Shown: in pieces, positions 1 to 64,000 of the stretch | Layout: each line of letters opens with the position of its first letter | How positions within the stretch are numbered: position 1 is the first letter of the stretch | Source of the DNA: a virus | Virus record (IMG/VR): IMGVR_UViG_3300017992_000019 | Location: 30,892 to 94,891 of that record | Strand: one strand, 5' to 3' | DNA length: 64,000 nt | The notes under the pieces: model-generated | Databases searched by the model: none | The model's input: the letters and a program-made list of their open reading frames with translations, nothing else | What the model was told of the DNA's origin: nothing | Made by a program: the position numbers and the translations under genes

Positions 1-720
1 GACACGTACATTTCGGTTCAAGACGTGCGCGACGAGGGTCTCGACGTTGCGACGTATCCCGACGACAAGGTGCTCGCCTATATCAATATCTGGCAAGCAT
101 TTCTCGAGCGCGCGTGCCGGCAATGGTTCAACGCGCGGTCGTTGATCCTCGAGGTCGACGGCGACGAGACCGACACGATCTTTCTCGGCGTGCCGATCAT
201 TTCGATCGACTACGTCAAGATCAACAACTCGGGCGAGGAGCTCGACGAGACGTTGTATCGGGTCTACAACCGCAACGGAACGCTCGACGACAGGCACAAC
301 CCGAAAATCTGCCTTGTCGGGCCCGACGCCTATCAAGATATTTTCGTTGCGCCGGTCACATGGGGCCGGTTGCGGTTTCAGAAAGGGCGACAGAATCAGG
401 AGATCAAGGGGATCTTTGGGTACGTCGAAAGCGACGGGTCAACCCCGCACCTGATCAAGCGCGCGCTCCTCAAGCTAGTGATCGAGAAACTCACCGAGCC
501 GATCTATGATGCCGCGGCCGGGAGCTCGGTCGCGCCGATCCTCGGGTCGATCCTCGAGGAGGAAACCGACGATCACCGAATCAAGTATTCCGGGGCCCCG
601 GTTACGGAACGCCGGCCGGGTCTCTCGGGGATCACCGAGGATCCCGAGATCCTCGACATAATCAAATTGTATCGGGCGCCGATCGGAGTCGCGGCGCCGT
701 CGCATTGGAGTATCACGTGA
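1..720 (+). CDS. Head-tail connector protein (5' end outside window)
   Basis: The reading frame is open from base 1, so the true start lies upstream; 239 residues are visible. The N-terminal part (VQDVRDEGL, then a helical stretch with an acidic SDD-like PDDKVLAYI segment and a RACRQWF motif) has the look of the gp6/Y-shaped head-tail connector adaptors that sit under the portal ring. It directly precedes a neck-type protein and a tail-completion protein, which is the normal order in myoviruses and siphoviruses. The assignment is by sequence feel plus gene order. A GTG at base 25 is in frame but interrupts the recognisable N-terminal motif, so I do not take it as the start. Confidence 0.6.
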   Translation, partial: DTYISVQDVRDEGLDVATYPDDKVLAYINIWQAFLERACRQWFNARSLILEVDGDETDTIFLGVPIISIDYVKINNSGEELDETLYRVYNRNGTLDDRHNPKICLVGPDAYQDIFVAPVTWGRLRFQKGRQNQEIKGIFGYVESDGSTPHLIKRALLKLVIEKLTEPIYDAAAGSSVAPILGSILEEETDDHRIKYSGAPVTERRPGLSGITEDPEILDIIKLYRAPIGVAAPSHWSIT

Positions 721-1124
721 CCTTGCCTCGTCTCATACACCCGATCGACGTGACGATCGAAAAGATCGTCAAGGCGTCGACGTATTACGACGAGGATGCC
801 CGCGAGCCGATCCAGCAGGCCGCGCGGGCGGTGCCGGTGGTTGTCAAGGGTCAACCGAAATGGACTCGGCAGTTCGGGCTTGACATGGAAAAGGGAGGAG
901 CTCGAGAGACCGCGGCCGGGTACGTGCTATTCCGCAAGGTCGATCTCGACGCGGTGAGCGTTACGCTCGAGGACAACGATCGGATCACGAAAATGGGGCA
1001 CGTCGAGTGCGACGTGTATGTGATCCGGCTGGAATGGACCGGGCACTATCCCGATCAGGACGGGCCGAGCATGGTCAAGGCGCATTTCACAGATCGGCGA
1101 CCGTCAAAGGGAGTCGAGGACTAA
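717..1124 (+). CDS. Probable head-completion / neck protein
   Basis: This 135-residue protein starts at a GTG overlapping the upstream stop (GTGA), with GGAG seven bases before it; a TTG twelve bases upstream is possible but less likely. The sequence shows a short N-terminal helix, then beta-rich segments with a repeated polar pattern ending in DRRPSKG. It lies between a connector and a gpG/gp10-like tail-completion protein, the position of the head-closure (stopper) protein in many tailed phages. No family motif is certain, so the role is inferred from size, predicted beta content and position. Confidence 0.45.
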   Translation: MTLPRLIHPIDVTIEKIVKASTYYDEDAREPIQQAARAVPVVVKGQPKWTRQFGLDMEKGGARETAAGYVLFRKVDLDAVSVTLEDNDRITKMGHVECDVYVIRLEWTGHYPDQDGPSMVKAHFTDRRPSKGVED

Positions 1125-1744
1125 TGCCGCGCGGTGCTATCAGATTGACCGGCAATTGGGCCGGGTTCAAGAAAGCTCTCGAGGGCCGGACTTTCACCAC
1201 GGCCGCGCGGAAAAACATGCGCCGGGCAATGGGACTCGTCGGCACACTCGTTGCTCGGGAGGTCCGAGAGCAAATCAAGCGCGGCCGGTACAAGGCAAAC
1301 GCCGCTCTCACCGTTGCGCTCAAGGGAAGCAACGAGCCGCTCAAGGGCAAGAGGACCGGCGAGCTCTGGCAGGCGATCACTCACAAGGTGATCGACGATT
1401 TCACCGTTTTCGTCGGAGTGCTCCGCACGTCCGGCGATTACAACGTCGCGGCCGCGGTGCATCAAGGGGTTTCGATTGGAGTCACTCCGCGAATGCGCGC
1501 TATGTTTTGGGCGCTCTGGAAAATGACTCTAGGCGTTCCGGGAGCGGAGCTCACCTCGAAACGGGCCGAGCAACTTTGGTCGTGGAATAAGGTTTGGTAT
1601 CCGATCTCGAGAGCAACGCAAGCGATCGTGATTCCTCCTCGGCCGTTTATGGCTCGAGCGTTTCGCAGTCGAGGCACGCAACGGATCGTGCAAAAGGTTT
1701 TGACTGAGGCGCTCGACGCGACGTTTCAGGAGTTGGTAAAGTGA
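1124..1744 (+). CDS. Tail-completion protein (HK97 gp10 / virion morphogenesis type)
   Basis: A 206-residue basic protein. The ATG at 1124 overlaps the preceding TAA (TAATG). The N-terminal pattern of a long basic helix (ARKNMRRAMGLVGTLVAREV), a conserved short loop, then a TGELWQAI segment and a C-terminal PPRPFMARAF motif followed by a helix is typical of the gp10-like and Mu gpG-like tail-completion families. The PPRPF motif is the best single clue. Such proteins cap the tail tube or join it to the head. An in-frame start further upstream would overlap the previous gene heavily and is rejected. Confidence 0.65.
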   Translation: MPRGAIRLTGNWAGFKKALEGRTFTTAARKNMRRAMGLVGTLVAREVREQIKRGRYKANAALTVALKGSNEPLKGKRTGELWQAITHKVIDDFTVFVGVLRTSGDYNVAAAVHQGVSIGVTPRMRAMFWALWKMTLGVPGAELTSKRAEQLWSWNKVWYPISRATQAIVIPPRPFMARAFRSRGTQRIVQKVLTEALDATFQELVK

Positions 1745-2991
1745 GGCTCAAGAAACTAATCAAGGAGCTCTGTTTCGAGGAGAGCGTGCGAAGTAAGATC
1801 ACGCTCGGAGCCGACACCCGTTTGCATCCCGAGTCGAGTTGGTTGCAACTCCTCGCCGATATCAACGGTGCGTATCCGACGACCGACGATCTCACCGTCA
1901 AGACATGGGTCACGAATCCGCAAAGTGTTCGTCAATGGCTCGGTTTCGAGGCCGACGTCGCGCACACCGAGATCGACGGTTCGGTCGTGACCTCGGTCAA
2001 GTTTCGTCTCGGTGACGGCACCTCCGAATTCTATTGGGACGGCGGCGCGTGGTCCGCGGCCGGCGCCTCGGATTGGAACACCGAGGAGGAGATCGCCGAC
2101 AACATTTCGGACTTTCCCGCGACCGAGCGCAAGATCCAGGTCGTGATCAACCTCAAGTCTACCAGCACGGCCGCGACTCCATTAGTGACCCGGATCAAGA
2201 TCCTGTATGCCTCCGATATCGAATTTCAAGAGGATCTGATCTATCGGTCGCTTGTGCGGTTGCTCCGAAACGAGATCCGGGTCAAGGGTCGGCACGTGAT
2301 CACGCTTTCGAGCGCGACCGACACGATCGATCTCGCCGACACATACCCGATCGAGACGCCGTACAACATCCGATCGATCGACGGGGTATTCAACCACACC
2401 GACGATTCGGAACACTGGACCGACTTGTTTTCGAGTTATAACCCGACGACCAAGGTGATCACGCTTTCGTCGACGGTCGCGGCCGGCAAGGTCGTCTGGA
2501 TCGATTTCCTTTGGGAGCCCGAGGTCGCGGTCACGACTTCGCAAGACTACTCGGAGGTCGAGAAAGTTCCGTCGCTCATAATCGACGACATTGGTTTGAT
2601 CGACGCGGTCGAGCGGGCCCGGCCGGAGTATGTGATCAACAAGTCGGCCGGGACCGGCGTCAAGGTGCCGGGCCCGTTGCAAGGGGATCTCGATCTCGTC
2701 TTGCACTTGATCACCGACAAGGGCGTCGATCAAATGCGTTTCGCCGACGAGGTCAAGCGGTTTTTCTCGAATCACCCGCAACTCGTATCAACCGGCCTCG
2801 ACGAGGAATACGACTTATGGTTGTTCGACGAGTACGACATGACCACGGCGGCAAACCGCGGAGACATACACACCGGGCGCATGAGAGCGCAGATCCGAAA
2901 CGTCTTGTTTTTTGTCCGGGAGTCGGAGGATATTTACCCGGTCGAGAAATTTATTTTGTCGGGTGATTTTGACACGATCATTCAGGCTTGA
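1741..2991 (+). CDS. Tail/neck virion protein, unknown (possible tail terminator)
   Basis: A 416-residue acidic, beta-rich protein starting at GTG that overlaps the previous stop by four bases. Residues about 20-150 include WYWDGGAW-type beta-strand repeats; residues about 150-270 look like a second beta domain with paired threonine-rich strands. The last 130 residues (from about VPSLIIDDIGLID) form an alpha/beta segment that resembles tail-terminator or connector-type proteins. It immediately precedes the tail sheath, where the terminator gene usually lies, but the length is double that of known terminators, so it may be a fusion of a terminator with a decoration domain. Function is inference. 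Confidence 0.4.
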   Translation: MRLKKLIKELCFEESVRSKITLGADTRLHPESSWLQLLADINGAYPTTDDLTVKTWVTNPQSVRQWLGFEADVAHTEIDGSVVTSVKFRLGDGTSEFYWDGGAWSAAGASDWNTEEEIADNISDFPATERKIQVVINLKSTSTAATPLVTRIKILYASDIEFQEDLIYRSLVRLLRNEIRVKGRHVITLSSATDTIDLADTYPIETPYNIRSIDGVFNHTDDSEHWTDLFSSYNPTTKVITLSSTVAAGKVVWIDFLWEPEVAVTTSQDYSEVEKVPSLIIDDIGLIDAVERARPEYVINKSAGTGVKVPGPLQGDLDLVLHLITDKGVDQMRFADEVKRFFSNHPQLVSTGLDEEYDLWLFDEYDMTTAANRGDIHTGRMRAQIRNVLFFVRESEDIYPVEKFILSGDFDTIIQA

Positions 2992-3011
2992 ATTTCAAAG
3001 GAGGAAACAAA

Positions 3012-5303
3012 ATGTGTGCTCAGAGAAGAATCGGACCCGTTCGCGGCGCAGGCGTTGCGATCGTGGAAAAGGAAGGCGACAAACCGATCGAGGCGGGAGC
3101 TCTTGGGTGGGCGGCGTATGCCGGGATTCTGGAAAAGGGCGACGTCGGCAAGCTGATCCAAGCGAGCTCGAAAAAGGCGTTCGAGAAAAAGTGCGGCGGG
3201 TATATCGACGACTCGTTGCTCCCGGATGCCTGTTTCGACTACTACGATCTCGCTCGCGGCGCCGGCGGTCTGTTGCTTGTGAGGGTCACCGACGGAAACG
3301 AGTTGCCGTCGGAGGTGACCTTGTATGCCCGACGCACAACTCAGTCGCCTATGGGAACGCTCAAGGCGAAAAACGGGGGTCGGTGGGGCGGCAAGGCTAA
3401 CAAGTACACCGACGACATGCCCAACGGCGGCGCGACCGACCTCACGAACACGACCCTCGACACCGGGCAGGCCATGAAAACCGACGAGTGGAAAGGCGGA
3501 TACGTCGAGCTCGCCGAGGTGCCGAATGTGCAGTATCCGATCATCGGCAACGACGACGCCGGCGTGATCACCGTCGCCGCGGATCAGACCATGCTCGACG
3601 ACTGGACGGCCGGAGGCGCGACCGACGATCGGTTTTATCTTGTGCTCGAAAACGAGGGCAAGATGCTCTCCTATGAGATCCGCGACGGCGAGGAGAATCC
3701 CGACACCGAGTTCGGGCTTTTCATTTATGTCGACGGCGCGCTCGCGAACAATTGGGCCAACCTGTCGACCGATCCCGCGTCGCCGAGGTATTGGGTCAAC
3801 GTGATCAACAACGACGGCAACAACGCCGAGATCGAGGTCGTCGATCTCTGGACCGGAGCACACGTCGCGGACGTCCGGCCGGCGAATCACTACGGCGAGA
3901 TCGACACCGTGACCGCGACGGTCTTGACCGCGGTGATCCATGAGTTCAACCCGGCCGCGACCGGAGACGGCAACGGCACGTGTGCGCTCGGGACCACGAC
4001 CGACGACATGGTCGCGCAGACCTTGACGATCACTTTCACCGACCCGACCACATACGACGTCGTCTCCGACAAGTTCGGCACGGTCGCGAGCGGTGAGACC
4101 GTCGGCACTCAAACGGATCCAAACAACAAGTGGACACCTCCGTTCACCCTCACGGCCGGAGCGACCGCATGGGAGGCCGCGGACGTCGCGACCTTGACCT
4201 ACAAGCCGTTCGTGCCGGACTCGTTGATCGACGGGTACGTGTACCCGGACAAGGTCAATGCGAAGCGTGAGAAGTATCGGATCGTCGACAACGATCACGA
4301 CACGATCACCGCGGCACCGGGATCCGACCTCACCGTGAGCGGCGCGCCGGCCGACGAGTTCCTCGTCGTCGCTCCGCTGGAAATGGAGGGAGGCCGCGAC
4401 GGGATCGCCGACCTCACCGACGCGGACTATATCGCCGCGTGGGACACCGCGACCTCGTTGTTCAATCAGATCCACGGCAAGAATCTCGGGCTTGTGAAAA
4501 TGGCAACGCCGGGGATCACCTCGACCGCGGTGCAGAAAGCCGGGATCGCATACGCCGACGCGAAAAACCATCAGTATCGGATCGAGGTGCCGGACACGAC
4601 CACGACCGAGGAGTCGGCGGATCTGTACGTCAACGACACGATCGGGCGTTCCGATTTCGCCGTCGTGAATTTCCCGTCGTATGCGTATGTCACCGATCCC
4701 GACGACGACGGATCGGGCAAGCGCAAGCTCGTCTCATGCACCGGCATGATCCACGGCCGGGAGGCGCGCACGGCGGTCGACTACACCGGGTATCACAAGG
4801 CCGGCGCCGGCGTCGATCAGATCCTCCCGTCGATCCTCGAGCTCCCGACGGGAGACACGATCCTCGACGAGGAGTATCTCAACCCGCTCGGGATCGGTCT
4901 GATCAAAAAGGTCAAGGGCAATTTCGTCCTGTGGGGCGATCGCACCTTGCACGTCGATCCCGCGTGGAAGTGGAAGCATCAACGCGAGATGCTCTCGTAT
5001 TACGAGAACGTGCTCCGCGAGTCGTTCGACTGGATCATTTTCATGATCAACGATCCGGTCACCGAGAAAATGGCGCTCACTTCCATGAAAACCTTTTTCC
5101 TGCCGGAGTGGCGCAAGCGTGCGCTCCGCGGCGACACTTTCGAGGAGGCGGCGCGGATCAAGATCGACAGCGAGATCAACACCGACGTCGTGCGCGCGGC
5201 CGGCGAAATGTACGCGCAAGTCGCGTTGCAACTGGCCGACACCGTCGAGCGGTTCATCATCGAAATCGGCAAGCAGGGAATTTTCGAGTCGGTTGCCGCG
5301 TAG
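3012..5303 (+). CDS. Contractile tail sheath protein
   Basis: 763 residues from an ATG preceded by AAGGAGG (the in-frame TTG at 2988 is part of the leader). The C-terminal 190 residues have the sheath signature: a region with LGLVKMATPGIT, a VNFPSYAYV strand, a LNPLGIGLI segment, WGDRTLHVD, then two long helices (MLSYYENVLRESFDWIIF and NTDVVRAAGEMYAQVALQLAD) ending near IGKQGIF. Residues about 100-400 are an inserted acidic, beta-rich, likely surface-exposed region, making it longer than simple sheaths of about 400 residues. It forms the outer contractile cylinder around the tube encoded three genes downstream. Confidence 0.93.
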   Translation: MCAQRRIGPVRGAGVAIVEKEGDKPIEAGALGWAAYAGILEKGDVGKLIQASSKKAFEKKCGGYIDDSLLPDACFDYYDLARGAGGLLLVRVTDGNELPSEVTLYARRTTQSPMGTLKAKNGGRWGGKANKYTDDMPNGGATDLTNTTLDTGQAMKTDEWKGGYVELAEVPNVQYPIIGNDDAGVITVAADQTMLDDWTAGGATDDRFYLVLENEGKMLSYEIRDGEENPDTEFGLFIYVDGALANNWANLSTDPASPRYWVNVINNDGNNAEIEVVDLWTGAHVADVRPANHYGEIDTVTATVLTAVIHEFNPAATGDGNGTCALGTTTDDMVAQTLTITFTDPTTYDVVSDKFGTVASGETVGTQTDPNNKWTPPFTLTAGATAWEAADVATLTYKPFVPDSLIDGYVYPDKVNAKREKYRIVDNDHDTITAAPGSDLTVSGAPADEFLVVAPLEMEGGRDGIADLTDADYIAAWDTATSLFNQIHGKNLGLVKMATPGITSTAVQKAGIAYADAKNHQYRIEVPDTTTTEESADLYVNDTIGRSDFAVVNFPSYAYVTDPDDDGSGKRKLVSCTGMIHGREARTAVDYTGYHKAGAGVDQILPSILELPTGDTILDEEYLNPLGIGLIKKVKGNFVLWGDRTLHVDPAWKWKHQREMLSYYENVLRESFDWIIFMINDPVTEKMALTSMKTFFLPEWRKRALRGDTFEEAARIKIDSEINTDVVRAAGEMYAQVALQLADTVERFIIEIGKQGIFESVAA

Positions 5304-5336
5304 GTGTTCCGGTAGGGGGGGATCGGGAGGCCGATC

Positions 5337-5567
5337 ATGGTAGACGTGAAAAAGCAACGCGGACAAGGCGGGCCCCCGCAACGACAGGGCGGCAAGGCAA
5401 CTTGCGAATGTCCGAAGTGTGGGTTTGTCATGGAACACACCGAGCGCGGAACACCTTGCATCAAATTCAAGTGCCCGAAGTGCGGCGCCACGATGGGACC
5501 GCCCGGAGGCGAGCACGGATTCAAAAAAGAGGAAACCAAAAAAGGTTTTTGGGACGGCGTGATCTAG
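5337..5567 (+). CDS. Small zinc-ribbon protein
   Basis: A 76-residue protein with two knuckles, CECPKCG at residues 23-29 and a later CIKFKCPKCG, which together fit one zinc ribbon. The N-terminus is basic and glutamine/proline-rich. It lies between the sheath and tube genes with its own GGGAGG ribosome-binding site. Nothing links it to a known tail part; it could be a small assembly factor or a regulatory protein translated with the tail operon. It is one of more than a dozen zinc-knuckle proteins in this window. Confidence 0.7.
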   Translation: MVDVKKQRGQGGPPQRQGGKATCECPKCGFVMEHTERGTPCIKFKCPKCGATMGPPGGEHGFKKEETKKGFWDGVI

Positions 5568-5603
5568 CGTCGCACCGAAACGAAAAAACAAGGAGGATCA
5601 GTC

Positions 5604-5813
5604 ATGGCGGTAACACTGAAAAAGTATGTGGGAGACGGCGGCGCAGGTCTTGACGACTCAATGGGATTCGACAACCTGTACGACGTGCTCAAGGCACTCG
5701 CCGACGCGCAAAACGATCTGGTGACGCAGTTCAATCAGTTCCGGGCCGACTACAACGCGAGCACGGTGCCGACGACCTCGACCGATTTGGCGTCGGCCGT
5801 GACCGTCGAGTAG
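5604..5813 (+). CDS. Small hypothetical protein in tail operon
   Basis: A 69-residue protein with an excellent ribosome-binding site (AAGGAGG, then ATG). It has a helical core (LYDVLKALADAQNDLVTQFNQF) flanked by polar ends and a threonine/serine-rich tail. Its constant-looking codon use and position between sheath and tube support it as a real tail-operon gene. I do not recognise a family. Confidence 0.65.
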   Translation: MAVTLKKYVGDGGAGLDDSMGFDNLYDVLKALADAQNDLVTQFNQFRADYNASTVPTTSTDLASAVTVE

Positions 5814-5871
5814 GCAACTCAACCCGGTCAAAGGATCTTGTAGAGGGATCCTTGCCGAAAGGAGAAAGGCA

Positions 5872-6309
5872 ATGAAAGGCGTATTGCAGAAAGATCACAT
5901 CCCGGTCAACAAGTATCAGTTGCTTGTGCTCGGGATGCCGGCGCTAACCTTCACCGAGATTTCGGGGATCGAGGAGGAGTTGCAGACGACCGAGCTCCCG
6001 GATCGCACGACCGCCAGTGGAGGGCACACGGGCCCGGTCGAGTTCACCGCGCAAACTCCGCTCTGGCATACGATCGAGCGGATCGCGCTCGAGGCGTGGC
6101 TCGTCGAGGGACAGGATCCCGTTTCGCCTCTTTACAAAAAAGAGGCGACCCTTGTGTTGCAGTCGATCTCGGGACAGACGATCGCGACCTACTCAATGCT
6201 CGGGTTGTACGTGAGCAAGAGAGGTCTCCCGGATCTCGCAATGGAAAACGAGGGCGAGGGCGCTTTCATCGAATGGACTTTCAAAGCGGATCAGTTGCTC
6301 CCGGTCTAA
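5872..6309 (+). CDS. Tail tube protein (gp19-like)
   Basis: 145 residues, the usual length of contractile-tail tube subunits. It begins with a YQLLVLGMPALTFTEISGIEEE pattern (strand, loop, then the SGIEEE motif seen in T4 gp19-like and CIS tube proteins), followed by alternating strands and a C-terminal FIEWTFKADQL strand. It forms hexameric rings of the inner tube. The gene follows the sheath, and the chaperone and tape-measure genes come next, which fits the standard order. Confidence 0.88.
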   Translation: MKGVLQKDHIPVNKYQLLVLGMPALTFTEISGIEEELQTTELPDRTTASGGHTGPVEFTAQTPLWHTIERIALEAWLVEGQDPVSPLYKKEATLVLQSISGQTIATYSMLGLYVSKRGLPDLAMENEGEGAFIEWTFKADQLLPV

Positions 6310-6379
6310 CCGTCGACGCAACGACCCCGCAAGGTTTTGACCTATCAAGATCGCTCCGGCGATCGATTGGAGGTAAACC

Positions 6380-7210
6380 ATGCAACCCAACGAACCCGGA
6401 AACAAGATCAATCGGACAACCCTCGGCGAGCACGGTTTGAAGCTCCCGATCGGTGTTCTCGACAGCAAGACCGGAAACCTCGGCAAGGTTTTCGAGGTCC
6501 GGCCGTGGCGCCTCAAAGAGGAACGCGAGATCGGAAAGATCCGAGCGGCCAACGAGCACGCCTCGGTCGCGGAGTATGTCGCAATGGTCCTCGCGACCAT
6601 GTGCATACGATTCGGCAACCACGATTTCGAGAAAATGAAATTCGAGGAGCGACGGTTGCTCCTTTCAACCGCGTACATGGCCGACGTGTTTTATGCTTAC
6701 GTGTGGTTGAGAAAAGACGCGGTCGGAAACGAGTTGAAACTCGATCTCACGTGCGGGAGTTGCCGGTCGAAATTCGATTTCGTCGGAGACCTCAACTCGG
6801 TCGAGGTTGGCTCGATCGACAAGATTGACGACGGAAATTGGTCGTACAAGCTCAAGACGCCGATCGAGATCCGCGGCAAGCTGATCGGCGAATTCAAGCT
6901 CGGCCCGGCGAGGTGGAACACTCTCGAGACGATCCCGGCCGGCACTCGTCGGTTCGATACTGGCGCCGCGAAGTCGGCGATCATCCGGGGATCGATCATT
7001 GAGCTCGGCGAGCTCGGAGCGATCCCGGTGACCGACAACGAGCTTGACGAGCTCACGAAATACGATCTCGAGCGGATCACAACCCTGATCAACGATCGAC
7101 CGATCGGCCCGACCATGTCGGTCGAGGGCAAGTGCACCTCATGCGGAGCACCTTTCGAGCACGCGATCGAATGGGCGACCGATGATTTTTTCGCACCTTC
7201 CTCGAGTTGA
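6380..7210 (+). CDS. Tail-assembly chaperone (short, zero-frame product)
   Basis: A 276-residue protein placed directly before the tape measure, the conserved position of tail-assembly chaperones. It carries two zinc knuckles, CGSC near residue 128 and CTSCGAPF near residue 250, a feature also seen in T4 gp26-type base-plate/chaperone proteins. The zero-frame product stops at 7208-7210. Six codons before the stop lies U UUU UUC (7186-7192) in the correct phase for -1 slippage, giving a second, longer product. The family call rests on position, the frameshift signal and the zinc pattern. Confidence 0.65.
   Translation: MQPNEPGNKINRTTLGEHGLKLPIGVLDSKTGNLGKVFEVRPWRLKEEREIGKIRAANEHASVAEYVAMVLATMCIRFGNHDFEKMKFEERRLLLSTAYMADVFYAYVWLRKDAVGNELKLDLTCGSCRSKFDFVGDLNSVEVGSIDKIDDGNWSYKLKTPIEIRGKLIGEFKLGPARWNTLETIPAGTRRFDTGAAKSAIIRGSIIELGELGAIPVTDNELDELTKYDLERITTLINDRPIGPTMSVEGKCTSCGAPFEHAIEWATDDFFAPSSS
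7186..7192 (+). promoter_or_regulatory. Programmed -1 frameshift slippery heptamer
   Basis: T TTT TTC lies exactly in X XXY YYZ phase relative to the zero frame (codons GAT TTT TTC GCA). Slippage back one base continues as CGC ACC TTC into a frame open to the TAG at 7372-7374. Seven bases after the heptamer, CCTCGAG (7200-7206) can pair with CTCGAGG (7228-7234), a plausible stimulatory hairpin with correct spacing. Lambda gpG/gpGT and P2 E/E' use the same device at the same place in the tail operon. Confidence 0.7.
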
Positions 7211-7374
7211 GAAAGGAGGAGGATCTCCTCGAGGAGGCGTTCGTGTTCATGTATTACCTGCCGGGGATCACGTTTCAAGACCTCCTCGGCATGACCTCGA
7301 GAGAGAGGTTATGGTTGTTGAAACGACTTGCAAAGGAGCTCAAGAGTCGCCCGCGCATGTCGCGTTTTTTCTAG
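7192..7374 (+). CDS. Frameshift-encoded C-terminal part of long tail-assembly chaperone
   Basis: After -1 slippage the ribosome reads 60 more residues, rich in Leu, Glu, Arg and Lys, including LLEEAFVFMYYLPGITFQD and RLWLLKRLAKELKSR, then stops 12 bases before the tape-measure start. The fused product would be 331 residues. This is the T-domain equivalent that usually contacts the tape measure. An independent start at GTG 7243, behind GAGGAGG, is an alternative that would make a 43-residue peptide. The composition is clearly protein-like and no other frame here makes sense. Confidence 0.65.
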   Translation, partial: RTFLELRKEEDLLEEAFVFMYYLPGITFQDLLGMTSRERLWLLKRLAKELKSRPRMSRFF

Positions 7375-7386
7375 GAGGTTGATCAA

Positions 7387-10041
7387 GTGGCGCTCACGAA
7401 AGTCGGTCTAGGCGCGGAAATCAACGTCAACCCGCGAGGAGCGGTCAAGGGCATGGGACAGGCCCGGGATGCAATGGGCCGTTTCACAAAGTCGACGGGC
7501 GACGCGACAGCCGCGATCGGCCGGACCGAGTCGGCCGCGACTCGTGCCGCGCAGAGAATCGGGCAGGCTTTCGTCAAGGCCGGCGACAAGATTGACAAGT
7601 TCGGGCAGTCAATGCGTTCCGTTGCAATGGCGACGGCCGGAGCAACGGTCGTCGTCGGCGCCGGCGTCAAGCAAGCGGCCGACTTTGAACAAGGCATGGC
7701 CGATCTCGGTGCCGTTGTTGTTGCCGGTAAGAATCCCCCGGCCGACGCAATGGAGCAACTCACGGCGAAAGCTAAAGAGATGGGGATCATCACCGCTTTC
7801 TCCGCGAGCGAAGCGGCCGACGCAATGCAAGAGCTCGCTCGAGCCGGTGCGACTGTCGAGGAGAATGTCGGCGGGATCAAGGGAGTGCTCGACCTCGCGG
7901 CCGCGGGGAACGTGTCGTATCAAGAATCGGCAATGATCGTCGCCAATATCACCCGGGCAATGGGACGATCGTTCAAAGACTCGACGCAACTTGCCGACGT
8001 GCTCGCAATGACCTCGGCGCGGACCAATGTCACCGTGACCTCACTCGGCGACGCGTTCCGATACGCGGCGCCGCAAGCGAAAGTCATGGGCATGAGTGCC
8101 GAGGAAACCGCGGCCGTGCTCGGAAAGCTCGGCGACGCGGGTCTCAAGGGATCGATCGGCGGCACCTCCTTTACAAACATGATGGTCAAGCTCACGAAAC
8201 CGAGTGAGAAAGCCAAAAAGATAATGAAGAAGTTTCGGATCGAGCTCGAGAATACCGACGGCACTCTCAAGCCGATCTCCGATATCGTCGGGCAGTTTTC
8301 GTCAAAGCTCAAAGGCATGACAAGCTCGGTTGATCGCGCGGCGATCATGACCGAGATTTTCGGGATCCGCGGACAAAAGGCGTTCGCCGCACTCATGCAA
8401 GCCGGCGAGCAATCGATCGCCGAAATGGTTTCGGATCTCGAGCAAGCCTCCGGCGTCGCCGACAAGATGGCGCAAACCCGTCTCGCCTCTCTCAAGGGGC
8501 AACTCAAAATGATGGCGGCATCGGTCGAGGGTCTCTCGATCGAATTGTTTTCGGGACTCGGCGAGGGAATGCGAGGCACGGTCACCGAGGCAACGGCGGG
8601 TCTCAATAACATTCTGTATGCCGTGCAAGGTCTCAAGGCGGCACAAAAGGAGGGAGCGGATCAACAGGCGGTTGTCAACAAGTTGACCGAAAAATACGGC
8701 GAGACTGTCGTTGCAGTCGCACAGGGGATCATGGACGCGATCCAGTTTATGAAAGACGCTTGGAACGCGGTCGTCGACACGATCAAGTCGGTTGGCCGGG
8801 CGCTCGAGTCGGTGCTCGGCAAGCGAGGCGTTCGGGTGCTCGTCGGGATCATTGGCAAGGTGACCATGCTCGCGGCCGTGATTGCACCGATCGCCGCGGT
8901 GCTCGCCGGGATCGCGTTTGTGCTCAAGGCGGTCGTGTGGCCGGCGATTATCAAGACCGGCAAGATCGTCAACTCGACTTTCGGGAAGTGGCTGATCCTC
9001 CTCACTCTCGTCGCAAAGTTCATCGGAGACGTGAGCGAGAAAGCCGGCAAGAAAGACGCGGCCGTGCAAGCGAGGATCGATCGACTCCGGTCTCGGAACG
9101 CGGAGCGACAAAAGCTCTATGCTTGGAAAGCGTCGCGGGCCGACAGGGCGGCGGATAGTGCGAGACTTGCATCGGCTGAAAAGACATTCCAGCGAGCGCA
9201 ACAATTGCGAGATCGAGGTTCCATAAGCGAGGCGCATTTCGCGAATCAGAAAAAGATCTATGCCTCCGAAGTCGATCGACATTCCTCAACGAGCTATGAG
9301 CACCAAACTCTCAAGGCCGTCGAAATGGCGCAGACCGCGGGCGACAAGTACCAAGAGGTCGCGCAAGGCGCGGTCGACGCCGCGGGCACCGCGTCGGAGG
9401 CATGGGTCAAGGGCGCCGGCGACGTCAAGAATGGAGTCGCGCAGATCACCGCGGCCGAGGAGGAGCTCGCCGACGAGCACACCGGGTTGATCGGTCTTTT
9501 CGTTGACGGTTGGGATCTGATCACCGACGGCGCCGTGCTCGCGTATGAGGGTCTCGGCGGCACGACCGAGAGGGTCAAGCAACAACGGATCGAAATGATG
9601 CTCCTCAACAAGGAGTATGATCGCCTCGCGGCCAAGTGGTCGAGGCGCACCGGTGAATTTCGAGCGCCGGGCGCGCTAGATGTTTTGGGGCAAATGGTAC
9701 ATGAGGCAATGGAGGAGGGGCGGATCAAGGGCGAAATGGAACGCGAAAAGGAGCTCATGCGGATCGAGAAACAAAAGGAGAGGGACAAGAGAGAGCAAGA
9801 GGAATGGACAAAAGAGTTTCATGGAAAGTTCGACGATTGGGCGAAAGCTCAACGCGAGGCCGAGACAAACGTCAACATCAAAAACACGATGTGTCTTGAC
9901 GGCAAGGCGGTCTCATGGGCTCTCACGAAACAGCAACAGGAGATCCAGCAACGGGCCGGCGCGAAGTCGACCAAGTATCAGCAAACCCTTTCGCGGCAAC
10001 ACGGCGCACTCCCGGGCACGGTCAACGTGAGCTCGTCGTAA
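7387..10041 (+). CDS. Tail tape measure protein
   Basis: 884 residues from a GTG with AGGAGG just upstream. Residues about 80-330 match the TP901 tape-measure core: FEQGMADLGAVV, an EMGIITAFSASEAADAMQELA helix, the YAAPQAKVMGMSAEETAAVLG repeat and FGIRGQKAFAALM. A hydrophobic segment lies about residues 480-535 (VLVGIIGKVTMLAAVIAPIAAVLAGIAF and following), as expected for the part that enters the host membrane. The last 300 residues are helical and charged. The protein sets tail length and fills the tube. At roughly 1.5 angstrom per residue it would give a tail of about 130 nm. Confidence 0.92.
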   Translation: MALTKVGLGAEINVNPRGAVKGMGQARDAMGRFTKSTGDATAAIGRTESAATRAAQRIGQAFVKAGDKIDKFGQSMRSVAMATAGATVVVGAGVKQAADFEQGMADLGAVVVAGKNPPADAMEQLTAKAKEMGIITAFSASEAADAMQELARAGATVEENVGGIKGVLDLAAAGNVSYQESAMIVANITRAMGRSFKDSTQLADVLAMTSARTNVTVTSLGDAFRYAAPQAKVMGMSAEETAAVLGKLGDAGLKGSIGGTSFTNMMVKLTKPSEKAKKIMKKFRIELENTDGTLKPISDIVGQFSSKLKGMTSSVDRAAIMTEIFGIRGQKAFAALMQAGEQSIAEMVSDLEQASGVADKMAQTRLASLKGQLKMMAASVEGLSIELFSGLGEGMRGTVTEATAGLNNILYAVQGLKAAQKEGADQQAVVNKLTEKYGETVVAVAQGIMDAIQFMKDAWNAVVDTIKSVGRALESVLGKRGVRVLVGIIGKVTMLAAVIAPIAAVLAGIAFVLKAVVWPAIIKTGKIVNSTFGKWLILLTLVAKFIGDVSEKAGKKDAAVQARIDRLRSRNAERQKLYAWKASRADRAADSARLASAEKTFQRAQQLRDRGSISEAHFANQKKIYASEVDRHSSTSYEHQTLKAVEMAQTAGDKYQEVAQGAVDAAGTASEAWVKGAGDVKNGVAQITAAEEELADEHTGLIGLFVDGWDLITDGAVLAYEGLGGTTERVKQQRIEMMLLNKEYDRLAAKWSRRTGEFRAPGALDVLGQMVHEAMEEGRIKGEMEREKELMRIEKQKERDKREQEEWTKEFHGKFDDWAKAQREAETNVNIKNTMCLDGKAVSWALTKQQQEIQQRAGAKSTKYQQTLSRQHGALPGTVNVSSS

Positions 10042-10051
10042 GGAGAGGACA

Positions 10052-10837
10052 ATGCCGGGTATAAAATTCAAGTTGCCGGAGCTCGAGAGTTGGTTCCTTG
10101 CCAACGACGAAACCCTCGAGGAGTTTCAAGGGCAGTTTCCCCCGCAGGATATCGCGCACGAAATCACCGCGGCGTGGGGCGAGGATACGGCACTCAACCG
10201 GCAACACACGATCCTTTCGTTTCTGCACGGCAACGCGGAGACGCTCTCATTCCAGGCGAGGCTTTACGCGCTCGACGCGCTCGACGACGTAACAAAGCGT
10301 TTCAAGATGCTCGTCGGTTGGGTGAAACGAGATCCCGATCTGAAACGACCTCCGATCCTGCAATTCTGGATCGGGAACGCGGCCGTGAGTTTTCGCCGGT
10401 GCATCCTCGAGGCCGTGACCGGGATCGTGTATCACAGTTTCCGAAACGACGGGAGCCCGCGCGATATCGAATTTACCCTCAACTTGCGCGAGTATCACCC
10501 TTATGAGTTTGTGTTTCAGACACCCGGCGAGACAGGTCAAACCCGATACCACCGGGCCCGGTTGCACGATTACTATGAATGGCTCGCGCAACGCGAATAC
10601 CGCGATCCCATGAAAGGGATCCAGATCCGCAACGCGCACCCGGACAAGCCAAACTTGCAACCGGCCGATGTCGTCGTAATGCCGAGCAAGGATAATCTCG
10701 AGACCGGGTCGCCGGCGCCGAGCTCGATCGCATTGTCAACCGCTTTCGGCCGGGCCGACACTCCGCAACGGTCGCTCCGGCTTTCGACATTTGACTCGAG
10801 AAATCGATCTTTCACCTCGTTGATCCAAGGAGTTTGA
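10052..10837 (+). CDS. LysM-like baseplate hub adaptor
   Basis: 261 residues. The start KFKLPELESWFL, then FQGQFPPQDIAHEI and QHTILSFLHGNAETLSFQARLYA, matches the CIS tube/LysM adaptor type (T4 gp53-like, Afp7-like) in which a GQFPP motif opens the first domain. The segment around residues 170-215 (YYEWLAQREYRDPMKGIQIRNAHP and PADVVVMPS) is LysM-like. These proteins clamp the central hub to the tube and wedges. The gene sits between tape measure and gpD-like hub, as expected. The C-terminal 50 residues are serine/threonine-rich and unassigned. Confidence 0.75.
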   Translation: MPGIKFKLPELESWFLANDETLEEFQGQFPPQDIAHEITAAWGEDTALNRQHTILSFLHGNAETLSFQARLYALDALDDVTKRFKMLVGWVKRDPDLKRPPILQFWIGNAAVSFRRCILEAVTGIVYHSFRNDGSPRDIEFTLNLREYHPYEFVFQTPGETGQTRYHRARLHDYYEWLAQREYRDPMKGIQIRNAHPDKPNLQPADVVVMPSKDNLETGSPAPSSIALSTAFGRADTPQRSLRLSTFDSRNRSFTSLIQGV

Positions 10838-10838
10838 A

Positions 10839-12053
10839 GTGCCCGAGCTCGCAATACGACCCGACCCGTCGCCGAATTTCAATATTCGGGTGCAGGGGTA
10901 TAAGCTCGATCAGCGGGTCTTGCAATTTATCAAGACGGTCGAGGTCGAGCGTTCGGATTCGATCGTCGATCAATGCAAAATTTCGATGGTCGATCCCAAC
11001 GGGATCGTTTCGAGCTCGAAAGTGTTTGCACCCGGCAACGAGATCGAGATCGACGTAGGTTGGAAAAACCTGTTGAACGTGGGCCGCTTTATTCTCATGC
11101 CGGCGAAAGTCTCGTTTCCGCTCGACGGAAACCAGACATACGATATCACCGGTTACAGCCGCGACTTTTTTCTCGGCGAGTCTCGGCCGGAGACGGGGAA
11201 CGCGATCCCTCAAAAGAAAGGACAGAAACGAGATCACCCTACGATGTGGGAGGATGCGACGGTCGAGGAGATTCTCGAGTCGATCGCGGAGCGTTGGGGA
11301 TTGACTCTTGAGGTCGACCCGGTGAAAATTCAACCCGGGAATATCATTCAAGGCGCGAAAACAACCGACCTCGAATTTCTGCATATCCTCTCGAATCTTT
11401 CGGGCATGGTTTTCTGGATCGATTATGATCCATACGGTGAGGGGAAAGGGTGGTATCTGCATTTCAGAGACAGCGACAAAGTCTACCAAGAACAGATCCC
11501 GATGAGGAAATACCAGTACAACGCGGGCGACAAGTCGACGCTCCTCAACTTCGAGCCCGACGTTTTGTTTCAATCGCATTGGACTCAACTAAGAGTGCAA
11601 GCGGCAATTCGGCACCCGTTGCTCGGCGTGATCGGGAACGAGGATGTGCTCGTCGCGGTCGATAGCAAGACGGCCGAGGGTTGGGAGATCGCTTATGAGG
11701 GTGAGCTCCTCGAGCAGATACCCGACGACGTCGAGGATCCGTCGGCCGAGGCGGTCAAGATCCTGATCGGTGATTACAGTTTCCGAGTGATCCCCTATCA
11801 GGAGATCAAGAGTCGAGCCGACCTCGAGGTATGGGCGCTCGGTTGGTTTGCTCGCAATCGAAACGAATTCATAGTCGGCAACGGCGCGGTGATCGGGGAT
11901 CCCGAGCTCGACTGTCGGCAAATACATGAGCTCCGCGGTCTCGGCCCGATGTTCGACGGGCGGTATTACTTCTCGAGAGTGCGACACCTCCTCGAGGCCG
12001 ATCGGACTTATCAATGCGAGTTCACCGCTCGCAAGGTGCTTCCGGGGTTATAA
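10839..12053 (+). CDS. Baseplate hub protein (gpD / gp27-like)
   Basis: 404 residues from a GTG one base after the previous stop. The N-terminal half shows the gpD/VgrG pattern: FIKTVEVERSDSIVDQCKISMVD, FAPGNEIEIDVGW, a YDITGYSRDFFLGESRPE strand pair, then TVEEILESIAERWGLTLEV and TDLEFLHILSNLSGMVFWID. The last part is a beta domain ending in YQCEFTARKV. The trimeric hub links the tube to the spike encoded immediately downstream. Confidence 0.85.
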   Translation: MPELAIRPDPSPNFNIRVQGYKLDQRVLQFIKTVEVERSDSIVDQCKISMVDPNGIVSSSKVFAPGNEIEIDVGWKNLLNVGRFILMPAKVSFPLDGNQTYDITGYSRDFFLGESRPETGNAIPQKKGQKRDHPTMWEDATVEEILESIAERWGLTLEVDPVKIQPGNIIQGAKTTDLEFLHILSNLSGMVFWIDYDPYGEGKGWYLHFRDSDKVYQEQIPMRKYQYNAGDKSTLLNFEPDVLFQSHWTQLRVQAAIRHPLLGVIGNEDVLVAVDSKTAEGWEIAYEGELLEQIPDDVEDPSAEAVKILIGDYSFRVIPYQEIKSRADLEVWALGWFARNRNEFIVGNGAVIGDPELDCRQIHELRGLGPMFDGRYYFSRVRHLLEADRTYQCEFTARKVLPGL

Positions 12054-12947
12054 ATGGCACGGTGGGAACGATATCTTGCAAGAGTAGTTGCCAACGACGA
12101 CGAGGCGAAGCGCGGCCGGATCCGGGTTGTGTGTCCCGACTTTACCGGGGATTCCGATAAGCAACTCCCGATCTGGATCGAGCCGGCTTACGATTGGGGT
12201 TGGTTTGTCGTGCCGGACGTCGACGAGCTCGTCGAGATCGAAGTGCTCGAGCAACAGGAAACCGACGACGTCATCGGTCAAAGCTCGGTTGTCAACCCGG
12301 TGATCAAGTGGCGCCAGAAACGCGAGTATCACGTCGAGGAGATCAAAGCAGGGATCGAGAAAGACGTTCCGATTCCACCGACGCCGGTGCATGAGGATTT
12401 CACCGCGAGCAATTACGGCAAGCGGAGAGGATTTGCGACCCCAAACGGTCACGTGCTCATGTTCGACGACACCGAGGGCTCGCAACAGATCAACTTGACA
12501 TGGCACGCGCTCGAGGGAGACGAGGACAAATACTCGTTTCTTTCTTTCCTGCCCGACGGGTCAATCGTGCTCGGCAACAAGAAAGGGTCAATGATCTTTC
12601 TGAACGCCGAGGCCGGCGAGGTGAGCATAATCGACGAGCACGGCAACCTGATCTCGAGCAACGCCGACGGCATGAAAATGATCGACGCGACCGGCAACGT
12701 GATCGAGCTCAAGGATCAAGCGGTGCAAGTGCTCGGGCAAGGTTCGGTCGTGATCAACTGCAAGACGGCGCAACTCAAGGCCGGTGCCGTCGAGCTCGGC
12801 GACGGGGCCGACACTCCGGTCATGAGGGGCGACGATTGGAAACTTTGGGCCGAGAATCACATTCACGCAACCGGAGTCGGGCCGTCGGATAAACCGACGG
12901 TTCCTCCTCCGGCGACGATATTGTCGACGGTGGTCAAAACGAAATGA
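12054..12947 (+). CDS. Baseplate central spike (gpV-like, OB-fold plus beta-helix)
   Basis: 297 residues. The first 90 residues form the OB-fold opening typical of gpV/gp5: RYLARVVANDDEAKRGRIRV, then LPIWIEPAYDWGWFVVPDVDELVEIEV. Residues about 140-270 are short repeats (GSMIFLNAEAGEVSIIDEHG, GNLISSNADGMKMIDATGN) that fit a trimeric beta-helix spike. It ends in a WKLWAENHIHATGVGPS segment, as in gpV-type spikes. It punctures the outer envelope during contraction. Confidence 0.85.
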   Translation: MARWERYLARVVANDDEAKRGRIRVVCPDFTGDSDKQLPIWIEPAYDWGWFVVPDVDELVEIEVLEQQETDDVIGQSSVVNPVIKWRQKREYHVEEIKAGIEKDVPIPPTPVHEDFTASNYGKRRGFATPNGHVLMFDDTEGSQQINLTWHALEGDEDKYSFLSFLPDGSIVLGNKKGSMIFLNAEAGEVSIIDEHGNLISSNADGMKMIDATGNVIELKDQAVQVLGQGSVVINCKTAQLKAGAVELGDGADTPVMRGDDWKLWAENHIHATGVGPSDKPTVPPPATILSTVVKTK

Positions 12948-12956
12948 GCGGAGACC

Positions 12957-13310
12957 ATGACCGAGAGCAAGTGCGCTATACCGGCAATCCCGATTCCGCC
13001 GTTGCCGATCCCGGTGCCTCCGGCGATCCCGGCCGTGCCGGCGATCCCCTCGATCCCCGCGCTCCCGGTTGGGATCCCTCCGATCCCTCTCCCGCCGTTG
13101 CCGATTCCGCCGTTGCCGATCCCGGTGCCTCCGGCCGTACCACCGATCCCGGCGATCCCTTCGATCCCGGTGCTTCCGGTTGGGATCCCTCCGATCCCTC
13201 TCCCACCGTTGCCGATTCCACCGTTGCCAGTTCCGATCCCTCCGGCCGTGCCTCCTATCCCGGCAATACCGGCGATCCCGTTGTTGCCTCCTTGTCCGCT
13301 GGATCCGTGA
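12957..13310 (+). CDS. Proline-rich repeat protein next to the spike
   Basis: 117 residues, 52 of them proline (44%), with nearly all other residues Ile, Leu, Val or Ala. Three repeats of 37 residues begin at residues 13, 50 and 87 with (I)PPLP(I/V)P; the DNA period is 111 bases. The only cysteines are at residues 6 and 113, near the two ends. The start ATG has GGAG upstream and the stop lies inside the next gene's ribosome-binding region. The sequence predicts extended polyproline-II or beta structure with no charge in the core. It sits where some tails encode the PAAR-type spike tip, so a needle-tip or spike-shaft role is a reasonable guess only. Confidence 0.75.
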   Translation: MTESKCAIPAIPIPPLPIPVPPAIPAVPAIPSIPALPVGIPPIPLPPLPIPPLPIPVPPAVPPIPAIPSIPVLPVGIPPIPLPPLPIPPLPVPIPPAVPPIPAIPAIPLLPPCPLDP

Positions 13311-13320
13311 GGAGGTGACC

Positions 13321-13887
13321 GTGCTCGATCAGACAAAGCTCGAGACTGAATTCCGAAAGCTCATGGATCCCGACTACGGCGGGTTCGTGGGTTTCCCACC
13401 GACCAAAGACGACGCCGGCGACGCATTCGCCGACGCATACGACGCCTATGCGACCGACGCGGTCGACGAGAGCGGCGATCCGGTCGTGACCGTCAACAAG
13501 GCAGGCTTTGCCGGCATACTCAAGGCCGGGCTCGGGCCCAACCTCCCGGCCTCGGCGGCGGCGCAAATTTTCGACGATGCTTTCGTCGCATTTTGGACCG
13601 GGGGAATCTTTGCAATCGGAACGCCTCCTCAAGGAATTCCGCCTTGCCCGAATAACCCGTCGACGCCGATGGTCACCGAGGTGTCAAGTCTTGTTTCGAC
13701 GATCACGACCGGGATGCTCAAGGGATTGCTCGAGACGGAATTTGCGATCTTGACCGACAACGGCGCGGCGAAAGCGGCCGCGCTTGCCGGGTGGTTTCAT
13801 GCCGCGACAACGACCGCGATCTTTGTTTTGATCACAGGGGTTGACGGAGTAGGTTCAGGAGTGACTAACCTATGCACGATCACATGA
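13321..13887 (+). CDS. Baseplate-region hypothetical protein
   Basis: 188 residues from GTG with GAGGAGGTGA upstream. The N-terminal half is acidic and helical (DAFADAYDAYATDAVDE); the middle is Gly/Pro-rich with IFAIGTPPQGIPPCPNNP; the C-terminal third is hydrophobic, alanine-rich and could form a helical hairpin (LAGWFHAATTTAIFVLITG). Related-looking proteins with a GTPPQGIPP segment occur beside gp25-type wedges in other contractile systems, but I cannot name a family. Upstream in-frame codons overlap the proline-rich gene and translate to low-complexity Ser/Arg, so the start is here. Confidence 0.6.
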   Translation: MLDQTKLETEFRKLMDPDYGGFVGFPPTKDDAGDAFADAYDAYATDAVDESGDPVVTVNKAGFAGILKAGLGPNLPASAAAQIFDDAFVAFWTGGIFAIGTPPQGIPPCPNNPSTPMVTEVSSLVSTITTGMLKGLLETEFAILTDNGAAKAAALAGWFHAATTTAIFVLITGVDGVGSGVTNLCTIT

Positions 13888-13896
13888 GGTGAGGAA

Positions 13897-14277
13897 ATGC
13901 CGAAGGGTCTAAAATTGCCGGTGGGTGTCGACGCGACGGGCGGGCTTGCGATCGTCGAGAGCGAGGAGCAAAACCAGAACGTGATCTTTTGCGCGCTCGC
14001 CGACTGCGACAACGACAACGCATTTCAGCAAGACCTCGGGATCGGCGCCGACATGATTTTCGATTTGCAAGACGAGCGAGTGAGAGCTCGCATTATCAAC
14101 AGGGTGCTCGACGCTTTCGATACCTTTGAGGCGCAACACCGATTCAAGCTCCGCACCGATTCGATCCGATGGACCGAGGACGGGGAGACCGGCGAGCTCA
14201 AGCTCGAGTTTCTCTACCACGATCTCGAGAGCGACGAGGAGCAAGCGTTCGCCCGGAATTTCCAGTCGACTAAGTAG
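13897..14277 (+). CDS. Baseplate wedge protein (gp25 / gpW-like lysozyme-fold)
   Basis: 126 residues, the normal size of gp25-like wedge proteins. It shows the family pattern DNDNAFQQDLGIGADMIFDLQDERVRARIINRVLDAFDTFEAQHRFKL, in which a helix with conserved arginines precedes short C-terminal strands (KLEFLYHDLES). gp25 joins the sheath's first ring to the baseplate wedges. Its placement just before baseplate J agrees. Confidence 0.8.
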   Translation: MPKGLKLPVGVDATGGLAIVESEEQNQNVIFCALADCDNDNAFQQDLGIGADMIFDLQDERVRARIINRVLDAFDTFEAQHRFKLRTDSIRWTEDGETGELKLEFLYHDLESDEEQAFARNFQSTK

Positions 14278-14288
14278 GAGGCGAGGCA

Positions 14289-16451
14289 ATGCCAACGACG
14301 ATCACGATCCCCGACTTCGATTTCTCGGGCTTTTATTACGGACAGATTCTCGACGCTCTGATCGACTACAAGCGCCGCAACTTACCCGAGCACACCGACG
14401 AGAGCGAGTATGATGCGCTGATCCAGATCCTCCGAGCGTTCGCACTCGTCGGTCACCTCAACAACGTCTTGATCGATCTCGTTGCCAATGAGTCGACACT
14501 CCCGACGGCAAAGCTCACCGAGACGGTGCGAAACATGCTCCGACTGATCGACTATGAGCTCGCGACCGCGTCGCCGGCGCAAGTCGATCTCGTTTGGGAG
14601 CTCTCGAAAGTCTTTACCACGGCCGCGACGTTGATCAACGAGGGGGCCCAGGCCGCGACCGAGAGGACCGGCACCGAGTCGCCGGTATGGTTTGAGGTGC
14701 TCACCGCGCTCGAGATCGCCCGGTCGGATCAACTCTCAAAAGTGTTCGCCTTGCAGGGCACGACCTACACCGATTACACCGACGAGGCAAATTCCCAAAC
14801 GACGCCGGCCGACGATTGGGATCCGTGGTCGAGCGGTCCGAGCAACGGCGACGCGATCTATTTCGGGCACTCCGATCTCATGTGGGATCAGCTCGGGTTA
14901 TGGCTCACGACTGTCGCGGCCGGGATCAGTGGGGTATGGGAGTATTACGACGGCGAGTATCGAAAGGAAAATCCCTCGAGCGTGAGCGAGGTCGCCGGGC
15001 AACTCGAGTTCGATCTCACAAGTTACCTCGGGAGCTCCAACCGGGCCGGAACGCAGATCAGGATCCAACTCAACGAAACGACGGCATACGAGGACACGAT
15101 CGTTATATGGACCGGCACGATCAACAAGGCCGTGACCAGTTTTCTCGGGCAAGTCACACCGAGCACGGATCCCGAGGATTATTCTGTCGGGTCGGCATGG
15201 GAGGAGCTCGACGATCTCGACGACGGCACCTCGGATCTTACTTCCAACGGCGACGTGACTTTCACCTTGCCGCAAGGTCTCCTTGCCAATTGGCGCAAGA
15301 CGACAGTCAACAACGTCGAGGCATATTGGTTGCGGTATCGCGTGATCGAAGCGTCCGCGGTTACTCTCCCGACGATCCAGTATGCGAGGATCGATCAGGG
15401 GAAGCAATACGCGCTCACGCCGGCGACGCAAGGCCGGTCGATCGTCGAGACGGCGCTCGCGAGCTCCGACGGCGCCGCAAACCAGGAATTCGAGACGACG
15501 AAAGACTACTATGTCAACGGCACAATGGAGGCCGACGTTGACGGGGAGGCGTGGTCACTCGTTGACAATTTTCTGACAAGCACGCCGACGTCGAAACACT
15601 TTCGCGTCGTGATCAGCGGCAACGACCGAGCGACGATCGTGTTCGGCGACGGTGTCAACGGCAGGATCCCACCGGTCGGGGTTGGTAATATCGACGCGAC
15701 CTACCGATACCTACCGAGCGGCAAGACCGACGGCAATGTCGGTTCCGACACGATCACGGTCAACAAGTCGGGCGTGACCTACGTCAACAAGGTTTGGAAT
15801 CCGAGACCCGCGGCCGGGTGGTCGGAGGCCGAGGGCGCCGACGAGGAATCCCTCGAGCGTGCCAAGATTGCCGGGCCGGCGTCTCTCCGCACCGGAACGA
15901 TCGCGGTCGGGCCGGGCGACGTTGAGACCTTGACGAAAAACTACGTCGACGACGACGGGGCCCGGCCGTTTTCGAGAGCGAAAGCGATCGAGGAGGGTTT
16001 CGGGCCCAAGACGATCGAGCTCATTGTCGTCGCCTCGGGAGGAGCACAGGCAACCAATTCGCAGATCGAAAACCTCGAGGAGTATTTCAACGGGAATCAA
16101 TACACGCACCCACCGGTCGAAAAGCATATCGTTGCAAATCAGGAGGTGCGCGTTGTCAATTTCACCGAGAAAGTGATCGACATTGAGGCAACGGTGCACG
16201 GGTTGGTCACGCTCGAGACGATCGAGAATCGTCTCGCGGCCGTATTCCAGCCGGAGGCACTCAAGGCCGACGGGGTTTCGTATGAGTGGGAATTCGGCGA
16301 GGAGGTTCCGACCTCGAGGATCATACATGAGATTTTCGAGGTCTCGGAAAATATCACGCGGGTTGACCTCACGACACCCGCGTCGAACGTCGCACTTCAA
16401 ACCCGGGAGCTCCCGGTTTTGGGAACGCTTACGATCACGATTGTCGAATAG
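14289..16451 (+). CDS. Baseplate J-like protein (gp6-like wedge)
   Basis: 720 residues. The N-terminus has the characteristic DFSGFYYGQILDALIDYKRRNLPEHTDE opening and the PTAKLTETVRNMLRLIDYEL helix. Later come a beta region with IVFGDGVNGRIPPVG, TYRYLPSGKTDGNVG and the RTGTIAVGPGDVETL segment, all typical of baseplate J. The C-terminal 150 residues (QIENLEEYFNG and beyond) match the usual end domain. It forms the inner wedge ring of the baseplate. Confidence 0.88.
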   Translation: MPTTITIPDFDFSGFYYGQILDALIDYKRRNLPEHTDESEYDALIQILRAFALVGHLNNVLIDLVANESTLPTAKLTETVRNMLRLIDYELATASPAQVDLVWELSKVFTTAATLINEGAQAATERTGTESPVWFEVLTALEIARSDQLSKVFALQGTTYTDYTDEANSQTTPADDWDPWSSGPSNGDAIYFGHSDLMWDQLGLWLTTVAAGISGVWEYYDGEYRKENPSSVSEVAGQLEFDLTSYLGSSNRAGTQIRIQLNETTAYEDTIVIWTGTINKAVTSFLGQVTPSTDPEDYSVGSAWEELDDLDDGTSDLTSNGDVTFTLPQGLLANWRKTTVNNVEAYWLRYRVIEASAVTLPTIQYARIDQGKQYALTPATQGRSIVETALASSDGAANQEFETTKDYYVNGTMEADVDGEAWSLVDNFLTSTPTSKHFRVVISGNDRATIVFGDGVNGRIPPVGVGNIDATYRYLPSGKTDGNVGSDTITVNKSGVTYVNKVWNPRPAAGWSEAEGADEESLERAKIAGPASLRTGTIAVGPGDVETLTKNYVDDDGARPFSRAKAIEEGFGPKTIELIVVASGGAQATNSQIENLEEYFNGNQYTHPPVEKHIVANQEVRVVNFTEKVIDIEATVHGLVTLETIENRLAAVFQPEALKADGVSYEWEFGEEVPTSRIIHEIFEVSENITRVDLTTPASNVALQTRELPVLGTLTITIVE

Positions 16452-16463
16452 GAGGATCGGTCA

Positions 16464-18359
16464 ATGTCATACAAAGGAAAAGTGTATACGGTGCACAATG
16501 CGGTTGAGCTTGTCGAGACTGTCAAGGATCACCTCGTCGCGTGTGGTTGGTCTCTTGTCGGGCCGAGCACGGATCTCGCGTCGAGGCAGGCGCAAGACGA
16601 CGAGCACGCGCATATCCTCGGGTGGTTTCTGCACTCCGACGGCGAGAGCGGGCAAGACGATATCAATTTGCACGGGCACGTCAATGTCACCCGGTTGTCA
16701 CAACACGTCGGGCCGCTTTTTACGTTCCTCAACGGTGCGATCACCGATCCCGACGCGACGACAATCTCGGTCGACGATGCCTCCGACATTACGGTCGGGG
16801 CGTATATCAAGATCGGGGCCGAGTCGATCTATGTCGGCAACAAGTCGGGCAACGATCTGATCAACTGCATTCGAGGAGCTCTCGGATCGACGAAAGCAAC
16901 TCACTCCGACAACGACGTCGTTTCGATCTTGTACGAAACGGTCAACGGTGAGACGTATCCGGTTTTCGAGCTCTTTGCGTTCCGGGATCTCTCCAACGCG
17001 ATCGCGGCGTCGAGCGGTGCGGTCACTCACACTATGGGGCAGTCGAGCACGACCGGCACCGTTGCCAATATGGGCGGATACGGCGACGACCGGTTCAACT
17101 ACACGACTCTTGTCCGGGTAAATGATCCCGACGGCGGCGGGCCGGGTGTTCCGGGACCGGACCACGGCAAAATGAGGTGGTGTCGAAATTACGTTTCGAC
17201 CGACGGGTCTCTCGCCTATCAGAAGTTTCTTTCTGCACCCGGTGCGGTTGATCTTGATATTGTCTCGGGTGGTTTCTTGCCGTGCATGTCGAGACGTATG
17301 TCGTCCGGGGGATCGAATCACACAAGGCAACTCGGGATTCCGTATCGACCGAGCTCGCCGCGATCGACCTCGGGTTATCCGATCTGGATCTACGGGAGCA
17401 AAGACGGTTTTGTCATGGTCGTGTTGCAGGGATCGGACTACTCCGCGTATTACTACGGGCGTTATGAGCCGTTGGGCGACGCGCTCAAGACCAATGTCAC
17501 CGCGGGGAACGACGTCTCGGCCGGCGCGCTCACCTTGTACGTCGACAACACCGACATTTTTCAAGAGGACGGGTGTTATCGGATCGTCTCGCAAAATTAT
17601 TTAGATTGGGCCGCGAACGAGGATCGCTCGGCGGATACGCTCATGGGTGCGTCGCCGGGCGATTGGGATGATTTCGATGCCGACGAGATCGCGACCGAGC
17701 TTGTGCAAGTCGCGTCGATCAACCCGGGCGCCGGCACGATCACCTTGCACCTCCCGACGATTTACAGTTACAAGGCCGGCGCGGTGATCGGCATGAATCC
17801 CGTTCCGGTCTTGCGACCGTCGTGCGGCGACGGGGCGAGTGCCACAAACCGGGACATGTTTCGATCGGAGGCAAACGGCAAGTGTGTGCATACTCCTTTC
17901 AGGCCGGTTCCCTCGAGTCGGTATCAGTCACTCTCACCGACGCACCGATCGTCGTATCGTTGTTTCGCGGACGAAAGCACTCCTTGGACTCCGAGGACAG
18001 CCCAAGGTGAGATTTACTATCCTTTTTGTTGGGACTCTACGACCTACGAGCCCGCGCATTGGGCCGAAATTTCGAGTGCGAACAGAGAACGGATGCACAA
18101 CCGACTACCGGTGCAACCTTTTGCGTTCTCGAAACACCAAACGACCGGGACAGAGACGAGCACCTACGGGCCCGATTACAACGATTGGAATTCCAGCCTC
18201 GGAACGATCCCGATGATCTATCGGATGCCGTCCTCGTTGAGTGCGGCCGACGAGGACACGGTCAAGTCGACTTTCGAGGGATCGCAAGAGGACTTCCGAG
18301 TTTTCTATCTCGACATTGCGGCGATTTGGGTTGCCGTCGGGCCCGAGATTTGGCCGTAA
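16464..18359 (+). CDS. Large tail/baseplate-associated protein, unknown
   Basis: 631 residues, with an N-terminal segment MSYKGKVYTVHNAVELVETVKDHLVACGW that recurs at the start of phage tail proteins lying after baseplate J. Residues about 90-150 contain a hydrolase-free beta domain with ITVGAYIKIGAESIYVG and CIRGALGSTKATHSDND, a pattern also seen in phage adhesins. The remainder is aromatic- and glycine-rich, beta-type. It is likely a receptor-contact or plate protein; no catalytic motif is evident. Confidence 0.6.
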   Translation: MSYKGKVYTVHNAVELVETVKDHLVACGWSLVGPSTDLASRQAQDDEHAHILGWFLHSDGESGQDDINLHGHVNVTRLSQHVGPLFTFLNGAITDPDATTISVDDASDITVGAYIKIGAESIYVGNKSGNDLINCIRGALGSTKATHSDNDVVSILYETVNGETYPVFELFAFRDLSNAIAASSGAVTHTMGQSSTTGTVANMGGYGDDRFNYTTLVRVNDPDGGGPGVPGPDHGKMRWCRNYVSTDGSLAYQKFLSAPGAVDLDIVSGGFLPCMSRRMSSGGSNHTRQLGIPYRPSSPRSTSGYPIWIYGSKDGFVMVVLQGSDYSAYYYGRYEPLGDALKTNVTAGNDVSAGALTLYVDNTDIFQEDGCYRIVSQNYLDWAANEDRSADTLMGASPGDWDDFDADEIATELVQVASINPGAGTITLHLPTIYSYKAGAVIGMNPVPVLRPSCGDGASATNRDMFRSEANGKCVHTPFRPVPSSRYQSLSPTHRSSYRCFADESTPWTPRTAQGEIYYPFCWDSTTYEPAHWAEISSANRERMHNRLPVQPFAFSKHQTTGTETSTYGPDYNDWNSSLGTIPMIYRMPSSLSAADEDTVKSTFEGSQEDFRVFYLDIAAIWVAVGPEIWP

Positions 18360-18389
18360 GGAGCGTTCCGATCGCGAGGGAGTGAGCTC

Positions 18390-20843
18390 ATGTCAATGCG
18401 AATACCAGTCGACCGCGCTCATTGGGAGTTCGACGGAGTTGCGGCCGCGCTCAAGCTCCTCGGCACCGACGCCGAGGCGCCTCGTTTTGATCCGGCGCAA
18501 AACGGAAACGATTTCACCGTTGCCGGTTTCATTTCTCCCGACACGATCGCGGCCGGCGCGCGTGGTATCTTTGGCAAGTGGGTCACCTCGGGAGATAAGC
18601 GAAGCTGGCTGATCCAACAGTTCGGAGACGACCTCGAGTTTTTCATTTCGCAAACCGGAGCGGCCGGCACACTTTCCACGGTGAGCGTCCCGAATTGTTT
18701 GAGCGAGGGAGCGAAATCGTTTTTCTGTGCTCGGTACAAACACGTCGGGGCCGGCACAAGCGAAATGAAACTCCGGGTCGACGGCACCGAGAACACTCTC
18801 GGCACGGCGGTCGGCCCGGTGTATTCCTCGACCTCGGCCGACTTACTGATCGGCCGGGTCGACTCCTCGTTTTTCTCGGGTAAAAAGTTCTGGCTTGCAT
18901 ACTGGAATCGGCGACTCACCGACGCCGAGGCCGCGGGTCTCGACAACGGAACGATCTTGCCGCAACAACTCAAGCCCGACGGGTACATTGATTTTCACCG
19001 GGCAGTCGCCGCGACCTACGAAATGGATCTCCCGTGGTATACGGGGATCGATCTTACGGTCGAGGGATCACCCGAGAAAGGCGAGGAATACCTCTATTCT
19101 GATCACTATAATTTTGACGGTGTCGGCGACGCACTCCGATTGCTTGGCACCGATGCGAACGCTTTGATCTTCGATCCTCAATCGCAGAACGACGACTTTA
19201 CGATCTTTGTGCGTTTCACCCCCGACTCGATCACCACGTATCAGGGTCTACTCAGCAAATGGAATAATGCGGGAGGCAATTATCGGTCTTATGCTTTGAT
19301 CGTGACCGACGCGGGAGGGATCCGGTTTTATCTTTCCAAAGATGGGATCAGCGGATCGCAATCTATCACTATTCCGTCTTGCTTGGCAGTCGGGCAGGAA
19401 ACGGTTGTTGTTGCTAGGTACACGTATAACGGCGACGGCGATCCCGCGACTCGAATGGATCTAGCTGTTTGGAGGGCGCCGACTTGGTCCGAAAATTCGG
19501 ACAGCCTAACGTCTGCATCGGGGCCGGTTTTTTCAACGACCTCGGCCGATGTGCAGATCGGAGATTACGACGCGGCAGTCGATCGCTATTTAGACGCAGA
19601 CAAGGAGATCCTCGCGTTTTTCAACCGGCGCCTTTCTGATTATGAAACGAACGCGGTGAGGCGTGGTTGGGTTGATCCTCGAGACGTTCCCGACTGTGAC
19701 TACCTCACGACTTTTCACCGTCGGGTCGGAACGACAATGCGTTCCGATGTGCCGGCCGACGGGTCGATCGAGTTTACTGTCGAGGGAAATCCGACTCACT
19801 CGAGCCCGGCCGGAGTATCAACGGTCGATGTTGTGAAAGGCCGGATATTGCCTTTCGATCGAGGAGAGAGAATCAACGGAGACTTGCTTGACTCATGGCA
19901 CACGTTTGACGGTCTTGGTGACTACTGGAAAATTCTCGGGAGTGATCCACAAGCCGACGATTTCGACGGCCGGCACACTCTCGGTTTCACCGTGTTCGGT
20001 TTCGCCGACGTTGTGGATCTGTCGACAACCTACGGCAACGGATTGATCACGAAATACAACACGGCCGGGAATCATCGGTGTTGGGGAATTTTTCAGGAGG
20101 ACTCGAATCTTTACGCGGCGATTTCAAAAAACGGCGCATACAACGAGGGAGTCGATTCAAGCAAGCTCGGATTTCCCGGGAGTCTTGTTGCGGCAACACC
20201 GTTTTTCTGTGCGTTGACTTATCGGTATATCGGCGCCGGCGTCGGTCGCATGAGGTTTTACATGGGATTTGTTGGGGCGGCGACGCTCAACAAACTCGAG
20301 AATCTCTCGGCCGTCGGAGACGTGCACCTCGACACCTCGGCCGACGTTGCGATCGGATATCATCACGGCGCCGCAACTGATCACGAATGGGACGGCAAGA
20401 TTTACGCGACCGGATATATCGCGCGCGAGCTCGCGGATCTTGATATCCGTCGACTCTGGCGGCAAACGGTCATGCCTTGGACACTCTCGGATCATGAGGC
20501 GACTATGTATTTTCGCAAGGCGGCGACCGCAACATACGTCGAGGAATGGGGCGGTCATACCTGGACACGCAACGGCGCGCCGACACCGGGAGGCACGGGC
20601 GGCGAGATCAATATCATTACGGGAAAAACTCATTTTCCCATTTCAACCGTGAGGCAGGAAACCGCCAACATGAAAGTTCACCCAAGGGCAACAGCGCAAG
20701 AGAAAGGCCGGATCCTGATCCCGGATCCGAGTATTTGGATCCCCGGGTTGTGTCAGGAAACCGCCAACATGAAAGTTCACCCGCGAGCAACGGCACAAGA
20801 GAAAGGCCGGATCCTGATCCAGCGTAAGAAACGGAGTTTGTGA
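18390..20843 (+). CDS. Tail adhesin with three LamG-like repeats
   Basis: 817 residues with three related domains starting near residues 8, 236 and 500. Each begins with a (N/T/E)FDG(V/L) strand and xxLLGTDA-type loop and carries an FxVxGF segment, a GNxRxW strand and a late DLLIGR/DVAIGY strand, the concanavalin/LamG jelly-roll pattern. Such domains bind sugars. The C-terminus holds a 22-residue block QETANMKVHPRATAQEKGRI repeated after exactly 33 residues (DNA repeat at 20655 and 20754). The motif KGRIL also occurs near residue 481 and at the start of the next protein. Likely a receptor-binding or decoration protein. Confidence 0.75.
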   Translation: MSMRIPVDRAHWEFDGVAAALKLLGTDAEAPRFDPAQNGNDFTVAGFISPDTIAAGARGIFGKWVTSGDKRSWLIQQFGDDLEFFISQTGAAGTLSTVSVPNCLSEGAKSFFCARYKHVGAGTSEMKLRVDGTENTLGTAVGPVYSSTSADLLIGRVDSSFFSGKKFWLAYWNRRLTDAEAAGLDNGTILPQQLKPDGYIDFHRAVAATYEMDLPWYTGIDLTVEGSPEKGEEYLYSDHYNFDGVGDALRLLGTDANALIFDPQSQNDDFTIFVRFTPDSITTYQGLLSKWNNAGGNYRSYALIVTDAGGIRFYLSKDGISGSQSITIPSCLAVGQETVVVARYTYNGDGDPATRMDLAVWRAPTWSENSDSLTSASGPVFSTTSADVQIGDYDAAVDRYLDADKEILAFFNRRLSDYETNAVRRGWVDPRDVPDCDYLTTFHRRVGTTMRSDVPADGSIEFTVEGNPTHSSPAGVSTVDVVKGRILPFDRGERINGDLLDSWHTFDGLGDYWKILGSDPQADDFDGRHTLGFTVFGFADVVDLSTTYGNGLITKYNTAGNHRCWGIFQEDSNLYAAISKNGAYNEGVDSSKLGFPGSLVAATPFFCALTYRYIGAGVGRMRFYMGFVGAATLNKLENLSAVGDVHLDTSADVAIGYHHGAATDHEWDGKIYATGYIARELADLDIRRLWRQTVMPWTLSDHEATMYFRKAATATYVEEWGGHTWTRNGAPTPGGTGGEINIITGKTHFPISTVRQETANMKVHPRATAQEKGRILIPDPSIWIPGLCQETANMKVHPRATAQEKGRILIQRKKRSL
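20655..20822 (+). repeat. Near-perfect 68-bp direct repeat, period 99 bp
   Basis: Bases 20655-20722 and 20754-20821 are almost identical, differing at a handful of third codon positions. They encode the duplicated C-terminal block of the LamG adhesin, in frame. Synonymous differences show that the duplication is not brand new. Confidence 0.9.
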
Positions 20844-20844
20844 C

Positions 20845-22077
20845 ATGGCAGAGAAAGGGCGAATTCTCCGACCCGATCGCGAGAGTGCGGGTCAATACGG
20901 AACGCCGAAAGTCGAAAAGGCCGAAGCGATCGACGAGCTCACCGTGCGGGTTACTTTCGATCAGGACATGGAACGCGACGACTCGGGCGCGACCGACGAC
21001 GCGACCAATCCGGCAAACTACACTTTCGTCGTGACTGGCGGTGTTTCGGTCTCGGCCGTGTCGTGCTCGGTTGCTCGAGACTTCCCGACGTGGATCGATA
21101 TCACGCTCAACCGGGAAATGACCGCGAGCTCACAGATCGAGGTCACCGTTGCGTCGACGGTCAAGTCGAGTCGCGGCGTCAACATGGATCCGAATTACGA
21201 CTCGTATGAGTTCACCGGGTACGGTATCCGGCCGACAGTCGACAGCGCAACGGCCGTCGACGGGGTGATCGTGTACGTCGATTTTGACGAGGATATGAAT
21301 CAGAACGCCGCGTTGACTCTTGCGACGAATTACGTGCTCACCTCGCCGACCGATCCCACACCTCCCGGCGTTGACGAGGTGCGGATCCAAACGGGCTCGA
21401 GGGTCGAGCTCTGGCTCGACTCTGCACTCGAGATCGGCGACGACTACACGGTCACCGTGAGCAACGTCGAGGATCTCGCCGGAAATCCGATCCAGGGACC
21501 ACCCAACAACCAAGCCGATTTTGTCGGTGTTGCGATCGTGACCAAGCTCGAGAGCGCGGTGCCTCGAGACGAGAACACCGTGCGGTTGACTTTCGATCGA
21601 CAAATGAAGCGTGCGGATCTCGCCGACATTGGCAATTTTACACTCGAGCCGATCGAGGCCGGCGCCGCGATTCTGTATTACAGCGGCGTTTTGTTGCCGG
21701 CCGACACATACCCGACTTATGTTGATATCGTGTGTTCCGAAATGACCGACGGGAAAGACTACCGCGCGACGGTCGACCCGTCGGTTCGGGATAAATGGGA
21801 CAACACGATCTCACCGCTTTTCGATACGCAAGATTTCGAGGGTGTCGGGACCGAGCCGAGGATCGTTCGGGTTGTTGCGTCGACTCTCAACAAGTGCACC
21901 GTCGTTTTCGACGAGAGCATGAGAGACAACGCCGACCTCCGGGATCCGGCGCGGTATTCATTTGACAAGGGGTTGCAAGTTCTAGCGGTGCTCGACGTGC
22001 GAGGGAGCGAGGTTGATCTCTCGACGTCCGAGCAGACAGCCGGGGAGCTCTACACCTTGACGATCTCGCAACCGTAG
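20845..22077 (+). CDS. Tail protein with tandem Ig-like domains
   Basis: 410 residues built from four modules of about 95 residues, each starting with a (D/S)x(A/V)xxVDxxTV(R/Y)VxFDxDM pattern (RVTFDQDMERDD, VYVDFDEDMNQNA, VRLTFDRQMKRAD, CTVVFDESMRDNA). This is the Big_5-type bacterial Ig-like repeat. It probably makes an extended rod or stalk. The first ten residues AEKGRILRPD echo the end of the upstream adhesin, which suggests shared linker sequence. Confidence 0.75.
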   Translation: MAEKGRILRPDRESAGQYGTPKVEKAEAIDELTVRVTFDQDMERDDSGATDDATNPANYTFVVTGGVSVSAVSCSVARDFPTWIDITLNREMTASSQIEVTVASTVKSSRGVNMDPNYDSYEFTGYGIRPTVDSATAVDGVIVYVDFDEDMNQNAALTLATNYVLTSPTDPTPPGVDEVRIQTGSRVELWLDSALEIGDDYTVTVSNVEDLAGNPIQGPPNNQADFVGVAIVTKLESAVPRDENTVRLTFDRQMKRADLADIGNFTLEPIEAGAAILYYSGVLLPADTYPTYVDIVCSEMTDGKDYRATVDPSVRDKWDNTISPLFDTQDFEGVGTEPRIVRVVASTLNKCTVVFDESMRDNADLRDPARYSFDKGLQVLAVLDVRGSEVDLSTSEQTAGELYTLTISQP

Positions 22078-22088
22078 GAGTGTGAGCA

Positions 22089-23351
22089 ATGGCGATCACG
22101 GATCTGGCATACAATCCTCTCTCGGTTGCGGGCTCGACCGCGGCAATGCTCGGATACCTCGAGCCGGTCGCCGGCGCCGAGGAGCTCAATCTCAGGATCT
22201 ACGATTTCATAATCAAGCCACACCGCGACGCGGATCAGACGAGAGAGGGCAAGCTGTTTTTGCAACGTATGCTCGAGGGCCCACAAGAGGCATGGAAAAC
22301 GATCCAGTCAAAGATTTTCGCGCTCAAGGATCTATGGTCGGTGACCGATATCGACGACGAGCATTTGCAATACTTGCAACGGATCGTCGGCTGGACTTCC
22401 GACCTTGACTATATCACCGAGCAACTCGACGCGGCGACGCTCCGGCGATTGATTGCGATCAGCGTTCCGATGTGGCGCTCGCGCACGACCGAGGATTCGC
22501 TCGTTGCGATCATGAATACTCTCGTGCCGGCCCGAGCTCGAGTGCTCTCATGGTTCGACAAGCGGTGGATCCTTGATACGACGATCATGAGCGAGGAGCA
22601 TCAAGGTCGGGATCCGTGGCTTGTGAGTTTCCCGGGCGGCACGGGCACCGACGAGTTTTGGTCGACGATCCGAGTCGTGGATCCGGGAGTCGAGGCAAGC
22701 AAGGATCTCCTGATCGATGTGATCAAACTTGTGCGGCCGTGCGGCGAGAGGTACGACGTCGTATGGCTCAAGTTCCTCGATCAATTCACGATCGACGGCG
22801 ACGTGAGTCAATGGGATATCACAAGCGGCACTCCGACAGTCTCGGGCGGCAAAGTGAGCTTGACCGACAACTCGACCGAGGAGGGTATCGTTTGCAGCAT
22901 TGAGGATTCCGACGAGTGGGAAAACTACGTCGTGACCGCGAGGGTCAAAGGCAACCACGACACGGGGCTCGGTTTCGGAGTTGCGTTCTATTTGCAATCG
23001 GTTTCACCGCGGACTTTTTATTACGTCGTGATCGACATACCGAATCAACAAGTGCTCCTTGCGAAATTCATTTCGGGAGCTTTCACTCCGCTTGTGAATT
23101 GGTATGCGAACCCGGCCGGTCGGTTTCTCCTTTCCGACACATGGTACGGGTTGAGGATCCAGGCATCACCGGAAGGGGCGAACACGCGGATCAAGGTTTA
23201 TCTCGACGGCGAGGAGATCATAAGCACGACCGATCCCGATCTCGACAAGGGTACGATCGCGGTTCTTCATTCTCTTTGCTCGGTCGAGTGTGACGAAATA
23301 GAGGTCTTGGGTCTCCCGGTTGACTCCGAGGAAATCCTGATCAACATATAG
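22089..23351 (+). CDS. Tail protein I-like wedge with C-terminal LamG-like domain
   Basis: 420 residues. The first 230 residues are helical and match the tail protein I type (HLQYLQRIVGWTSDLDYITEQL, TLRRLIAISVPMWRSRTTEDSL, a LDIRWILD-like segment). The last 190 residues switch to beta structure: FTIDGDVSQWDITSG, YVVTARVKGNHDTGLGFGV, WYGLRIQA and an IKVYLDGEEII strand, a concanavalin-like fold. Tail protein I attaches fibres to the wedge, and the carried domain probably displays a sugar-binding surface. The fibre gene follows directly. Confidence 0.7.
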   Translation: MAITDLAYNPLSVAGSTAAMLGYLEPVAGAEELNLRIYDFIIKPHRDADQTREGKLFLQRMLEGPQEAWKTIQSKIFALKDLWSVTDIDDEHLQYLQRIVGWTSDLDYITEQLDAATLRRLIAISVPMWRSRTTEDSLVAIMNTLVPARARVLSWFDKRWILDTTIMSEEHQGRDPWLVSFPGGTGTDEFWSTIRVVDPGVEASKDLLIDVIKLVRPCGERYDVVWLKFLDQFTIDGDVSQWDITSGTPTVSGGKVSLTDNSTEEGIVCSIEDSDEWENYVVTARVKGNHDTGLGFGVAFYLQSVSPRTFYYVVIDIPNQQVLLAKFISGAFTPLVNWYANPAGRFLLSDTWYGLRIQASPEGANTRIKVYLDGEEIISTTDPDLDKGTIAVLHSLCSVECDEIEVLGLPVDSEEILINI

Positions 23352-23363
23352 GAGGATCTTGCT

Positions 23364-26300
23364 ATGGCGACAGGCGACAAATGGGCATGGATCACCGCTC
23401 AAAGAATTCTCGGGTACGATACTCTCCGCGACAACGTGATCGGGTTTTTCCGGGATTGGGACAAAGACATTCTCGCGTCGGTTTTTCGCGCGTCGGGATA
23501 CTTCCAAGAAATTTCGATTGTCGGCGACGGTGCCAACAAGATCAAGCTCACCGGATACCCGACCGACGGCAACCCGAGCGGGATCGACGGCGCCGGCGAG
23601 CTCCTCGATCTATACGCGAGATATCTCGACGTCGAGGATTTGCAATTCGAGAATATCACCGGCGAGACGTATCACGTCGCGCTCAAGGGTGCATATATCC
23701 CGACCGGGCTTTCGATCGGCCAGGGCGACGGAATGCCTCAATGGAACACCTTTGAGGAAATCGTCGGAGTGAGCAGCACGCCGGCCTCGGTCGTCGACAA
23801 TGGCAACGGCACCTTGACTTTTGTTGTCGACACGGTCACCGAGGTAGGAGTATCGAATGCCGGCCGCAAGGTGATCGTCTATCGCACGACCCCGACCAAA
23901 AACGCCGTGACCGAAGCGATCGCAAAGGAGGAGTGTACGGTCACATGGGACGGGAGCAACAACAAGATCACAACCGTCGGCGACCTCGGATTGCTTTCGG
24001 GCGAAACTCCGGTTTGGTCCGATTACACCGTTGTTCTAGTCGGGCCGCACATTGTGAGAGACACCGATCTCTCGGCCGACGATTCGTATGCGTATATCGG
24101 CACGGTCGACGGCAACACCGGCGCGCAACCGTCGAGCTTTGACACGACCTTGCAAAACGTAATGAGCGTTCCGATCTCCGACCTCACACAGATCACAAGG
24201 TACGAAAGTTTTCCGACGCCGGATCGTCTCAAGGTTGACGTCAAAGCGGTCGCGGCCGAGGAGGGTGAGAATCTCGATCAGATCCGGGTCACCGGGTGGG
24301 ATGGCGGCGGATCGAGCTTGGTTGTGTTCAGGGTCGACGAGCTCGGCAACGTGACGATCGAGGGCGACCTCGAGGTCAAGGGCACGACCACACAACAAGA
24401 CGTCGTGCAAGTCAACGCCGACGAAACGATCACCGAGAATCTCACGTGCGGCGACGAGGACTCCGACTCGCATTTGATCAAGGGGATCTGGACACACAAG
24501 AACGCGGCCGAGACCGCGAATCTCTTGCAAGTGCATCCGACCAACGGAGTCGGGATCGGCACGACCGCGCATTTCTCCGGGTCTTATTCCATGTATGTCG
24601 ACGGCGACGTCTTGTTTTCAGACGACGTGAGGTTTGCCGGCAACGCGATTCCGCACACCGCGGCGCAAGACCTCGGCGAGTCGGGCAACAAGTGGGCGAA
24701 TCTGTACGTGTCGAATATCTATGCCGACGCAACCTCGGTCGGTGGTCACATGAACCCGGACACGACCGACGTTTACGACTTGGGAGAAAATACGACTCCG
24801 CTCCGTTGGCGCTCGATCTATGTCAATCATGCTTATATCATCGATCCGACGGAGGCGTTGCTTGCGATCCGCGAGCTCGACGCCTCTCTCAACGAAAAAA
24901 ATTGGCAGGTCCGGGCGGCGGGAGGGGATCTTTATTTCGAGTGCGTCAACGATGCCGAGACACTTGCCGCGTCTTTTATGCAAATAACTCGGAGCGGACA
25001 GAACCCGACCTCGTTGACCATGTTTGCCTCTATATTCGCAGGAACGTCCGGCCTTGAAATCGGGCAGAGCTCCGAGCCTTTCGAGTTTATTTATGGGCAA
25101 GACTGGCGCTCGGCCCGGCCGTCGGTTGGGACAAGTGAAAAAAATTGGCGCCAGTGGATCCAACAAGATTCGAGCGGCGATTATACCGGGCAAGAGGTCA
25201 TGCGCTTTTCGACGTCAACCGACGCATGGGCACTCGGCACCGCTTTTCTCACGATTGCGCGCGTGGTCGACTCAACCGACGTCGACGAGGTCGTGCTCGC
25301 GAGCGACGGATCGATCAAGCTCACTCCGGCGTCGGGAAGCGATCTTGACGTCGTGCTCCTTGGCGGCGGCAATCTTGTCGTCGTGGATCACAAGTTCACG
25401 GGTCAAGATTTCTGGAATGTGAATGTAGGCAACAACCTCGGCACGACTTCATATCCTTGGGTCAGCGTGTACGGCGCGACGTATTACGCACAAGCGGATC
25501 AACCGAGGTATCGCCTCGACGACACAAACACAACTTATGGAAACTGGCAACTTTGGATCGACGGTGTCGTCGCGAAATTTTCGTGCATGTCGGATGATTG
25601 GAGCACGGCGTACAACTTTATCACTTTCACTCGGAGCGGCGAGACTGTCGCAAGCGAGATCGGTCTCATTGCCGACGTCGTTTTCACCGGAGACGTCAAG
25701 AGCAATATCAAGCCGACGGATCCCGGCACTTACTCGCTCGGCGTCAATAACTACGAATGGGATCTCTTGCGGGTCAACGAGAGCGGGGTTATCTGGCGCA
25801 CAACCGACGTCGGTCTCACCATACATGAGCGCAAGTTCCGAATGATCGTTTCCAACATCGGCAACGCCGGAGTGTTCCGAATCCAGGGCATTGACGACAA
25901 CGAGACCGCGCAGGCCGACGCAATTGTGATCACCAAAAACGACACGACGTACACGATCGACGACGTCTCGATCTACGGTGACACGATCAACTTGCAGGGC
26001 CCGACAACGGTCACCGGAAACCTAACGGCAACGGGCGGGCTTGAAACCCAAAACGACCCGGTGAGATTCCGCGGCATTGACGCGATCGGGAATTTCGAGA
26101 TCGAGGGCGCAACGCCGACAATCCAGTTCGACCAAGACGATCAGGCCAACGATTATAAGTATTGGGACATAATCGTTTCGAGTGGATCGTTTCAACTCAG
26201 GAGTTACAACCAAGCGCACTCGTCGTCTGAAACGGCGATCCAGGTCACGAAAGGCGGCACCTCGGATTATACGGTCGACCGGATTGCGTTCGTCTGTGAT

Positions 26301-27053
26301 CGGATCACCGTCAACTCGTCGCTCACAACCGACGGGTTTGTGATATTCAGTGATCCGACCGACAACGTCTTGATCACCGGCAACGACGCGGCACTAATGT
26401 TTCGAGACGCCGGCGCCGGGAGTAACGAAAAGGTTTGGTCGATCTCCTTTGACGACTCGAGCGGCGATCTTGTGATCGGTGCGCGCGACGACGACTATAC
26501 TTGGGGCACCCATTGGGTGCAGTTCCACCGGGGCACCGGTTCCGGCCGGGTCGACTGGACACCGGGCGGCGGCGAAGCGGGGATCTCATTCCTTTCGTCT
26601 TTGCAATTAGAATCCTTGAGTACCAACGGCGAGACGGCGCTCCTTTTCGACGCGAGCGGATCCCATACCGACGCGCAAATGGGAATCGTGCACCAAGTCG
26701 TTTCGGGATCTCCCGACAACATGCAATTGCAGTTTCGGATCTTCAAAAACTCGACGTGGGACGCGGTCACGAATTGGCCGCTTTCGATTCGATCGAAATA
26801 TAACGCGGGCGACGGCGAGTGGCAGGCGAGCGGGATCCATGCACAGTGTCACCCGGATCAAGCGGGTCACCTTGCGCTCGTTGGGAACATGGCGCTCGCG
26901 ATCAAAAACGATGATCCCGGAGGGTATGGTACAAACCATGTCACCTTGACAGGAGTTACCTCGACTGGTACACCCTCGGGCACGGCGCGCTTTATGAAAG
27001 TCTATTGGGGCACAACTGCATATTACATTAGGATGTGGCCGACTCTAACCTAG
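23364..27053 (+). CDS. Long tail fibre protein
   Basis: 1229 residues. The N-terminal 330 residues are a mixed attachment region (MATGDKWAWITAQRILGYDTLRDNVIGFFRDW and following). From about residue 330 the chain contains repeating short strands with GNVTIEGDLEVKGTTTQ, DLGESGNKWANLYVSN, DLGENTTPLRWRSIYVN and SLGVNNYEWDLLRVN, the repeat seen in fibre shafts. No peptidase or chaperone domain is visible at the C-terminus, and no separate fibre-assembly gene follows. It is the likely host-recognition fibre. Confidence 0.8.
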   Translation: MATGDKWAWITAQRILGYDTLRDNVIGFFRDWDKDILASVFRASGYFQEISIVGDGANKIKLTGYPTDGNPSGIDGAGELLDLYARYLDVEDLQFENITGETYHVALKGAYIPTGLSIGQGDGMPQWNTFEEIVGVSSTPASVVDNGNGTLTFVVDTVTEVGVSNAGRKVIVYRTTPTKNAVTEAIAKEECTVTWDGSNNKITTVGDLGLLSGETPVWSDYTVVLVGPHIVRDTDLSADDSYAYIGTVDGNTGAQPSSFDTTLQNVMSVPISDLTQITRYESFPTPDRLKVDVKAVAAEEGENLDQIRVTGWDGGGSSLVVFRVDELGNVTIEGDLEVKGTTTQQDVVQVNADETITENLTCGDEDSDSHLIKGIWTHKNAAETANLLQVHPTNGVGIGTTAHFSGSYSMYVDGDVLFSDDVRFAGNAIPHTAAQDLGESGNKWANLYVSNIYADATSVGGHMNPDTTDVYDLGENTTPLRWRSIYVNHAYIIDPTEALLAIRELDASLNEKNWQVRAAGGDLYFECVNDAETLAASFMQITRSGQNPTSLTMFASIFAGTSGLEIGQSSEPFEFIYGQDWRSARPSVGTSEKNWRQWIQQDSSGDYTGQEVMRFSTSTDAWALGTAFLTIARVVDSTDVDEVVLASDGSIKLTPASGSDLDVVLLGGGNLVVVDHKFTGQDFWNVNVGNNLGTTSYPWVSVYGATYYAQADQPRYRLDDTNTTYGNWQLWIDGVVAKFSCMSDDWSTAYNFITFTRSGETVASEIGLIADVVFTGDVKSNIKPTDPGTYSLGVNNYEWDLLRVNESGVIWRTTDVGLTIHERKFRMIVSNIGNAGVFRIQGIDDNETAQADAIVITKNDTTYTIDDVSIYGDTINLQGPTTVTGNLTATGGLETQNDPVRFRGIDAIGNFEIEGATPTIQFDQDDQANDYKYWDIIVSSGSFQLRSYNQAHSSSETAIQVTKGGTSDYTVDRIAFVCDRITVNSSLTTDGFVIFSDPTDNVLITGNDAALMFRDAGAGSNEKVWSISFDDSSGDLVIGARDDDYTWGTHWVQFHRGTGSGRVDWTPGGGEAGISFLSSLQLESLSTNGETALLFDASGSHTDAQMGIVHQVVSGSPDNMQLQFRIFKNSTWDAVTNWPLSIRSKYNAGDGEWQASGIHAQCHPDQAGHLALVGNMALAIKNDDPGGYGTNHVTLTGVTSTGTPSGTARFMKVYWGTTAYYIRMWPTLT

Positions 27054-27104
27054 AACACTTTTTCCAATTGGCCGCGATAACGGCGGCACAAGGAGGAGAG
27101 ACCA

Positions 27105-27533
27105 ATGCCAATGACAGAAAAACAGGTCAATGAGTACATGAGCAACTTGCTCGACGGAAAGATTCCGGCGCCGGCCGGGCTCGAGGGCGACGCCTTGAAT
27201 CAGTTTCGCAAGATCACCGGCGAGCTCACCCAAACCGATCAGCGGTTGCGACTCGCGCAACGGGAAGTCGAGCAACTCACCGACAAGCTCAAGCAATTGG
27301 TCGGGCAACGCACGGCGTATGTCAACATCCTGATCATGGCCGAGAACGCGAGGAGAGGCTCGGTCAAGCCGACACCTCCGACCGAAGATCCTCCGGCCGA
27401 CGACAAGCCGGTCGACCTCGCCGGGCTCAAGGAAAAGATGGGAGCGGACAAGGTCGAGGTGACCGACGGCGAGGGCAACGTGCTCGACTCGACCGAGGAG
27501 GATTCCCCGGCCGCGGATACTCCGGCCGACTGA
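27105..27533 (+). CDS. Small coiled-coil protein before endolysin
   Basis: 142 residues with a helical coiled-coil middle (ELTQTDQRLRLAQREVEQLTDKLKQLVGQ) and an acidic Pro-rich tail. There is no signal peptide. The ATG at 27105 has AAGGAGGAG upstream. It opens the lysis block. The N-terminal TEKQVNEYMSNLLDGK region resembles other unnamed phage proteins, and I cannot assign a function. Confidence 0.6.
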   Translation: MPMTEKQVNEYMSNLLDGKIPAPAGLEGDALNQFRKITGELTQTDQRLRLAQREVEQLTDKLKQLVGQRTAYVNILIMAENARRGSVKPTPPTEDPPADDKPVDLAGLKEKMGADKVEVTDGEGNVLDSTEEDSPAADTPAD

Positions 27534-27546
27534 GGAGGTTTCGATC

Positions 27547-28230
27547 ATGGCACTCAAGACCGGGAGCAAGGGCGAGGCCGTCCGCGAGGTGCAAGAGAAC
27601 CTCAAGGTGCTCGGGTTGTACCATGCGCCGATCGACGGTGATTTCGGCCGACGCACCCGGGAGGCCGTGCTCGCATTTCAGGAACGCTTTTTCGTCGACG
27701 GGATCATTGACAAGACAACCGAGCAAGCGATCAATGCCGCGGTTGTCGCGTGGTCGAAACGTGAGCGCGAGATCCTTGTGCCGGTGCCGAATGGACTCAA
27801 GGAGCTCGAGGCGAAGTTCTGCGAGATCGAGTTCAAGGAGGCCGGCGCCGGGTGGGTCGAGATCACAAACGACTTTCCCGAAAATATCGTGCGGCACGAA
27901 TTCCCGGTCGTCGGAGTGCAATGCTTTCACCGCGACCTTGTGCCGGTGCTCGAGAAAGTGCTCGAGGAGATCAAGCACAAGGGTCTCGACGGTGAGATCC
28001 GACAGTTCGGCACGTGGGCACCTCGACACAAGATGCACGATTCCTCGAGAGGTCTCTCGACTCACTCATGGGGGATCGCGGTCGACGTGAATTGGGCAAC
28101 CAACGCCGTCGGAACGCGCGGCGATCTCGACTCGGGGATCGTCGAGGCTTTCGAGCGTTTCGGTTTCGAGTGGGGCGGTCGTTGGCGATATAAAGATCCG
28201 ATGCACTTTCAATATGTGACCGGGTACTGA
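27547..28230 (+). CDS. Endolysin: peptidoglycan-binding domain plus M15 peptidase
   Basis: 227 residues. Residues 4-60 are a PG_binding_1 domain (GSKGEAVREVQENLKVLGLY, DGDFGRRTREAVLAFQ). Residues about 110-225 are a zinc peptidase of family M15 (VanY/L-Ala-D-Glu endopeptidase type): STHSWGIAVD near residue 171 supplies the His and Asp ligands, and MHFQY near residue 219 supplies the last His. It cleaves peptide stems in the host wall during lysis. There is no signal peptide, so it needs a holin. Confidence 0.9.
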   Translation: MALKTGSKGEAVREVQENLKVLGLYHAPIDGDFGRRTREAVLAFQERFFVDGIIDKTTEQAINAAVVAWSKREREILVPVPNGLKELEAKFCEIEFKEAGAGWVEITNDFPENIVRHEFPVVGVQCFHRDLVPVLEKVLEEIKHKGLDGEIRQFGTWAPRHKMHDSSRGLSTHSWGIAVDVNWATNAVGTRGDLDSGIVEAFERFGFEWGGRWRYKDPMHFQYVTGY

Positions 28231-28253
28231 TACCCAAACGAAAGGAGGAGGTC

Positions 28254-28736
28254 ATGCGACGGAAAGCAAGAGGCATCGTTGCGTTCATCGTGGCATCGGT
28301 TGCCGCGGTGACTCTCACTCTGTACGCGGGAGCGGCGCTCTCGCAACCGGCCGATCAACCGGCCGTCGACGCGGGCACACCCGACGCCGGCGTTGTCACC
28401 GACACCGGCGCCGAGGAGGTCACGACCGATCAGATCAAGGAGGCGATCAAGAAAGCGATCGAGGATTGGGAAACCCTCGGTTGGATTGGCGGCATGGCCG
28501 CGGTGATCGGCGTGTTGCTCCTATTGCTACGTTTCAAACCTCTCGACAAGCTACTCGAGGACAAGGGGATCAAATGGATCAAACCCTATCTCGCAGTCGC
28601 ACTCGGGGCGCTCGGTGGTTTCTTTTCCACGTTTGCGACGGGCAAGTCGATCCTGTTTTCGATCGTCGCCGGAATAGTCGCCGGGGTTGCGTCGCCGGGG
28701 TTGCACTTGCTCCTCACTAAGGGGAACAAGAGTTGA
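28254..28736 (+). CDS. Membrane protein with signal-like N-terminus (holin candidate)
   Basis: 160 residues. A hydrophobic signal-type helix lies at residues 8-30 (ending ALSQP), followed by an acidic linker and then two or three membrane helices (LGWIGGMAAVIGVLLLLL; YLAVALGALGGFF; ILFSIVAGIVAGVASPGL). It is directly downstream of the endolysin with AAAGGAGG before the start. Position and topology suggest a holin or antiholin, but no family is certain. Confidence 0.6.
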   Translation: MRRKARGIVAFIVASVAAVTLTLYAGAALSQPADQPAVDAGTPDAGVVTDTGAEEVTTDQIKEAIKKAIEDWETLGWIGGMAAVIGVLLLLLRFKPLDKLLEDKGIKWIKPYLAVALGALGGFFSTFATGKSILFSIVAGIVAGVASPGLHLLLTKGNKS

Positions 28737-29038
28737 CCCCGAAAGCCAACACGGCCGGCGACTGGTTCAAGAAATGGGGATTGTGGATCCTCCTCGTGCT
28801 CGCGGTGATCCTCGTCTTGCTCGCGAAACTGTTTCCGAGCAACGGTGAGAAACCGAAAATCTTGCAGGCCGCGAAAGACGGAGCAAAGAAATTGCACGAC
28901 GCGGCCGACAAGGCACACGAGGAACACACCGCGGAAATGAAAAAGCGCGAGGAGGAGCTCGAGACGATCAAGGCGATCACCGACGAGGAGGAACGCTTGC
29001 GTCGCCTCGCCGAGTTCGCAAACCGGAGGTCGACATGA
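28733..29038 (+). CDS. Single-pass membrane protein with cytosolic/periplasmic coiled coil
   Basis: 101 residues from a TTG that overlaps the previous stop (TTGA). A membrane helix (WGLWILLVLAVILVLLAKLF) is followed by a charged coiled coil (LHDAADKAHEEHTAEMKKREEELETI). This is the layout of an inner-membrane spanin subunit. The next gene overlaps by four bases, as Rz/Rz1-type pairs often do. The spanin call is tentative because no lipobox partner is seen. Confidence 0.5.
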   Translation: MTPKANTAGDWFKKWGLWILLVLAVILVLLAKLFPSNGEKPKILQAAKDGAKKLHDAADKAHEEHTAEMKKREEELETIKAITDEEERLRRLAEFANRRST

Positions 29039-29469
29039 GATTCCGATCCGCGGTTGTCGCTTTTCTCGTTGCTTTCTTGTCAGTCGCTCCGGCCGTGTTA
29101 GCAGATCCCCCGGCCGGTGTCTCCGACGACACCGGTGCGGAGACAGTGTCTCTCGACCCGGCCGACAAGCCGGCCGACGTGACACCTCTCCTCAAAGGCA
29201 AGCCCGCACCTCACTCGGGTCTCCTTGTGCTCGAGGGTCGATTCACCCGGATGCTCAAAGCCGAGCAACGGGTCAAGACCGTCGACGGCACGCTCGAGAT
29301 CGAGCGCAAATTGCGCGCCGACCTCGAGGCGTTGTATACTAGGAAACTGGAGGAGGCGACCAAGCCGGAGCCGTGGTATAAGTCAGGTTGGATCTATTTC
29401 GGTCTCGGCGTTTTGGTCACCGTTGGCGCGATATACGGAGGCGCGCAGTTAGTCAAAGCGGCCAACTGA
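29035..29469 (+). CDS. Exported, C-terminally anchored lysis-region protein
   Basis: 144 residues with a clear signal peptide (residues 1-22, ending VLADPP), a proline-rich linker, a charged helix (RFTRMLKAEQRVKTVDGTLEIERKLRADLEALYTRK is its extent) and a C-terminal membrane helix (WIYFGLGVLVTVGAIYGGAQLV). There is no lipobox cysteine. It could be part of the envelope-disruption machinery with its overlapping neighbours. Function is inference from position. Confidence 0.5.
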   Translation: MRFRSAVVAFLVAFLSVAPAVLADPPAGVSDDTGAETVSLDPADKPADVTPLLKGKPAPHSGLLVLEGRFTRMLKAEQRVKTVDGTLEIERKLRADLEALYTRKLEEATKPEPWYKSGWIYFGLGVLVTVGAIYGGAQLVKAAN

Positions 29470-29490
29470 AACGAGGCGGGATGCACTCCA

Positions 29491-29712
29491 ATGGAAACAG
29501 TCTTGATCGAGATCGCAAAGCAGGGCGGGTTCGCATTTGTCGCGGCGCTCGCGATCTGGTTTGCGTTGAAAAAAGATCGGCAAGTGTCGCAGCTATACGA
29601 TCGACTCGAGCGAAAGTCAGAAAAGTACGTCGAGAAATATCAGGCGCTTTCGCGTGAGCTCAACGACACCGTCGCGGCACTTGCGGACGCACTCGATCTC
29701 GAGGTCGAGTGA
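29491..29712 (+). CDS. BhlA/UviB-like holin-type protein
   Basis: 73 residues: one N-terminal membrane helix (IAKQGGFAFVAALAIWFAL) followed by a basic-acidic coiled coil (YDRLERKSEKYVEKYQAL). This N-helix plus short cytosolic coiled coil is the BhlA/UviB arrangement. ATG with GCGGGATGC upstream, a weak ribosome-binding site. It is the best holin-family match among the four small membrane proteins here. Confidence 0.6.
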   Translation: METVLIEIAKQGGFAFVAALAIWFALKKDRQVSQLYDRLERKSEKYVEKYQALSRELNDTVAALADALDLEVE

Positions 29713-29735
29713 AACCGATCGGGGAGGTCTCTCCC

Positions 29736-30116
29736 ATGTGGCCGTTCTCGCGTTTCAGAAAAAAGAAAGTGCAAGTCGAAACCAAAAAAGAGGGGGGAAA
29801 CGGGGAGGCAACCGACGTCGAGGTTGCACGCGAGAATCAAGTCACTCCTGTTGAGATTCTCCTCGCCGACTGCGAGGAGATCGAATCCCTTGACAGCGAG
29901 CCCGTAGTAGAGGACAACACCGGGGAGTTCCCCGAGGTCTACAACAAGCCGGGGATCGTCGTGAAAGAAAAAACGAGAGCTCAACGGCTACACAAACACG
30001 ATTCACAATCGCGGCGTGTCCTATGCGACATTGACAAACAGATCGAGCGGCTGAAAAAGATCCGGGAAAAGATCAAGGGAGGAACACTCAATGGGAAAGC
30101 AAAGGCGGAAACCTAA
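29736..30116 (+). CDS. Hypothetical protein
   Basis: 126 residues from an ATG with GGGGAGG eight bases upstream; a GTG at 29709 overlapping the preceding stop would add nine residues and cannot be excluded. The start (MWPFSRFRKKK) is basic, the middle acidic, and the end basic and helical (IDKQIERLKKIREKIKGG). The end overlaps the next gene by 26 bases. No family recognised. Confidence 0.5.
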   Translation: MWPFSRFRKKKVQVETKKEGGNGEATDVEVARENQVTPVEILLADCEEIESLDSEPVVEDNTGEFPEVYNKPGIVVKEKTRAQRLHKHDSQSRRVLCDIDKQIERLKKIREKIKGGTLNGKAKAET

Positions 30117-30417
30117 ATCGACGCCGACCTCGATCGAGATCCCACCGTGCGTCGGTTACTATGAGAAAGTCGAGATCGCTTGCGACGGCGACCCGGTCGG
30201 CGAAACCGAAATCGATCGGGTGCCGTGCTCGTGGCGAGACCATTGCCGCGCGTTCCGATCGCACCTTGAGCTCGCCGGACAATCGCCGGCGTCGCACATT
30301 GTCGAGGTGAGCAACGGCAACGGCCGACGGATTGGAAAACCAATCGCCGGCGAGGAGGCATTCCTCGAGTTGCTCGAGGAGAGTCTCCGCGGCTGGCAAG
30401 CAAGGGGGCAGGCATGA
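30091..30417 (+). CDS. Hypothetical protein
   Basis: 108 residues, ATG with GGGAGG upstream, overlapping both neighbours by a few bases. It begins basic (GKQRRKPKSTPTS) and contains two cysteines and a WRDHCRAFRSHLELAGQ stretch, but no recognisable fold. Codon use matches neighbours. Confidence 0.5.
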   Translation: MGKQRRKPKSTPTSIEIPPCVGYYEKVEIACDGDPVGETEIDRVPCSWRDHCRAFRSHLELAGQSPASHIVEVSNGNGRRIGKPIAGEEAFLELLEESLRGWQARGQA

Positions 30418-30794
30418 GCAAGACACGACGCGAACCCGAAGTGATCGACAACTCACCTCTCGTCGACGTCAAGATCGACGAGGTCGAATACAAGCTCACG
30501 CCGAAACGACTCCGGGATCTTGCCGGCGACATGCTCCTCGAGGAGCTCCTCCGGGTCGGCAATCTCCTCGGCGAGGCCGAGTCGCGACTCGTGCTCGTCG
30601 ACGCCGAGTATCGATCGTTCCGCGGCGTTGCAGTCAAGGCCGAGCTCGACAAGGATCCGAAACTGTCCGAGTGGAAAATCAAGGCGCGGATCGAAGCGAG
30701 CGCGGAGTTCCAGAAATTCAAGATCGGGATCGCGAAAGCGACGCGCGAGGTGCACGTGCTCCGCGAGACCCTCGCGACTCTCCGACTCCGGTGA
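30414..30794 (+). CDS. Hypothetical helical protein
   Basis: 126 residues, ATGA overlap with the previous gene. Mostly helical, with an acidic N-terminal strand region (VDVKIDEVEYKLTP) and a long helix (ESRLVLVDAEYRSFRG). The central pattern (E..R....AEYRS...VKAEL, then SEWKIKARIEAS.EF) loosely resembles the protein at 50379-50963. It ends the late block; the next 700 bases are non-coding. Confidence 0.5.
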   Translation: MSKTRREPEVIDNSPLVDVKIDEVEYKLTPKRLRDLAGDMLLEELLRVGNLLGEAESRLVLVDAEYRSFRGVAVKAELDKDPKLSEWKIKARIEASAEFQKFKIGIAKATREVHVLRETLATLRLR

Positions 30795-31484
30795 TCGTCC
30801 GGCCGACTTGATTGTCGGGATCGGGCGAGACCTCCGAATCGAAAAACCGAGCTCGAGCTCGCGACCGGATCGCGAGACCCGGAACACCGATCCCGTGGCG
30901 ACGGGATCGACCTCCCGGCCGGGAGGGATCCAGCCGGGCACCCGGCCGGACTCCCACCGGGCCCCGGGCCGATCCAGCCGGGCGCCGGCGACCTCGAGGC
31001 CGACCTCCCGGCCGGGCCGGACTCCCACCGGCACCCACCGGCACCCACCGGCACCCACCGAGATCCACCGGCCGGATCCCTGATCTCGGGTCGAGCTCGA
31101 GGCCGACGGATCTTTTTTCGGGTTTTTTCGGGCCCGGATCGCGGGTGCTCGTTGTGTGGTGCTCTGTGGCGCCTCACAGGACGGGCCGAGATCCGGGCGC
31201 AAACCCCGTGCCAGGCAGGGCCCCGGATCCCGGGAGACCGGGCGCGCCAGAATAGGCGCCTCGAGACGTCTCTCCGCGTCTCCTACGCTTGCCGGGCCGG
31301 ACACGACCCGACACCCCGGATCCCAGGCCGGAGGCCGCACAGGGCCCGCAATCGCCTCGCGCGAATTTCCCAAACAAAACGAGGCACTTACAAGAGGGTG
31401 AGCGAAAACTCGTTTTCGGTCAAGGGGTTGGCCGCTTGCAAGTATGCGTTCCGTAAGTGGAAAACGTACCGGCGAAAATAGTTG
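30795..31484. other. Non-coding GC-rich intergenic region between late and early blocks
   Basis: No open frame here has protein-like composition; those present read as Arg/Pro/Gly-rich low complexity on both strands. The first half contains reshuffled copies of short words (GACCTCCCGGCCGGG, ACTCCCACCGG, GATCCAGCCGGG). TTTTTT runs near 31113 and 31123 separated by CGGG may mark transcription ends. From about 31350 the composition turns less GC-rich. An inverted repeat CGAAAAC-TC-GTTTTCG lies at 31403-31418 and could be an operator. Confidence 0.6.
31021..31070. repeat. Five 10-bp tandem units (three perfect)
   Basis: GCACCCACCG occurs three times in a row at 31031-31060 and is flanked by one degenerate unit on each side sharing CCACCG. 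The period is one helical turn. It lies inside the non-coding region. Confidence 0.85.
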
Positions 31485-31513
31485 TTGCAATACGCGAAAC
31501 GGTGCCGTATACT
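31485..31513 (+). promoter_or_regulatory. Sigma70-type promoter
   Basis: TTGCAA (31485-31490), a 17-base spacer, then TATACT (31508-31513) make a strong match to the -35/-10 consensus. The predicted start is near 31520, exactly at an ATG, so a leaderless 65-codon frame to 31717 is formally possible but looks non-coding. An 8-bp stem hairpin (31548-31567) follows. Confidence 0.65.
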
Positions 31514-31547
31514 GTAAACATGAGGCCGGAGACCAAGACAAGCCCGA

Positions 31548-31567
31548 AACTGTGCAACGGCACAGTT
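31548..31567 (+). promoter_or_regulatory. Perfect 8-bp inverted repeat downstream of promoter
   Basis: AACTGTGC and GCACAGTT are separated by AACG. It begins about 28 bases after the predicted transcription start. No T-run follows, so it looks more like an operator or early RNA hairpin than a terminator. Confidence 0.5.
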
Positions 31568-31689
31568 CTTGCCCTGGATCCCCTACCTCGCAAAAATGTT
31601 CAAAAGCACACTATGAAAAATGTACTTTTTACACACCGTTTCTGCACCGCGTCACGGGCTAACTCGCTGAAACATAAGAGTTCAGGAGT

Positions 31690-31705
31690 TGGCACGCGGT
31701 TTGCA
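31690..31705 (+). promoter_or_regulatory. Sigma54-like (-24/-12) promoter site
   Basis: TGGCAC, five bases, then TTGCA is an exact match to the TGGCAC-N5-TTGCW consensus, with GG at 31691-31692 and GC at 31703-31704, twelve bases apart as required. The predicted start is near 31716. A weaker sigma70 reading (TTGGCA, 18 bases, ACTAAT) is an alternative. It lies 370 bases upstream of the amidoligase. Confidence 0.5.
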
Positions 31706-31715
31706 GTAACATACT

Positions 31716-32087
31716 AATAGTTGCTCATTGACAAAGGAACGGCGAAGCGAAGCAGGGACGGCCGGAAACAGTCCCACCGGGGCAACCCTCCCGGAGCTAG
31801 CAGGAAACACCGAGACCAACAAAAGCTAGTGTGACCCTACGGGGCACGGGTAGACGGGCGAAGCAAGGAGGAGCCGACAATGCCTCCGAGACCCGGGCGA
31901 CGAAACGGCCACATGACAAGCATGGGGCACGAGTAAAAAAGAGAGACGGCCGGCGAGAGTCGGCCACATGGGCGCGCACCGCGAGGCGGTCGCCGCGAGG
32001 TCGTACCTCGGCGCGCTCCTTTTGAGAGTTGAGAGATTGAAACCCTTTTGACCTTGTCGCGGACAAGGAAACCTTTTGGAGGATACC
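31716..32087 (+). ncRNA. Long foldable 5' leader of the amidoligase gene (candidate structured RNA)
   Basis: Several consecutive stems can be drawn: GGGAC/GTCCC (31755-31775), CCGGG/CCCGG (31777-31794), CTAGC/GCTAG (31797-31829), GGCCG/CGGCC near 31954, ACCGC/GCGGT and GAGGT/ACCTC near 31977-32006, and CCTTGTC-GCG-GACAAGG just before the ribosome-binding site. The only candidate peptide is the short frame at 31880. Whether this is a processed RNA, a riboswitch-like leader or only a stable leader cannot be told from sequence. Confidence 0.4.
31880..31936 (+). CDS. Possible 18-residue leader peptide
   Basis: ATG with AAGGAGG eight bases upstream opens an 18-codon frame (MPPRPGRRNGHMTSMGHE) ending in TAA. 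The ribosome-binding site is as good as that of real genes here. It lies in the amidoligase leader just before a GGCCG/CGGCC hairpin, which suits a leader peptide, but there is no regulatory codon run. Confidence 0.35.
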   Translation: MPPRPGRRNGHMTSMGHE

Positions 32088-33029
32088 ATGACCGCTAATA
32101 TCGAAACCCTGAAGTCTCAGACCTTCGGCGTCGAAATTGAATTCGTAGGTTGCACCCAGGAACGCGCCGCTCGCGCGGTGCACTCCGTTGTCGGCGGTCG
32201 GATCTTCGACCGCACCGTCGTTGCTCCCGACGGTCGCAAGTGGAAAGTCGTCTCCGACGGGTCGGTCGCCGGTGTCGGCGGCGAGCTCGTGACTCCGGTC
32301 CTCAAGTACGACGACATGGAAACCCTGCAAGAGGTCGTGCGGGCCATGCGTCGCGCCGGTTGCCGCAAGCACTCCTCGGCCGGTATTCACGTGCACGTCG
32401 GCGCTCGCGACATGACCGCCAAGCAGATCGTCAACGTGGTCAAGACTTGGAATCGGCAGGAACGGATCATTGTCAAGGCGCTCGACATTGAGGGTCGCAC
32501 CTACGGCACCAACGGTGCTCGCACTTGGGCCGCGTCTGCAAACCGCGACGTGATCCCCCGGATCCTCCGGTCCAAGCCTAAGACCATGAACAAGCTCGCG
32601 GCCGCTTGGTACGGCGAGAGCAACTATGAGTCGCGCACCTATCGCAAGTATGACTCGAGCCGGTATCACGCGATCAACCTGCACAACCTTTTTTATGGGT
32701 CGCACGGCACCATCGAATTTCGTTGCTTCAACTCGACCATGCACGCCGGCGAAATCCGCTCCTACGTCGTGCTCGCTCTCGCAGTCGTCGCCAAGGGTCG
32801 CAACGGCCGCGGCGCCTCGGTTGAGCAGCGCGCTTTCAATCCCGAAACCGCGAAATTCGATTTTCGCCAGTGGATGATCAAGCTCGGCATGATCGGCGCC
32901 GAGTTCAAGAATGTCCGCAAGCACCTTATGAAGCGCCTCCCGGGATCCTCCCGGTCGGCCAACACTGGCCGGACTCGCGGCGGTCACGCTCGCCGGAACA
33001 ACAACGTCGAGAATCACGCGAGCGTGTAA
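32088..33029 (+). CDS. Putative amidoligase (Amidoligase_2 family)
   Basis: 313 residues; ATG with TTGGAGG upstream. Family landmarks: FGVEIEF at residues 13-19 (metal/ATP-binding E-x-E), SDGSV followed by GGELVTPVL, GIHVHVGA at 99-106 and IEFRCFNST at 209-217. These belong to the glutamine-synthetase-like COOH-NH2 ligases, predicted to make peptide-like amide bonds on small molecules or proteins. Two cyclotransferase-like genes follow, a partnership noted in comparative work on amidoligases. Codon use is unlike its neighbours: all 19 Thr codons are ACC or ACT and none ACG, and Gln is mostly CAG. The basic, Asn/Gly/Arg-rich C-terminus may be flexible. Confidence 0.85.
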   Translation: MTANIETLKSQTFGVEIEFVGCTQERAARAVHSVVGGRIFDRTVVAPDGRKWKVVSDGSVAGVGGELVTPVLKYDDMETLQEVVRAMRRAGCRKHSSAGIHVHVGARDMTAKQIVNVVKTWNRQERIIVKALDIEGRTYGTNGARTWAASANRDVIPRILRSKPKTMNKLAAAWYGESNYESRTYRKYDSSRYHAINLHNLFYGSHGTIEFRCFNSTMHAGEIRSYVVLALAVVAKGRNGRGASVEQRAFNPETAKFDFRQWMIKLGMIGAEFKNVRKHLMKRLPGSSRSANTGRTRGGHARRNNNVENHASV

Positions 33030-33041
33030 GTCAACCTCAAC

Positions 33042-33114
33042 CCCGGGCGCTCCGGCGCCCGGGTGTCGAAACGCCGGCAACGCGCCGGCGTCTATCGGGG
33101 ATCGCCTCCCGATA
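33042..33114 (+). other. Three consecutive strong hairpins after the amidoligase gene
   Basis: CCCGGGCGC/GCGCCCGGG (33042-33063) has a 9-bp stem closed by a UNCG-type tetraloop (TCCG). ACGCCGGC/GCCGGCGT (33071-33091) has an 8-bp stem. TATCGGG/CCCGATA (33093-33114) has a 7-bp stem. No T-run follows. They may protect or terminate the highly expressed transcript. Confidence 0.6.
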
Positions 33115-33158
33115 CTGACGAGACAGGCGACGACAAGGAAACCGAAAAGGAGGAAACC

Positions 33159-33551
33159 ATGTCTTGCAAAGTGTTCGTGTATGGCACGCTCCTCGAGGGC
33201 GAGCCGAATCACAGGGTGCTCGGCGACTCCGAGCTCCTCGGCACCGCGACGACTCGGCCGGCTTTCCGGTTTGTCGATTGCGGATACTACCCGGCCGCAC
33301 TCACCGACGGCGAAACGGCGATCGTCGGCGAGGTCTACCGGGTCAACGACGAGACGCTCGAGGATCTCGATCGTCTCGAGGGTGTTCCTCGGTTGTACCA
33401 GCGCAAGCGGATCAAGCTCGCCGACGGATCGGTTGCTTGGATCTACTTGCTCAACCCCGAGGGTTACTACGGCCGGCGCGAAATGCCGGCGATCGAGTGC
33501 GGCGACTGGCGCGCGCACCTCGACGCGAAATACGGCGCGGCCGCGTCGTGA
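33159..33551 (+). CDS. Gamma-glutamylcyclotransferase-like protein 1
   Basis: 130 residues; ATG with AAGGAGG upstream. It starts CKVFVYGTLLEGEPNHRVL, the YGTL-type phosphate/ligand loop of the GGCT/AIG2 fold, and carries LDRLEGVPRLYQRKRI, the LDxxEGxP region that holds the catalytic glutamate in characterised members. The length fits the GGACT/YtfP-type subgroup. GGCTs release gamma-glutamyl or epsilon-glutamyl-lysine amides as cyclic 5-oxoproline. Beside an amidoligase, it may edit or remove the bond that enzyme makes. Confidence 0.85.
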   Translation: MSCKVFVYGTLLEGEPNHRVLGDSELLGTATTRPAFRFVDCGYYPAALTDGETAIVGEVYRVNDETLEDLDRLEGVPRLYQRKRIKLADGSVAWIYLLNPEGYYGRREMPAIECGDWRAHLDAKYGAAAS

Positions 33552-33561
33552 GGAGGAAACC

Positions 33562-33795
33562 ATGACACCCGAAATCACAGTCGAGCAGAGACGGAAGTAC
33601 AGAGAGATCGACACCCGGAATCTCCGGGCGATCTTCATTGCCAACCCGCGCGGCGAAATGCGGCGCATCTTTCCGAAAGCGGCACGACAGGGAATCGGCG
33701 CTCGGAGCGTGAGCGAGATCGTCGTGTGCTTGATCCACGTCGGCGAGCTCAAGGTCGACACCGACTCCGGCCGGTATGAGTGGATCGGAAACTGA
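33562..33795 (+). CDS. Hypothetical protein in amidoligase cluster
   Basis: 77 residues with GAGGAGGAAACC before the ATG. An N-terminal charged helix (VEQRRKYREIDTRNLRAIF) is followed by a basic middle and a short C-terminal strand pair (ELKVDTDSGRYEWIG). It could be a small nucleic-acid binder. No family recognised. Confidence 0.55.
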   Translation: MTPEITVEQRRKYREIDTRNLRAIFIANPRGEMRRIFPKAARQGIGARSVSEIVVCLIHVGELKVDTDSGRYEWIGN

Positions 33796-33898
33796 AAAGT
33801 GTTCGAGATAGGGGATCCCGGTATCCGGCCCGACAGGCATTGACTCCCAATGTCTCGCGTTTCCCCGACGCGACGGCCGGCGCCGGGATCCCCACTTT
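33796..33898 (+). other. Long-range hairpin after stop codon
   Basis: GGGGATCCCGG (33811-33821) is complementary over 11 bases to CCGGGATCCCC (33883-33893), and AAAGTG (33796-33801) to CACTTT (33893-33898). The enclosed 61 bases are not coding. It starts directly after the preceding stop codon and ends five bases before the first three-way-junction element. Confidence 0.55.
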
Positions 33899-33902
33899 AT
33901 CA

Positions 33903-33962
33903 TTTCCGAGGGAGGAATCGCAACCCTCCCCGACTTGTGTCCCGGCGATACGGGATCGGAAA
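33903..33962 (+). ncRNA. Three-way-junction RNA element, copy A
   Basis: P1 TTTCCGA (33903-33909) pairs TCGGAAA (33956-33962). P2 GGGAGG (33910-33915) pairs CCTCCC (33925-33930). The joining strand is CGACTTGTG (33931-33939). P3 TCCCG/CGGGA (33940-33955) has a GCGATA loop. P1-P2 and P3-P1 are flush. It lies 36 bases before the start of the 108-residue gene at 33999. Confidence 0.7.
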
Positions 33963-33998
33963 CCCAAACAGGCAAGGAAACCTTGCAAGGAGGAAACC

Positions 33999-34325
33999 AT
34001 GCACGACTTTGACATGAGAAAAAGACGGATCCGAATGACCCTCGAGGAGACGAGGAAAAAGATCGTCGAATTCGCAAACAAGAACGACGTCGGTTTCGAC
34101 TTTCACGAGCCCGACTGTCCCAACGGAGTCAAGGCCAAGGTCCGCGGGATCTGCTTTGACAACGCGCACGGCGATCACGGCGGCGAGTACACGACCCGCA
34201 CCGGCAAGCGGCGCGGTCCTTACGAAATGATCGTGATCCTCACCGACGACGACGGCAACAAGATCCGCGTCAACCTCGCGACGCTCTTTGCGCTCGCGAC
34301 AATGGATCACCGGAACAAGTTGTAG
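33999..34325 (+). CDS. Hypothetical protein preceded by RNA element A
   Basis: 108 residues; ATG with CAAGGAGGAAACC upstream. It has a basic helical N-terminus (MRKRRIRMTLEETRKKIVEF) and a central His/Cys-containing segment (HEPDCPNGVKAKVRGICFDNAHGDHGG), which might bind metal, then EMIVILTDDDGNKIRVNL strands. The frame is open upstream through the RNA element, but only this ATG has a ribosome-binding site. No family recognised. Confidence 0.6.
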   Translation: MHDFDMRKRRIRMTLEETRKKIVEFANKNDVGFDFHEPDCPNGVKAKVRGICFDNAHGDHGGEYTTRTGKRRGPYEMIVILTDDDGNKIRVNLATLFALATMDHRNKL

Positions 34326-34334
34326 GAGGGCGCC

Positions 34335-34664
34335 ATGAGTGCACAAGCAAAATGGAGGGAGCTCGCGGTGAGGTTGAGCTCGGCGTTCGTGACCGAGTAT
34401 CGGGTGAGCGGAAAACTCGACAGGCTCGTTTCGCGCACCGCGAATTTTATCCTCGAGGATCCCGAGAACAACGAGTCGGTCGCGGCCGGGCATATCAAGA
34501 TCGAGCTCGAGGAGGATTATCGCGACATGCTCGGGTATTACAAAGACACCCAAGACGAGATCAAGCGGTTGACGATCGAGCTCGGATTCGAGCTCGCGAT
34601 CGCGGCGTTTGTGGTCTCGGTCAAGAGCGCGGCCATGCGTCGCGTCAAGGAGTGCCGGCAATGA
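34335..34664 (+). CDS. Hypothetical helical protein
   Basis: 109 residues; TAGGAGG before ATG. Mostly helical with an acidic middle (KIELEEDYRDMLGYYKDTQDEIKRL) and a more hydrophobic C-terminal helix (ELAIAAFVVSVKSAAMRRV). It overlaps the second cyclotransferase gene by four bases, so the two are translationally coupled. Confidence 0.55.
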   Translation: MSAQAKWRELAVRLSSAFVTEYRVSGKLDRLVSRTANFILEDPENNESVAAGHIKIELEEDYRDMLGYYKDTQDEIKRLTIELGFELAIAAFVVSVKSAAMRRVKECRQ

Positions 34665-35185
34665 AACCGAAAACCATATTACGCAAGGGCCGGCGCGACT
34701 ACGGCCGGCCGAGTCTCAACGAAACACTCAAGCTCGGCGTGTTGGTCTTTGCCTACGGGAGCAACCTCGACGTCGATCAGATGTTTCGCCGTTGTCCCGA
34801 CTCGCTCGTCGTTGGTCCGGCGTTCCTCCCGGGATACTCGCTCGAGTTTGTCGGGCACTCCCGCGGGTGGGCCGGCGCCGTCGCGAATGTCTACAAGTCG
34901 AGCCGAGGGTGTAACGTGCCGGGCATGGTCTACCGGGTGACACCGGAGGATCTCGCGCACCTCGACGCTTGCGAGGGTGTGCCGTACACATACGAGCGGG
35001 TCAAGGTCCGGGTGAAAATGTTCGACGGCAAGCGGCGCACCGTGCACGTGTATCTCCGACAGGGAGATCCCGAGCTCGGGTATCCGTCGGTCCGATACTT
35101 CCGGGCGATCTATCGCGGTTACATGCTCTGGCAGTTTCACACAAACCACATTACCCGACTGTTTCGCGCGGCCGGGTATTCATAA
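34661..35185 (+). CDS. Gamma-glutamylcyclotransferase-like protein 2
   Basis: 174 residues, ATGA overlap with the preceding gene. After a basic 25-residue lead the fold starts with VLVFAYGSNLDVDQMFRRCP, the YGSN loop of the GGCT/ChaC group, and continues with GMVYRVTPEDLAHLDACEGVPYTYERV, whose EG motif holds the likely catalytic Glu. It differs strongly from the first copy, so it is not a recent duplicate. The C-terminal 50 residues (SVRYFRAIYRGYMLWQFHTNHITRL) are unique. Likely substrate: a gamma-glutamyl amide tied to the nearby amidoligase. Confidence 0.82.
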   Translation: MKPKTILRKGRRDYGRPSLNETLKLGVLVFAYGSNLDVDQMFRRCPDSLVVGPAFLPGYSLEFVGHSRGWAGAVANVYKSSRGCNVPGMVYRVTPEDLAHLDACEGVPYTYERVKVRVKMFDGKRRTVHVYLRQGDPELGYPSVRYFRAIYRGYMLWQFHTNHITRLFRAAGYS

Positions 35186-35198
35186 GAAAGGAGATTGA

Positions 35199-35257
35199 CC
35201 TCGCGGAGAGCTCGTCGCGGAGCTCTCCGACTTTTGCTCCGGCGTAGGAGCGCGAGG
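35199..35257 (+). ncRNA. Three-way-junction RNA element, copy B
   Basis: P1 CCTCGCG (35199-35205) pairs CGCGAGG (35251-35257). P2 GAGAGCT (35206-35212) pairs AGCTCTC (35221-35227). The joining strand is CGACTTTTG (35228-35236). P3 CTCC/GGAG (35237-35250) has a GGCGTA loop. All other joints are flush. It starts 13 bases after the cyclotransferase stop and ends 24 bases before the next ATG. Confidence 0.72.
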
Positions 35258-35281
35258 GAAACGAAAACCAAGGAGGGAATC

Positions 35282-35659
35282 ATGCCCGCACATTGTCAAA
35301 CGGAAATGTACGACGACCGCAACCCGCTCGCGAAGTGGCGGATCACTCACTCATGGATCGAGGAGGTCGGCGTCGTGGGAGACGAGAGAAAGAAAACCCC
35401 GATCGACGTCGTCGGCCCGAGGACTTGTCCTCCCGACGAGGACGATCACAAATTCAAGTGGACCGAGTTTCGGATCTACGACGACGACGGCGAGCTCTAC
35501 TATGAGGGGATCATGAACGAGCATTGCGAGGGGCTCGACCCGCTCGACGACTTCGGCACGCCGAATGCCGGCGCGACCGAGTTGCGGATCAAGGTCAAGG
35601 ATCAGGAGTGCCCGACGTGCAAGGGCACCGGCAAATGCGACCGTTGGGAAACGGTCTGA
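35282..35659 (+). CDS. Small protein with DnaJ-like CxxCxGxG zinc motif
   Basis: 125 residues; ATG with AAGGAGG upstream. The end, CPTCKGTGKCDRWE, carries a CxxCxGxGxC motif as in DnaJ-type zinc centres, but only one copy is present. The body is acidic with beta-type stretches (FRIYDDDGELYYEGIM). A TTG start at 35195 would translate the RNA element and is not accepted. Confidence 0.6.
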   Translation: MPAHCQTEMYDDRNPLAKWRITHSWIEEVGVVGDERKKTPIDVVGPRTCPPDEDDHKFKWTEFRIYDDDGELYYEGIMNEHCEGLDPLDDFGTPNAGATELRIKVKDQECPTCKGTGKCDRWETV

Positions 35660-35672
35660 AAGGAGATCGGTC

Positions 35673-36257
35673 ATGGTACGGTTACCGATACGGGTTCCGA
35701 CGGCCGAGGAGAGGTACAACGAAAAGCTCGAGTTGATCGCACGCTTCGCGCACGTGCCGGAGTCGGTCGTGCGCGCCTTGCATCGATCCTACATGAGAGT
35801 CGGCCGGATGAAATGCTACACCGACGGCGGGCCGGTCACGCGCAAGCATCGACGGGCCGGTCACGACAGCATGAGAAAGCGCGCGCTCGACGAGCTCCGG
35901 CGCACGATGCTCGAGATCCTCGGCGGTCCTTTCGCCGGGTCAAGCGCGTTGTGGTATCGCGGTCTCCGCGAGCAAGCTCACGCCGATCGCGCGTGGTCGT
36001 TGCTCAATGACCTCGTCGAGGCATACGACGCGCGGCGCGAGCACGACGGTTTGTGTTCCCCGGAGACGATCGCGAAAGTGATCCACGATCACATGAGCAA
36101 GGATCAGCGGCGCGGGTATTTCCGCGAGCAATTTTTCGGCGACAACGCTTTCGAGGAGATCCTCGGAAAGGTCAAGCTCCCGGACTTCTCGCACTTGCAC
36201 CTCGCCGAGATCCTCGACGCTCTCGAGAGTCTCTTGTATCCCAACGCGGCCGAGTGA
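35673..36257 (+). CDS. Hypothetical helical protein
   Basis: 194 residues; ATG with AAAGGAG upstream. Helical and charged throughout, with basic patches (VTRKHRRAGHDSMRKRALDELRR) that could contact nucleic acid. The C-terminal third is acidic. No motif recognised. It precedes RNA element C. Confidence 0.6.
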   Translation: MVRLPIRVPTAEERYNEKLELIARFAHVPESVVRALHRSYMRVGRMKCYTDGGPVTRKHRRAGHDSMRKRALDELRRTMLEILGGPFAGSSALWYRGLREQAHADRAWSLLNDLVEAYDARREHDGLCSPETIAKVIHDHMSKDQRRGYFREQFFGDNAFEEILGKVKLPDFSHLHLAEILDALESLLYPNAAE

Positions 36258-36273
36258 TATCACCGGCCGGCAA

Positions 36274-36336
36274 GGTCTCGCGAGGCGCGCGTCGCGGCGC
36301 GCCTCGACTTGTGCTCCGGCGTAGGAGCGCGAGACC
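36274..36336 (+). ncRNA. Three-way-junction RNA element, copy C
   Basis: P1 GGTCTCGCG (36274-36282) pairs CGCGAGACC (36328-36336). P2 AGGCGCGC (36283-36290) pairs GCGCGCCT (36297-36304). The joining strand is CGACTTGTG (36305-36313). P3 CTCC/GGAG (36314-36327) has a GGCGTA loop. An adjoining hairpin GTCTCGCGG/CCGCGAGAC (36337-36364) repeats the P1 sequences, so P1 has two possible partners. The helicase ATG is 64 bases downstream. Confidence 0.75.
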
Positions 36337-36400
36337 GTCTCGCGGGTCTCCCCGGCCGCGAGACGTGCCAACCACGGGGAGGCGACTAAAGGAGGGACTC

Positions 36401-38323
36401 ATGCCACGAACAGATCCATACGAGGGACTCAACGACGCACAACGCGAGGTCGTTGCTTTCAACGAGGGCAAGATCGTCGTGTGTAGCGTTGCGGGGTCGG
36501 GCAAGACGTTGACGGTGATCCGTCGCATGTCGAGGCTCGAGCTCGACGGGCAGGATCCAAAGCGGATCGTTGCAACGACTTTCACAACCAAAGCGGCCGG
36601 CGAAATGAACGACAGGCTCGCGGCCGAGGGTTGCCCGGTACGCGGCCGGGGATCCGACGAGGGCGCCCGGGTCGGCACCTTTCACTCGGTGTCGCTTGAG
36701 GTGATCCGGGACGGTGCACCCGAGGCAAACTACAAGGTCGACGGCAAGAATCGCATGAAACTCGAGCTCAAGAAAATCCTCGGGCACACTCAAATGGATT
36801 GGAAAGGCGTCGACCTCACCGAGGTCGAATCCTGGATCGCTCACAACAAGCATGAGCTTGTGCGGCCGGAGGAGTCGAGACACCCGGAGGATCGCAGATT
36901 CGACGAGGCATACGCGCGGCATGAGGAGACCCGGGACTCTCTCGGGTTGATCACTTTCGACGACATGCCAATGCTCGCGGTTGAGTATTTGCGTTCCGAT
37001 CGCGACGCTCGCGACCGGTGGTCGACTGCTTACGATCACGTGATCGTCGACGAGGCCCAGGACGCTAACAAGGCGCAATGGGCGCTCGCCGAGATCCTCG
37101 GCGAAAACGCAAAGTCGATCATGCTCGTCGGTGACGACGATCAGTCGATCTATGAGTGGCGCGGCGCCGTGCCGGCATACCTGATCGAGTATGCGAAGCG
37201 CGCGACCGTGGTCAAGCTCGAGATCAACTACCGGTGCCGGCCGGAAATCGTCGACGCCGGCAACAAGGTGATCAAGCACAACACCGACAGGATCAAGAAA
37301 TCGGCGACGGCCGCGCGGCCGGATGCCGCGACCGTGAAATACCGACGAGTATACAACCTCGACGCCGAGGCCGAGCTCGCGCTCGAGCAGATCCGCGAGA
37401 TCGTTGCCGACGGTGTCAAGTATGGTGAGATCGCGATCCTGTATAGGACCAACGCGCAAAGCCGGGCTTTCGAGGAGGTCTTTTTGCGCGAGTCGATCCC
37501 GCACGTCGTGATCGGCGGGACCGATTTTTACGACCGCAAGGAGGTCAAGGATCTCCTCAACTACCTCAAGCTCGCAAGCAAGCTCACCGACAACAAGGCG
37601 TTTCGGGATTGCGTCAACCGGCCTTTCCGTTTCATTGGAAAGCAGACGATCGAGAAAATGCAAAGCGAGGCCGAGTCGCGCGGGATCTCAATGTGGAAAG
37701 TGTGCCGCATGGTTGCCGAGGGCGAGATCAGATTGCCGCGGGTCAATGCGTCACAACTTCGCAACCTCCGAGAGTTTCGCCGGACGGTCAAAAAAGCTCG
37801 CTCGATCCTCAAGGAGGAGAGCTCGAGGATCTCCGATGTGTTCCTCTCGGTGCTCCGCGAATCGAAATACCTGGAATGGCTCAAGCGCGACGAGGGATCC
37901 GACACGTCGGAGAATTCCCGCGAGAGCAACGTGCGAGAGTTGATCCGCACCTCGGATCGTTTCGAGACCGTCAAGGAGTTCCTCGAGTATCTCGACAACC
38001 TCGCGGCCGAAAAGCGCAAGCGGAAAAACGGAGAGACCGGAAACCTGATCCAGCTTATGACCGTGCACAAGTCAAAGGGTCTCGAGTTTCCCGTCGTGTT
38101 CGTATCGGGCGCGACCGAGTTGATCCTCCCGCACGCTCGCACGGCCAACCCGGAGGAGGAGCGCCGGTTGTATTACGTCGCGATCACCCGGGCCCGGGAT
38201 CAACTGTATGTCACCTCGCCGGCGTGTCTACTCGTCGGCGGCAAGGTGACCGAGCTCGACCCGTCGCGCTTTGTCAACGAGTCGGAGGTCAACCGCTACG
38301 CGGCCGAGGAGGCGACAGCATGA
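36401..38323 (+). CDS. UvrD/Rep-family (SF1A) DNA helicase
   Basis: 640 residues; ATG after AAAGGAGGGACTC. All SF1 motifs are visible: SVAGSGKT (Walker A, residue 28), TFTTKAAGEM (Ia), VDEAQD (II, about 217), VGDDDQSIYEWRG (III), NYRCRPEIV (around 280), LYRTNAQSR (IV), VHKSKGLEFPVVF (V, about 555) and YYVAITRARDQLY (VI). It unwinds DNA 3' to 5' during repair, recombination or fork progress. Length is typical for a compact UvrD. Confidence 0.93.
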   Translation: MPRTDPYEGLNDAQREVVAFNEGKIVVCSVAGSGKTLTVIRRMSRLELDGQDPKRIVATTFTTKAAGEMNDRLAAEGCPVRGRGSDEGARVGTFHSVSLEVIRDGAPEANYKVDGKNRMKLELKKILGHTQMDWKGVDLTEVESWIAHNKHELVRPEESRHPEDRRFDEAYARHEETRDSLGLITFDDMPMLAVEYLRSDRDARDRWSTAYDHVIVDEAQDANKAQWALAEILGENAKSIMLVGDDDQSIYEWRGAVPAYLIEYAKRATVVKLEINYRCRPEIVDAGNKVIKHNTDRIKKSATAARPDAATVKYRRVYNLDAEAELALEQIREIVADGVKYGEIAILYRTNAQSRAFEEVFLRESIPHVVIGGTDFYDRKEVKDLLNYLKLASKLTDNKAFRDCVNRPFRFIGKQTIEKMQSEAESRGISMWKVCRMVAEGEIRLPRVNASQLRNLREFRRTVKKARSILKEESSRISDVFLSVLRESKYLEWLKRDEGSDTSENSRESNVRELIRTSDRFETVKEFLEYLDNLAAEKRKRKNGETGNLIQLMTVHKSKGLEFPVVFVSGATELILPHARTANPEEERRLYYVAITRARDQLYVTSPACLLVGGKVTELDPSRFVNESEVNRYAAEEATA

Positions 38324-38730
38324 AAAAGGACAAGGAGAAAAAGGTGATCGTGATCGACAACACCGGCGAGGGCAAGGGCGGCAAGCGGCGCCGGCCGGGC
38401 AAGCGGCGCCGGCAGAAATCCGCACCGCGGCCGAGCATCGTGCCGGAGGATGGGCCCGAGTTGCACCCGCGGACTCGCAACAAGATCCTCCGGCAACTTG
38501 CGGCCGAAGCGCGCAAGGTCGGCGGATCGTGCGTCGCGTTGCGGTGCTCGCTCGACCACGTCGGCGACGTGCTTGTGCTGGCGCCTCTCCTCGAGGCGAT
38601 CGTGCGTCTCAAGGAGATCGAAAAAGACGCGGTCAAGCTCGGATACAAGCCGGACAGATTCGCGCCCGCAACCCGGGGCGCGTTTCTCTCCGGTCTGATC
38701 GAGACCCTACGGATCAAAGGGAGGAGGTGA
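38320..38730 (+). CDS. Hypothetical basic protein
   Basis: 136 residues, ATGA overlap with the helicase. The first 45 residues are Lys/Arg/Gly-rich (KRRRPGKRRRQKSAPRP), likely nucleic-acid binding and unstructured; the rest is helical (NKILRQLAAEARKVGG, VLVLAPLLEAIVRLKEIEK). Translational coupling suggests a helicase-related role, but I see no known domain. Confidence 0.55.
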   Translation: MKKDKEKKVIVIDNTGEGKGGKRRRPGKRRRQKSAPRPSIVPEDGPELHPRTRNKILRQLAAEARKVGGSCVALRCSLDHVGDVLVLAPLLEAIVRLKEIEKDAVKLGYKPDRFAPATRGAFLSGLIETLRIKGRR

Positions 38731-38732
38731 TC

Positions 38733-38903
38733 GTGCACGCGAGGATCAAAGCGGTGATCGGAGACGGCGAGCGACAAGCGGTTCGTTTTGAGTGCCCGCA
38801 TTGCAAGCAAGAGACCACGGTCGAGGTTCCGGTCGGGACCGACAACTACCACGGCCGGGCGGTCGTGTGCTCCTATTGCAAGCGGACTCTCTCGCTCGAT
38901 TGA
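38733..38903 (+). CDS. Short zinc-ribbon protein
   Basis: 56 residues from GTG with GGGAGGAGG upstream; a GTG at 38727 would add two residues and overlap the previous stop. It carries CPHC near residue 21 and CSYC near residue 46, one complete zinc ribbon with beta strands between. It ends 13 bases before RNA element D. Confidence 0.6.
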   Translation: MHARIKAVIGDGERQAVRFECPHCKQETTVEVPVGTDNYHGRAVVCSYCKRTLSLD

Positions 38904-38916
38904 ATCGAAAGGAGGT

Positions 38917-38969
38917 GCACCGAGGGAGGGTGAAATCCCCTCCCCGACTTTTGCCCGAAAGGGCGGTGC
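38917..38969 (+). ncRNA. Three-way-junction RNA element, copy D
   Basis: P1 GCACCG (38917-38922) pairs CGGTGC (38964-38969). P2 GGGAGGG (38924-38930) pairs CCCTCCC (38938-38944). The joining strand is CGACTTTTG (38945-38953). P3 CCC/GGG (38954-38963) is capped by a GAAA tetraloop. Only A38923 is unpaired between P1 and P2. It lies 23 bases before the ATG of the Toprim protein. Confidence 0.72.
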
Positions 38970-38992
38970 CGGAAACCCGAAAGGAGGATGCT

Positions 38993-39913
38993 ATGCCTTG
39001 CATTTGCTATGTCGAAAAGAATTTCTCGGCGGGCTCGCGCGAAGTGATCGCGCAAGCAAACGAGATCGTCGAGGCGTACCAAGCACAGGATCTTGTGCTC
39101 ACCTTGCGTCAACTGTATTACCGGTTTGTCGCGAGCGATCTGATTCCCAACACCGACCGGTCGTACAAGAGACTCGGGTCGATAATCAACGACGCGAGAC
39201 TCGCCGGCGAGATCGATTGGAACGCGATCGAGGATCGCGGTCGCAACCTGATCCGGCGCTCGCATTGGAGCACACCGGGCGGGATCATTTCCTCGGCCGC
39301 GGCGTCGTATGCGATCGACAAGTGGAAAGGTCAAGACAACTACGTCGAGGTTTGGGTCGAGAAACAGGCGCTCGAGGCAATCATCGATCAGGCGTGCGAG
39401 CCTCTCGACGTCAACTGTATCGCGTGCAAGGGATACATGAGTCAATCCGAAATGTGGCGCGCGTCGATCCGTTACAGGGAAATGATCCAGGCCGACCGGA
39501 CGCCGGTGATCATTCACCTCGGCGACCACGACCCGAGCGGTCTGGACATGACCCGCGACATACAAGATCGTCTCGAGATTTTCGGCGTGCAAATGGAGGT
39601 CAACAGGATCGCGCTCAACATGGATCAAGTCGAGGAGTTTGATCCTCCTCCGAATCCCGCGAAGCTCTCCGACAGTCGCGCGGCCGGATATATCACCGAA
39701 TTCGGATCGGAGTCGTGGGAGCTCGACGCGCTCGAGCCGGCCGTGCTCCGGGATCTGATCCGCAAGACGATCCGGTCGTACCTCAACAAGAAAAAGTTCA
39801 AGGCGCGCGAGCAACGCGAGGAATCGGAACGCAACGCGCTCGAGGAGGTTTCGGATCGGTGGAACGAGGTTGTCGAATTTCTCGAGATCGAGAGCACCGA
39901 CGAGGAGGATTGA
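38993..39913 (+). CDS. Spo11/Topo VI-A-like protein (winged helix plus Toprim; Topo mini-A type)
   Basis: 306 residues; ATG with GAAAGGAGG upstream. Residues about 28-90 form a winged-helix segment with RQLYYRFVASDLIP, matching the region of the catalytic tyrosine in Spo11/Topo VI A (5Y-CAP domain). Residues about 115-200 form a Toprim domain: VEKQAL supplies the Glu and GDHDPSGLDM the DxD acids. No B subunit (GHKL ATPase) is encoded nearby. B-less A-subunit homologues from viruses have been described as Topo mini-A. The acidic tail (ESTDEED) is unusual. Likely acts on DNA ends or topology during replication; cleavage activity is inference. Confidence 0.65.
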   Translation: MPCICYVEKNFSAGSREVIAQANEIVEAYQAQDLVLTLRQLYYRFVASDLIPNTDRSYKRLGSIINDARLAGEIDWNAIEDRGRNLIRRSHWSTPGGIISSAAASYAIDKWKGQDNYVEVWVEKQALEAIIDQACEPLDVNCIACKGYMSQSEMWRASIRYREMIQADRTPVIIHLGDHDPSGLDMTRDIQDRLEIFGVQMEVNRIALNMDQVEEFDPPPNPAKLSDSRAAGYITEFGSESWELDALEPAVLRDLIRKTIRSYLNKKKFKAREQREESERNALEEVSDRWNEVVEFLEIESTDEED

Positions 39914-39917
39914 TCCA

Positions 39918-40169
39918 ATGGGCGACGGGATTTGCAATTTTTGCTTGATCCGAAATATCCGGGCGCGCGCAAAAACCAAAGGTCTCGAGGTGACCGTGCT
40001 CCCGTCTCCCGACGACGAGGAGGCGGGACTCAAGCCACCCGGGAACGATGTTTTCATGCACCCCCCGGGGATCTCGGTCAAGCTCCTCGAGGAGGATCGA
40101 CCCGACGACGGGCCCGGCGACTTTTGGGTTTGTTGGGTCTGGACGATCCCCAAGAAATGCGAATGTTGA
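39918..40169 (+). CDS. Small Cys-containing protein
   Basis: 83 residues from ATG four bases after the previous stop. CNFC near residue 6 and a terminal CEC are potential metal ligands. The middle is acidic and Pro-rich (DDEEAGLKPPGND). It ends at the terminator that closes this transcription unit. No family recognised. Confidence 0.5.
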   Translation: MGDGICNFCLIRNIRARAKTKGLEVTVLPSPDDEEAGLKPPGNDVFMHPPGISVKLLEEDRPDDGPGDFWVCWVWTIPKKCEC

Positions 40170-40173
40170 TCTT

Positions 40174-40249
40174 GACGCCGGCGTCGGAGGCCCGACCGGG
40201 ATCCCTCCCCGCGGCCGGGTTACGCGCCCGGCGCCGGCGTCTTTTTTTT
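40174..40249 (+). terminator. Rho-independent terminator with branched stem
   Basis: GACGCCGGCG (40174-40183) pairs perfectly with CGCCGGCGTC (40232-40241) and is followed by eight T. Inner stems GGAGG/CCTCC-type and CCGGG/CCCGG can form inside. This is the clearest terminator in the window. Confidence 0.8.
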
Positions 40250-40269
40250 GGAGGGGAAAGGAGTTTCTC

Positions 40270-40512
40270 ATGTCAGTCAAAACCTACACACTCGATCCCG
40301 ATCTCAAGGGAATCGGCGGCGACCATGCCGGCAAGTTGCTCGCGAGAGCATACGACAACGGCGGCGAGCTCGAGCTCCTCAAGACCGCGGGCGACATGTT
40401 TGTCGACATGCTTCCGAGCAAGGAGGAGCTCGTCGCGATCGCGACAGGCAAGGCGATCCTTGTCGGTCACGGTCTCGAGCTCATGTATGCAGTCAACCGC
40501 GAAAGGAGTTGA
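40270..40512 (+). CDS. Hypothetical protein
   Basis: 80 residues; AAAGGAG then ATG. Helical with alanine/leucine-rich segments (HAGKLLARAYDNGGELELLKTAGDMFVDML). First gene after the terminator. No family recognised. Confidence 0.55.
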   Translation: MSVKTYTLDPDLKGIGGDHAGKLLARAYDNGGELELLKTAGDMFVDMLPSKEELVAIATGKAILVGHGLELMYAVNRERS

Positions 40513-40514
40513 TC

Positions 40515-40979
40515 ATGCCTCCCCGCTTTATCCAGTACACGGCCGACGAGGTCAAGGCGAAGCTCGAGCCGGCCGGGTTCAAGGTCGTGAGACTGCACCG
40601 GTGCGGCGAGCTTGTGCTCGAGCGCGAGATCGATGATCACCCGGACGTCAAGATCCGGGTATACTCCTCGATCGCGATCCACAACGGCGACGCACGCGAA
40701 GTCGGCACCGACGCCGGCCGGGTGCTCCTGATCGATCGCAAGACCGACAAGCCGGTTTGGAAATCGAAGCGTGCACACCGCACGCAAAACTTTCTCGACG
40801 CGCTCCTCGCAAGGTGCCGCGTCGCATACAAGGCCGTCTCTACTCTCCCGCGGTGTCCCGTCTGCAAGGGATACATGGTCGAGCGATCCAAGCGCGGCGA
40901 GCGCAAGCCGTCGTTTCTCGGTTGCTTGAAATTTCCGGCGTGCCGTGGTACGCGAAACATTCCCCGGGGCCGGAGGTGA
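40515..40979 (+). CDS. Protein with topoisomerase-type C-terminal zinc finger
   Basis: 154 residues; AAAGGAG upstream. The last 45 residues, starting CPVCKGYMVERSKRGER and continuing FLGCLKFPACRGTRN, match the C4 zinc finger found at the C-terminus of bacterial topoisomerase I. The first 110 residues are an alpha/beta domain without topoisomerase motifs. It may act with a partner such as the Topo mini-A-like protein two genes upstream, or be a DNA-binding nuclease-like factor. Confidence 0.65.
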   Translation: MPPRFIQYTADEVKAKLEPAGFKVVRLHRCGELVLEREIDDHPDVKIRVYSSIAIHNGDAREVGTDAGRVLLIDRKTDKPVWKSKRAHRTQNFLDALLARCRVAYKAVSTLPRCPVCKGYMVERSKRGERKPSFLGCLKFPACRGTRNIPRGRR

Positions 40980-40982
40980 CCA

Positions 40983-41198
40983 ATGGGTCGGATCATGAAA
41001 TGCCGACATTGCGACGCCGAGCTTGTATGCAAGGCGTGCGGCGAAAAGCAAACCCAACGCAAGAAAACCGAGACCAAGAAACTCACCGTGCACGTCGATC
41101 CGGCGCGCGACGAGGAGCTCACGGCCGAGGCCGAAAAACTCGGGATCAGTAAGTCGGAGCTTGTGCGGCGTCGACTTGCGGCCGGAGGCGAGGAGTGA
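40983..41198 (+). CDS. Zinc-ribbon protein with ribbon-helix-helix-like tail
   Basis: 71 residues. CRHC and CKAC near residues 7-19 form a zinc knuckle pair; the C-terminal KKLTVHVDPARDEEL followed by LGISKSELVRRRL looks like a ribbon-helix-helix DNA-binding unit. A small transcription regulator is the natural guess. It overlaps the SF2 helicase by four bases. Confidence 0.6.
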   Translation: MGRIMKCRHCDAELVCKACGEKQTQRKKTETKKLTVHVDPARDEELTAEAEKLGISKSELVRRRLAAGGEE

Positions 41199-42763
41199 TC
41201 CCGGTTCGCACGCGCCTCGACACTCACCTTGTGCTCGACATTGACGATCTCGGTCCGCGCGCAACGAATGCACTCCGCGAGGAATTCACGCGGAGCAATC
41301 CGGCGTTTTTCAAAAAGCGACGAATGGGTCACTGGATCGGCGACACGCCGAGCAAGCTCAAGTCGTGGGCCCTCGAGGGTCGTTGGTTGATTCTCCCTCG
41401 AGGGTCTCTCGACCGGGTCGAGGAGACGCTCTCGAGCCTCGAGAGGCGCCTCGACCCGATACGCGACCGGATGCACTCATGCGAGCCGGCCGGGCTTTCC
41501 CTGCGAGCCGGGCGGGCCATGAGGCCATACCAGATCCCCGCGGTGCGGCACCTCGTTGACAACGGCCGGCCGGGCGCGATCGTCCGGGGCGGTTGCGGAT
41601 CGGGCAAGACCGTCGTGCTCCTCGGAGCGATCGCCGAGATCAATCAACCGGCGATCGTTGTCGTGCACTCGATCCCTCTCCTCAACCAATGGCGCAAAGC
41701 CGTCTCTCACTGGCTCGGTGTTATCCCGGGAGAGATCCGCTCGGGCAAGTTCAAGCTCGGGACGATCACGATCGCGACGCAAGCGAGTTTGTGGTCGCAG
41801 TACAAGAAAGGCAAGCTCGACTGGTTTGACCGATACGGCGTTCTTGTCGGCGACGAGATCCACCGATGGGCCGCGAAAACCTTTCAAGCGGTCGCGTCCG
41901 TTTTCCCGGCCGCGTATCGGATCGGTGCCTCGGCCGACGAGCGACGCAAGGATCAAATGGAGCACCTGATCTATGAGACGTTCGGATCCGAGGTCTACAA
42001 GATCAAGCGCGACGAGTGTCTCGCGGCCGGGTCTCTCCTCCCGGTGAAATTCGAGGTCGTGCCGACCGGATACTCCGACCTTGTGTATCTGTCGTCGGTC
42101 CGCACCGCTCACATTTGCGAGACGTGCAACGCCGAGCTCCGGGCCCCGGACATGCGAGCGAAAGCGAAACCCGGCCGGCTGAAATACTGCCCGGTATGTG
42201 ATCGCAACGTCGAGCCCGAGGTTCCTGATTGGGGCGGGATGATCAATCGCATGGTCGACGACGAGGAACGCAACGACTTGATCGAGGAACACGTGCACCG
42301 GGTGATCCAGGATCCCAAGACGCGGATCTTGATTCTCAACGAGCGGGTCGAGGCGTGCCGTAGTTGGGCCGCGCGTCTCGAGCTCCGCGGTGTGCCGGCC
42401 GGGCTCATGATCGGCGGGCCCGAGAATCGCAAGGAGCTCGACCGCACTATCTCCGGGATCCGCTCCGGCACGATCCGGGTTGCCGTCGGCACGTCCGTCG
42501 CCGACGAGGGTCTCGATCTCCCCGCGCTCTCGCACGTGTTTTGTTCCTGCCCGGTGCACACCCACAAGAAACGACTCAAGCAAATGATCGGACGCGCGGC
42601 CCGGCCGCATGAGGACAAGCAACACGCGACGTGCGTTTATTTTTGGGATCAAAATCTTTTCCCTCCTCAGTATGACGGCCACAACCCGGAGGCGTATCAG
42701 AAAGCAAAGGAGTCGTTTCTCCGATCGCTCAAGCGATCCGGCGACTCGCTCGTTGTGTTGTAG
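41195..42763 (+). CDS. SF2 DNA/RNA helicase (UvsW / DEAD-like)
   Basis: 522 residues from ATG/GTGA overlap. Motifs: LRAGRAMRPYQIPAV (Q-like), GGCGSGKT (Walker A, residue 132), GDEIH (Walker B, about 222), GASADERRKD (III, here A-S-A rather than T-A-T), LILNERVEACRSW, VAVGTSVADEGLDLP (V) and QMIGRAARP (VI). An insertion near residues 308-334 has CETC and CPVC, a zinc ribbon. UvsW-type helicases remodel forks and R-loops. Confidence 0.88.
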   Translation: MIPVRTRLDTHLVLDIDDLGPRATNALREEFTRSNPAFFKKRRMGHWIGDTPSKLKSWALEGRWLILPRGSLDRVEETLSSLERRLDPIRDRMHSCEPAGLSLRAGRAMRPYQIPAVRHLVDNGRPGAIVRGGCGSGKTVVLLGAIAEINQPAIVVVHSIPLLNQWRKAVSHWLGVIPGEIRSGKFKLGTITIATQASLWSQYKKGKLDWFDRYGVLVGDEIHRWAAKTFQAVASVFPAAYRIGASADERRKDQMEHLIYETFGSEVYKIKRDECLAAGSLLPVKFEVVPTGYSDLVYLSSVRTAHICETCNAELRAPDMRAKAKPGRLKYCPVCDRNVEPEVPDWGGMINRMVDDEERNDLIEEHVHRVIQDPKTRILILNERVEACRSWAARLELRGVPAGLMIGGPENRKELDRTISGIRSGTIRVAVGTSVADEGLDLPALSHVFCSCPVHTHKKRLKQMIGRAARPHEDKQHATCVYFWDQNLFPPQYDGHNPEAYQKAKESFLRSLKRSGDSLVVL

Positions 42764-42793
42764 CAACGAGTTCCGCGCGGCCGCAATTTTCTC

Positions 42794-42822
42794 TTGACAG
42801 ACGATCCCCCTTGCCATACCGT
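42794..42822 (+). promoter_or_regulatory. Promoter upstream of replication operon
   Basis: A perfect -35 TTGACA (42794-42799), a 17-base spacer and a weaker -10 TACCGT (42817-42822). It lies in the 212-base gap before the initiator gene and would start transcription near 42829, at the edge of the structured leader. Confidence 0.6.
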
Positions 42823-42830
42823 CGCGACTC

Positions 42831-42953
42831 TAGGCGTCGGAGGATCTATTGCTGCACAGACCGTTGATCTTTTTTTGTGGGTAAGAATCGGGTTCCCTCG
42901 GGTCTCTCGGGCCGACCGCGTTGGTCCCCCGACGCCTAAGCCCGAGGGGGCCC
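42831..42953 (+). ncRNA. Structured leader with alternative or pseudoknotted pairings
   Basis: TAGGCGTCGG (42831-42840) pairs perfectly with CCGACGCCTA (42929-42938). CCCTCGGG (42895-42902) pairs with CCCGAGGG (42941-42948), crossing the first helix. GACC/GGTC forms a small hairpin at 42914-42926. The crossing pairings mean either a pseudoknot or a switch between two folds. TCTTTT follows at 42955. Confidence 0.5.
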
Positions 42954-42975
42954 GTCTTTTGAAAAGAGAGGGGCA

Positions 42976-43779
42976 ATGCCGAAACGTCGTCGAGTGCCAA
43001 CGGAGCAAGGGCAACAACACGTCGTCGAGCTCGCAAACCTGATCGATCGACTGGCACTCCGAAAAGTTCCGACAGCCTCTCGCATGATAGCACTCGCCGT
43101 TTTCAATCTCTGCAAGCAAAACGGAAACTGGACCGAGACCGCAACGGATCGGATCGGTTGGTTCGCCGGCATGGGTTGGCGACAAGCCGTCCGACACATT
43201 CGGAATCTCGAGACGCTCGGGATCCTCGAGGTGGAACGCCGAGCGGGTCAAAGCATGAGGATCCGAATTCGTCCCGGTGTCATTGGTGACACCGGTCGAG
43301 AGACGGTGTCTCCCGAAACCCCTGTCACCGGTGACACCCGGGGGGTTGCGAATTCCTCGGGGGGTTATATACATAGTATAGACAAGCGTGATCAGGATCT
43401 AGATCCAAAAACAAGACATAACAGATCAACGAACCGAGCAGAGATCGAAAAGGGTGCGATCGAGGTGATCCGATTGTACCGGGTTCGATGGGGCAAGGTG
43501 TACGGATCGAGTTGCGTTGTCTCCGGCCGGGATCGTAGCAAGGCCGTCGAGCTTGTGCGAAAGCTCGGGCTCGAGGAGGTAGGTGTTAGACTGGAACGCT
43601 ATTTTGAAGATCGGGATCCGTGGCTCGTTGACAAGGCGCACTCGTTCCCGATCTTCGCCGCGAAGATCAATCAATACGTGGGACGGAAAAATGGGCAAGC
43701 GACGATCGCTCGACATGAGGACTTTGACCGAGAAGTTGAGAAGTTTGAGAAAAGCCAGCGTCGACCGCCAAAAGGGTGA
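42976..43779 (+). CDS. O-like replication initiator
   Basis: 267 residues; AGAGAGGGGC then ATG. Residues about 15-95 form a winged helix of the replication-initiator type (PTASRMIALAVFNLCKQNGNW, FAGMGWRQAVRHIRNLETLGILEVER). Residues about 100-145 are a linker whose DNA holds dyad repeats and AT-rich sequence. The C-terminal 120 residues are helical and probably contact the helicase machinery. The loader and helicase genes follow, as in lambda O/P and related phages. Confidence 0.75.
   Translation: MPKRRRVPTEQGQQHVVELANLIDRLALRKVPTASRMIALAVFNLCKQNGNWTETATDRIGWFAGMGWRQAVRHIRNLETLGILEVERRAGQSMRIRIRPGVIGDTGRETVSPETPVTGDTRGVANSSGGYIHSIDKRDQDLDPKTRHNRSTNRAEIEKGAIEVIRLYRVRWGKVYGSSCVVSGRDRSKAVELVRKLGLEEVGVRLERYFEDRDPWLVDKAHSFPIFAAKINQYVGRKNGQATIARHEDFDREVEKFEKSQRRPPKG
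43276..43432. other. Candidate replication origin inside the initiator gene
   Basis: Three dyads: GGTGTCA-TTGG-TGACACC (43276-43293), GAGAC-GGT-GTCTC (43300-43312) and TGTCACCGGTGACA (43323-43336). They are followed at 43365-43432 by AT-rich DNA starting TTATATACATAGTATA. Lambda and its relatives keep the origin at exactly this place: iterons, then AT-rich DNA, inside the initiator gene. Confidence 0.65.
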
Positions 43780-44323
43780 AATGCGTTGGCGGTCCGGGAT
43801 CGGCGACCTCGGCGCCCGAATGACATTCGAGGTTTTCGACATGCTAAAAGGCAAAGAGGGTGCGGTCGAGGTTGCGAGGACATGGGATCCGAAAGCGGAT
43901 CCCGGAGTTGTTTTCTATGGGCCGACGGGCACGGGCAAGACTCACCTCGCGTGTGCGATCATTCACCGACTGATCGACGAGGGGATCTTTTGTGTGTTCC
44001 TCCCGACGGTGCGGATCCCTCGCAACGACTCCGAGGCGATCGAGAAATTGACCGATCCCTCCGAGGTGCCGGTCTTGATCCTCGACGACGTCGGCGCCGA
44101 AAAGCTCACCGAGCGTGCGCTCGAGTGTCTGTACGAAATCGTCGACGGCCGGATCTGGAATCGGGCGCCGTTGGTCGTGACAACCAATTTCAAAAAGGAG
44201 GAGCTCCGGCGTCGGATCAATCTCGCCGGCGACGGGCACGGGGATCGTCTCGTCGGCCGACTCGAGAAAACGTGCCGGTGGGTTCCCGTAGGTGGTAAGG
44301 ACATGCGCCGGGGTGCCAAGTGA
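43691..44323 (+). CDS. DnaC-like helicase loader (AAA+)
   Basis: 210 residues from ATG, overlapping the initiator gene by 89 bases; ATG at 43715 is an alternative. YGPTGTGKTH near residue 76 is Walker A, VLILDDVGAEK near 128 is Walker B, and VVTTNF near 160 is sensor I. The end (RLVGRLEKTCRWVPVGGKDMR) is the DnaC/IstB-type C-terminus. It delivers the helicase encoded next to the origin. Confidence 0.88.
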   Translation: MGKRRSLDMRTLTEKLRSLRKASVDRQKGEMRWRSGIGDLGARMTFEVFDMLKGKEGAVEVARTWDPKADPGVVFYGPTGTGKTHLACAIIHRLIDEGIFCVFLPTVRIPRNDSEAIEKLTDPSEVPVLILDDVGAEKLTERALECLYEIVDGRIWNRAPLVVTTNFKKEELRRRINLAGDGHGDRLVGRLEKTCRWVPVGGKDMRRGAK

Positions 44324-45702
44324 CAAAACCATACGACCTTGAGAATGAGCGCGCGGTGATCGTCGCGTGCTTGTTGGATCCAGTAAGCCGGCGCCGGGCC
44401 GTCGGGTCGGTCTCGCCGGAGGATTTCCAGGGCATGAGATACCGGGCGATCTTTGAGGCGATCGTCGAATGCGAACGCAAGGGGGCCGAGCCGGACCAAG
44501 ACGCGATCGCGGTGCTCGCCGACGGCGCCGACTACGGCGGGCTTGAATTCCTGCAAATGCTTTTCGGGCTCACGCCGACCAAGAATATAGAATTGCACCT
44601 CGCGCGACTCCGGCGTGACTCGGTCCGGTTGCAGATACGATCGCAAGCTCTCCCCGAGTTGACCGAGCTCCTCGCCGATCGGTCTATCGATCACACCGAG
44701 TGTATAAAGCAGACCGCGGAGATCCTGAACGCTCTCCGGGTTACCGAGGGGGCCAACCTGGATCCCTGCAAGGAGTGGATCGACGTGCTCGACGCGCGGT
44801 GTGCGGGCGGCGGGCATTTCGTCTCGAGCGGGTACGAGCCTCTCGACTCCGAGTTCGTCGAGGGATTCGCGGCCGGCAACGTCTCTCTGATCGCCGGCCG
44901 GCCGAGCAACGGCAAGTCAACATTCGTGACCGACATGGTCCGGCGTCTCCTCGCCGGGATCAAGAAACCAAAGATCCTCGCGGCGCCTCTCGAGATCGGG
45001 CGCCTCCGGTTTATCGACAAACTTGTGAGCTCGGCGACTCTAGTTGCGACCAACAAGCTCCGCAAGTTTCCCGAGGAGCTCACCCTCGAGGAACGCGACT
45101 TGATCCGACAGTCGGTGCACAAGCTCCTCGCAACCGACGACCGGTTGACGGTGATCGACAATCCGTTTTTCACTCTCGCGAAACGCTCCGGGAAATGGGA
45201 CAACGACGCGGCGCTCGACAAGATCGAGGAGATCCTCGCCGAGGGCAATTACGATCTCACGGTTTGGGATCTGTTTCAGCGGTCGCTCTCGACGATCACA
45301 CCCAACGACGTTGAGACCGCGCTTGTGCGCGTGCAACACATGGCGCGCCGGTACGGAACGCATTTCGTGATCGTGCATCAAATCTCGCGCAAGGTTGAGG
45401 AGCGAAAGGACAAGCACCCGCGGATCGAGGATCTCAAGGGGTCGGGAGGATACGAGGAGATCCCGGATCTGATTCTCCTGATCCATCGTGAAAAGGCATA
45501 CAAGAAATTTATGGAGACCGACGACATTGAGATCAACGTCGGGAAGCAACGCGACGGGCCGGCCGGCCGGACCATGATCGCCGAGTTCTATCCCGAGGTT
45601 TCCAGGCTATACAACGAAAAGCTCACCGACACGGCGCCCGAGAGCTCGGGCACCGACGAGGAGGGCAAGGCCGGATTCAAGGGAGGCGACGCTCCGGTTT
45701 AG
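44320..45702 (+). CDS. Replicative DnaB-like helicase
   Basis: 460 residues from GTG overlapping the loader stop (GTGA). The N-terminal domain has DLENERAVIVACLLDP and EDFQGMRYRAIFEAI. The RecA-like domain has GNVSLIAGRPSNGKSTFV (Walker A, about 192), a Walker B strand YDLTVWDLFQR, VIVHQISRKVEERKDKHP and DLKGSGGYEEIPDLILLIHRE. It encircles and unwinds DNA 5' to 3' at the fork. Confidence 0.93.
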   Translation: MTKPYDLENERAVIVACLLDPVSRRRAVGSVSPEDFQGMRYRAIFEAIVECERKGAEPDQDAIAVLADGADYGGLEFLQMLFGLTPTKNIELHLARLRRDSVRLQIRSQALPELTELLADRSIDHTECIKQTAEILNALRVTEGANLDPCKEWIDVLDARCAGGGHFVSSGYEPLDSEFVEGFAAGNVSLIAGRPSNGKSTFVTDMVRRLLAGIKKPKILAAPLEIGRLRFIDKLVSSATLVATNKLRKFPEELTLEERDLIRQSVHKLLATDDRLTVIDNPFFTLAKRSGKWDNDAALDKIEEILAEGNYDLTVWDLFQRSLSTITPNDVETALVRVQHMARRYGTHFVIVHQISRKVEERKDKHPRIEDLKGSGGYEEIPDLILLIHREKAYKKFMETDDIEINVGKQRDGPAGRTMIAEFYPEVSRLYNEKLTDTAPESSGTDEEGKAGFKGGDAPV

Positions 45703-45703
45703 G

Positions 45704-45741
45704 GGTGTCACCGGTGACACCGGTCGGGAGACAATGTCTCC
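45704..45741. promoter_or_regulatory. Second composite dyad (initiator-binding site candidate)
   Basis: GGTGTCACCGGTGACACC (18-bp perfect palindrome, 45704-45721) is followed by GGAGACA-A-TGTCTCC (45727-45741). Word choice, order and spacing match the first two dyads of the origin candidate. It sits one base after the helicase stop and 23 bases before the primase ATG. Confidence 0.7.
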
Positions 45742-45764
45742 GGCCGGGAGGGAGCGAGCAGAGC

Positions 45765-46793
45765 ATGAAATTGCAGGGTCGACGCCGCAAGATGGGTGCC
45801 AGGGAGGCGAGAAAGCTCCGAGAGACGTTCGAGGTCGAGGCTTTGCTAGTCACCCTCGGGATCGAGTATGAGAGGCGCGACGACGACCTATATGCGATTT
45901 GCCCGCACCCGGGGCACAAGGAGAGGGATCCGTCGTGGCATATCCGGGCCGTGACCGGAGACCCGAAAAACGGAGTGTTCAATTGTTGGTCGTGCAAGTG
46001 GGCCGGCGACGTCTACACCCTGATCCAGTCGATTCGCCGGTGCGACTTCCCGGCCGCGGTCAAGTTTCTCAAGGAGCTCACGCCGGCGCGCGTTCCACAC
46101 CGACCCGCGGCCGAGCTCCGGTCGGTCGACTACGAAACCAATCTCCGGCCGTATGAGCCGGGCCCGATTGGTTTCAAGTGGCGCCGATCCAAAAAGGAGC
46201 CCTTGCACACTTTCACACCCGATCCGATTCTCCCGGGGTCGGCCGCGAGCGAGTATCTTTTCGGCCGGTGGATCGGGCCCGGGTTTGTCACCCGGCACAA
46301 CCTCCTCGACTGGCGCGAGCAACGCCGGATCGTCGTGCCGATCGTGCGAAAGGGATCGATGATCTCATGGGTCGCACGATCGTACAACGACGAGCACCCG
46401 AAAACCATTGCACCCGAGGGGGCGCCGAAGCGGTGGGAAATTTTCGCGCTCGATCACCTCGACCGGGATCGTCGCGAGGTGCACCTTGTCGAGGGTTGGG
46501 TCGATCAGATCCGCGTTTCGCAGATCGGGATCAAGAACGTGATCGCGATCTGCGGATCGAAGCTCACCGAGTTTCAAGCCGAGGAGATCCTTTTCGCGGA
46601 AAGGATCACCGTGTGGCTTGACGGCGACAAGGCCGGCGAAGTGTTTGGGATCGACGTACACGATTGGTTTGCACACCGACAACTCTTTGTTGTAAAGATG
46701 CCCGACGGAAAAGATCCCGGGGATTTTTCCCCGAGTGAGTTATCAAAATTTCAACCCTCTCCCTTTCACAGGAGGCAACCATGCCCGAAGTAA
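45765..46793 (+). CDS. DnaG-like primase (CHC2 zinc domain plus Toprim)
   Basis: 342 residues; GGGAGGGAG upstream of ATG. The zinc domain has CPHPGHKERDPSWHI at residue 45 and CWSCKWAGD near 75 (Cys-His-Cys-Cys). The Toprim core has HLVEGWVDQIRVS near 241 and VWLDGDKAG near 284. The protein is shorter than cellular DnaG and lacks the helicase-binding C-terminal domain. It makes RNA primers. An in-frame upstream start would run through the dyads and is not used. Confidence 0.9.
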   Translation: MKLQGRRRKMGAREARKLRETFEVEALLVTLGIEYERRDDDLYAICPHPGHKERDPSWHIRAVTGDPKNGVFNCWSCKWAGDVYTLIQSIRRCDFPAAVKFLKELTPARVPHRPAAELRSVDYETNLRPYEPGPIGFKWRRSKKEPLHTFTPDPILPGSAASEYLFGRWIGPGFVTRHNLLDWREQRRIVVPIVRKGSMISWVARSYNDEHPKTIAPEGAPKRWEIFALDHLDRDRREVHLVEGWVDQIRVSQIGIKNVIAICGSKLTEFQAEEILFAERITVWLDGDKAGEVFGIDVHDWFAHRQLFVVKMPDGKDPGDFSPSELSKFQPSPFHRRQPCPK

Positions 46794-47845
46794 CTTTTAT
46801 TGCAGCGTGTGCGCTTGACTATGCACAGAAGAACAAGATCAAGCTCCCGAAAAAAGCCAAGGAGGATCCCGACCTCCTCCTCGAGGTCATGCAAGAGGAG
46901 CTCGAGCGACGGAGCAAGGAGGAGTCGGGCGACGAACAACCTTTCGAGTGCGAGCGGTGCCGAAAGGTCGTGCTCGAGGCCGACGTGTTTTGCTGGTATT
47001 GCGGGTTCGATGTGAGCGACGACGGATCGGGAGGTTGGAAACCTCCGGCCGAGGAAAAGCCGGAAGTTTCCAAGCCGGAGGAAAAGCCAGCGGAAACAAC
47101 GACCGGCGAGCAACAGGCGCCGGAAACCACCGAGGAGGATCCCGAGGTGACACCGGAGGAGATCGAAGCGGCCGCGAGCGAGGAATCGGAGACGACAGGG
47201 GAACGCAAGGAGTATGCCGGGCCGACAACCGCGGAGAATCCGTCGAGGGTTGCGGAGCCGGGAGGCAAGAAAACTCTCAAGGAGTACACCGAGACGATCG
47301 TGCGGCGCGACGGCGACAGCGGACACGGCGCTTGGATGATCGGCCGAGACCTCCTCGAAGTCGACGCCGACAATCTGTTTCTCGACGGGGGATACGATAC
47401 CCTCGAGGAGTATGCCGCGGCCGACCTCGCGATATCGTGGAAAATGGCGACCGACTACATGCGGATCGCCGGCGCGCTCACCGAGGAGCAAAGCAAGCTC
47501 GTCGGGATCTTCAAACTGAAACTGATCGTCGCGGCAAAAGACGAGGAGCACCGCGAGCGGTTGCTCAAGGCAGGCACGGCAAAAGCTCTCGGCGGCGAGG
47601 GATACGACCGAGACCAACTCAAGGATCTCAAGGATCAACTCGAGGGCAAGGGCGGCGGCGACGGCGGCGGGTCGAGCGGCGAAAAGAAAAAGCGATCGCC
47701 TTTTCTCAAGCTGATCAAGGAGGGCACTTTCGAGGGCCGGCGCACCGAGGATCGCCTTGCGATCGATCTCGACGACGACGTTGTGCTCCGGGTCGAGGTG
47801 CTCAAGACCAAGGGCAAGGCGTGGTTTGAAAAGAGGGAGGATTGA
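46781..47845 (+). CDS. Zinc-ribbon protein with acidic linker, unknown
   Basis: 354 residues overlapping the primase end by 13 bases. A zinc ribbon CERC/CWYC lies near residues 56-71, followed by about 90 residues of acidic Pro/Glu-rich linker, then a helical domain (SGHGAWMIGRDLLEV, TLEEYAAADLAISWKMATDYM) that resembles DUF3102-type phage proteins. The C-terminal 80 residues include a Gly-rich loop and basic strand region. Lying between primase and polymerase it may be a replisome accessory. Confidence 0.6.
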   Translation: MPEVTFIAACALDYAQKNKIKLPKKAKEDPDLLLEVMQEELERRSKEESGDEQPFECERCRKVVLEADVFCWYCGFDVSDDGSGGWKPPAEEKPEVSKPEEKPAETTTGEQQAPETTEEDPEVTPEEIEAAASEESETTGERKEYAGPTTAENPSRVAEPGGKKTLKEYTETIVRRDGDSGHGAWMIGRDLLEVDADNLFLDGGYDTLEEYAAADLAISWKMATDYMRIAGALTEEQSKLVGIFKLKLIVAAKDEEHRERLLKAGTAKALGGEGYDRDQLKDLKDQLEGKGGGDGGGSSGEKKKRSPFLKLIKEGTFEGRRTEDRLAIDLDDDVVLRVEVLKTKGKAWFEKRED

Positions 47846-47851
47846 TCCGGC

Positions 47852-50392
47852 GTGGTTGATTTCGGGAAAGCACTTCGCGAGCAACGCGAGCGCCAGTACA
47901 CCGCGGGATATTTCGATCGAAAGGGTGTGCACCTCGCGTTTTGGAAAGGCGACGAGAAATACCTCAACTCGATCGACTACCATTGGTTTTTCTACGCGCA
48001 CGCCGGCGCGGTCAAGCGAGAGCGGAGACGGGTCGAGCGACTCCCGGGCGTCGTTGGTCTCGAGCCGACACCCGACGGCCGGTGGGTCAAAGTGTTCGCC
48101 GACTATTTTGAGCGCCGGGATCTGATTCAGGGTTTCGACGACATCGGGGTCGAGCCTCTCGAGGCCGACGTCAATCCTTTCGATCGGTATATGGCCGAGC
48201 ACGACGTCAACCTCGATCCGAATCCGCGCGTGCTCTGGTACGATCTCGAGACCGACGGCGCGACCGGTTGGGAGGATATCGAAGGGCACCGGATCCTCTC
48301 GATCGCATATCAGGAACACAACGCCGACAAGATTGAGTTCCGTTGTGTCGACACGGCCGACGACGCCGGCGAGAAAAAACTCCTTGACGGTTTCCTCGAC
48401 GTGGTCTCCCGGCACGATCTCCTCGTCGCGTGGAATGGCGACGCATACGACGAGATCGTCGTGCGGGCCCGGTGCAAGCGTCTCGGGTTTTCTCCGGTGT
48501 GGCGCCTTGTCAACTTTCTCGACATGCTCGAGCTTTTCAAAAAGTATTACGGCCGCGACGCCGAGGGCGAGGGCGTGCGAGTGAGTTTCTCTCTCGAGAA
48601 TATCGCGCAAACCGTTCTCGGCAAGGGCAAAGTCCCGGACGTGCCGAAACACAAGATGCTCGAGGTTTGGCGCAATCAACGCGAGGTGCTCGAGGAATAC
48701 AACAAGCGAGACGTCGAGATCATGCTCGAGCTCGAGGAGAAACTCGAGTATCTCAAGACGCACTCGATCCTTTCGCACTTGTGCAAGCGGTTCCTATGTA
48801 GTCGATCCCTCAAGCAAGCCTATGTCACCGACGGGTTTGTGTTGCATCATGGCGCGCACAACTCGCAACATTTCCCGACGAAACGGTACGGCGACGACGC
48901 ACCCGAGCGCGAAAAATTTGAGGGTGCACACGTCGAGCCTCCGGTCAAGGGATTGCATGAGGGTGTCGTCGATCTCGACTTCTCGAGCCTGTATCCGAAT
49001 ATAGTTATGGCTTTCAATATCTCGACCGAGACCTACATGAAACAGGAGGAGCAAGCGGTCGCGATAAAAGCGCCGACTGCGACGGCCGCAAATGGGTCGG
49101 TGTTCCGCACCGACACCGAGGGAGTATTCCCGGCCGTCTCCCGGATCGCGGTCGACGGCCGGCAAGAGTTTTACAGGCGCGCGGTCGAGCTCGAGAAAGC
49201 CGGCAAGGAGGGCACACCGGAACACCTCAAGGCGTTGCAAACGAGCATGGTCTACAAGATCCTCGCGAATGCTTTTTTCGGAGGCATGAGCTCACCCTAT
49301 ACCCGGTATTATCAACCGCGGTGCGGCGAGGCGATCACGCTCACCGGGCAAGCGGCGATCAAAACGTGTTTCGATCTCGCAAGGCAAAAAGGAATCCCGG
49401 TGATCTACGGTGACACCGATTCCGCGTTCCTCAAGTGTCCCATTCCGATCGCCGACCAATTCATTGAGCTCGTTGCCGAGGAGCTCGACAAGTATGCAGA
49501 CAGCCGCGGAGCAAAGACAGGTGGATTCCGTCTCAAGGTCGACGCCGAATTCCTGCGGATCTTTTTCACGCGGAAAAAGAAATACGCCGGCAAGAAAGCA
49601 ACCGGCAAGGTCGACGTTCGCGGGCTCGAGCTCATACGCTCGGACAACACGCGGTTCGCGCGAGAGTTACAACGCCGCATGATCGAGGTGATCCTCGAGT
49701 CGCGCACGCCGACCGCCCGGATCGCCGAGGCCGTCGTGCGAAAATGGGCGATCAAGTTATTCAAGAGAGAGGCGACGACCGACGATCTCAAGTATGCCGA
49801 GACTCTCTCGCAACCTTTCGAGTCGTACAAGGCCGAAACGATCCACGTGCGGATCGCGAAGCACCTCCGAGACACCGGCCGCGAGGTTTACGTCGGGATG
49901 AAAATTCCGTACATCCTCGTCGGCAAGGAGGGCGATCGACTCAAGGCCGTGCACGTCGACGACTTCGACGGTGAATACGACGCCGGGTTGTATTGGGGGA
50001 AAGTCTATCCCCCGACGCAACGGGTGCTCGAGGTTTGCTTTCCCGAGCAAGAGGCGACTTGGAAACGGTTGCTCAAGTGGCGACCCGATGCACCGCAAGG
50101 GGATCTTTTTGAGCGGCCGGTTGATCTCGACGACTCCCGGCCGGTTGTGTTCCGATTCGACCCGAGAGACCGAGGCAAGCTCGAGGAGCTCAAGGCAGAA
50201 ATGGAACGATACCCGGGCGGGCATCCGGTGCAACTCGACCTCCGAGTCGACGGGATCGAGGTCGATCTCTCGACACCGGTCAAGGTCGCGCTCCGGCCGG
50301 AGTTGATCAAGGGACTCGAGAAAATTGTCGGTCATCGGGTTTATCATGGTCCCGAGCAATGGGACAGGGAGGCGACGAATGGGCAAGGTTAG
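47852..50392 (+). CDS. Family B DNA polymerase with 3'-5' exonuclease
   Basis: 846 residues from GTG with AGGGAGG upstream. Exonuclease motifs: YDLETDG (I, about 130), AWNGDAYDE (II, about 193), YNKRDVEIM (III, about 283). Polymerase motifs: DLDFSSLYPNI (A, about 374), KILANAFFGG (B, about 469), YGDTDSAF (C, about 520), then KKKYAGKK and RGLELIRSDN in the thumb. The C-terminal 200 residues are less conserved. This is the phage replicase. Confidence 0.95.
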   Translation: MVDFGKALREQRERQYTAGYFDRKGVHLAFWKGDEKYLNSIDYHWFFYAHAGAVKRERRRVERLPGVVGLEPTPDGRWVKVFADYFERRDLIQGFDDIGVEPLEADVNPFDRYMAEHDVNLDPNPRVLWYDLETDGATGWEDIEGHRILSIAYQEHNADKIEFRCVDTADDAGEKKLLDGFLDVVSRHDLLVAWNGDAYDEIVVRARCKRLGFSPVWRLVNFLDMLELFKKYYGRDAEGEGVRVSFSLENIAQTVLGKGKVPDVPKHKMLEVWRNQREVLEEYNKRDVEIMLELEEKLEYLKTHSILSHLCKRFLCSRSLKQAYVTDGFVLHHGAHNSQHFPTKRYGDDAPEREKFEGAHVEPPVKGLHEGVVDLDFSSLYPNIVMAFNISTETYMKQEEQAVAIKAPTATAANGSVFRTDTEGVFPAVSRIAVDGRQEFYRRAVELEKAGKEGTPEHLKALQTSMVYKILANAFFGGMSSPYTRYYQPRCGEAITLTGQAAIKTCFDLARQKGIPVIYGDTDSAFLKCPIPIADQFIELVAEELDKYADSRGAKTGGFRLKVDAEFLRIFFTRKKKYAGKKATGKVDVRGLELIRSDNTRFARELQRRMIEVILESRTPTARIAEAVVRKWAIKLFKREATTDDLKYAETLSQPFESYKAETIHVRIAKHLRDTGREVYVGMKIPYILVGKEGDRLKAVHVDDFDGEYDAGLYWGKVYPPTQRVLEVCFPEQEATWKRLLKWRPDAPQGDLFERPVDLDDSRPVVFRFDPRDRGKLEELKAEMERYPGGHPVQLDLRVDGIEVDLSTPVKVALRPELIKGLEKIVGHRVYHGPEQWDREATNGQG

Positions 50393-50963
50393 AGTCGGGC
50401 AACGGAGAAAACCAACAACGACGGCGCCGGAGGGCACCTCGGGCCCGGTGCAATTTTTCCGGCGAGCGTTCGCGATCGACGTGGTCAAGGAGTATGAGCG
50501 ACTCAAGGAGATCGCGACCATGCCGGCCAACGACTATCGGGATCGCATGAGACTCTCGGCCGCGATCAACGGCGCCGCGCTCAACGCATACCGGGCAAAC
50601 ATGATCTTTCTCAAGGCGAAGCGCGAGCGCGAGCTTTTCAAGATCCCATTTGCGAAACGTATGAGGGAGCTCAAGCGAGAGGCGACCAAGAATTGCGACG
50701 CATGGTTGAAAGCAAACAAGCTCGCCTCGAAAAAACAGATCACGGTCGACATGGTCAACGAGGAGCTCGCGAGCAACGAGGCACTCGCGCCGAGATACAA
50801 GGCACTCCTTGAGGAGCAAGAGGATCTCAGAGAGATCCGGGACAACTGCAAGTCGCTCGCCGAGCAATGGGCCGATCGAAAGTCGTTGTTGCAGACACAA
50901 GCGCGCCTCCTATCCGAGGAAAAGGAGGTCGTGTTCGGAGGAGTGAAAGGAGATCAGTCGTGA
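50379..50963 (+). CDS. Hypothetical helical protein
   Basis: 194 residues, overlapping the polymerase end by 14 bases with GGGAGGCGACGA upstream. Basic N-terminus, then almost entirely helical (FKIPFAKRMRELKREATK, MVNEELASNEALAPRYKALLEEQEDL). Composition and helix pattern loosely resemble the protein at 30414-30794, but I see no known family. Context suggests DNA metabolism. Confidence 0.55.
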   Translation: MGKVRVGQRRKPTTTAPEGTSGPVQFFRRAFAIDVVKEYERLKEIATMPANDYRDRMRLSAAINGAALNAYRANMIFLKAKRERELFKIPFAKRMRELKREATKNCDAWLKANKLASKKQITVDMVNEELASNEALAPRYKALLEEQEDLREIRDNCKSLAEQWADRKSLLQTQARLLSEEKEVVFGGVKGDQS

Positions 50964-51145
50964 AAGTCATAACCGTAAACGTGAGCAAAGGTCGGACCGT
51001 CAACCTCGGCGACTACAACTCGGTACAGTTTCGATATGGCATGACAGTCGAGCTCGAGGAGGGCGACACGTACAAGGAGGCGTTCGACTTTGCCGAGAAA
51101 AATGTCGACGACAGGCTCGACGAGGAACACTCCCGCTGGAAATAG
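50960..51145 (+). CDS. Small hypothetical protein
   Basis: 61 residues from GTG overlapping the previous stop (GTGA), with GAAAGGAG upstream. It starts with strands (VITVNVSKGRTVNLGDYNSVQ) and ends with an acidic helix (KEAFDFAEKNVDDRLDEE). No family recognised. Confidence 0.6.
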   Translation: MKVITVNVSKGRTVNLGDYNSVQFRYGMTVELEEGDTYKEAFDFAEKNVDDRLDEEHSRWK

Positions 51146-51169
51146 CGGGCAAGAAAGGAGAGGCAAGAA

Positions 51170-52504
51170 ATGGGTAAAGTCAACAGAGCGAAGTTCAAGA
51201 AAGATGCGGAGCGCGGAAATTTCACAGGTTCAAAATACTTCGCGCTCAAGAAAACGAAACTTGAGAAAGGACACTTGCACCCGATCGTCGGTCTTTTCGA
51301 GCGATTCTGTCACGGGTCGATCCCGATCTATGAGCAGTATCGCAAAGACGGCGAGACGGTGACCAAGTTCCGAAACCGTCGGTACAACTGTATCGGAGAG
51401 GAACGCGAGGCGGTGCCGAGTGGGGATTGCCCGACGTGTCTCTTGCAAGAGTTCGCGATCGAAATGAAAGCGAAAGGGCACGACGGCAAAACAATTCTCC
51501 TCGAGGGCCGAGACGAAAACGGCGAGCCGGTGACCGCGTCTCTCTCAAAGCTCGCCGGCGACGCCGGATACAAGGGCGACCCGAAAGCGAAGCAAGAGAT
51601 CGCTTTCGTCTGGATCCCCGAGGGAGCGAAAGCAACCGACAAGCTCAAGGAGTCGGTGCAGATCGCGACCATGCCGCAAACTCTCGGCACCGCAATGATC
51701 GAGGTGATCGATTCGGAGATCGAGGATCGCGGCGAGCTCAAGGGCAACCTCGAGCTCCCCGAGGGATACGAGCTCAAGCTCCGCAAGGGTCAACTTACTC
51801 TCGTCAACGGCGAGGAGGAACACCCTTTCGATCCGTATCCGCTCAAGCTCAAGTATGATCCGAAAGCGGATCCCTCGCTCATGTATAAGGCCGAGAAAAT
51901 GGATCGTGATCTTGTGCCGGTGACCGACGACGTCAAGCAAATAATGCTCGCGACTCCCGACGAGCTCGACATTGATCTCGGCAAGATGTGCGCGCCCGAC
52001 GAGGCCGGCGAAATGTTGAAAGGGATCGAATCCTCTTGGGTGTCACGCGAGATCCCTTATGAGGTGTTCGCCGACTACGTCGCGAGCAAGACCGGAGGCA
52101 AGGCAACGGCGAGCAAGCCGGCCGCGGAAAAGTCGACACCCTCGAGCAAGCCGGCCGAGAGCAAGCCCGCGGCCGAGGGCGGATCGTTCTGTGCTGAGTG
52201 CGGCAACAATCTCGGCGCCGGTGCGAAGTTTTGCCAGCGGTGCGGCAAGCCGGTCGAGGGAGGAGCTCCGGCCGCGGCCGAGAGCAAGCCGGCCGAGACT
52301 CCGGCGCCGGCGAGCAAGCCGGCCGAGGAGGAACGCAAGCCGGCCGGCGACACGTCGATCGACAACAAGCCGATCCGGGTCAAGTGCGAGGAGTGCGGCG
52401 AGGATGTTGAGCTCATGGTGCCGTCGTTCCGGTGTGAGCTCTGCGGTCACGTGCACGCGAAACTCAAGGCGCAAATGCAGGCCGACGGCGACGTGCCGTT
52501 TTAG
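51170..52504 (+). CDS. Probable single-stranded DNA-binding protein with zinc ribbons
   Basis: 444 residues; AAAGGAGAGG upstream. The N-terminal 200 residues (FALKKTKLEKGHLHPIVGLFERF onwards) look like a gp32-type OB-fold core with CIGEER and CPTCLLQE cysteines. A Ser/Pro/Ala-rich linker follows, then two zinc-ribbon blocks (FCAECG...FCQRCG near 341-359 and CEECG...CELCG from 406). The last residues, DGDVPF, match the acidic tip (DDDIPF) with which SSBs recruit partners. Position among recombinase, polymerase and SbcCD genes fits. SSB identity is inferred from tail and context. Confidence 0.6.
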   Translation: MGKVNRAKFKKDAERGNFTGSKYFALKKTKLEKGHLHPIVGLFERFCHGSIPIYEQYRKDGETVTKFRNRRYNCIGEEREAVPSGDCPTCLLQEFAIEMKAKGHDGKTILLEGRDENGEPVTASLSKLAGDAGYKGDPKAKQEIAFVWIPEGAKATDKLKESVQIATMPQTLGTAMIEVIDSEIEDRGELKGNLELPEGYELKLRKGQLTLVNGEEEHPFDPYPLKLKYDPKADPSLMYKAEKMDRDLVPVTDDVKQIMLATPDELDIDLGKMCAPDEAGEMLKGIESSWVSREIPYEVFADYVASKTGGKATASKPAAEKSTPSSKPAESKPAAEGGSFCAECGNNLGAGAKFCQRCGKPVEGGAPAAAESKPAETPAPASKPAEEERKPAGDTSIDNKPIRVKCEECGEDVELMVPSFRCELCGHVHAKLKAQMQADGDVPF

Positions 52505-52510
52505 AGTGGG

Positions 52511-52579
52511 CGGGCGCCGGGTCCGTCGATTTGAGACTGACCCGGTCTCGCCTCCCGGCGCGACTCGGCGCCCGGTTTT
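52511..52579 (+). terminator. Branched hairpin with T-run after SSB-like gene
   Basis: CGGGCGCC (52511-52518) pairs GGCGCCCG (52567-52574). Inside are GGGTC/GACCC (52519-52543) and CGCC/GGCG (52549-52560). TTTT follows at 52576-52579. The short T-run makes a weak terminator; a processing or attenuation role is possible. Confidence 0.45.
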
Positions 52580-52591
52580 CGGAGGCAAGAA

Positions 52592-53674
52592 ATGGGCAAA
52601 GCGAGAAAGAACAAACCGAAACCTTCCATGAGAGAGGCGCTTGCGATCGTGTCCAAAGGAGTCAAGGGCATGATCACTGTCAACGATATGGAGGAGGAGA
52701 TCATTTGCCCGACGATTATCACGTCGCTCAACCGGGCAACCGGTGTCGGCGGGATTCCGAAACGGAAAATGATCGTGATCCACGGTCCAAACTCAACGGG
52801 CAAGAGTGTTCTCGCGGCCGCGCTCCTCGAGTCGTTGCGCCGTGCGCTCGACGTGCCGGCGTTGTACGAATGCGAGTTCTCGGCCGAGTCGCGTTGGTTG
52901 AATCGACTTGTGCTCGGAGAGGATACTCTTTTCAAGATGCCTCTCACAATGGACGAGCTATTCGGCGACATACAACTCAACCTCGACAACCTCGAGAAAG
53001 GAAAGACCGCGGGCAAGTTGCCTGACTCAATGGGTCTTGCGATCGGGATTGACACGCTTACGAAACTGATCCCTCAAGAACAATGGAACACGATCATGAA
53101 AGACGGGATCAAGAAATCGTTTCCTATGGCCGCGTTGTGGGTCTCGGTCTGGACAAAGATCATTGTGCCGCAAGCCTATCGGAGCAACTCGACGTTTGTG
53201 ATCGTGTTACAAGAGCGACAGAAAATGGAGACCTCCGGGCCGTTCGACAAAAAGCGCAAGCCGACTCTCGGTGAGTCTCTCTTGTATGACGTCTCGATCA
53301 GGATCGAGTGCACTCACTCGACGCCGGTCAAGGTTGGCACAAAGGAGAACGCGGTCGTCGTTGGGGTCGAGCATCACTACAAGCTCGAGAAAAACAAGGT
53401 CGACGGATTCACCGCGCAAAAGGGATCTCTTTTCACCTCGACCGGGAAAGGCGACACGCCGGCCGGGTTCGACTATGTCCGCGAAGCGATTGCCGAGGGT
53501 CGACGCCGCGGTGTGCTTGACAACAACCGCAAGCGGGTTCTCGCGACATTCGGAGACGAGGTGCATGAGGTGTCGGGCGGTTGGGAGGATTTCCGCGAGC
53601 ACCTCCTCAAGGATCAGAAAGTGCTCGACTGGTTTATCGGCAAGCTCAACGAGCAAGCGAGGAGGCAGTCGTGA
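52592..53674 (+). CDS. RecA/UvsX-like recombinase
   Basis: 360 residues; GGAGG upstream of ATG. MIVIHGPNSTGKSVLAAAL near residue 60-78 holds Walker A. The following ALYECEFSAES and LAIGIDTLTKLIP segments give the Walker B region. FVIVLQERQ is the strand before the loops, and a long C-terminal domain follows. Compared with T4 UvsX it is of similar length. It catalyses strand exchange, and its gene lies next to SbcC/D homologues. Confidence 0.85.
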   Translation: MGKARKNKPKPSMREALAIVSKGVKGMITVNDMEEEIICPTIITSLNRATGVGGIPKRKMIVIHGPNSTGKSVLAAALLESLRRALDVPALYECEFSAESRWLNRLVLGEDTLFKMPLTMDELFGDIQLNLDNLEKGKTAGKLPDSMGLAIGIDTLTKLIPQEQWNTIMKDGIKKSFPMAALWVSVWTKIIVPQAYRSNSTFVIVLQERQKMETSGPFDKKRKPTLGESLLYDVSIRIECTHSTPVKVGTKENAVVVGVEHHYKLEKNKVDGFTAQKGSLFTSTGKGDTPAGFDYVREAIAEGRRRGVLDNNRKRVLATFGDEVHEVSGGWEDFREHLLKDQKVLDWFIGKLNEQARRQS

Positions 53675-54408
53675 GGATCCTCGGTTTCGGTGACGTGCAC
53701 CTCGGGCTCAAGTCGGCCGGGTACGATTGTTTCGACGACACGATCCGTGCGTTGCGCGCGGCCGTTGCGAAAACACATCACGCGGATCTCTTTGTCTTGT
53801 GGGGCGACCTATTCCACCGGCCGGCACCCGAGCCCCGGGAGACGGCCGCGGCGATCGAGATCCTGTATCAGGCCGGGTGCCCGGCCGTGATCTTTCCGGG
53901 CAACCACGACGTCGGCAAGGGAGGAGTGCACCGGGTTATCGGAGGCAAGCCGATCCCGGCGCCCGATGCGCTCGAGCCGTTGCGCCGGATATCGTGGTCG
54001 CAAGAGACCTTGATTCCCGAGTCGCCAGTCGTTGCGACGATCGACGGCAAGCGGTTCTTGTTTGCATGTCACCTTTCCGACGCTCGAGCTCGGCACCTCT
54101 CCGACGGTGAGCTCAACGCTCAAGGTGTGGTCGACGAAATGTTTGAGGAGGCCGCGATCGAGGGAGTCGACGCGGTCTTTTCGCACCTTAGTTGCGACGG
54201 CGCGACCACCGGGACCGAGGGAGCGTTCCTCGTCGGAGGTGACTTGCAGATCCCAAAGCAGATCGCGAAGCGGTTGCAATGCCCGATCGTCAACGGGCAC
54301 ATTCACAAGCGGCAACGAGTCGGCCAGATCGATATTCCTGGATCATTGGTCCCGACAGACTTTGGCGACCGGGACGGCAACAAGGGATTCGTAACCCTCG
54401 AGGTGTGA
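53671..54408 (+). CDS. SbcD/Mre11-like nuclease (T4 gp47 type)
   Basis: 245 residues from GTG overlapping the previous stop. Metallophosphatase motifs in order: GDVHLG (7), WGDLFHRP (about 44), GNHD (about 77), FSHLS (about 170) and NGHIHK (about 209). It is shorter than bacterial SbcD and lacks most of the capping domain, as in T4 gp47-type proteins. It works with the ATPase encoded next. Confidence 0.92.
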   Translation: MRILGFGDVHLGLKSAGYDCFDDTIRALRAAVAKTHHADLFVLWGDLFHRPAPEPRETAAAIEILYQAGCPAVIFPGNHDVGKGGVHRVIGGKPIPAPDALEPLRRISWSQETLIPESPVVATIDGKRFLFACHLSDARARHLSDGELNAQGVVDEMFEEAAIEGVDAVFSHLSCDGATTGTEGAFLVGGDLQIPKQIAKRLQCPIVNGHIHKRQRVGQIDIPGSLVPTDFGDRDGNKGFVTLEV

Positions 54409-54409
54409 C

Positions 54410-56881
54410 ATGGGAAAGGTGAGACGACCAAAGAAAGCGGCCGAGGCCGAAGTGCTCGAGGGAGGCGTGCTCGAGTTTCACTCGGTGCCGACTCGGAAAA
54501 TGATCAACCTCGAGATCGACCGGTTCAAGTTTTCGAGTTTCGACAACGAGACCGGGATCGCCAACATCGATCCAACCGGCAACGGGATCGACGGGGCGAT
54601 CGTCAAGATCGTGTGTCGGTATCGCGCCGGCGACGAGGAGGCGACCGATCAGTATCTCAAGCACCTCGTCGACATGCTCCGCGAGCGTGCTCACTATGTG
54701 AGACCACCGAAACGGATCGCGGTGCATGAGATACAGAAACGGATCCAGGAAATCAAGGTCGACCTCAAGCCGATCGACGCGGCGAAATTTTGGCTCGACA
54801 AGCGCAAGCCGAAACACGTCAACCGGCGTTTTGTGATCGACAGGCTCAACGGATACCTCGAGGAGGTGAGCAACCTCGAGAGAGACTCGCGGCCGACGCC
54901 GGCGTCGGTCTGGATCCGCATGAGCACGATTTGCAATTTCATGCCGTTCAAAGGCGAGCACAGTCTCTTGCATTTCCCCGACGGTGTGATCGGAGTGATC
55001 GGAAAGTACACCGAGGAGGAGTCGCGATCCAACCGGGCCGGCAAGAGTGCGTTCCTCGACGCGATCCTATTCGGGCTTTTCGGAGAGGCGAGAGGTCTCT
55101 CGACGATCGACAAGCACATTCACGACGGCGAAAAGGAGCTCGACGTCGGGCTCGGTCTCGACGTCGGAAATCAATTCGTGCCTTTCTCTCGTCGACTGGC
55201 GCGAGGCAAGACCGGCCGAGTCAAGAGCTCGCTCTCGATCGGCGACGCGCTCGTCGGGATCAAAGACGGCAACCCAAAGATCGTCGAGCTCCTCGGCATG
55301 AGTCGCGACGATTTTCTCAAGACGTGCTATGTCAAGCAAGGCGACCTCACAAAGATCCTCGAGGCGACCTCCGGCCAACTGAAAGCAGATATCATCCGGT
55401 GGAAAAATCTCGACGTGTGGAACGCTTTGTTTCGTGCGGTCGGTCGTGACCTCGCGAAGCTCGAGGAGGAGACCGCGGATCTCGAGACGCGCAAGACAAC
55501 GGCCGAGGAAACAGTCAAGCGCGGCCGGCCGACCACCGAGGAGCACGACCGGGTCAATGCCCGACTCAAGCTCGCGCTCAAGTACAACGAGCAAGTCGCC
55601 GCGGCCGAGGCGAAAGTCAAGGAGCTCCGACAGCGGTTGCGGTATCACGAACAACGGGCCCGGACTCTCGAGGAGATCGAGAGGGCCGAGGGGATCGTCG
55701 CCGGCAAGGTCGACCTCGAGGCCCGACAGGGCCCGGCCGAGACCGCGCTCGCCGAGGTCGACGCCGACCTCGCGAAAGCCCGGGAGGCCGAGGGAGCGGC
55801 ACGCCGGGAGGCCAACGAAAAACGCTTACTGGCAAAGGAGGGTTTCGACGGAATATGCCCGGTAGATAAGGGCGATTGCCCGAGAAAAGACGAAATAAAC
55901 GCCGATTGTGCCGCGGCCGATAGGAGCCTCGAGGAGGCGCTCGGGCGGTTGACGGTATGTCGTGACACCCGAAAGGAGGTCGAGGCCCGTGCTGCCCCCC
56001 TGCAATCGACTCTCCGAGGCATTGTCGAGGGTCTCGCCGGCGTGAAACGGGCCGAGGAGTATCTCGCGACAGCCGATCCCGGGGAGGTCGACGACACCCC
56101 GGCCGAGGTCGAGGCCAAGCTCGAGGAGGCGCTCGAGGCATTACAGGAGGAGCGGATCGACACCCGGGCGATCACCGAGGAGCTCGCCGACCTCAAGGCG
56201 CGGATCCAGGTGTACGAAGTCGCGGCCGGACAGATCGAGGCGCTCACCGAGGAGCTCGAGCGACACAACACCGAGCGACGGTTGCTCTCTTATCTCCGGC
56301 ATATCACCGGCAAGACCGGGATCCCGAGCATGATGATCGAGGATGCTCTCCTCGAGATCGCGGATCAGGTCAACGGGATCCTCGAGGAGCTCGGCACCGA
56401 TCACCGTCTCGAGTTTGAATTCGAGCGAGAGTTGCGCCGGCCGGAAAGATCGTGCTCGGGTTGCGGCGAAGTGTTCCCCGAGAGTGAGCGGGTCAAGTTC
56501 TGCGATCAATGCGGAGCACCTCGCGGCCGGGAGAAATCCGACGAGCTCCGACCAATGGTCCGAGAGGGTGACCGGTTGCAAGAGTTCGATCAGGACTCCG
56601 GCGCCGGCCGGGATCTCCTCGCGCTCGCGACCCGGGTTGTGATCTCTCGGTTCCTCGGAGCGACGATCCTTTTCCTCGACGAGGTCGGCGGGTCAATGGA
56701 CGATTATCACCTCCCGGCAATGATCCGGTTGCTCCGACGGTTGCCGGCTTACGGATTCAATCAGGTGTTTGTGATCTCTCACCAACAACAGATCGCCGAG
56801 GCCATGCCTCGAAACATCCTCGCGTTGAGAGACCCGGCCGCGCAATGCACCTCGCTTACATGGGAGGAGGCGCCGGCGTGA
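54410..56881 (+). CDS. SbcC/Rad50-like ATPase (T4 gp46 type) with extra domains
   Basis: 823 residues. Unusually, the ATPase head starts only at about residue 165; the first 160 residues are an added domain. Walker A is RSNRAGKSAFLDAI (about 206). The coiled coil runs from about 340 to 660 with CPVDKGDC near 483-490 at the place of the zinc hook (normally CxxC). A zinc ribbon (CSGCGEVF...FCDQCGAP) lies near 681-706, inserted before the signature SGAGRDLLALATR (about 731). Walker B is ILFLDEVGG (about 753) with a SHQQQ switch. Confidence 0.9.
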   Translation: MGKVRRPKKAAEAEVLEGGVLEFHSVPTRKMINLEIDRFKFSSFDNETGIANIDPTGNGIDGAIVKIVCRYRAGDEEATDQYLKHLVDMLRERAHYVRPPKRIAVHEIQKRIQEIKVDLKPIDAAKFWLDKRKPKHVNRRFVIDRLNGYLEEVSNLERDSRPTPASVWIRMSTICNFMPFKGEHSLLHFPDGVIGVIGKYTEEESRSNRAGKSAFLDAILFGLFGEARGLSTIDKHIHDGEKELDVGLGLDVGNQFVPFSRRLARGKTGRVKSSLSIGDALVGIKDGNPKIVELLGMSRDDFLKTCYVKQGDLTKILEATSGQLKADIIRWKNLDVWNALFRAVGRDLAKLEEETADLETRKTTAEETVKRGRPTTEEHDRVNARLKLALKYNEQVAAAEAKVKELRQRLRYHEQRARTLEEIERAEGIVAGKVDLEARQGPAETALAEVDADLAKAREAEGAARREANEKRLLAKEGFDGICPVDKGDCPRKDEINADCAAADRSLEEALGRLTVCRDTRKEVEARAAPLQSTLRGIVEGLAGVKRAEEYLATADPGEVDDTPAEVEAKLEEALEALQEERIDTRAITEELADLKARIQVYEVAAGQIEALTEELERHNTERRLLSYLRHITGKTGIPSMMIEDALLEIADQVNGILEELGTDHRLEFEFERELRRPERSCSGCGEVFPESERVKFCDQCGAPRGREKSDELRPMVREGDRLQEFDQDSGAGRDLLALATRVVISRFLGATILFLDEVGGSMDDYHLPAMIRLLRRLPAYGFNQVFVISHQQQIAEAMPRNILALRDPAAQCTSLTWEEAPA

Positions 56882-57177
56882 GCAAGACGATCAAAGCTCT
56901 CGCGGTTGTGCTCGCGATCGTTGCAGTCGTTGAGGCGTTCGGGATCTTGTGGCTCTCATACGAGACTCAACTCGCAACGGAACGCGCTCGACTGATCGAG
57001 GAGTCGCTCCGACTATCCGAGGAGATCCGTCGGAGCGAGTGCGAGCTTGCCGAGTTGCGCGAGAATCTTTGTCGTGCTTATCATCGGACGCTCACCGGAT
57101 TGACCGAGAGACTCAACATTGCCCGACCGGGAAGCGCGGCCGAAATGTTACTCGGCGCAATGGGAGGCCCGGAATAG
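56878..57177 (+). CDS. Small membrane protein with coiled coil
   Basis: 99 residues from GTG overlapping the SbcC stop, with GGGAGGAGG upstream; an ATG at 56845 is in frame but less likely. A membrane helix (VVLAIVAVVEAFGILWLSY) at the N-terminus is followed by a helix with coiled-coil pattern (RARLIEESLRLSEEIRRSECELAELRENL region). Role unknown. Confidence 0.6.
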   Translation: MSKTIKALAVVLAIVAVVEAFGILWLSYETQLATERARLIEESLRLSEEIRRSECELAELRENLCRAYHRTLTGLTERLNIARPGSAAEMLLGAMGGPE

Positions 57178-57899
57178 TGGGAAAGCAACGCCGAAAACAC
57201 TGGACCGAGAAACAAGTGATCGTGCAAGGGTGGGATCTTTCCCTCAACCATGCCGGCTTTGTCGAGCTCGTCGACGGAGAGCTCGGTCGATTCTGGTATG
57301 TCTCCGACCGGGTCGGGTGTGCGAAGCGTTCCAAGACTGGCACCTTGATCAAGATCCCGAAGTGCGAGGATCGGATGCAAGAGTCGATCGATCGGATCCT
57401 GTTCTGGCGCAAGTATCTCGTCGAGCACGCGATCAGGTCTTGCCCGGCCTATGTAGGGATCGAGGATTATGCGCTCGACGGCGGCGCGCACGGAGCACAC
57501 TACAAGGGAGAGCTCGGAGGGATCGCGCGACTGGCGGCGCTCGACGTCAAGGCTCGAGTGAGGTTGCACGACCCGGGCTCGGTCAAGATGTTTACGACCC
57601 ACCGAGGCGACGCCGACAAGGCGTGGATCGAGGCCGCGGTCAAGGAGCGTTGGGGAGTCGACTTCTCGCGATACAACCTCCCGGCGAAACCAGGCAAGAA
57701 AGAAAACCGAGAGACGAGCGAGGATCTCGCTGACGCTTTCGCGGTTGCTCAACTCGTTTGGACCGAGATCCAGCTCCGACGCGGAACGCTCATGCTCTCG
57801 TCGTTGCATGAAAAGGAGATCCAGGTTTTCAACCGCACGACGAAAGCCTACCCGGTCAACATACTCGGTCGGGAATGGATCACAAGGAGGGCGGCATGA
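57177..57899 (+). CDS. RuvC-like Holliday-junction resolvase
   Basis: 240 residues from GTG sharing one base with the previous stop. RNase H-fold acids: D in GWDLSLNHAGF near residue 20, E in VGIEDYALDGG near 97, and D residues in SEDLADAFAVAQL near 182. The middle has helices around KMFTTHRGDADKAW that resemble RuvC's DNA-binding part. It would cut recombination or replication junctions. A C-terminal segment of about 45 residues is extra. Confidence 0.8.
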   Translation: MGKQRRKHWTEKQVIVQGWDLSLNHAGFVELVDGELGRFWYVSDRVGCAKRSKTGTLIKIPKCEDRMQESIDRILFWRKYLVEHAIRSCPAYVGIEDYALDGGAHGAHYKGELGGIARLAALDVKARVRLHDPGSVKMFTTHRGDADKAWIEAAVKERWGVDFSRYNLPAKPGKKENRETSEDLADAFAVAQLVWTEIQLRRGTLMLSSLHEKEIQVFNRTTKAYPVNILGREWITRRAA

Positions 57900-58216
57900 A
57901 AATCGCCGACGACGAAAAAGCGATCTTTCAACCGATCTTTCTATCGATCGCGCAAGCGGCGACGACATGGCAACGACAAGGCCGGTCGTTGCAACGCTTT
58001 GTGATTCTCCTCGGCGGTGCGATTCTCACCTCGGCGATCGAGGTGACCAAGCAATTGATCAGAGTGCCGATCAAGTCGGAGTCGATCGCCGCGGATTTTA
58101 TTCAAGGCGTTATGAAGTGGGCCGAGACAACTCTTGACTCGCCGGAGGATGCCGGGATCATCACACCGGAACGCCTCGAGTTCATACACATGGATCCAGT
58201 CGGGCCGAAACAATAG
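57896..58216 (+). CDS. Hypothetical protein
   Basis: 106 residues; ATGA overlap with the resolvase. A helical protein with a hydrophobic middle (LQRFVILLGGAILTSAIEV) that might be membrane-associated. The C-terminus is acidic. No family recognised. Confidence 0.55.
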   Translation: MKIADDEKAIFQPIFLSIAQAATTWQRQGRSLQRFVILLGGAILTSAIEVTKQLIRVPIKSESIAADFIQGVMKWAETTLDSPEDAGIITPERLEFIHMDPVGPKQ

Positions 58217-58225
58217 GAGGAGCTT

Positions 58226-58609
58226 GTGCCGGAGGAAAAAGAAAGCAAGGCGCCGGAGGAAAAGAAAGTCGAGACCAACATACCGACGACACCGGAGGGT
58301 CGGAGGCAACTCAACACGAAAATGATCCGCGACCTAATGAAGATCAAAAAGTATCGCGGCAACCCGAAAGACTATTTCGCGATCACCGGCGAGACTGTGC
58401 TCGACGTGTTCGGAGTCTACAAGGTCAAGCGGATCGACGACACCGGATCCGACGAGCTCCTCCTTTTTCACAAGCGTTACATGCACCGCTTTATTGATCC
58501 CGAGGAGGCGGCAATGTTTTGGAATCTGAAACTCGGGATCAGAGTGCCGAGGAGGATCGTCAATGGTGTTGCGGAATTTCCGAAGCGTCCGGCAAAAGTT
58601 CAATCCTGA
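58226..58609 (+). CDS. Hypothetical protein
   Basis: 127 residues from GTG with TAGGAGGAGC upstream. The first 30 residues are charged and Pro-rich; the rest is mixed alpha/beta (VLDVFGVYKVKRIDDTGSDELLLFHKRYM). The end overlaps the next gene by 47 bases if that gene begins at 58563. Confidence 0.55.
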   Translation: MPEEKESKAPEEKKVETNIPTTPEGRRQLNTKMIRDLMKIKKYRGNPKDYFAITGETVLDVFGVYKVKRIDDTGSDELLLFHKRYMHRFIDPEEAAMFWNLKLGIRVPRRIVNGVAEFPKRPAKVQS

Positions 58610-59009
58610 AAAGGATTACATGACACCGGCCGAGCTCCTGTACTTTCGCAACATGCGAGAGGTCGGAGAGATCACTTTCTTTCGGTGCGGTTTTTGTGAG
58701 ACGTGCCGCACCGAGGTTTTGAAAAGCAAACGATTCTGTTCCAAACAATGCAAGGAGAAAAAAATGAGCGAGTTGAATTGGACAATCGACGTCAAGGCAA
58801 TGCTCGGCAAGGAGGTCAAGGTCGAGACCAAAGACGGGATTTATCTCGCCGGGCGATTCACCGATCTGATCACCGAGGAGATCCGCTTTTGTGGTGAGAG
58901 TGTTCCGGTGCCGATCGTGATCGAGCTCGACGGTGATCCCGAAAAGCGGGTCGACGTGAGCCGGTTGGTCGCGGTCGATCTCATGGGAGAGGATCATGCA
59001 ACCGACTAG
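58563..59009 (+). CDS. Zinc-knuckle protein with Sm-like C-terminal domain
   Basis: 148 residues; ATG at 58563 has GAGGAGG seven bases upstream. Start at 58620 (after AAAAGGA) would remove the overlap with the previous gene and is nearly as likely. CGFC, CRTEV and CSKQC near residues 42-63 suggest one zinc site. The last 80 residues (MLGKEVKVETKDGIYLAGRF, PIVIELDGD, VDVSRLVAVDL) have the strand order of Sm/LSm proteins. An internal ATG at 58764 with AAGGAG six bases upstream could make the Sm-like part separately. Confidence 0.55.
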   Translation: MVLRNFRSVRQKFNPEKDYMTPAELLYFRNMREVGEITFFRCGFCETCRTEVLKSKRFCSKQCKEKKMSELNWTIDVKAMLGKEVKVETKDGIYLAGRFTDLITEEIRFCGESVPVPIVIELDGDPEKRVDVSRLVAVDLMGEDHATD

Positions 59010-59295
59010 ACGACGGCCGCGGCCGACGAAAAAGAAAAAGCCCGACAAGCCGAAACCGAAACCCAAGCGCGGGAATTTCTACCGGTGCGAGCTCATGGAC
59101 GGCGAGACCATGTATGTCGGGACCGGTGCAACAAAAGAGAAAGCAGAGCGCGACGCGCTCCGAGTTGCTTTCAAGCGTTCCGGTCAAGAGAGATACGACG
59201 TCAAGGATTTTGACAAGCACAAGACCAAACTACAACGCGGGCCCCAACGACGGATCTCCGACGAGGAAAAAGAAAAGAAAGCGAAAGGAGCCTGA
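58996..59295 (+). CDS. Small basic protein, possibly dsRBD-like
   Basis: 99 residues. The first 26 residues are mostly Lys, Arg and Pro. The following YRCELMDGETMYVGTGATKEKAERDALRVAF pattern resembles the second half of a double-stranded-RNA-binding domain (strand, GxGxSKKxAExxAA helix), but the first helix is missing. RNA or DNA binding is a guess supported by charge. It overlaps the previous gene by 14 bases. Confidence 0.5.
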   Translation: MQPTRRRPRPTKKKKPDKPKPKPKRGNFYRCELMDGETMYVGTGATKEKAERDALRVAFKRSGQERYDVKDFDKHKTKLQRGPQRRISDEEKEKKAKGA

Positions 59296-59297
59296 TC

Positions 59298-60164
59298 ATG
59301 TTCGGGGTCGACATTATCCGAAAGCCGGATCCGGTGCCCGAGGGTCTCAAGCGGATCTATGAAGTATGCGCGCTCGAGGGCAAACTCGTTGTCGTTGTCT
59401 CCGAGGGTGTCGTCTACAACGGGTATCTGATCCAACACGCGGGATCGACTTTCTCGGCGATACAAGAGAGGGTGAGATCCGACGACTACCCGATCGAGAG
59501 CGGCCCGGATCCCGCGGCGCCTCCCTCCTCGCCGGATCCCGAGTTGCTCGAGCACAAACGGATCCAATGGTGGCCGGAGGCGGTCGTGTGTTCCAATTGC
59601 GACGCGACGGTCGAGCTCAAGGAGGAGCCGACGGCATACGTGGTCGAGTGTCCTTTCTGCACTCACATGATCGTGATTCAACCGATCGCCGACGCCGACG
59701 ACAACGCACCCATGACTCGCGCGCAATTCAACGAGCTCCTCGACAACACCGCGGACAGGGTCGCAGGCGAGGCGGTCAAGGAGGCTGCACTCGGCCGGTC
59801 GCCGAAAGTCGAGGAGACGATCAAGAAAGCGGCGTCGAACGCAGTCAACAAAGCGAGGACAGGCGCGAGCGCCGAGGAGATCGCCGAGGGTCTCAAGGAG
59901 GATCTCGTTGCACCCTCGCCGGCCGGGTTCATTGAGGTCAAGCCCGAGGGAGACGACCTCGCACGATACGAGGCGCGCGACTGCAAGGAGACGGTCGACC
60001 GGATCATTGCCGAGGAGGACGGCCGGGCGGTGTGTTCCGGTTGCAACGGGTACGACGGCAAGCACACCCGGCCGGATTGCAACGGCGAGTTTATCAAGAC
60101 GCTCCCGGCCGACCTTGCGGAACTTGACAAGGAGATCGCCGAGTCGGAGAGTCGCGGCACATGA
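59298..60164 (+). CDS. Zinc-ribbon protein, unknown
   Basis: 288 residues; AAAGGAGCC upstream. CSNC and CPFC near residues 98-118 form a zinc ribbon with an AVV-type strand between. Another CSGC and a later C near residues 252-270 could form a second site. Between them are alanine-rich helices (TADRVAGEAVKEAALG). The start (VDIIRKPDPVPEGLKRIYEV) is a beta domain. Function unknown. Confidence 0.55.
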   Translation: MFGVDIIRKPDPVPEGLKRIYEVCALEGKLVVVVSEGVVYNGYLIQHAGSTFSAIQERVRSDDYPIESGPDPAAPPSSPDPELLEHKRIQWWPEAVVCSNCDATVELKEEPTAYVVECPFCTHMIVIQPIADADDNAPMTRAQFNELLDNTADRVAGEAVKEAALGRSPKVEETIKKAASNAVNKARTGASAEEIAEGLKEDLVAPSPAGFIEVKPEGDDLARYEARDCKETVDRIIAEEDGRAVCSGCNGYDGKHTRPDCNGEFIKTLPADLAELDKEIAESESRGT

Positions 60165-60349
60165 AACAGAAAACAACAATCGGCGAGTGCTTTATCTGCA
60201 AGCGTAAACTCAAAAGGCACGAAGTGAGCCCCCCATTGCCGGCCGACGTTGTTGCGATCAAGGTCGTGATCTCCGGTGTGGAACGCTTCGCGTGTCTCAA
60301 GCACCCGGGAGTCGAGGAGTTGAAACGATGCCAGGCGACTACAAAGTGA
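60161..60349 (+). CDS. Small Cys-containing protein
   Basis: 62 residues, ATGA overlap with the previous gene. CFIC near residue 10 and CLKH near residue 45 could bind one zinc. It overlaps the methyltransferase start by 22 bases. Confidence 0.5.
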   Translation: MKQKTTIGECFICKRKLKRHEVSPPLPADVVAIKVVISGVERFACLKHPGVEELKRCQATTK

Positions 60350-60981
60350 TCTATGCGGATCCCCCGTGGCAGTATCGGGACAAGGGCAACTCGGGCAAGC
60401 GCGGCGTTGTTTACAAGTATCCCGTGCTCAACCTGAAACAGATCAAGGCGCTCCCGGTTGCCGACCTCGCGGCCGACGACGCGGTGCTTTTCTTGTGGTC
60501 GACTTTTCCCATGACTCGCGAGGCACACGAAACGATCGAGGCGTGGGGTTTCACTTTCAAGACGATCGGTTTTTTGTGGGTCAAGACCAATCGCAAGGAT
60601 CGGTGCTTGACATGCAAGGCCGGGTCGCTCGCGTGGGGCATGGGCAACTGGACAAGGAGCAACTCCGAGCCGTGTCTCCTCGCGATCAAGGGCAAGCCGA
60701 AACGCGCCTCGGCCGGAGTGCACTCGGTGATCATGGCGCCGCGATTGGAACACTCGCGCAAGCCGGCCGAGACTTACGTGAGGATCGAGGAGCTCGTCGG
60801 CGACGCGAAACGGATCGAGTTATTCGCTCGCCGGCGCCGGCGAGGATGGGACGCATGGGGCAATGAGCTCGAGGATTCCGACGTCGAGCTTGTGACCAAT
60901 GCCAACAACGGATCGATGATATGGATCCCGGGCCCGGTCGCACGTGCCGGGTCATACTTACCAAGTCAAGTCGGAGGTTGA
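60328..60981 (+). CDS. MT-A70-family N6-adenine DNA methyltransferase
   Basis: 217 residues from ATG with GAGGAG upstream. YADPPW at residues 10-14 is the DPPW catalytic motif. GSLAWGMGNWTRSNSEPCLLAIKG contains the substrate-side NxE-like region, and KPAETYVRIEELVGDAKRIELFARRRRRGWDAWGNE is the typical end of phage MT-A70 enzymes. It probably protects phage DNA from restriction. GATC is visibly frequent in the window, but the target site cannot be told. Confidence 0.9.
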   Translation: MPGDYKVIYADPPWQYRDKGNSGKRGVVYKYPVLNLKQIKALPVADLAADDAVLFLWSTFPMTREAHETIEAWGFTFKTIGFLWVKTNRKDRCLTCKAGSLAWGMGNWTRSNSEPCLLAIKGKPKRASAGVHSVIMAPRLEHSRKPAETYVRIEELVGDAKRIELFARRRRRGWDAWGNELEDSDVELVTNANNGSMIWIPGPVARAGSYLPSQVGG

Positions 60982-60984
60982 AAC

Positions 60985-61128
60985 ATGGGGCGACGCGATA
61001 AAAGGCGCCGCAAGAAAAAGAAAGCCAAAAAGCGCAAGGAGGTCGGCGACGCTTTCAAGCGTCCGGTTGTACCGGCCAAGGAGGAACGCGAACAATGGGA
61101 GAGGGAAACGGAAAAACTCGCATCCTGA
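60985..61128 (+). CDS. Small Lys/Arg-rich protein
   Basis: 47 residues from ATG with GGAGG eight bases upstream, overlapping the next gene by 34 bases. The first 18 residues are almost all Arg and Lys; the end is charged helix (AKEEREQWERETEKLAS). Too short for most gene finders but well placed between two genes. Likely binds nucleic acid. Confidence 0.5.
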   Translation: MGRRDKRRRKKKKAKKRKEVGDAFKRPVVPAKEEREQWERETEKLAS

Positions 61129-61559
61129 TCACGGTGCTCAAAGTGATCGGGGCGATCGCCGTTGCCGGTCTCGGGGCATACGGGTCGATCAAGTCGACGC
61201 AAGCAAGCTCGGAGATCACACAAGCGATCGAGATACTCAAGGCGACGGCCGACCGGATCGACGTCAAGGTGATCCCCCGGATGCAAAAGGAGCTCGACCG
61301 GCAACAGGGAGACGACAAGACGCTCGTCGAGATATGCGCGAAGCTCCGCGAGAGAGTCGCGCACCTCGAGGGGAGACTCGGGCGGGTCGCGCACCTCGAG
61401 CGCCGGCCGCGACCGACTGCGACAGCCGCGGGCATGGGACCACCGGCACCCGAGCCGGAGGCGATCAAGCTCGACAAGATTCTCAAGCGCAAGTCGGACA
61501 AGATCCCCGACGTGGATTTCGACGGCGTGCAAATGATGGTACAGAAAGCAGCGGAGTGA
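61095..61559 (+). CDS. Membrane-anchored coiled-coil protein
   Basis: 154 residues; ATG with AAGGAGGAACGCGAACA upstream. A membrane helix (ILITVLKVIGAIAVAGLGAY) is followed by a coiled coil (EITQAIEILKATADRIDVKVI and KLRERVAHLEGRLGRVAHLE), a Pro-rich bend and a short helix. Role unknown. Confidence 0.6.
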   Translation: MGEGNGKTRILITVLKVIGAIAVAGLGAYGSIKSTQASSEITQAIEILKATADRIDVKVIPRMQKELDRQQGDDKTLVEICAKLRERVAHLEGRLGRVAHLERRPRPTATAAGMGPPAPEPEAIKLDKILKRKSDKIPDVDFDGVQMMVQKAAE

Positions 61560-61563
61560 ACCA

Positions 61564-62235
61564 ATGACCGACACGACACGGATCGAAGTAGACGAACGCG
61601 CGGCGGTGATCGCCGACAAGGATCTCGCCGGCGAGGAGCTCCTTGATTGGTTCCTTGACACGACGACCTTTCATTTCAGAGACAAGCAAGCGACGCTCCG
61701 CGAGATCATTGTGCACGCGGTCAAGGGTATGGTTGCGGCCGACGCGCAGAAAGCGATCGGAAAGATCGAGGAGCTCCTCGGCAAGCATACCAACACGTCG
61801 CCGGCCGGGCCGACTGCACCTCCGGCGCCGACGAAACCTCCGACTCTGCCCGATGCTTTTCTCGAGAAGTTATCACCGGAGGAGCGCGAAGTGTTCCGGG
61901 AGGGTTGGAAGGATCGCAACGAGGGCAAGGCCGATCCCGGGGCCCGCGGCAAGTATGTTGACCCGGTGCTCGCGAGATACTACGCGGCCGGCTGGCATGA
62001 GGCCAACCGGCGCGGAGTTCCTTTCCCTTACTCGGGCACGACGTGCTCGGTATGCAAGCGGCCGCAATACGTGACCACGTCCGGGCTCATGTGCGACGAG
62101 GGTCACGGCGGCGCCGATCCGGCCGAGGAGGATCACGCGGTTTGTCTCAACTGCGAGATCCCTCTCGGGTGGGTGCCGACGCTCAAGCAACGGTGTCCTC
62201 GGTGCGGTGCGTATCCGACGCGAAAGGAGGAGTGA
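61564..62235 (+). CDS. Zinc-ribbon protein, unknown
   Basis: 223 residues. The first 80 residues are helical, then a Pro/Ala linker, then a segment with EREVFREGWKDRNEGK and YYAAGWHEANRRG. Two zinc sites: CSVC...C near residues 160-176 and CLNC...CPRCG near 195-215. The last resembles a rubredoxin-like or ribosomal-type ribbon. No function assigned. Confidence 0.55.
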   Translation: MTDTTRIEVDERAAVIADKDLAGEELLDWFLDTTTFHFRDKQATLREIIVHAVKGMVAADAQKAIGKIEELLGKHTNTSPAGPTAPPAPTKPPTLPDAFLEKLSPEEREVFREGWKDRNEGKADPGARGKYVDPVLARYYAAGWHEANRRGVPFPYSGTTCSVCKRPQYVTTSGLMCDEGHGGADPAEEDHAVCLNCEIPLGWVPTLKQRCPRCGAYPTRKEE

Positions 62236-62238
62236 TCA

Positions 62239-62724
62239 TTGTTCTTGGTATTCGTCGACGGGCGACTCGTCGATCCGCTTTACTACCGGGTGATCGTCAA
62301 CGAGCCCAACGAGCGGCCGCGTCTCGTTTTGAGATTCGAGCCGGAGGTGCTCAAGAAAATCGGACCGCCAACGCGCGACCGGGTCAAGGTGCTATACCTA
62401 CCGCGCGAGGCCCGATGGATCGGTGCCGACCGTGACGAGTGCGGTGAGTTGAAAATCATAAACTCGGAGGGAGTGCAAGCCTATGCCGGAGACCAAAGGA
62501 AAAAGAAAAAGCAAGAAAGCGACGAGCGGATCAGTCACTTCGGAAAGCGTCGCCGTCGAAAGCCTCGACGTAAATCTCGAGGAGCTCGCAAAGTCGATCG
62601 AGCAAGTGGCGGCGGCGACGAGAAAGATCAACAACTCGAGACTCACTCGGAAAGCGATCGTGATTCTGATCCAACAAGGGATCACCGGGTCGATCAGTCG
62701 TGCGGCGATCGAGGCGGTGCTTGA
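62239..62724 (+). CDS. Hypothetical protein whose 3' half overlaps the next gene
   Basis: 161 residues from TTG with GGAGGAG upstream. Residues 1-82 look real (FVFVDGRLVDPLYYRVIVNE, RVKVLYLPREARWIGADRDE). After residue 82 the frame reads as Arg/Lys/Asp/Ser-rich low complexity, and the other frame encodes a sensible protein (62483-62776). The overlap is 242 bases. Either the stop codon was lost, a frameshift exists, or the tail is genuinely basic. Confidence 0.45.
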   Translation: MFLVFVDGRLVDPLYYRVIVNEPNERPRLVLRFEPEVLKKIGPPTRDRVKVLYLPREARWIGADRDECGELKIINSEGVQAYAGDQRKKKKQESDERISHFGKRRRRKPRRKSRGARKVDRASGGGDEKDQQLETHSESDRDSDPTRDHRVDQSCGDRGGA

Positions 62725-62776
62725 CACCGCGGCGGATCTCGATCGCTTGTACCTGAAAAAAGCGAGGAGGAAATGA
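62483..62776 (+). CDS. Hypothetical helical protein
   Basis: 97 residues from ATG with GGAGGGAG upstream. Basic N-terminus (ETKGKRKSKKATSG) followed by helices (VNLEELAKSIEQVAAATRKI, RAAIEAVLDTAADLDRL). It overlaps the next gene by four bases. Confidence 0.6.
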   Translation: MPETKGKRKSKKATSGSVTSESVAVESLDVNLEELAKSIEQVAAATRKINNSRLTRKAIVILIQQGITGSISRAAIEAVLDTAADLDRLYLKKARRK

Positions 62777-63075
62777 ACGAGAATCAATTGCGAGAAGTCT
62801 ACCCGGACCTACAAAACACCCTGATCAAGATCGAGCAAGAGCTCGACAACTTCGCGTATTACGTGCGGGGTCATGATCCAGACGACACCCGTCTCGACGT
62901 GATCGAGCTTGTGCTCCTTGCGGCCGCGCGTTCCGGTTTAGTGCTCCGACCGATGCTCGAGGTTTTGCCGGCGCTCTCGATCAACTCACCCGGGCAAGAG
63001 GTAACAAACAAGCTCGAGCGCGTTGCAGCGGCGCTCGAAAATATTTCCGAGCTCATGCTCCGAAACCAAAGATAG
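62773..63075 (+). CDS. Hypothetical helical protein
   Basis: 100 residues, ATGA overlap. Helical, with an acidic middle and hydrophobic helix (VIELVLLAAARSGLVLRPML). No family recognised. Confidence 0.55.
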   Translation: MNENQLREVYPDLQNTLIKIEQELDNFAYYVRGHDPDDTRLDVIELVLLAAARSGLVLRPMLEVLPALSINSPGQEVTNKLERVAAALENISELMLRNQR

Positions 63076-63084
63076 GAGGCGACC

Positions 63085-63486
63085 ATGTCAGAACAGAAAG
63101 CAAAGTCTCTCGGGATCACCGACGTCAAAGGTGCTCACGACAATATTTCCGACCTCGAGGTGTTCGGAAACGGGGATACCTTTCAACTGATTTGCAAGGC
63201 GAGCTCCGAGGCCGAGGGCTGGATGAAAAGCACAAAGGCAATGGAGATCCCGCACCTCGGTTGTGTCGTGCAAGTCACGACTCAACAACGCAACCCCGAC
63301 GGGTCGTATGCGATCGCCGAGGCGCTTGCATACGTGCCGGGTGCGCGGATTGTCGAAGATCAAAAGGGAGTCGAGCGCGGCGAGATATACGGCCGGCGCC
63401 TCGAGGCGTTCCCGATGGTCAAGAAAGCACAGGAGGCGATCGAGGAGGGACTCGAGGAGGGAGAGCGCCGTGCAAAAGACACGTGA
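63085..63486 (+). CDS. Hypothetical protein
   Basis: 133 residues; TAGGAGGCGACC before ATG. A beta-rich core (FQLICKASSEAEGWMKSTKAMEI, GCVVQVTTQQRNPDGSYAIAEALAYVPG) followed by an acidic helix. It resembles small single-domain phage proteins in which the GWMKSTKA segment is conserved, but I cannot name the family. Confidence 0.55.
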   Translation: MSEQKAKSLGITDVKGAHDNISDLEVFGNGDTFQLICKASSEAEGWMKSTKAMEIPHLGCVVQVTTQQRNPDGSYAIAEALAYVPGARIVEDQKGVERGEIYGRRLEAFPMVKKAQEAIEEGLEEGERRAKDT

Positions 63487-63763
63487 GTTGATCAGGCGGG
63501 CGCGTGAGGCCGCGCGAGGCACGGGCAACCGTGAGCTCCTCCTCGAGCTCGCAACCTCTCTCGAGGAGCACGCCGACACCGTCGAGACTGCGATCGAGGT
63601 CGTGCACAACAAAGAGATCGCTCACGTGCTGATCTATCCGGTCAAGGGAGACCCGGTCGGTTTTCTCGAATACCTCGAGCGGGTTGGAGGCAAACACAAA
63701 CCACCTCGCAACACGTCGCTCGACGAGGCTCTCAACTCGGGCGACGGGAGTTACAAACCATGA
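63470..63763 (+). CDS. Hypothetical protein
   Basis: 97 residues from GTG with GAGGAGGGAG upstream, overlapping the previous gene by 17 bases. Helical N-terminus (TRELIRRAREAARGTGNRELLLELATSLEEH) then beta segment (IAHVLIYPVKGDPVGFLEYLE). No family recognised. Confidence 0.55.
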   Translation: MQKTRELIRRAREAARGTGNRELLLELATSLEEHADTVETAIEVVHNKEIAHVLIYPVKGDPVGFLEYLERVGGKHKPPRNTSLDEALNSGDGSYKP

Positions 63764-64000
63764 AAGCGATCACACTCTGGCAACCGTGGGCAAGCATGGT
63801 CGCTCTCGGTCTCAAGAAAGTCGAAACCCGATCGTGGGGTCCGCGGCACCGGGGCCCGCTTGCGATCCATGCCGCGAAGTCGATCCCGATGGGAGCTCGA
63901 GCAATGGCAAGAGAGATCGCGCGGCAATTCGATCTCGACCTCGACTCACTCCCTCGAGGCAAGATCGTCGCGGTGTGTGTGCTCGACTCGATCAAGCCGA
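63760..64000 (+). CDS. ASCH-domain protein (3' end outside window)
   Basis: 80 residues visible before the window ends. MKAITLWQPWASMVALGLKKVETRSW, then GPLAIHAAKSIP and KIVAVCVLDS, are the ASCH-domain signature (strand, WQPWA helix, ETRSW loop, strand HAA). ASCH proteins resemble PUA folds and bind RNA or modified nucleosides; phage members are common near methyltransferases. ATGA overlap with the previous gene. Confidence 0.85.
   Translation, partial: MKAITLWQPWASMVALGLKKVETRSWGPRHRGPLAIHAAKSIPMGARAMAREIARQFDLDLDSLPRGKIVAVCVLDSIKP

Follow-up and report, generated by a model that had tools for sequence, protein, structure and literature searches.

The window, the whole 64-kb stretch of DNA analysed here, lies within a 94.9-kb myovirus record, in which a record-wide search found exactly one Amidoligase_2 gene and two PF06094 genes, all free of internal stops. 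The three enzymes take up about 620 codons in a module with the following features.

32088..33029, plus strand: amidoligase (Amidoligase_2, predicted ATP-dependent gamma-glutamyl/carboxylate-amine ligase), 313 aa; Pfam PF12224, E 4.5e-50; phrog_2443, E 1.5e-68
33064..33132, plus strand: predicted type II hammerhead ribozyme; Rfam RF02276, 48.5 bits
33159..33551, plus strand: GGCT1, GGACT-like (YGTL) gamma-glutamyl cyclotransferase, 130 aa; PF06094, E 4e-27
33562..33795, plus strand: small ORF from the gene call, 77 aa, 11 nt past GGCT1
33811..33893, plus strand: structured intergenic RNA closed by an 11-bp perfect inverted repeat; fold z -4.95
33999..34325, plus strand: small ORF from the gene call, 108 aa
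34335..34664, plus strand: small ORF from the gene call, 109 aa, whose stop overlaps the GGCT2 start (ATGA)
34661..35185, plus strand: GGCT2, GGCT-like (YGSN) gamma-glutamyl cyclotransferase, 174 aa; PF06094, E 7.8e-15
35204..35229, plus strand: terminator-like hairpin 3' of GGCT2, a 10-bp stem followed by ACTTTTGCTC

Single-protein scans with each gene returned a 100% identical relative on contig IMGVR_UViG_3300017990_000015, which is probably the same virus as the window record, and one distant GGCT contig. PADLOC gave no match to a known anti-phage defence system, and the sole match in an NCBIfam scan was sub-threshold and at chance level.

A first-pass annotation had assigned the first gene to Amidoligase_2 from the motifs FGVEIEF, GIHVHVGA and IEFRCFNST. 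All three motifs are present, and the Pfam and PHROG matches bear out the assignment, with 171.2 bits to PF12224 against a curated cut-off of 22. In an alignment with 40 relatives, E16, E18, E66, H101, H103, R192, E210 and R212 are invariant; the ExE (16, 18), HxH (101, 103) and ExR (210, 212) pairs together with E66 and R192 thus form a kept set of acidic, His and Arg residues that could make up a metal/nucleotide site. A sequence search against the PDB gave no match, but a fold search did find relatives: when the AlphaFold model (pLDDT 87.8) was compared with PDB folds by VIA-align, YbdK, glutamate-cysteine ligase and glutamine synthetase came out on top with Z of 11-15 (14.8 for YbdK, and about 12 for glutamine synthetases over 190-240 residues). 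The model, itself a confident one, gives the amidoligase a glutamine-synthetase/glutamate-cysteine-ligase (GS/GCS) fold. YbdK, glutamate-cysteine ligase, glutamine synthetase, GmaS and the Pup deamidase/depupylase Dop share this fold with the amidoligase (Z 11.2-14.8), yet they are only about 8-15% identical to it and act on different substrates, so the fold does not tell which substrate the phage enzyme uses. Our literature search found no biochemistry of any Amidoligase_2 enzyme.

The two cyclotransferases both exceed the curated PF06094 cut-off of 22.8 bits, GGCT1 with 95.6 and GGCT2 with 55.9 bits. They had been described as divergent proteins sharing LDxxEGVP and differing in length and in a YGTL or YGSN loop, which is what we observed: GGCT1 has LDRLEGVP and YGTL in 130 aa, and GGCT2 has LDACEGVP and YGSN in 174 aa. 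In the tree, the two types form separate clades with support of 100/100, the B clade containing GGCT1 and human GGACT and the A clade GGCT2 and human GGCT. By their sequences, the two are distinct ancient subfamilies, GGACT-like and GGCT-like, and the separate clades rule out a recent duplication of one gene. Human GGACT and GGCT are the nearest solved named enzymes, at low identity and with the catalytic Glu kept. GGCT1 aligns with human GGACT (3jub) over YGTL...GxPNHRVL...E82...Y88, its catalytic Glu falling on Glu82 of human GGACT, a Gln in 3jud. The best PDB relative of GGCT2 is human GGCT (2pn7), again with the catalytic Glu aligned, the same residue being Gln in 3cry. E. coli YtfP (1xhs) scores slightly above GGACT against GGCT1, yet lacks the catalytic Glu at the aligned position. 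Loss of active-site residues, named in the first-pass annotation as evidence against its reading, was not seen in the cyclotransferases, which both keep the catalytic Glu when aligned with their human relatives; in the amidoligase, the candidate site residues are invariant among the 40 relatives.

The three genes travel together. A co-occurrence search, proposed earlier as a check, placed a relative of the amidoligase in 41 of the 49 GenBank phage records that hold a relative of GGCT2, far above chance. An A or B cyclotransferase lies near 125 of 147 non-redundant amidoligase loci, and both types lie near 12 of them; the full trio is thus common to at least 11 other loci besides the window, nearly all viral. 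All 12 trio loci fall inside one 17-row clade of the amidoligase tree with support of 99, a tree made by a quick method in which the window sits on a long end branch. At these loci the trio genes share a strand in every case, though their order is shuffled; they are adjacent in locus L021, and the A and B cyclotransferases are fused into a single ORF in L070 and L182. Of the viral trio records, 10 were searched with PF06094 and every one gave exactly two matches above the cut-off, and the catalytic Glu is present in 12/12 A and 12/12 B domains. Phage genomes are mosaic, and the module is placed differently in the window and in the related genome G001, as would be expected if the three genes were coincidental neighbours in a hypervariable region with no common pathway. 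However, the 12 loci with three genes on one strand, the two fusions and the 41/49 co-occurrence already make this reading unlikely, and we give it hardly any credence. The earlier suggestion that two cyclotransferases imply two substrates or two steps is reasonable, because distinct subfamilies both accompany one amidoligase clade in 12 loci and are twice fused. The same linkage bears on a scavenging role, in which the cyclotransferases would break host gamma-glutamyl compounds (glutathione, gamma-Glu dipeptides or gamma-Glu-amines) into amino acids or amines in free form, the amidoligase having a separate reaction of its own. Human GGCT and GGACT perform such degradation, and PHROGs lists the family among auxiliary metabolic genes, but a separate role for the ligase does not predict that cyclotransferases follow the amidoligase clade over otherwise unrelated loci, and we regard scavenging as distinctly improbable.

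Between the amidoligase and GGCT1 lies a hammerhead, a feature absent from the first-pass annotation. It matches RF02276 with 48.5 bits (gathering score 37, E 6.6e-7); the core elements GAAAC, GUC and CUGACGA are intact, and three stems were checked. The predicted cut falls after GUC, between 33092 and 33093. The RNA at 33027-33125 folds with a z of -5.55, and loop I (UCGCC, 33102-33106) can pair with the tail (GGCGA, 33126-33130). A distantly related 91.6-kb phage also has a type II hammerhead within the same module: at L070, a hammerhead of 45.8 bits and a weaker second one of 29.3 bits are both inside the module. The letters of the loop-tail pseudoknot differ (UCGCC/GGCGA versus UUGGC/GCCAA) while complementarity is kept. 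Hammerheads were found in 2/20 records tested; Rfam gathering scans of many loci together missed the one in L070, which a narrower scan detected, so that absence elsewhere is weak evidence. The window RNA resembles the type II hammerheads flanking phage genes in its RF02276 match, core and loop I-tail pseudoknot. Because such ribozymes often turn up between phage genes that are unrelated to one another (PMC3088659), there is no need to tie the window copy to gamma-glutamyl chemistry in particular. Our literature search found no paper that treats a hammerhead together with an amidoligase.

Phages with an amidoligase next to a single cyclotransferase have been described before, and Iyer et al. 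in 2009 reportedly listed the two families together; the combination with both cyclotransferase types appears to be new. Ca. Heliusvirales and other Bacillota phages and prophages (for example PV036455, Terrisporobacter TPDSL_ph1, C. clostridioforme prophages) have the same amidoligase family at roughly 33-42% identity and, as in the window, a GGCT-like (YGSN) gene downstream on the same strand. Unlike the window, they have one such gene, rarely two of one type (L012, L013), no GGACT-like partner was found, and their amidoligases fall outside the 17-row clade. The module of phiEco32, LUZ24, RIO-1 and PSA-HP1 pairs Amidoligase_2 with a cyclotransferase of the YGTL type, which falls on the B side in the tree, and also has a COOH-NH2 ligase, a type II glutamine amidotransferase and a RimK-like ATP-grasp enzyme; LUZ24 has only one PF06094 protein against two in the window record. 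In the window record and nine trio records, the COOH-NH2 ligase (PF14395, with LUZ24 as positive control) and the glutamine amidotransferase (PF13522, present in LUZ24) are absent, and LUZ24 gp21 as query found no RimK-like ATP-grasp protein, a single-protein query that a very distant ATP-grasp could escape. These three missing enzymes rule out membership in the phiEco32/LUZ24 module, and the trio can be regarded as a minimal version that lacks the additional ligases found in the larger cassette.

The same absences weigh against modification of the host surface, in which the ligase would put unusual peptide linkages on peptidoglycan or another envelope molecule and so block superinfection, with the cyclotransferases trimming precursors. 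This would match the published reading of the related cassettes of phiEco32, RIO-1, LUZ24 and PSA-HP1 as putative peptidoglycan modification, which cites earlier predictions (PMC5498523, PMC11945000, PMC11253131, PMC11318856), and HP1 transcribes its predicted peptidoglycan genes at once upon infection (PMC7082346). However, we found no envelope enzyme beside the trio. GGCT and GGACT chemistry requires a gamma-glutamyl group with a free alpha-amine, and the D-Glu of the stem peptide has none, which would argue against direct cleavage of ordinary peptidoglycan stems. We consider a host-surface role unlikely.

We tentatively favour, at somewhat less than even confidence, a phage module of three enzymes that adds gamma-glutamyl groups and takes them off again, with a ribozyme splitting the ligase message from the cyclotransferase messages. 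The amidoligase would spend ATP on turning the gamma-carboxylate of glutamate, free or within a peptide, into an acyl phosphate and would then join it to an amine, like glutamine synthetase, glutamate-cysteine ligase, gamma-glutamylmethylamide synthetase and Pup ligase. GGCT1 and GGCT2 would remove the gamma-glutamyl group as 5-oxoproline, GGCT1 perhaps preferring a side-chain or simple amine as partner and GGCT2 an alpha-amino acid or peptide amine, a division suggested by subfamily resemblance at about 30-40% identity. To our knowledge, many GGCT-fold proteins have no known substrate. In the window phage and its distant relative, the hammerhead would cleave the transcript between ligase and cyclotransferases, so that the two activities could differ in amount or timing. 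A ligase and a cyclotransferase acting on one product would form a futile cycle unless split in time, place or substrate. It is possible, if doubtful, that this is a previously undescribed module in which a gamma-glutamyl mark carried by two kinds of amine is written by one ligase and erased by two structurally distinct cyclotransferases, the ribozyme uncoupling expression of the ligase from that of the cyclotransferases, for reversible modification of a protein, nucleobase or metabolite. Among the gene families looked for within the replication and structural modules, an MT-A70 methyltransferase was the only base-hypermodification gene to appear.

Gamma-glutamyl protection followed by removal is known from BtrJ and BtrG in butirosin synthesis. 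The same pair of activities could put a protecting group onto an amine and take it off after another enzyme has modified the molecule; two cyclotransferases could serve two steps, and a small-protein family that recurs beside trio genes in related loci might be a carrier. However, no conserved third biosynthetic enzyme was found near the trio. The window phage lacks the small-protein family, for which a model (pLDDT 96.3) gave no significant match in a fold search. We consider the protecting-group reading quite unlikely. The role of phage amidoligases and cyclotransferases is still a prediction in the literature surveyed. Because both cyclotransferase families have characterised human relatives, the chemistry proposed for gamma-glutamylation and its reversal can be assayed directly; L021, where the three genes are adjacent, and L182 or L070, where the cyclotransferases are fused, offer convenient constructs. 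Finding which cyclotransferase cleaves the ligase product would narrow the substrate, and an active ribozyme would mean RNA self-cleavage separating opposed activities within one operon.

From the first-pass annotation, the view that the enzymes belong together and that the two GGCT subfamilies are distinct stands; the proposal that the small genes at 33562, 33999 and 34335 are substrates or carriers was not borne out. All three are genuine open frames, to which the gene call assigns good ribosome-binding sites, and none has a confident family match. As candidates for substrates or carriers they were rejected, with no convincing relative near about 170 amidoligase loci: blastp and phmmer against all ORFs of these loci returned only the three themselves, apart from a lone weak phmmer match of ORF 33999-34325 (E 0.003) on the wrong strand of L074. 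The structured RNA at 33811..33893 has no Rfam match, and the segment 33793-33900 folds with a z of -4.95.

The window covers bases 30892-94891 of a virus record 94,891 bases long, which is predicted to be a tailed, myovirus-type phage by its structural and replication genes: family searches matched terminase, portal and tail-sheath genes and also family B polymerase, DnaB helicase, primase, RecA-like, SbcC/D-like, UvrD-like and MT-A70 genes. Only distant relatives of its terminase and polymerase turned up among GenBank phages. The first-pass annotation had proposed that an amidoligase and two distinct cyclotransferases act as one system, and all three genes were found on the plus strand with family scores well past the cut-offs. 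The entire record holds one Amidoligase_2 gene and two PF06094 genes. The block is laid out as follows (window positions):

32088-33029, plus strand, amidoligase (Amidoligase_2 family match far above the cut-off)
33064-33132, predicted type II hammerhead ribozyme (Rfam), between the amidoligase stop and the GGCT1 start
33159-33551, plus strand, GGCT1, GGACT-like cyclotransferase (PF06094 match far above the cut-off)
34661-35185, plus strand, GGCT2, GGCT-like cyclotransferase (PF06094 match far above the cut-off)
35204-35229, terminator-like hairpin after GGCT2

The GGCT2 start overlaps the stop codon of the small ORF before it (ATGA, 34661-34664). Upstream of the amidoligase, a GC-rich stretch of about 700 bases (30794-31500) contains no called gene and gave only a sub-threshold Rfam match.

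Active-site residues, whose loss would speak against the proposed system, are retained in all three enzymes. GGCT1 could be aligned with human gamma-glutamylamine cyclotransferase over YGTL...GxPNHRVL...LDxxE...LYQR, and its Glu aligns with human Glu82, which reads Gln in entry 3jud and is given as catalytic (PMC2954230). The best alignment of GGCT2 was with human GGCT, its Glu falling on the residue that reads Gln in 3cry. This catalytic Glu is conserved in all 12 GGCT-like (type A) and all 12 GGACT-like (type B) domains from loci carrying both types. The ExE, HxH and ExR motifs of the amidoligase do not vary in 40 relatives, and the AlphaFold model built from these relatives (mean pLDDT 87.8) matched the folds of YbdK, glutamate-cysteine ligase, glutamine synthetases, gamma-glutamylmethylamide synthetase and Dop (Z 11.2-14.8). 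The proposal withstands this comparison because the catalytic Glu, the ligase motifs and the ligase fold are all kept. The two cyclotransferases are indeed distinct, since the domain tree separates A, with human GGCT, from B, with human GGACT, YtfP and the LUZ24 protein, at a support of 100/100. A and B are two ancient subfamilies. Recent duplication as the origin of GGCT1 and GGCT2 is ruled out by this split, which places human GGCT and human GGACT on opposite sides.

The first-pass annotation had also suggested a search for co-occurrence, and an amidoligase relative accompanies the GGCT2 relative in 41 of 49 GenBank phage records, the eight exceptions being Bacillus phages. Viral contigs, bacterial genomes and phages supplied the amidoligase loci, with at most the best 80 matches per scan taken by similarity to the window amidoligase; we reduced them at 90% identity to 147 and sorted neighbouring cyclotransferases by an A and a B profile. 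The 147 listed loci hold A only (109), A+A (2), A+B (12), B only (1), a split B (1) or none (22, several near contig ends), counts that do not represent natural frequencies because the set was selected for similarity to the window amidoligase. All 12 A+B loci (11 viral contigs or the window, and one Lentisphaerae MAG) fall in one 17-row amidoligase clade with a support of 99, in a tree made by a quick method with the window row on a long branch. The B profile was trained on a few trio members; a Pfam run independent of it returned exactly two PF06094 matches above the cut-off in 10 of 10 viral trio records tested. In each of the 12 loci every trio gene lies on one strand, in the order ligase-B-A (4), ligase-A-B (6), B-ligase-A (1) or A-ligase-B (1). 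Two of the six ligase-A-B loci have A and B fused in a single ORF (L070, 9336-10232; L182, 3109-3957, in locus coordinates), and these fusions may be a single event, since the two loci are close together in the tree. The amidoligase, GGCT1 and GGCT2 appear to move between genomes as one unit, because beyond the trio no window gene matches the trio loci except the gene at 20845-22077, which weakly matches two of them.

Among other collected loci, one gut phage relative has two GGCT-like cyclotransferases fused after the amidoligase (L013, 1371-2609) and another has two separate ones there (L012, 6022-6486 and 6792-7241). In Arthrobacter phage Salgado, gene 97 (L015, 5192-5644), annotated hypothetical, is a weak GGACT-like cyclotransferase that immediately precedes the amidoligase and a glutamine amidotransferase. 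L003 carries a PAPS-reductase-like gene (phrog_424, 5102-6349), located early in the phage genome.

The pairing of amidoligase and cyclotransferase in phages is already known; as cited in PMC11253131, PMC11318856 and PMC10580990, Iyer et al. 2009 predicted cell walls or peptides as its targets. For PSA-HP1, RIO-1 and LUZ24-like phages, a larger 'peptidoglycan modification module' has been described (PMC5498523, PMC11945000). Unlike that module, the window record lacks the COOH-NH2 ligase, the glutamine amidotransferase and the ATP-grasp enzyme, and none of the three was found in nine trio records, whereas the LUZ24 positive controls matched. Given these absences, the trio is, as far as gene content indicates, a separate and smaller arrangement.

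The window hammerhead scored 48.5 bits in Rfam against a gathering score of 37, its core (GAAAC, GUC, CUGACGA) is unbroken, and the 99 bases around it gave a folding z of -5.55. Its 3' tail is able to pair with the stem I loop, as described for the type II class (PMC3088659). The 91.6-kb phage holding L070, which matches more than 30 predicted window-phage proteins and is a distant relative, has its cyclotransferase block bracketed by two hammerheads:

L070 8960-9028, type II hammerhead upstream of the fused cyclotransferases (45.8 bits)
L070 10472-10520, weaker hammerhead downstream of the fused cyclotransferases and a small protein (29.3 bits)

Between the strong hammerheads of the window and L070, the pseudoknot letters differ and complementarity is kept. 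A descriptor scan of both phage genomes gave no additional type II hammerhead, and our literature search found no paper naming hammerheads together with amidoligases. An intergenic RNA between two of the small ORFs (33811-33893) folds strongly (z -4.95), with a perfect 11-bp inverted repeat closing the structure, and matched no Rfam class.

Ligases of the amidoligase fold join the gamma-carboxylate of glutamate to an amine, and both cyclotransferase families cleave gamma-glutamyl bonds having a free alpha-amine. The simplest reading, which we find quite possible and hold tentatively, is a gamma-glutamyl writer with its erasers: the ligase would form gamma-glutamyl amides and the two cyclotransferases would take gamma-glutamyl groups off two kinds of product, whether for reversal, protection or turnover. 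The hammerhead would split the ligase message from the cyclotransferase messages.

The small interspersed ORFs (33562-33795, 33999-34325 and 34335-34664) had been put forward as substrates or carriers, which is unlikely because none has a convincing relative beside any other amidoligase locus searched. Another, undescribed small-protein family, about 73-157 aa long and with no member in the window phage, recurs in 10 of the 17 clade loci, where it follows either the amidoligase directly or the cyclotransferases. Its confident AlphaFold model (pLDDT 96.3) had no significant fold match in the PDB. Its members are (locus coordinates):

L181 6951-7418
L105 6937-7389
L159 6952-7281
L188 6938-7411
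L183 3600-3926
L185 7720-7953
L070 10225-10464
L033 7997-8215
L021 7735-8019
L180 near 7994-8206

Follow-up and report, generated by a model that had tools for sequence, protein, structure and literature searches.

Why does one phage operon carry the same small junction RNA in several of its inter-gene gaps, and what might these RNAs do there? The window analyzed here, a stretch of 64,000 nucleotides, comprises bases 30892-94891 of a 94,891-bp IMG/VR virus record (IMGVR_UViG_3300017992_000019). The virus is a tailed phage with genes for a contractile-tail sheath, tape measure, baseplate, DNA polymerase, DnaB-like helicase and primase, and no isolated phage matched region 30000-42000 at the DNA level. 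Within this region, an operon of twelve genes on the plus strand (32088-39913) extends from an amidoligase gene to a topoisomerase-annotated gene; every frame was checked and is intact. Four copies of a repeated three-way-junction element, termed A to D, were confirmed at the positions given in an earlier note made from the sequence alone (Table 1). The genes that follow them are probably early genes, judging from gene content.

All four copies (53-63 nt) share a common layout, which consists of P1, an optional A, the P2 hairpin, the linker CGACTT(G/T)TG, the P3 hairpin, an optional T and the 3ʹ strand of P1 (P1ʹ). The joint between P3 and P1ʹ measures 0-1 nt in four of four copies. The nine-base joining strand is constant, as had been claimed, and an alternative register is also possible in which its first C pairs with its last G, leaving a 7-nt core, GACUUKU. 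In copy A, the P2 and P3 loops are complementary over 5 bp (AUCGC/GCGAU; random expectation 0.9%). Such loop-loop pairing amounts to 3 bp in B and C (about 19% by chance) and is missing in D, and it is convincing in A only. Copies B, C and D begin 13, 16 and 13 nt past a stop codon, within the 13-16 bases reported before, and A begins 107 nt past one. The distances from element to next ATG (A, 36 nt; B, 24 nt; C, 64 nt; D, 23 nt) likewise agree with the earlier range of 23-64. A strong ribosome-binding site stands directly ahead of each downstream ATG.

Table 1. Positions of the junction RNAs, the adjoining structured block and selected operon genes in the window.
Feature	Position	Strand	Description
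Putative amidoligase gene	32088..33029	+	Pfam PF12224, E 4.5e-50; upstream of hammerhead gap
Type II hammerhead ribozyme	33064..33132	+	First operon gap; Rfam RF02276, 48.5 bits (cutoff 37), E 6.6e-7
Gamma-glutamyl cyclotransferase-like gene	33159..33551	+	Pfam PF06094, E 4e-27; first gene past hammerhead
Strongly structured block adjoining copy A upstream	33796..33902	+	107 nt; folding z -5.66
Copy A	33903..33962	+	P1 TTTCCG/CGGAAA; J12 A; P2 GGGAGG/CCTCCC, loop AATCGCAAC; linker CGACTTGTG; P3 TCCCG/CGGGA, loop GCGATA; J31 T
Gene downstream of copy A	33999..34325	+	Open frame; no Pfam or PHROG match
Copy B	35199..35257	+	P1 CCTCGCG/CGCGAGG; P2 GAGAGCTC/GAGCTCTC, loop GTCGCG; linker CGACTTTTG; P3 CTCC/GGAG, loop GGCGTA; folding z -3.4
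Gene downstream of copy B	35282..35659	+	phrog_12268, unknown function
Copy C	36274..36336	+	P1 GGTCTCGCG/CGCGAGACC; P2 AGGCGCGC/GCGCGCCT, loop GTCGCG; linker CGACTTGTG; P3 CTCC/GGAG, loop GGCGTA; folding z -4.1
UvrD-like helicase gene downstream of copy C	36401..38323	+	Pfam PF13361/PF00580
Copy D	38917..38969	+	P1 GCACCG/CGGTGC; J12 A; P2 GGGAGGG/CCCTCCC; linker CGACTTTTG; P3 CCC/GGG, loop GAAA; folding z -3.3
Topoisomerase-annotated gene downstream of copy D	38993..39913	+	phrog_6247

The surroundings of the copies hold further features. In the block upstream of copy A, which had no match in Rfam, a long stem (GGGGATCCCGG/CCGGGATCCCC) closes two hairpins. Copies B and D are each immediately preceded on the plus strand (35186-35198 and 38904-38916) by a Shine-Dalgarno-like GAAAGGAG(G), in addition to the ribosome-binding site downstream, and in D CGAAAGGAGG is found on both sides of the element. 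The pattern resembles insertion of the element behind a ribosome-binding site that was already there. An extra strong hairpin (GTCTCGCGG...CCGCGAGAC) occupies 36337-36365 on the plus strand, directly 3ʹ of copy C.

The stems of A-D are strikingly regular. All 69 counted stem pairs are Watson-Crick and none is G-U. At ten of the 15 aligned pair positions both partners vary, giving two or three kinds of pair (C-G, G-C, T-A and A-T among them), and no position is unpaired in any copy; two junction-proximal P1 pairs (C-G and G-C) are invariant. Mixing of 5ʹ and 3ʹ strands between copies frequently fails, with standard pairs at 45 of 72 positions in P1, 56 of 80 in P2 and 35 of 42 in P3. P1 had been described as four different helices, all paired. 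The pairing stands, whereas the number of independent versions is reduced to three because B and C share the inner P1 pairs. These two copies also have P3 and both loops in common, and as close relatives they bring the effective sample to about three independent sequences.

Chance was assessed in several ways. When the core was held fixed and the flanks were dinucleotide-shuffled, 2000 times per copy, no shuffle reached the observed score for any copy, and 200 shuffles of the whole window gave no match scoring ≥25. Outside this virus, 246 occurrences of CGACTTKTG, most of them in DNA obtained with patterns that fix part of P3 as well, score at most 22.7 versus 29.9-41.2 for A-D. A covariance model built from A, B and C recovers D (30.6 bits, E 5.9e-5; next match 16.5), and a model built from B, C and D recovers A (40.7 bits, E 2.2e-6; next match 18.3). 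A descriptor scan independently recovers all four copies, which rank 1, 2, 4 and 7 on the plus strand in a Watson-Crick-only scan of the window for generic three-way junctions. Because junctions that tolerate G-U pairs are frequent by chance in this GC-rich genome, the window included, the evidence lies in the combination of core, perfect pairing and covariation. That frequency is what would favor chance hairpins in GC-rich DNA as the source of A-D, an origin disfavored by the shuffles, the recovery of held-out copies and the two-sided pair changes. Coding conservation of in-frame N-terminal extensions could be considered since the frame of every downstream gene stays open across its element; however, the core of copy A lies in a different reading frame from that of B-D, and each ATG has its own ribosome-binding site right before it. 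Chance and coding together are very improbable explanations. A-D are a real, so far unnamed covarying RNA element, and the proposal of RNA-level conservation with compensated stems is borne out by the shuffles, the leave-one-out models and the positions that change on both sides. Compensated changes and held-out recovery place the copies among covarying structured RNA families, on about three independent sequences.

The element matched no family at Rfam 15 gathering scores, in agreement with the view that its joining strand belongs to no known family. Its sole other carrier found, contig IMGVR_UViG_3300017990_000015, is 99.99% identical and thus represents the same virus. Exact-pattern scans of IMG/VR, which combined the core with different P3 loops (CGACTTKTG fixed, P3 partly specified), yielded, apart from this contig, nothing but chance matches in which the junction was incomplete. 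Nothing convincing appeared among the matches listed in a genome-contig scan, a covariance-model search of about 800 bacterial genomes, which scored only 14 candidates per genome and so carries little information, gave no match, and blastn of copy B against phage records returned chance-level matches only. A weak model match and other occurrences of the core in this virus were rejected as coding or lacking a junction. The earlier note had named missing homologues in related phages as a refutation, and relatives found through the topoisomerase-like protein, the helicase and the amidoligase indeed do not carry the element; the refutation is weak because these relatives share only 38-53% protein identity. 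The element is known from one virus, and its distribution appears narrow in these pattern-limited searches. A selfish mobile RNA, one of the functions proposed at the outset, gains little, since there is no further copy in the 95-kb contig and none was found elsewhere.

The strongest clue to the role of A-D is a hammerhead ribozyme in the same operon, which is absent from the earlier note. The inter-gene gaps of the operon are, in order, 129, 10, 203, 9, -4, 96, 13, 143, -4, 2 and 89 nt. Five exceed 20 nt, the remainder all being ≤13 nt, and all five hold a junction RNA: the 129-nt gap, between the amidoligase and gamma-glutamyl cyclotransferase-like genes, contains the hammerhead, and the other four contain A, B, C and D. 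The hammerhead is composed of stem II (TGTC/GACA), GAAA(C), hairpin III, GTC, hairpin I and CTGACGA (33115-33121), with cleavage predicted after 33092. Its loop I (TCGCC) pairs over 5 bp with the 3ʹ tail (GGCGA, 33126-33130), and such a pseudoknot is a hallmark of type II hammerheads (PMC3088659). The Rfam score, the CUGANGA, GAAA and GUC core and this pseudoknot identify the RNA as type II.

A-D themselves are not hammerheads, as they have neither CUGANGA nor the GAA(A) strand that links stems II and III. The sole CTGANGA in the listed operon gaps is at 33115, inside the hammerhead; Rfam hammerhead models run over 32900-39100 (gathering threshold or E ≤5) found nothing besides 33064-33132, and Rfam on the gaps of C and A (E ≤10) gave no hammerhead match. 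Permuted hammerheads, including non-circular permutations (PMC10085705), were rejected because the catalytic block CUGANGA is missing, and no known ribozyme core is present in A-D. That A-D work like a hammerhead is plausible.

Other parts of the operon were noted in passing. Two different gamma-glutamyl cyclotransferase-like genes (33159-33551 and 34661-35185) share the operon with the amidoligase gene, and several gut phages likewise have an amidoligase gene with a cyclotransferase gene nearby; neither a ribozyme nor an A-D-type element was found near those genes. The leader string AAGGAAACC recurs at 32065-32073, 33135-33143 and 33974-33982, ahead of the ribosome-binding sites of three operon genes. 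In the leader of the amidoligase gene, 31972-32016 on the plus strand forms a further three-way junction, perfectly paired and flush, whose linker is CGCCG and which is followed by TCCTTTT; it could be an attenuator or a relative of A-D that has diverged.

A-D are most likely an intercistronic processing element, with catalysis putative. Of the functions listed earlier, a processing site is strengthened most, since the one comparable gap left in the operon holds a type II hammerhead: one of five long gaps contains a hammerhead and the other four contain A-D. Moreover, ribozymes are enriched near other ribozymes, a rule that yielded pistol, hatchet and twister-sister (PMC10085705), so the four slots without a hammerhead would be expected to hold an element with the same job. 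A-D would then be paralogues of a single cis-acting RNA, present in four copies where translationally coupled gene blocks adjoin, and would set a processing site of the polycistronic mRNA or the place where a new 5ʹ end forms, with self-cleavage as the likeliest candidate means. The structure, its covariation, the constant linker and the slot-by-slot arrangement are observed, as is the hammerhead in an equivalent slot; we infer transcription through all slots, cutting of the RNA at them and cutting by the element itself. In the proposed fold, P1 would close the junction and P2 and P3 would lie side by side, joined in A by a loop-loop helix; the constant 7-9-nt strand, (C)GACUUKU(G), would serve as active core, as CUGANGA does between hammerhead stems I and II. 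This account as a whole is favored only tentatively.

Several precedents are consistent with intercistronic processing. In prophages, tandem hammerheads flank single genes or short blocks and cleave both in vitro and in E. coli, and cutting of long transcripts into gene-sized mRNAs has been proposed (PMC3088659). In haloviruses HF1/HF2, a variant of the hammerhead is found 13 nt ahead of an early helicase gene (PMC3088659), and copy C also precedes a helicase gene. In size (53-63 nt), multi-stem junction and invariant strand, A-D fit expectations for self-cleaving RNAs (PMC10085705), and the loop pairing of copy A resembles the loop I/tail pairing of the neighboring hammerhead. Against cleavage, ten candidate motifs picked by similar reasoning stayed uncut in vitro (PMC10085705), and with two of the linkers only 0-1 nt long, little unpaired sequence is left to build an active site. 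It is rather doubtful that A-D constitute a new class of self-cleaving ribozyme, built on a flush three-way junction with GACUUKU as its only core strand, that is interchangeable with the hammerhead and cuts one phage mRNA into gene-block units.

The main rival to self-cleavage is a non-catalytic role, in which A-D would either be recognized by a protein of phage or host origin (acting as translational repressor or as linker-cutting RNase) or form stable 5ʹ-end structures that shield the mRNA downstream. A constant single strand between variable perfect helices is typical of protein sites, and A-D lie 23-64 nt ahead of strong ribosome-binding sites. Cluster K mycobacteriophages provide a parallel in their repeated start-associated sequences, half of which have upstream inverted repeats and whose function is unknown (PMC3203893). 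However, the hammerhead in an equivalent slot favors cutting by RNA over binding, and no candidate binding protein was identified. This alternative is a serious one, if itself short of probable.

A riboswitch-like sensor that governs translation or termination of the downstream genes is improbable. Its 5ʹ-UTR-like position, junction architecture and invariant core would suit such a role, which drew no positive evidence: no element is followed by an intrinsic terminator (the one candidate flagged, P2 and linker of copy B, has a weak T tract), and conserved alternative pairing with the ribosome-binding site was not seen. Furthermore, the downstream genes are unrelated (two unknowns, a helicase and a topoisomerase-like protein), and no Rfam riboswitch matched at its threshold.

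The structure might alternatively act as DNA, in a cruciform, a recombination site such as integron attC, or a replication or packaging site. The lack of G-U pairs and the roughly equal folding stability of the two strands would suit this idea, but the stems of the neighboring hammerhead also lack G-U pairs, so their absence is not diagnostic. The copies keep one orientation relative to genes and are confined to inter-gene gaps of one operon, and integron attC was rejected because the core sites GTTRRRY/RYYYAAC are missing within 30 nt of every copy. A DNA-level role is accordingly quite unlikely.

Intercistronic processing can also be set beside known systems. Type II and III hammerheads of phage and prophage operons (RF02276 and relatives; PMC3088659) resemble A-D as inter-gene three-way junctions, several per operon, with a 7-nt invariant strand between two hairpins and a loop-loop contact shared by copy A. 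Unlike hammerheads, A-D lack CUGANGA, the GAA strand and a UH cleavage triplet, and their other linkers are 0-1 nt. Pistol, hatchet and twister-sister (PMC10085705) are similar in size and were found by the same guilt-by-association logic; however, families found in this way have many homologues and demonstrated cleavage, and their Rfam models match none of A-D. The start-associated and extended start-associated sequences of cluster K mycobacteriophages (PMC3203893) are, like A-D, repeated upstream of unrelated gene starts, sometimes with inverted repeats. In these it is the sequence that is conserved, and a 13-bp core lies at the start of translation, whereas in A-D the structure and a single linker are conserved and the elements precede the ribosome-binding site. 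Theta (HDV-like) ribozymes of gut phages (PMC10879173) are likewise small phage RNAs for which transcript processing has been proposed, but they have an HDV-like fold and adjoin tRNA genes, whereas A-D have no Rfam match and no tRNA gene was found in the window.

If A-D cleave, two unrelated ribozyme folds would occupy equivalent slots of one operon. This would provide a direct test of whether cutting itself, and no specific fold, is what the slot requires, and it would add a new class of small ribozyme. If A-D do not cleave, the four paralogues, with the hammerhead as a natural internal control, would still offer a compact model for the question of why junction RNAs occur between the gene blocks of phage operons.
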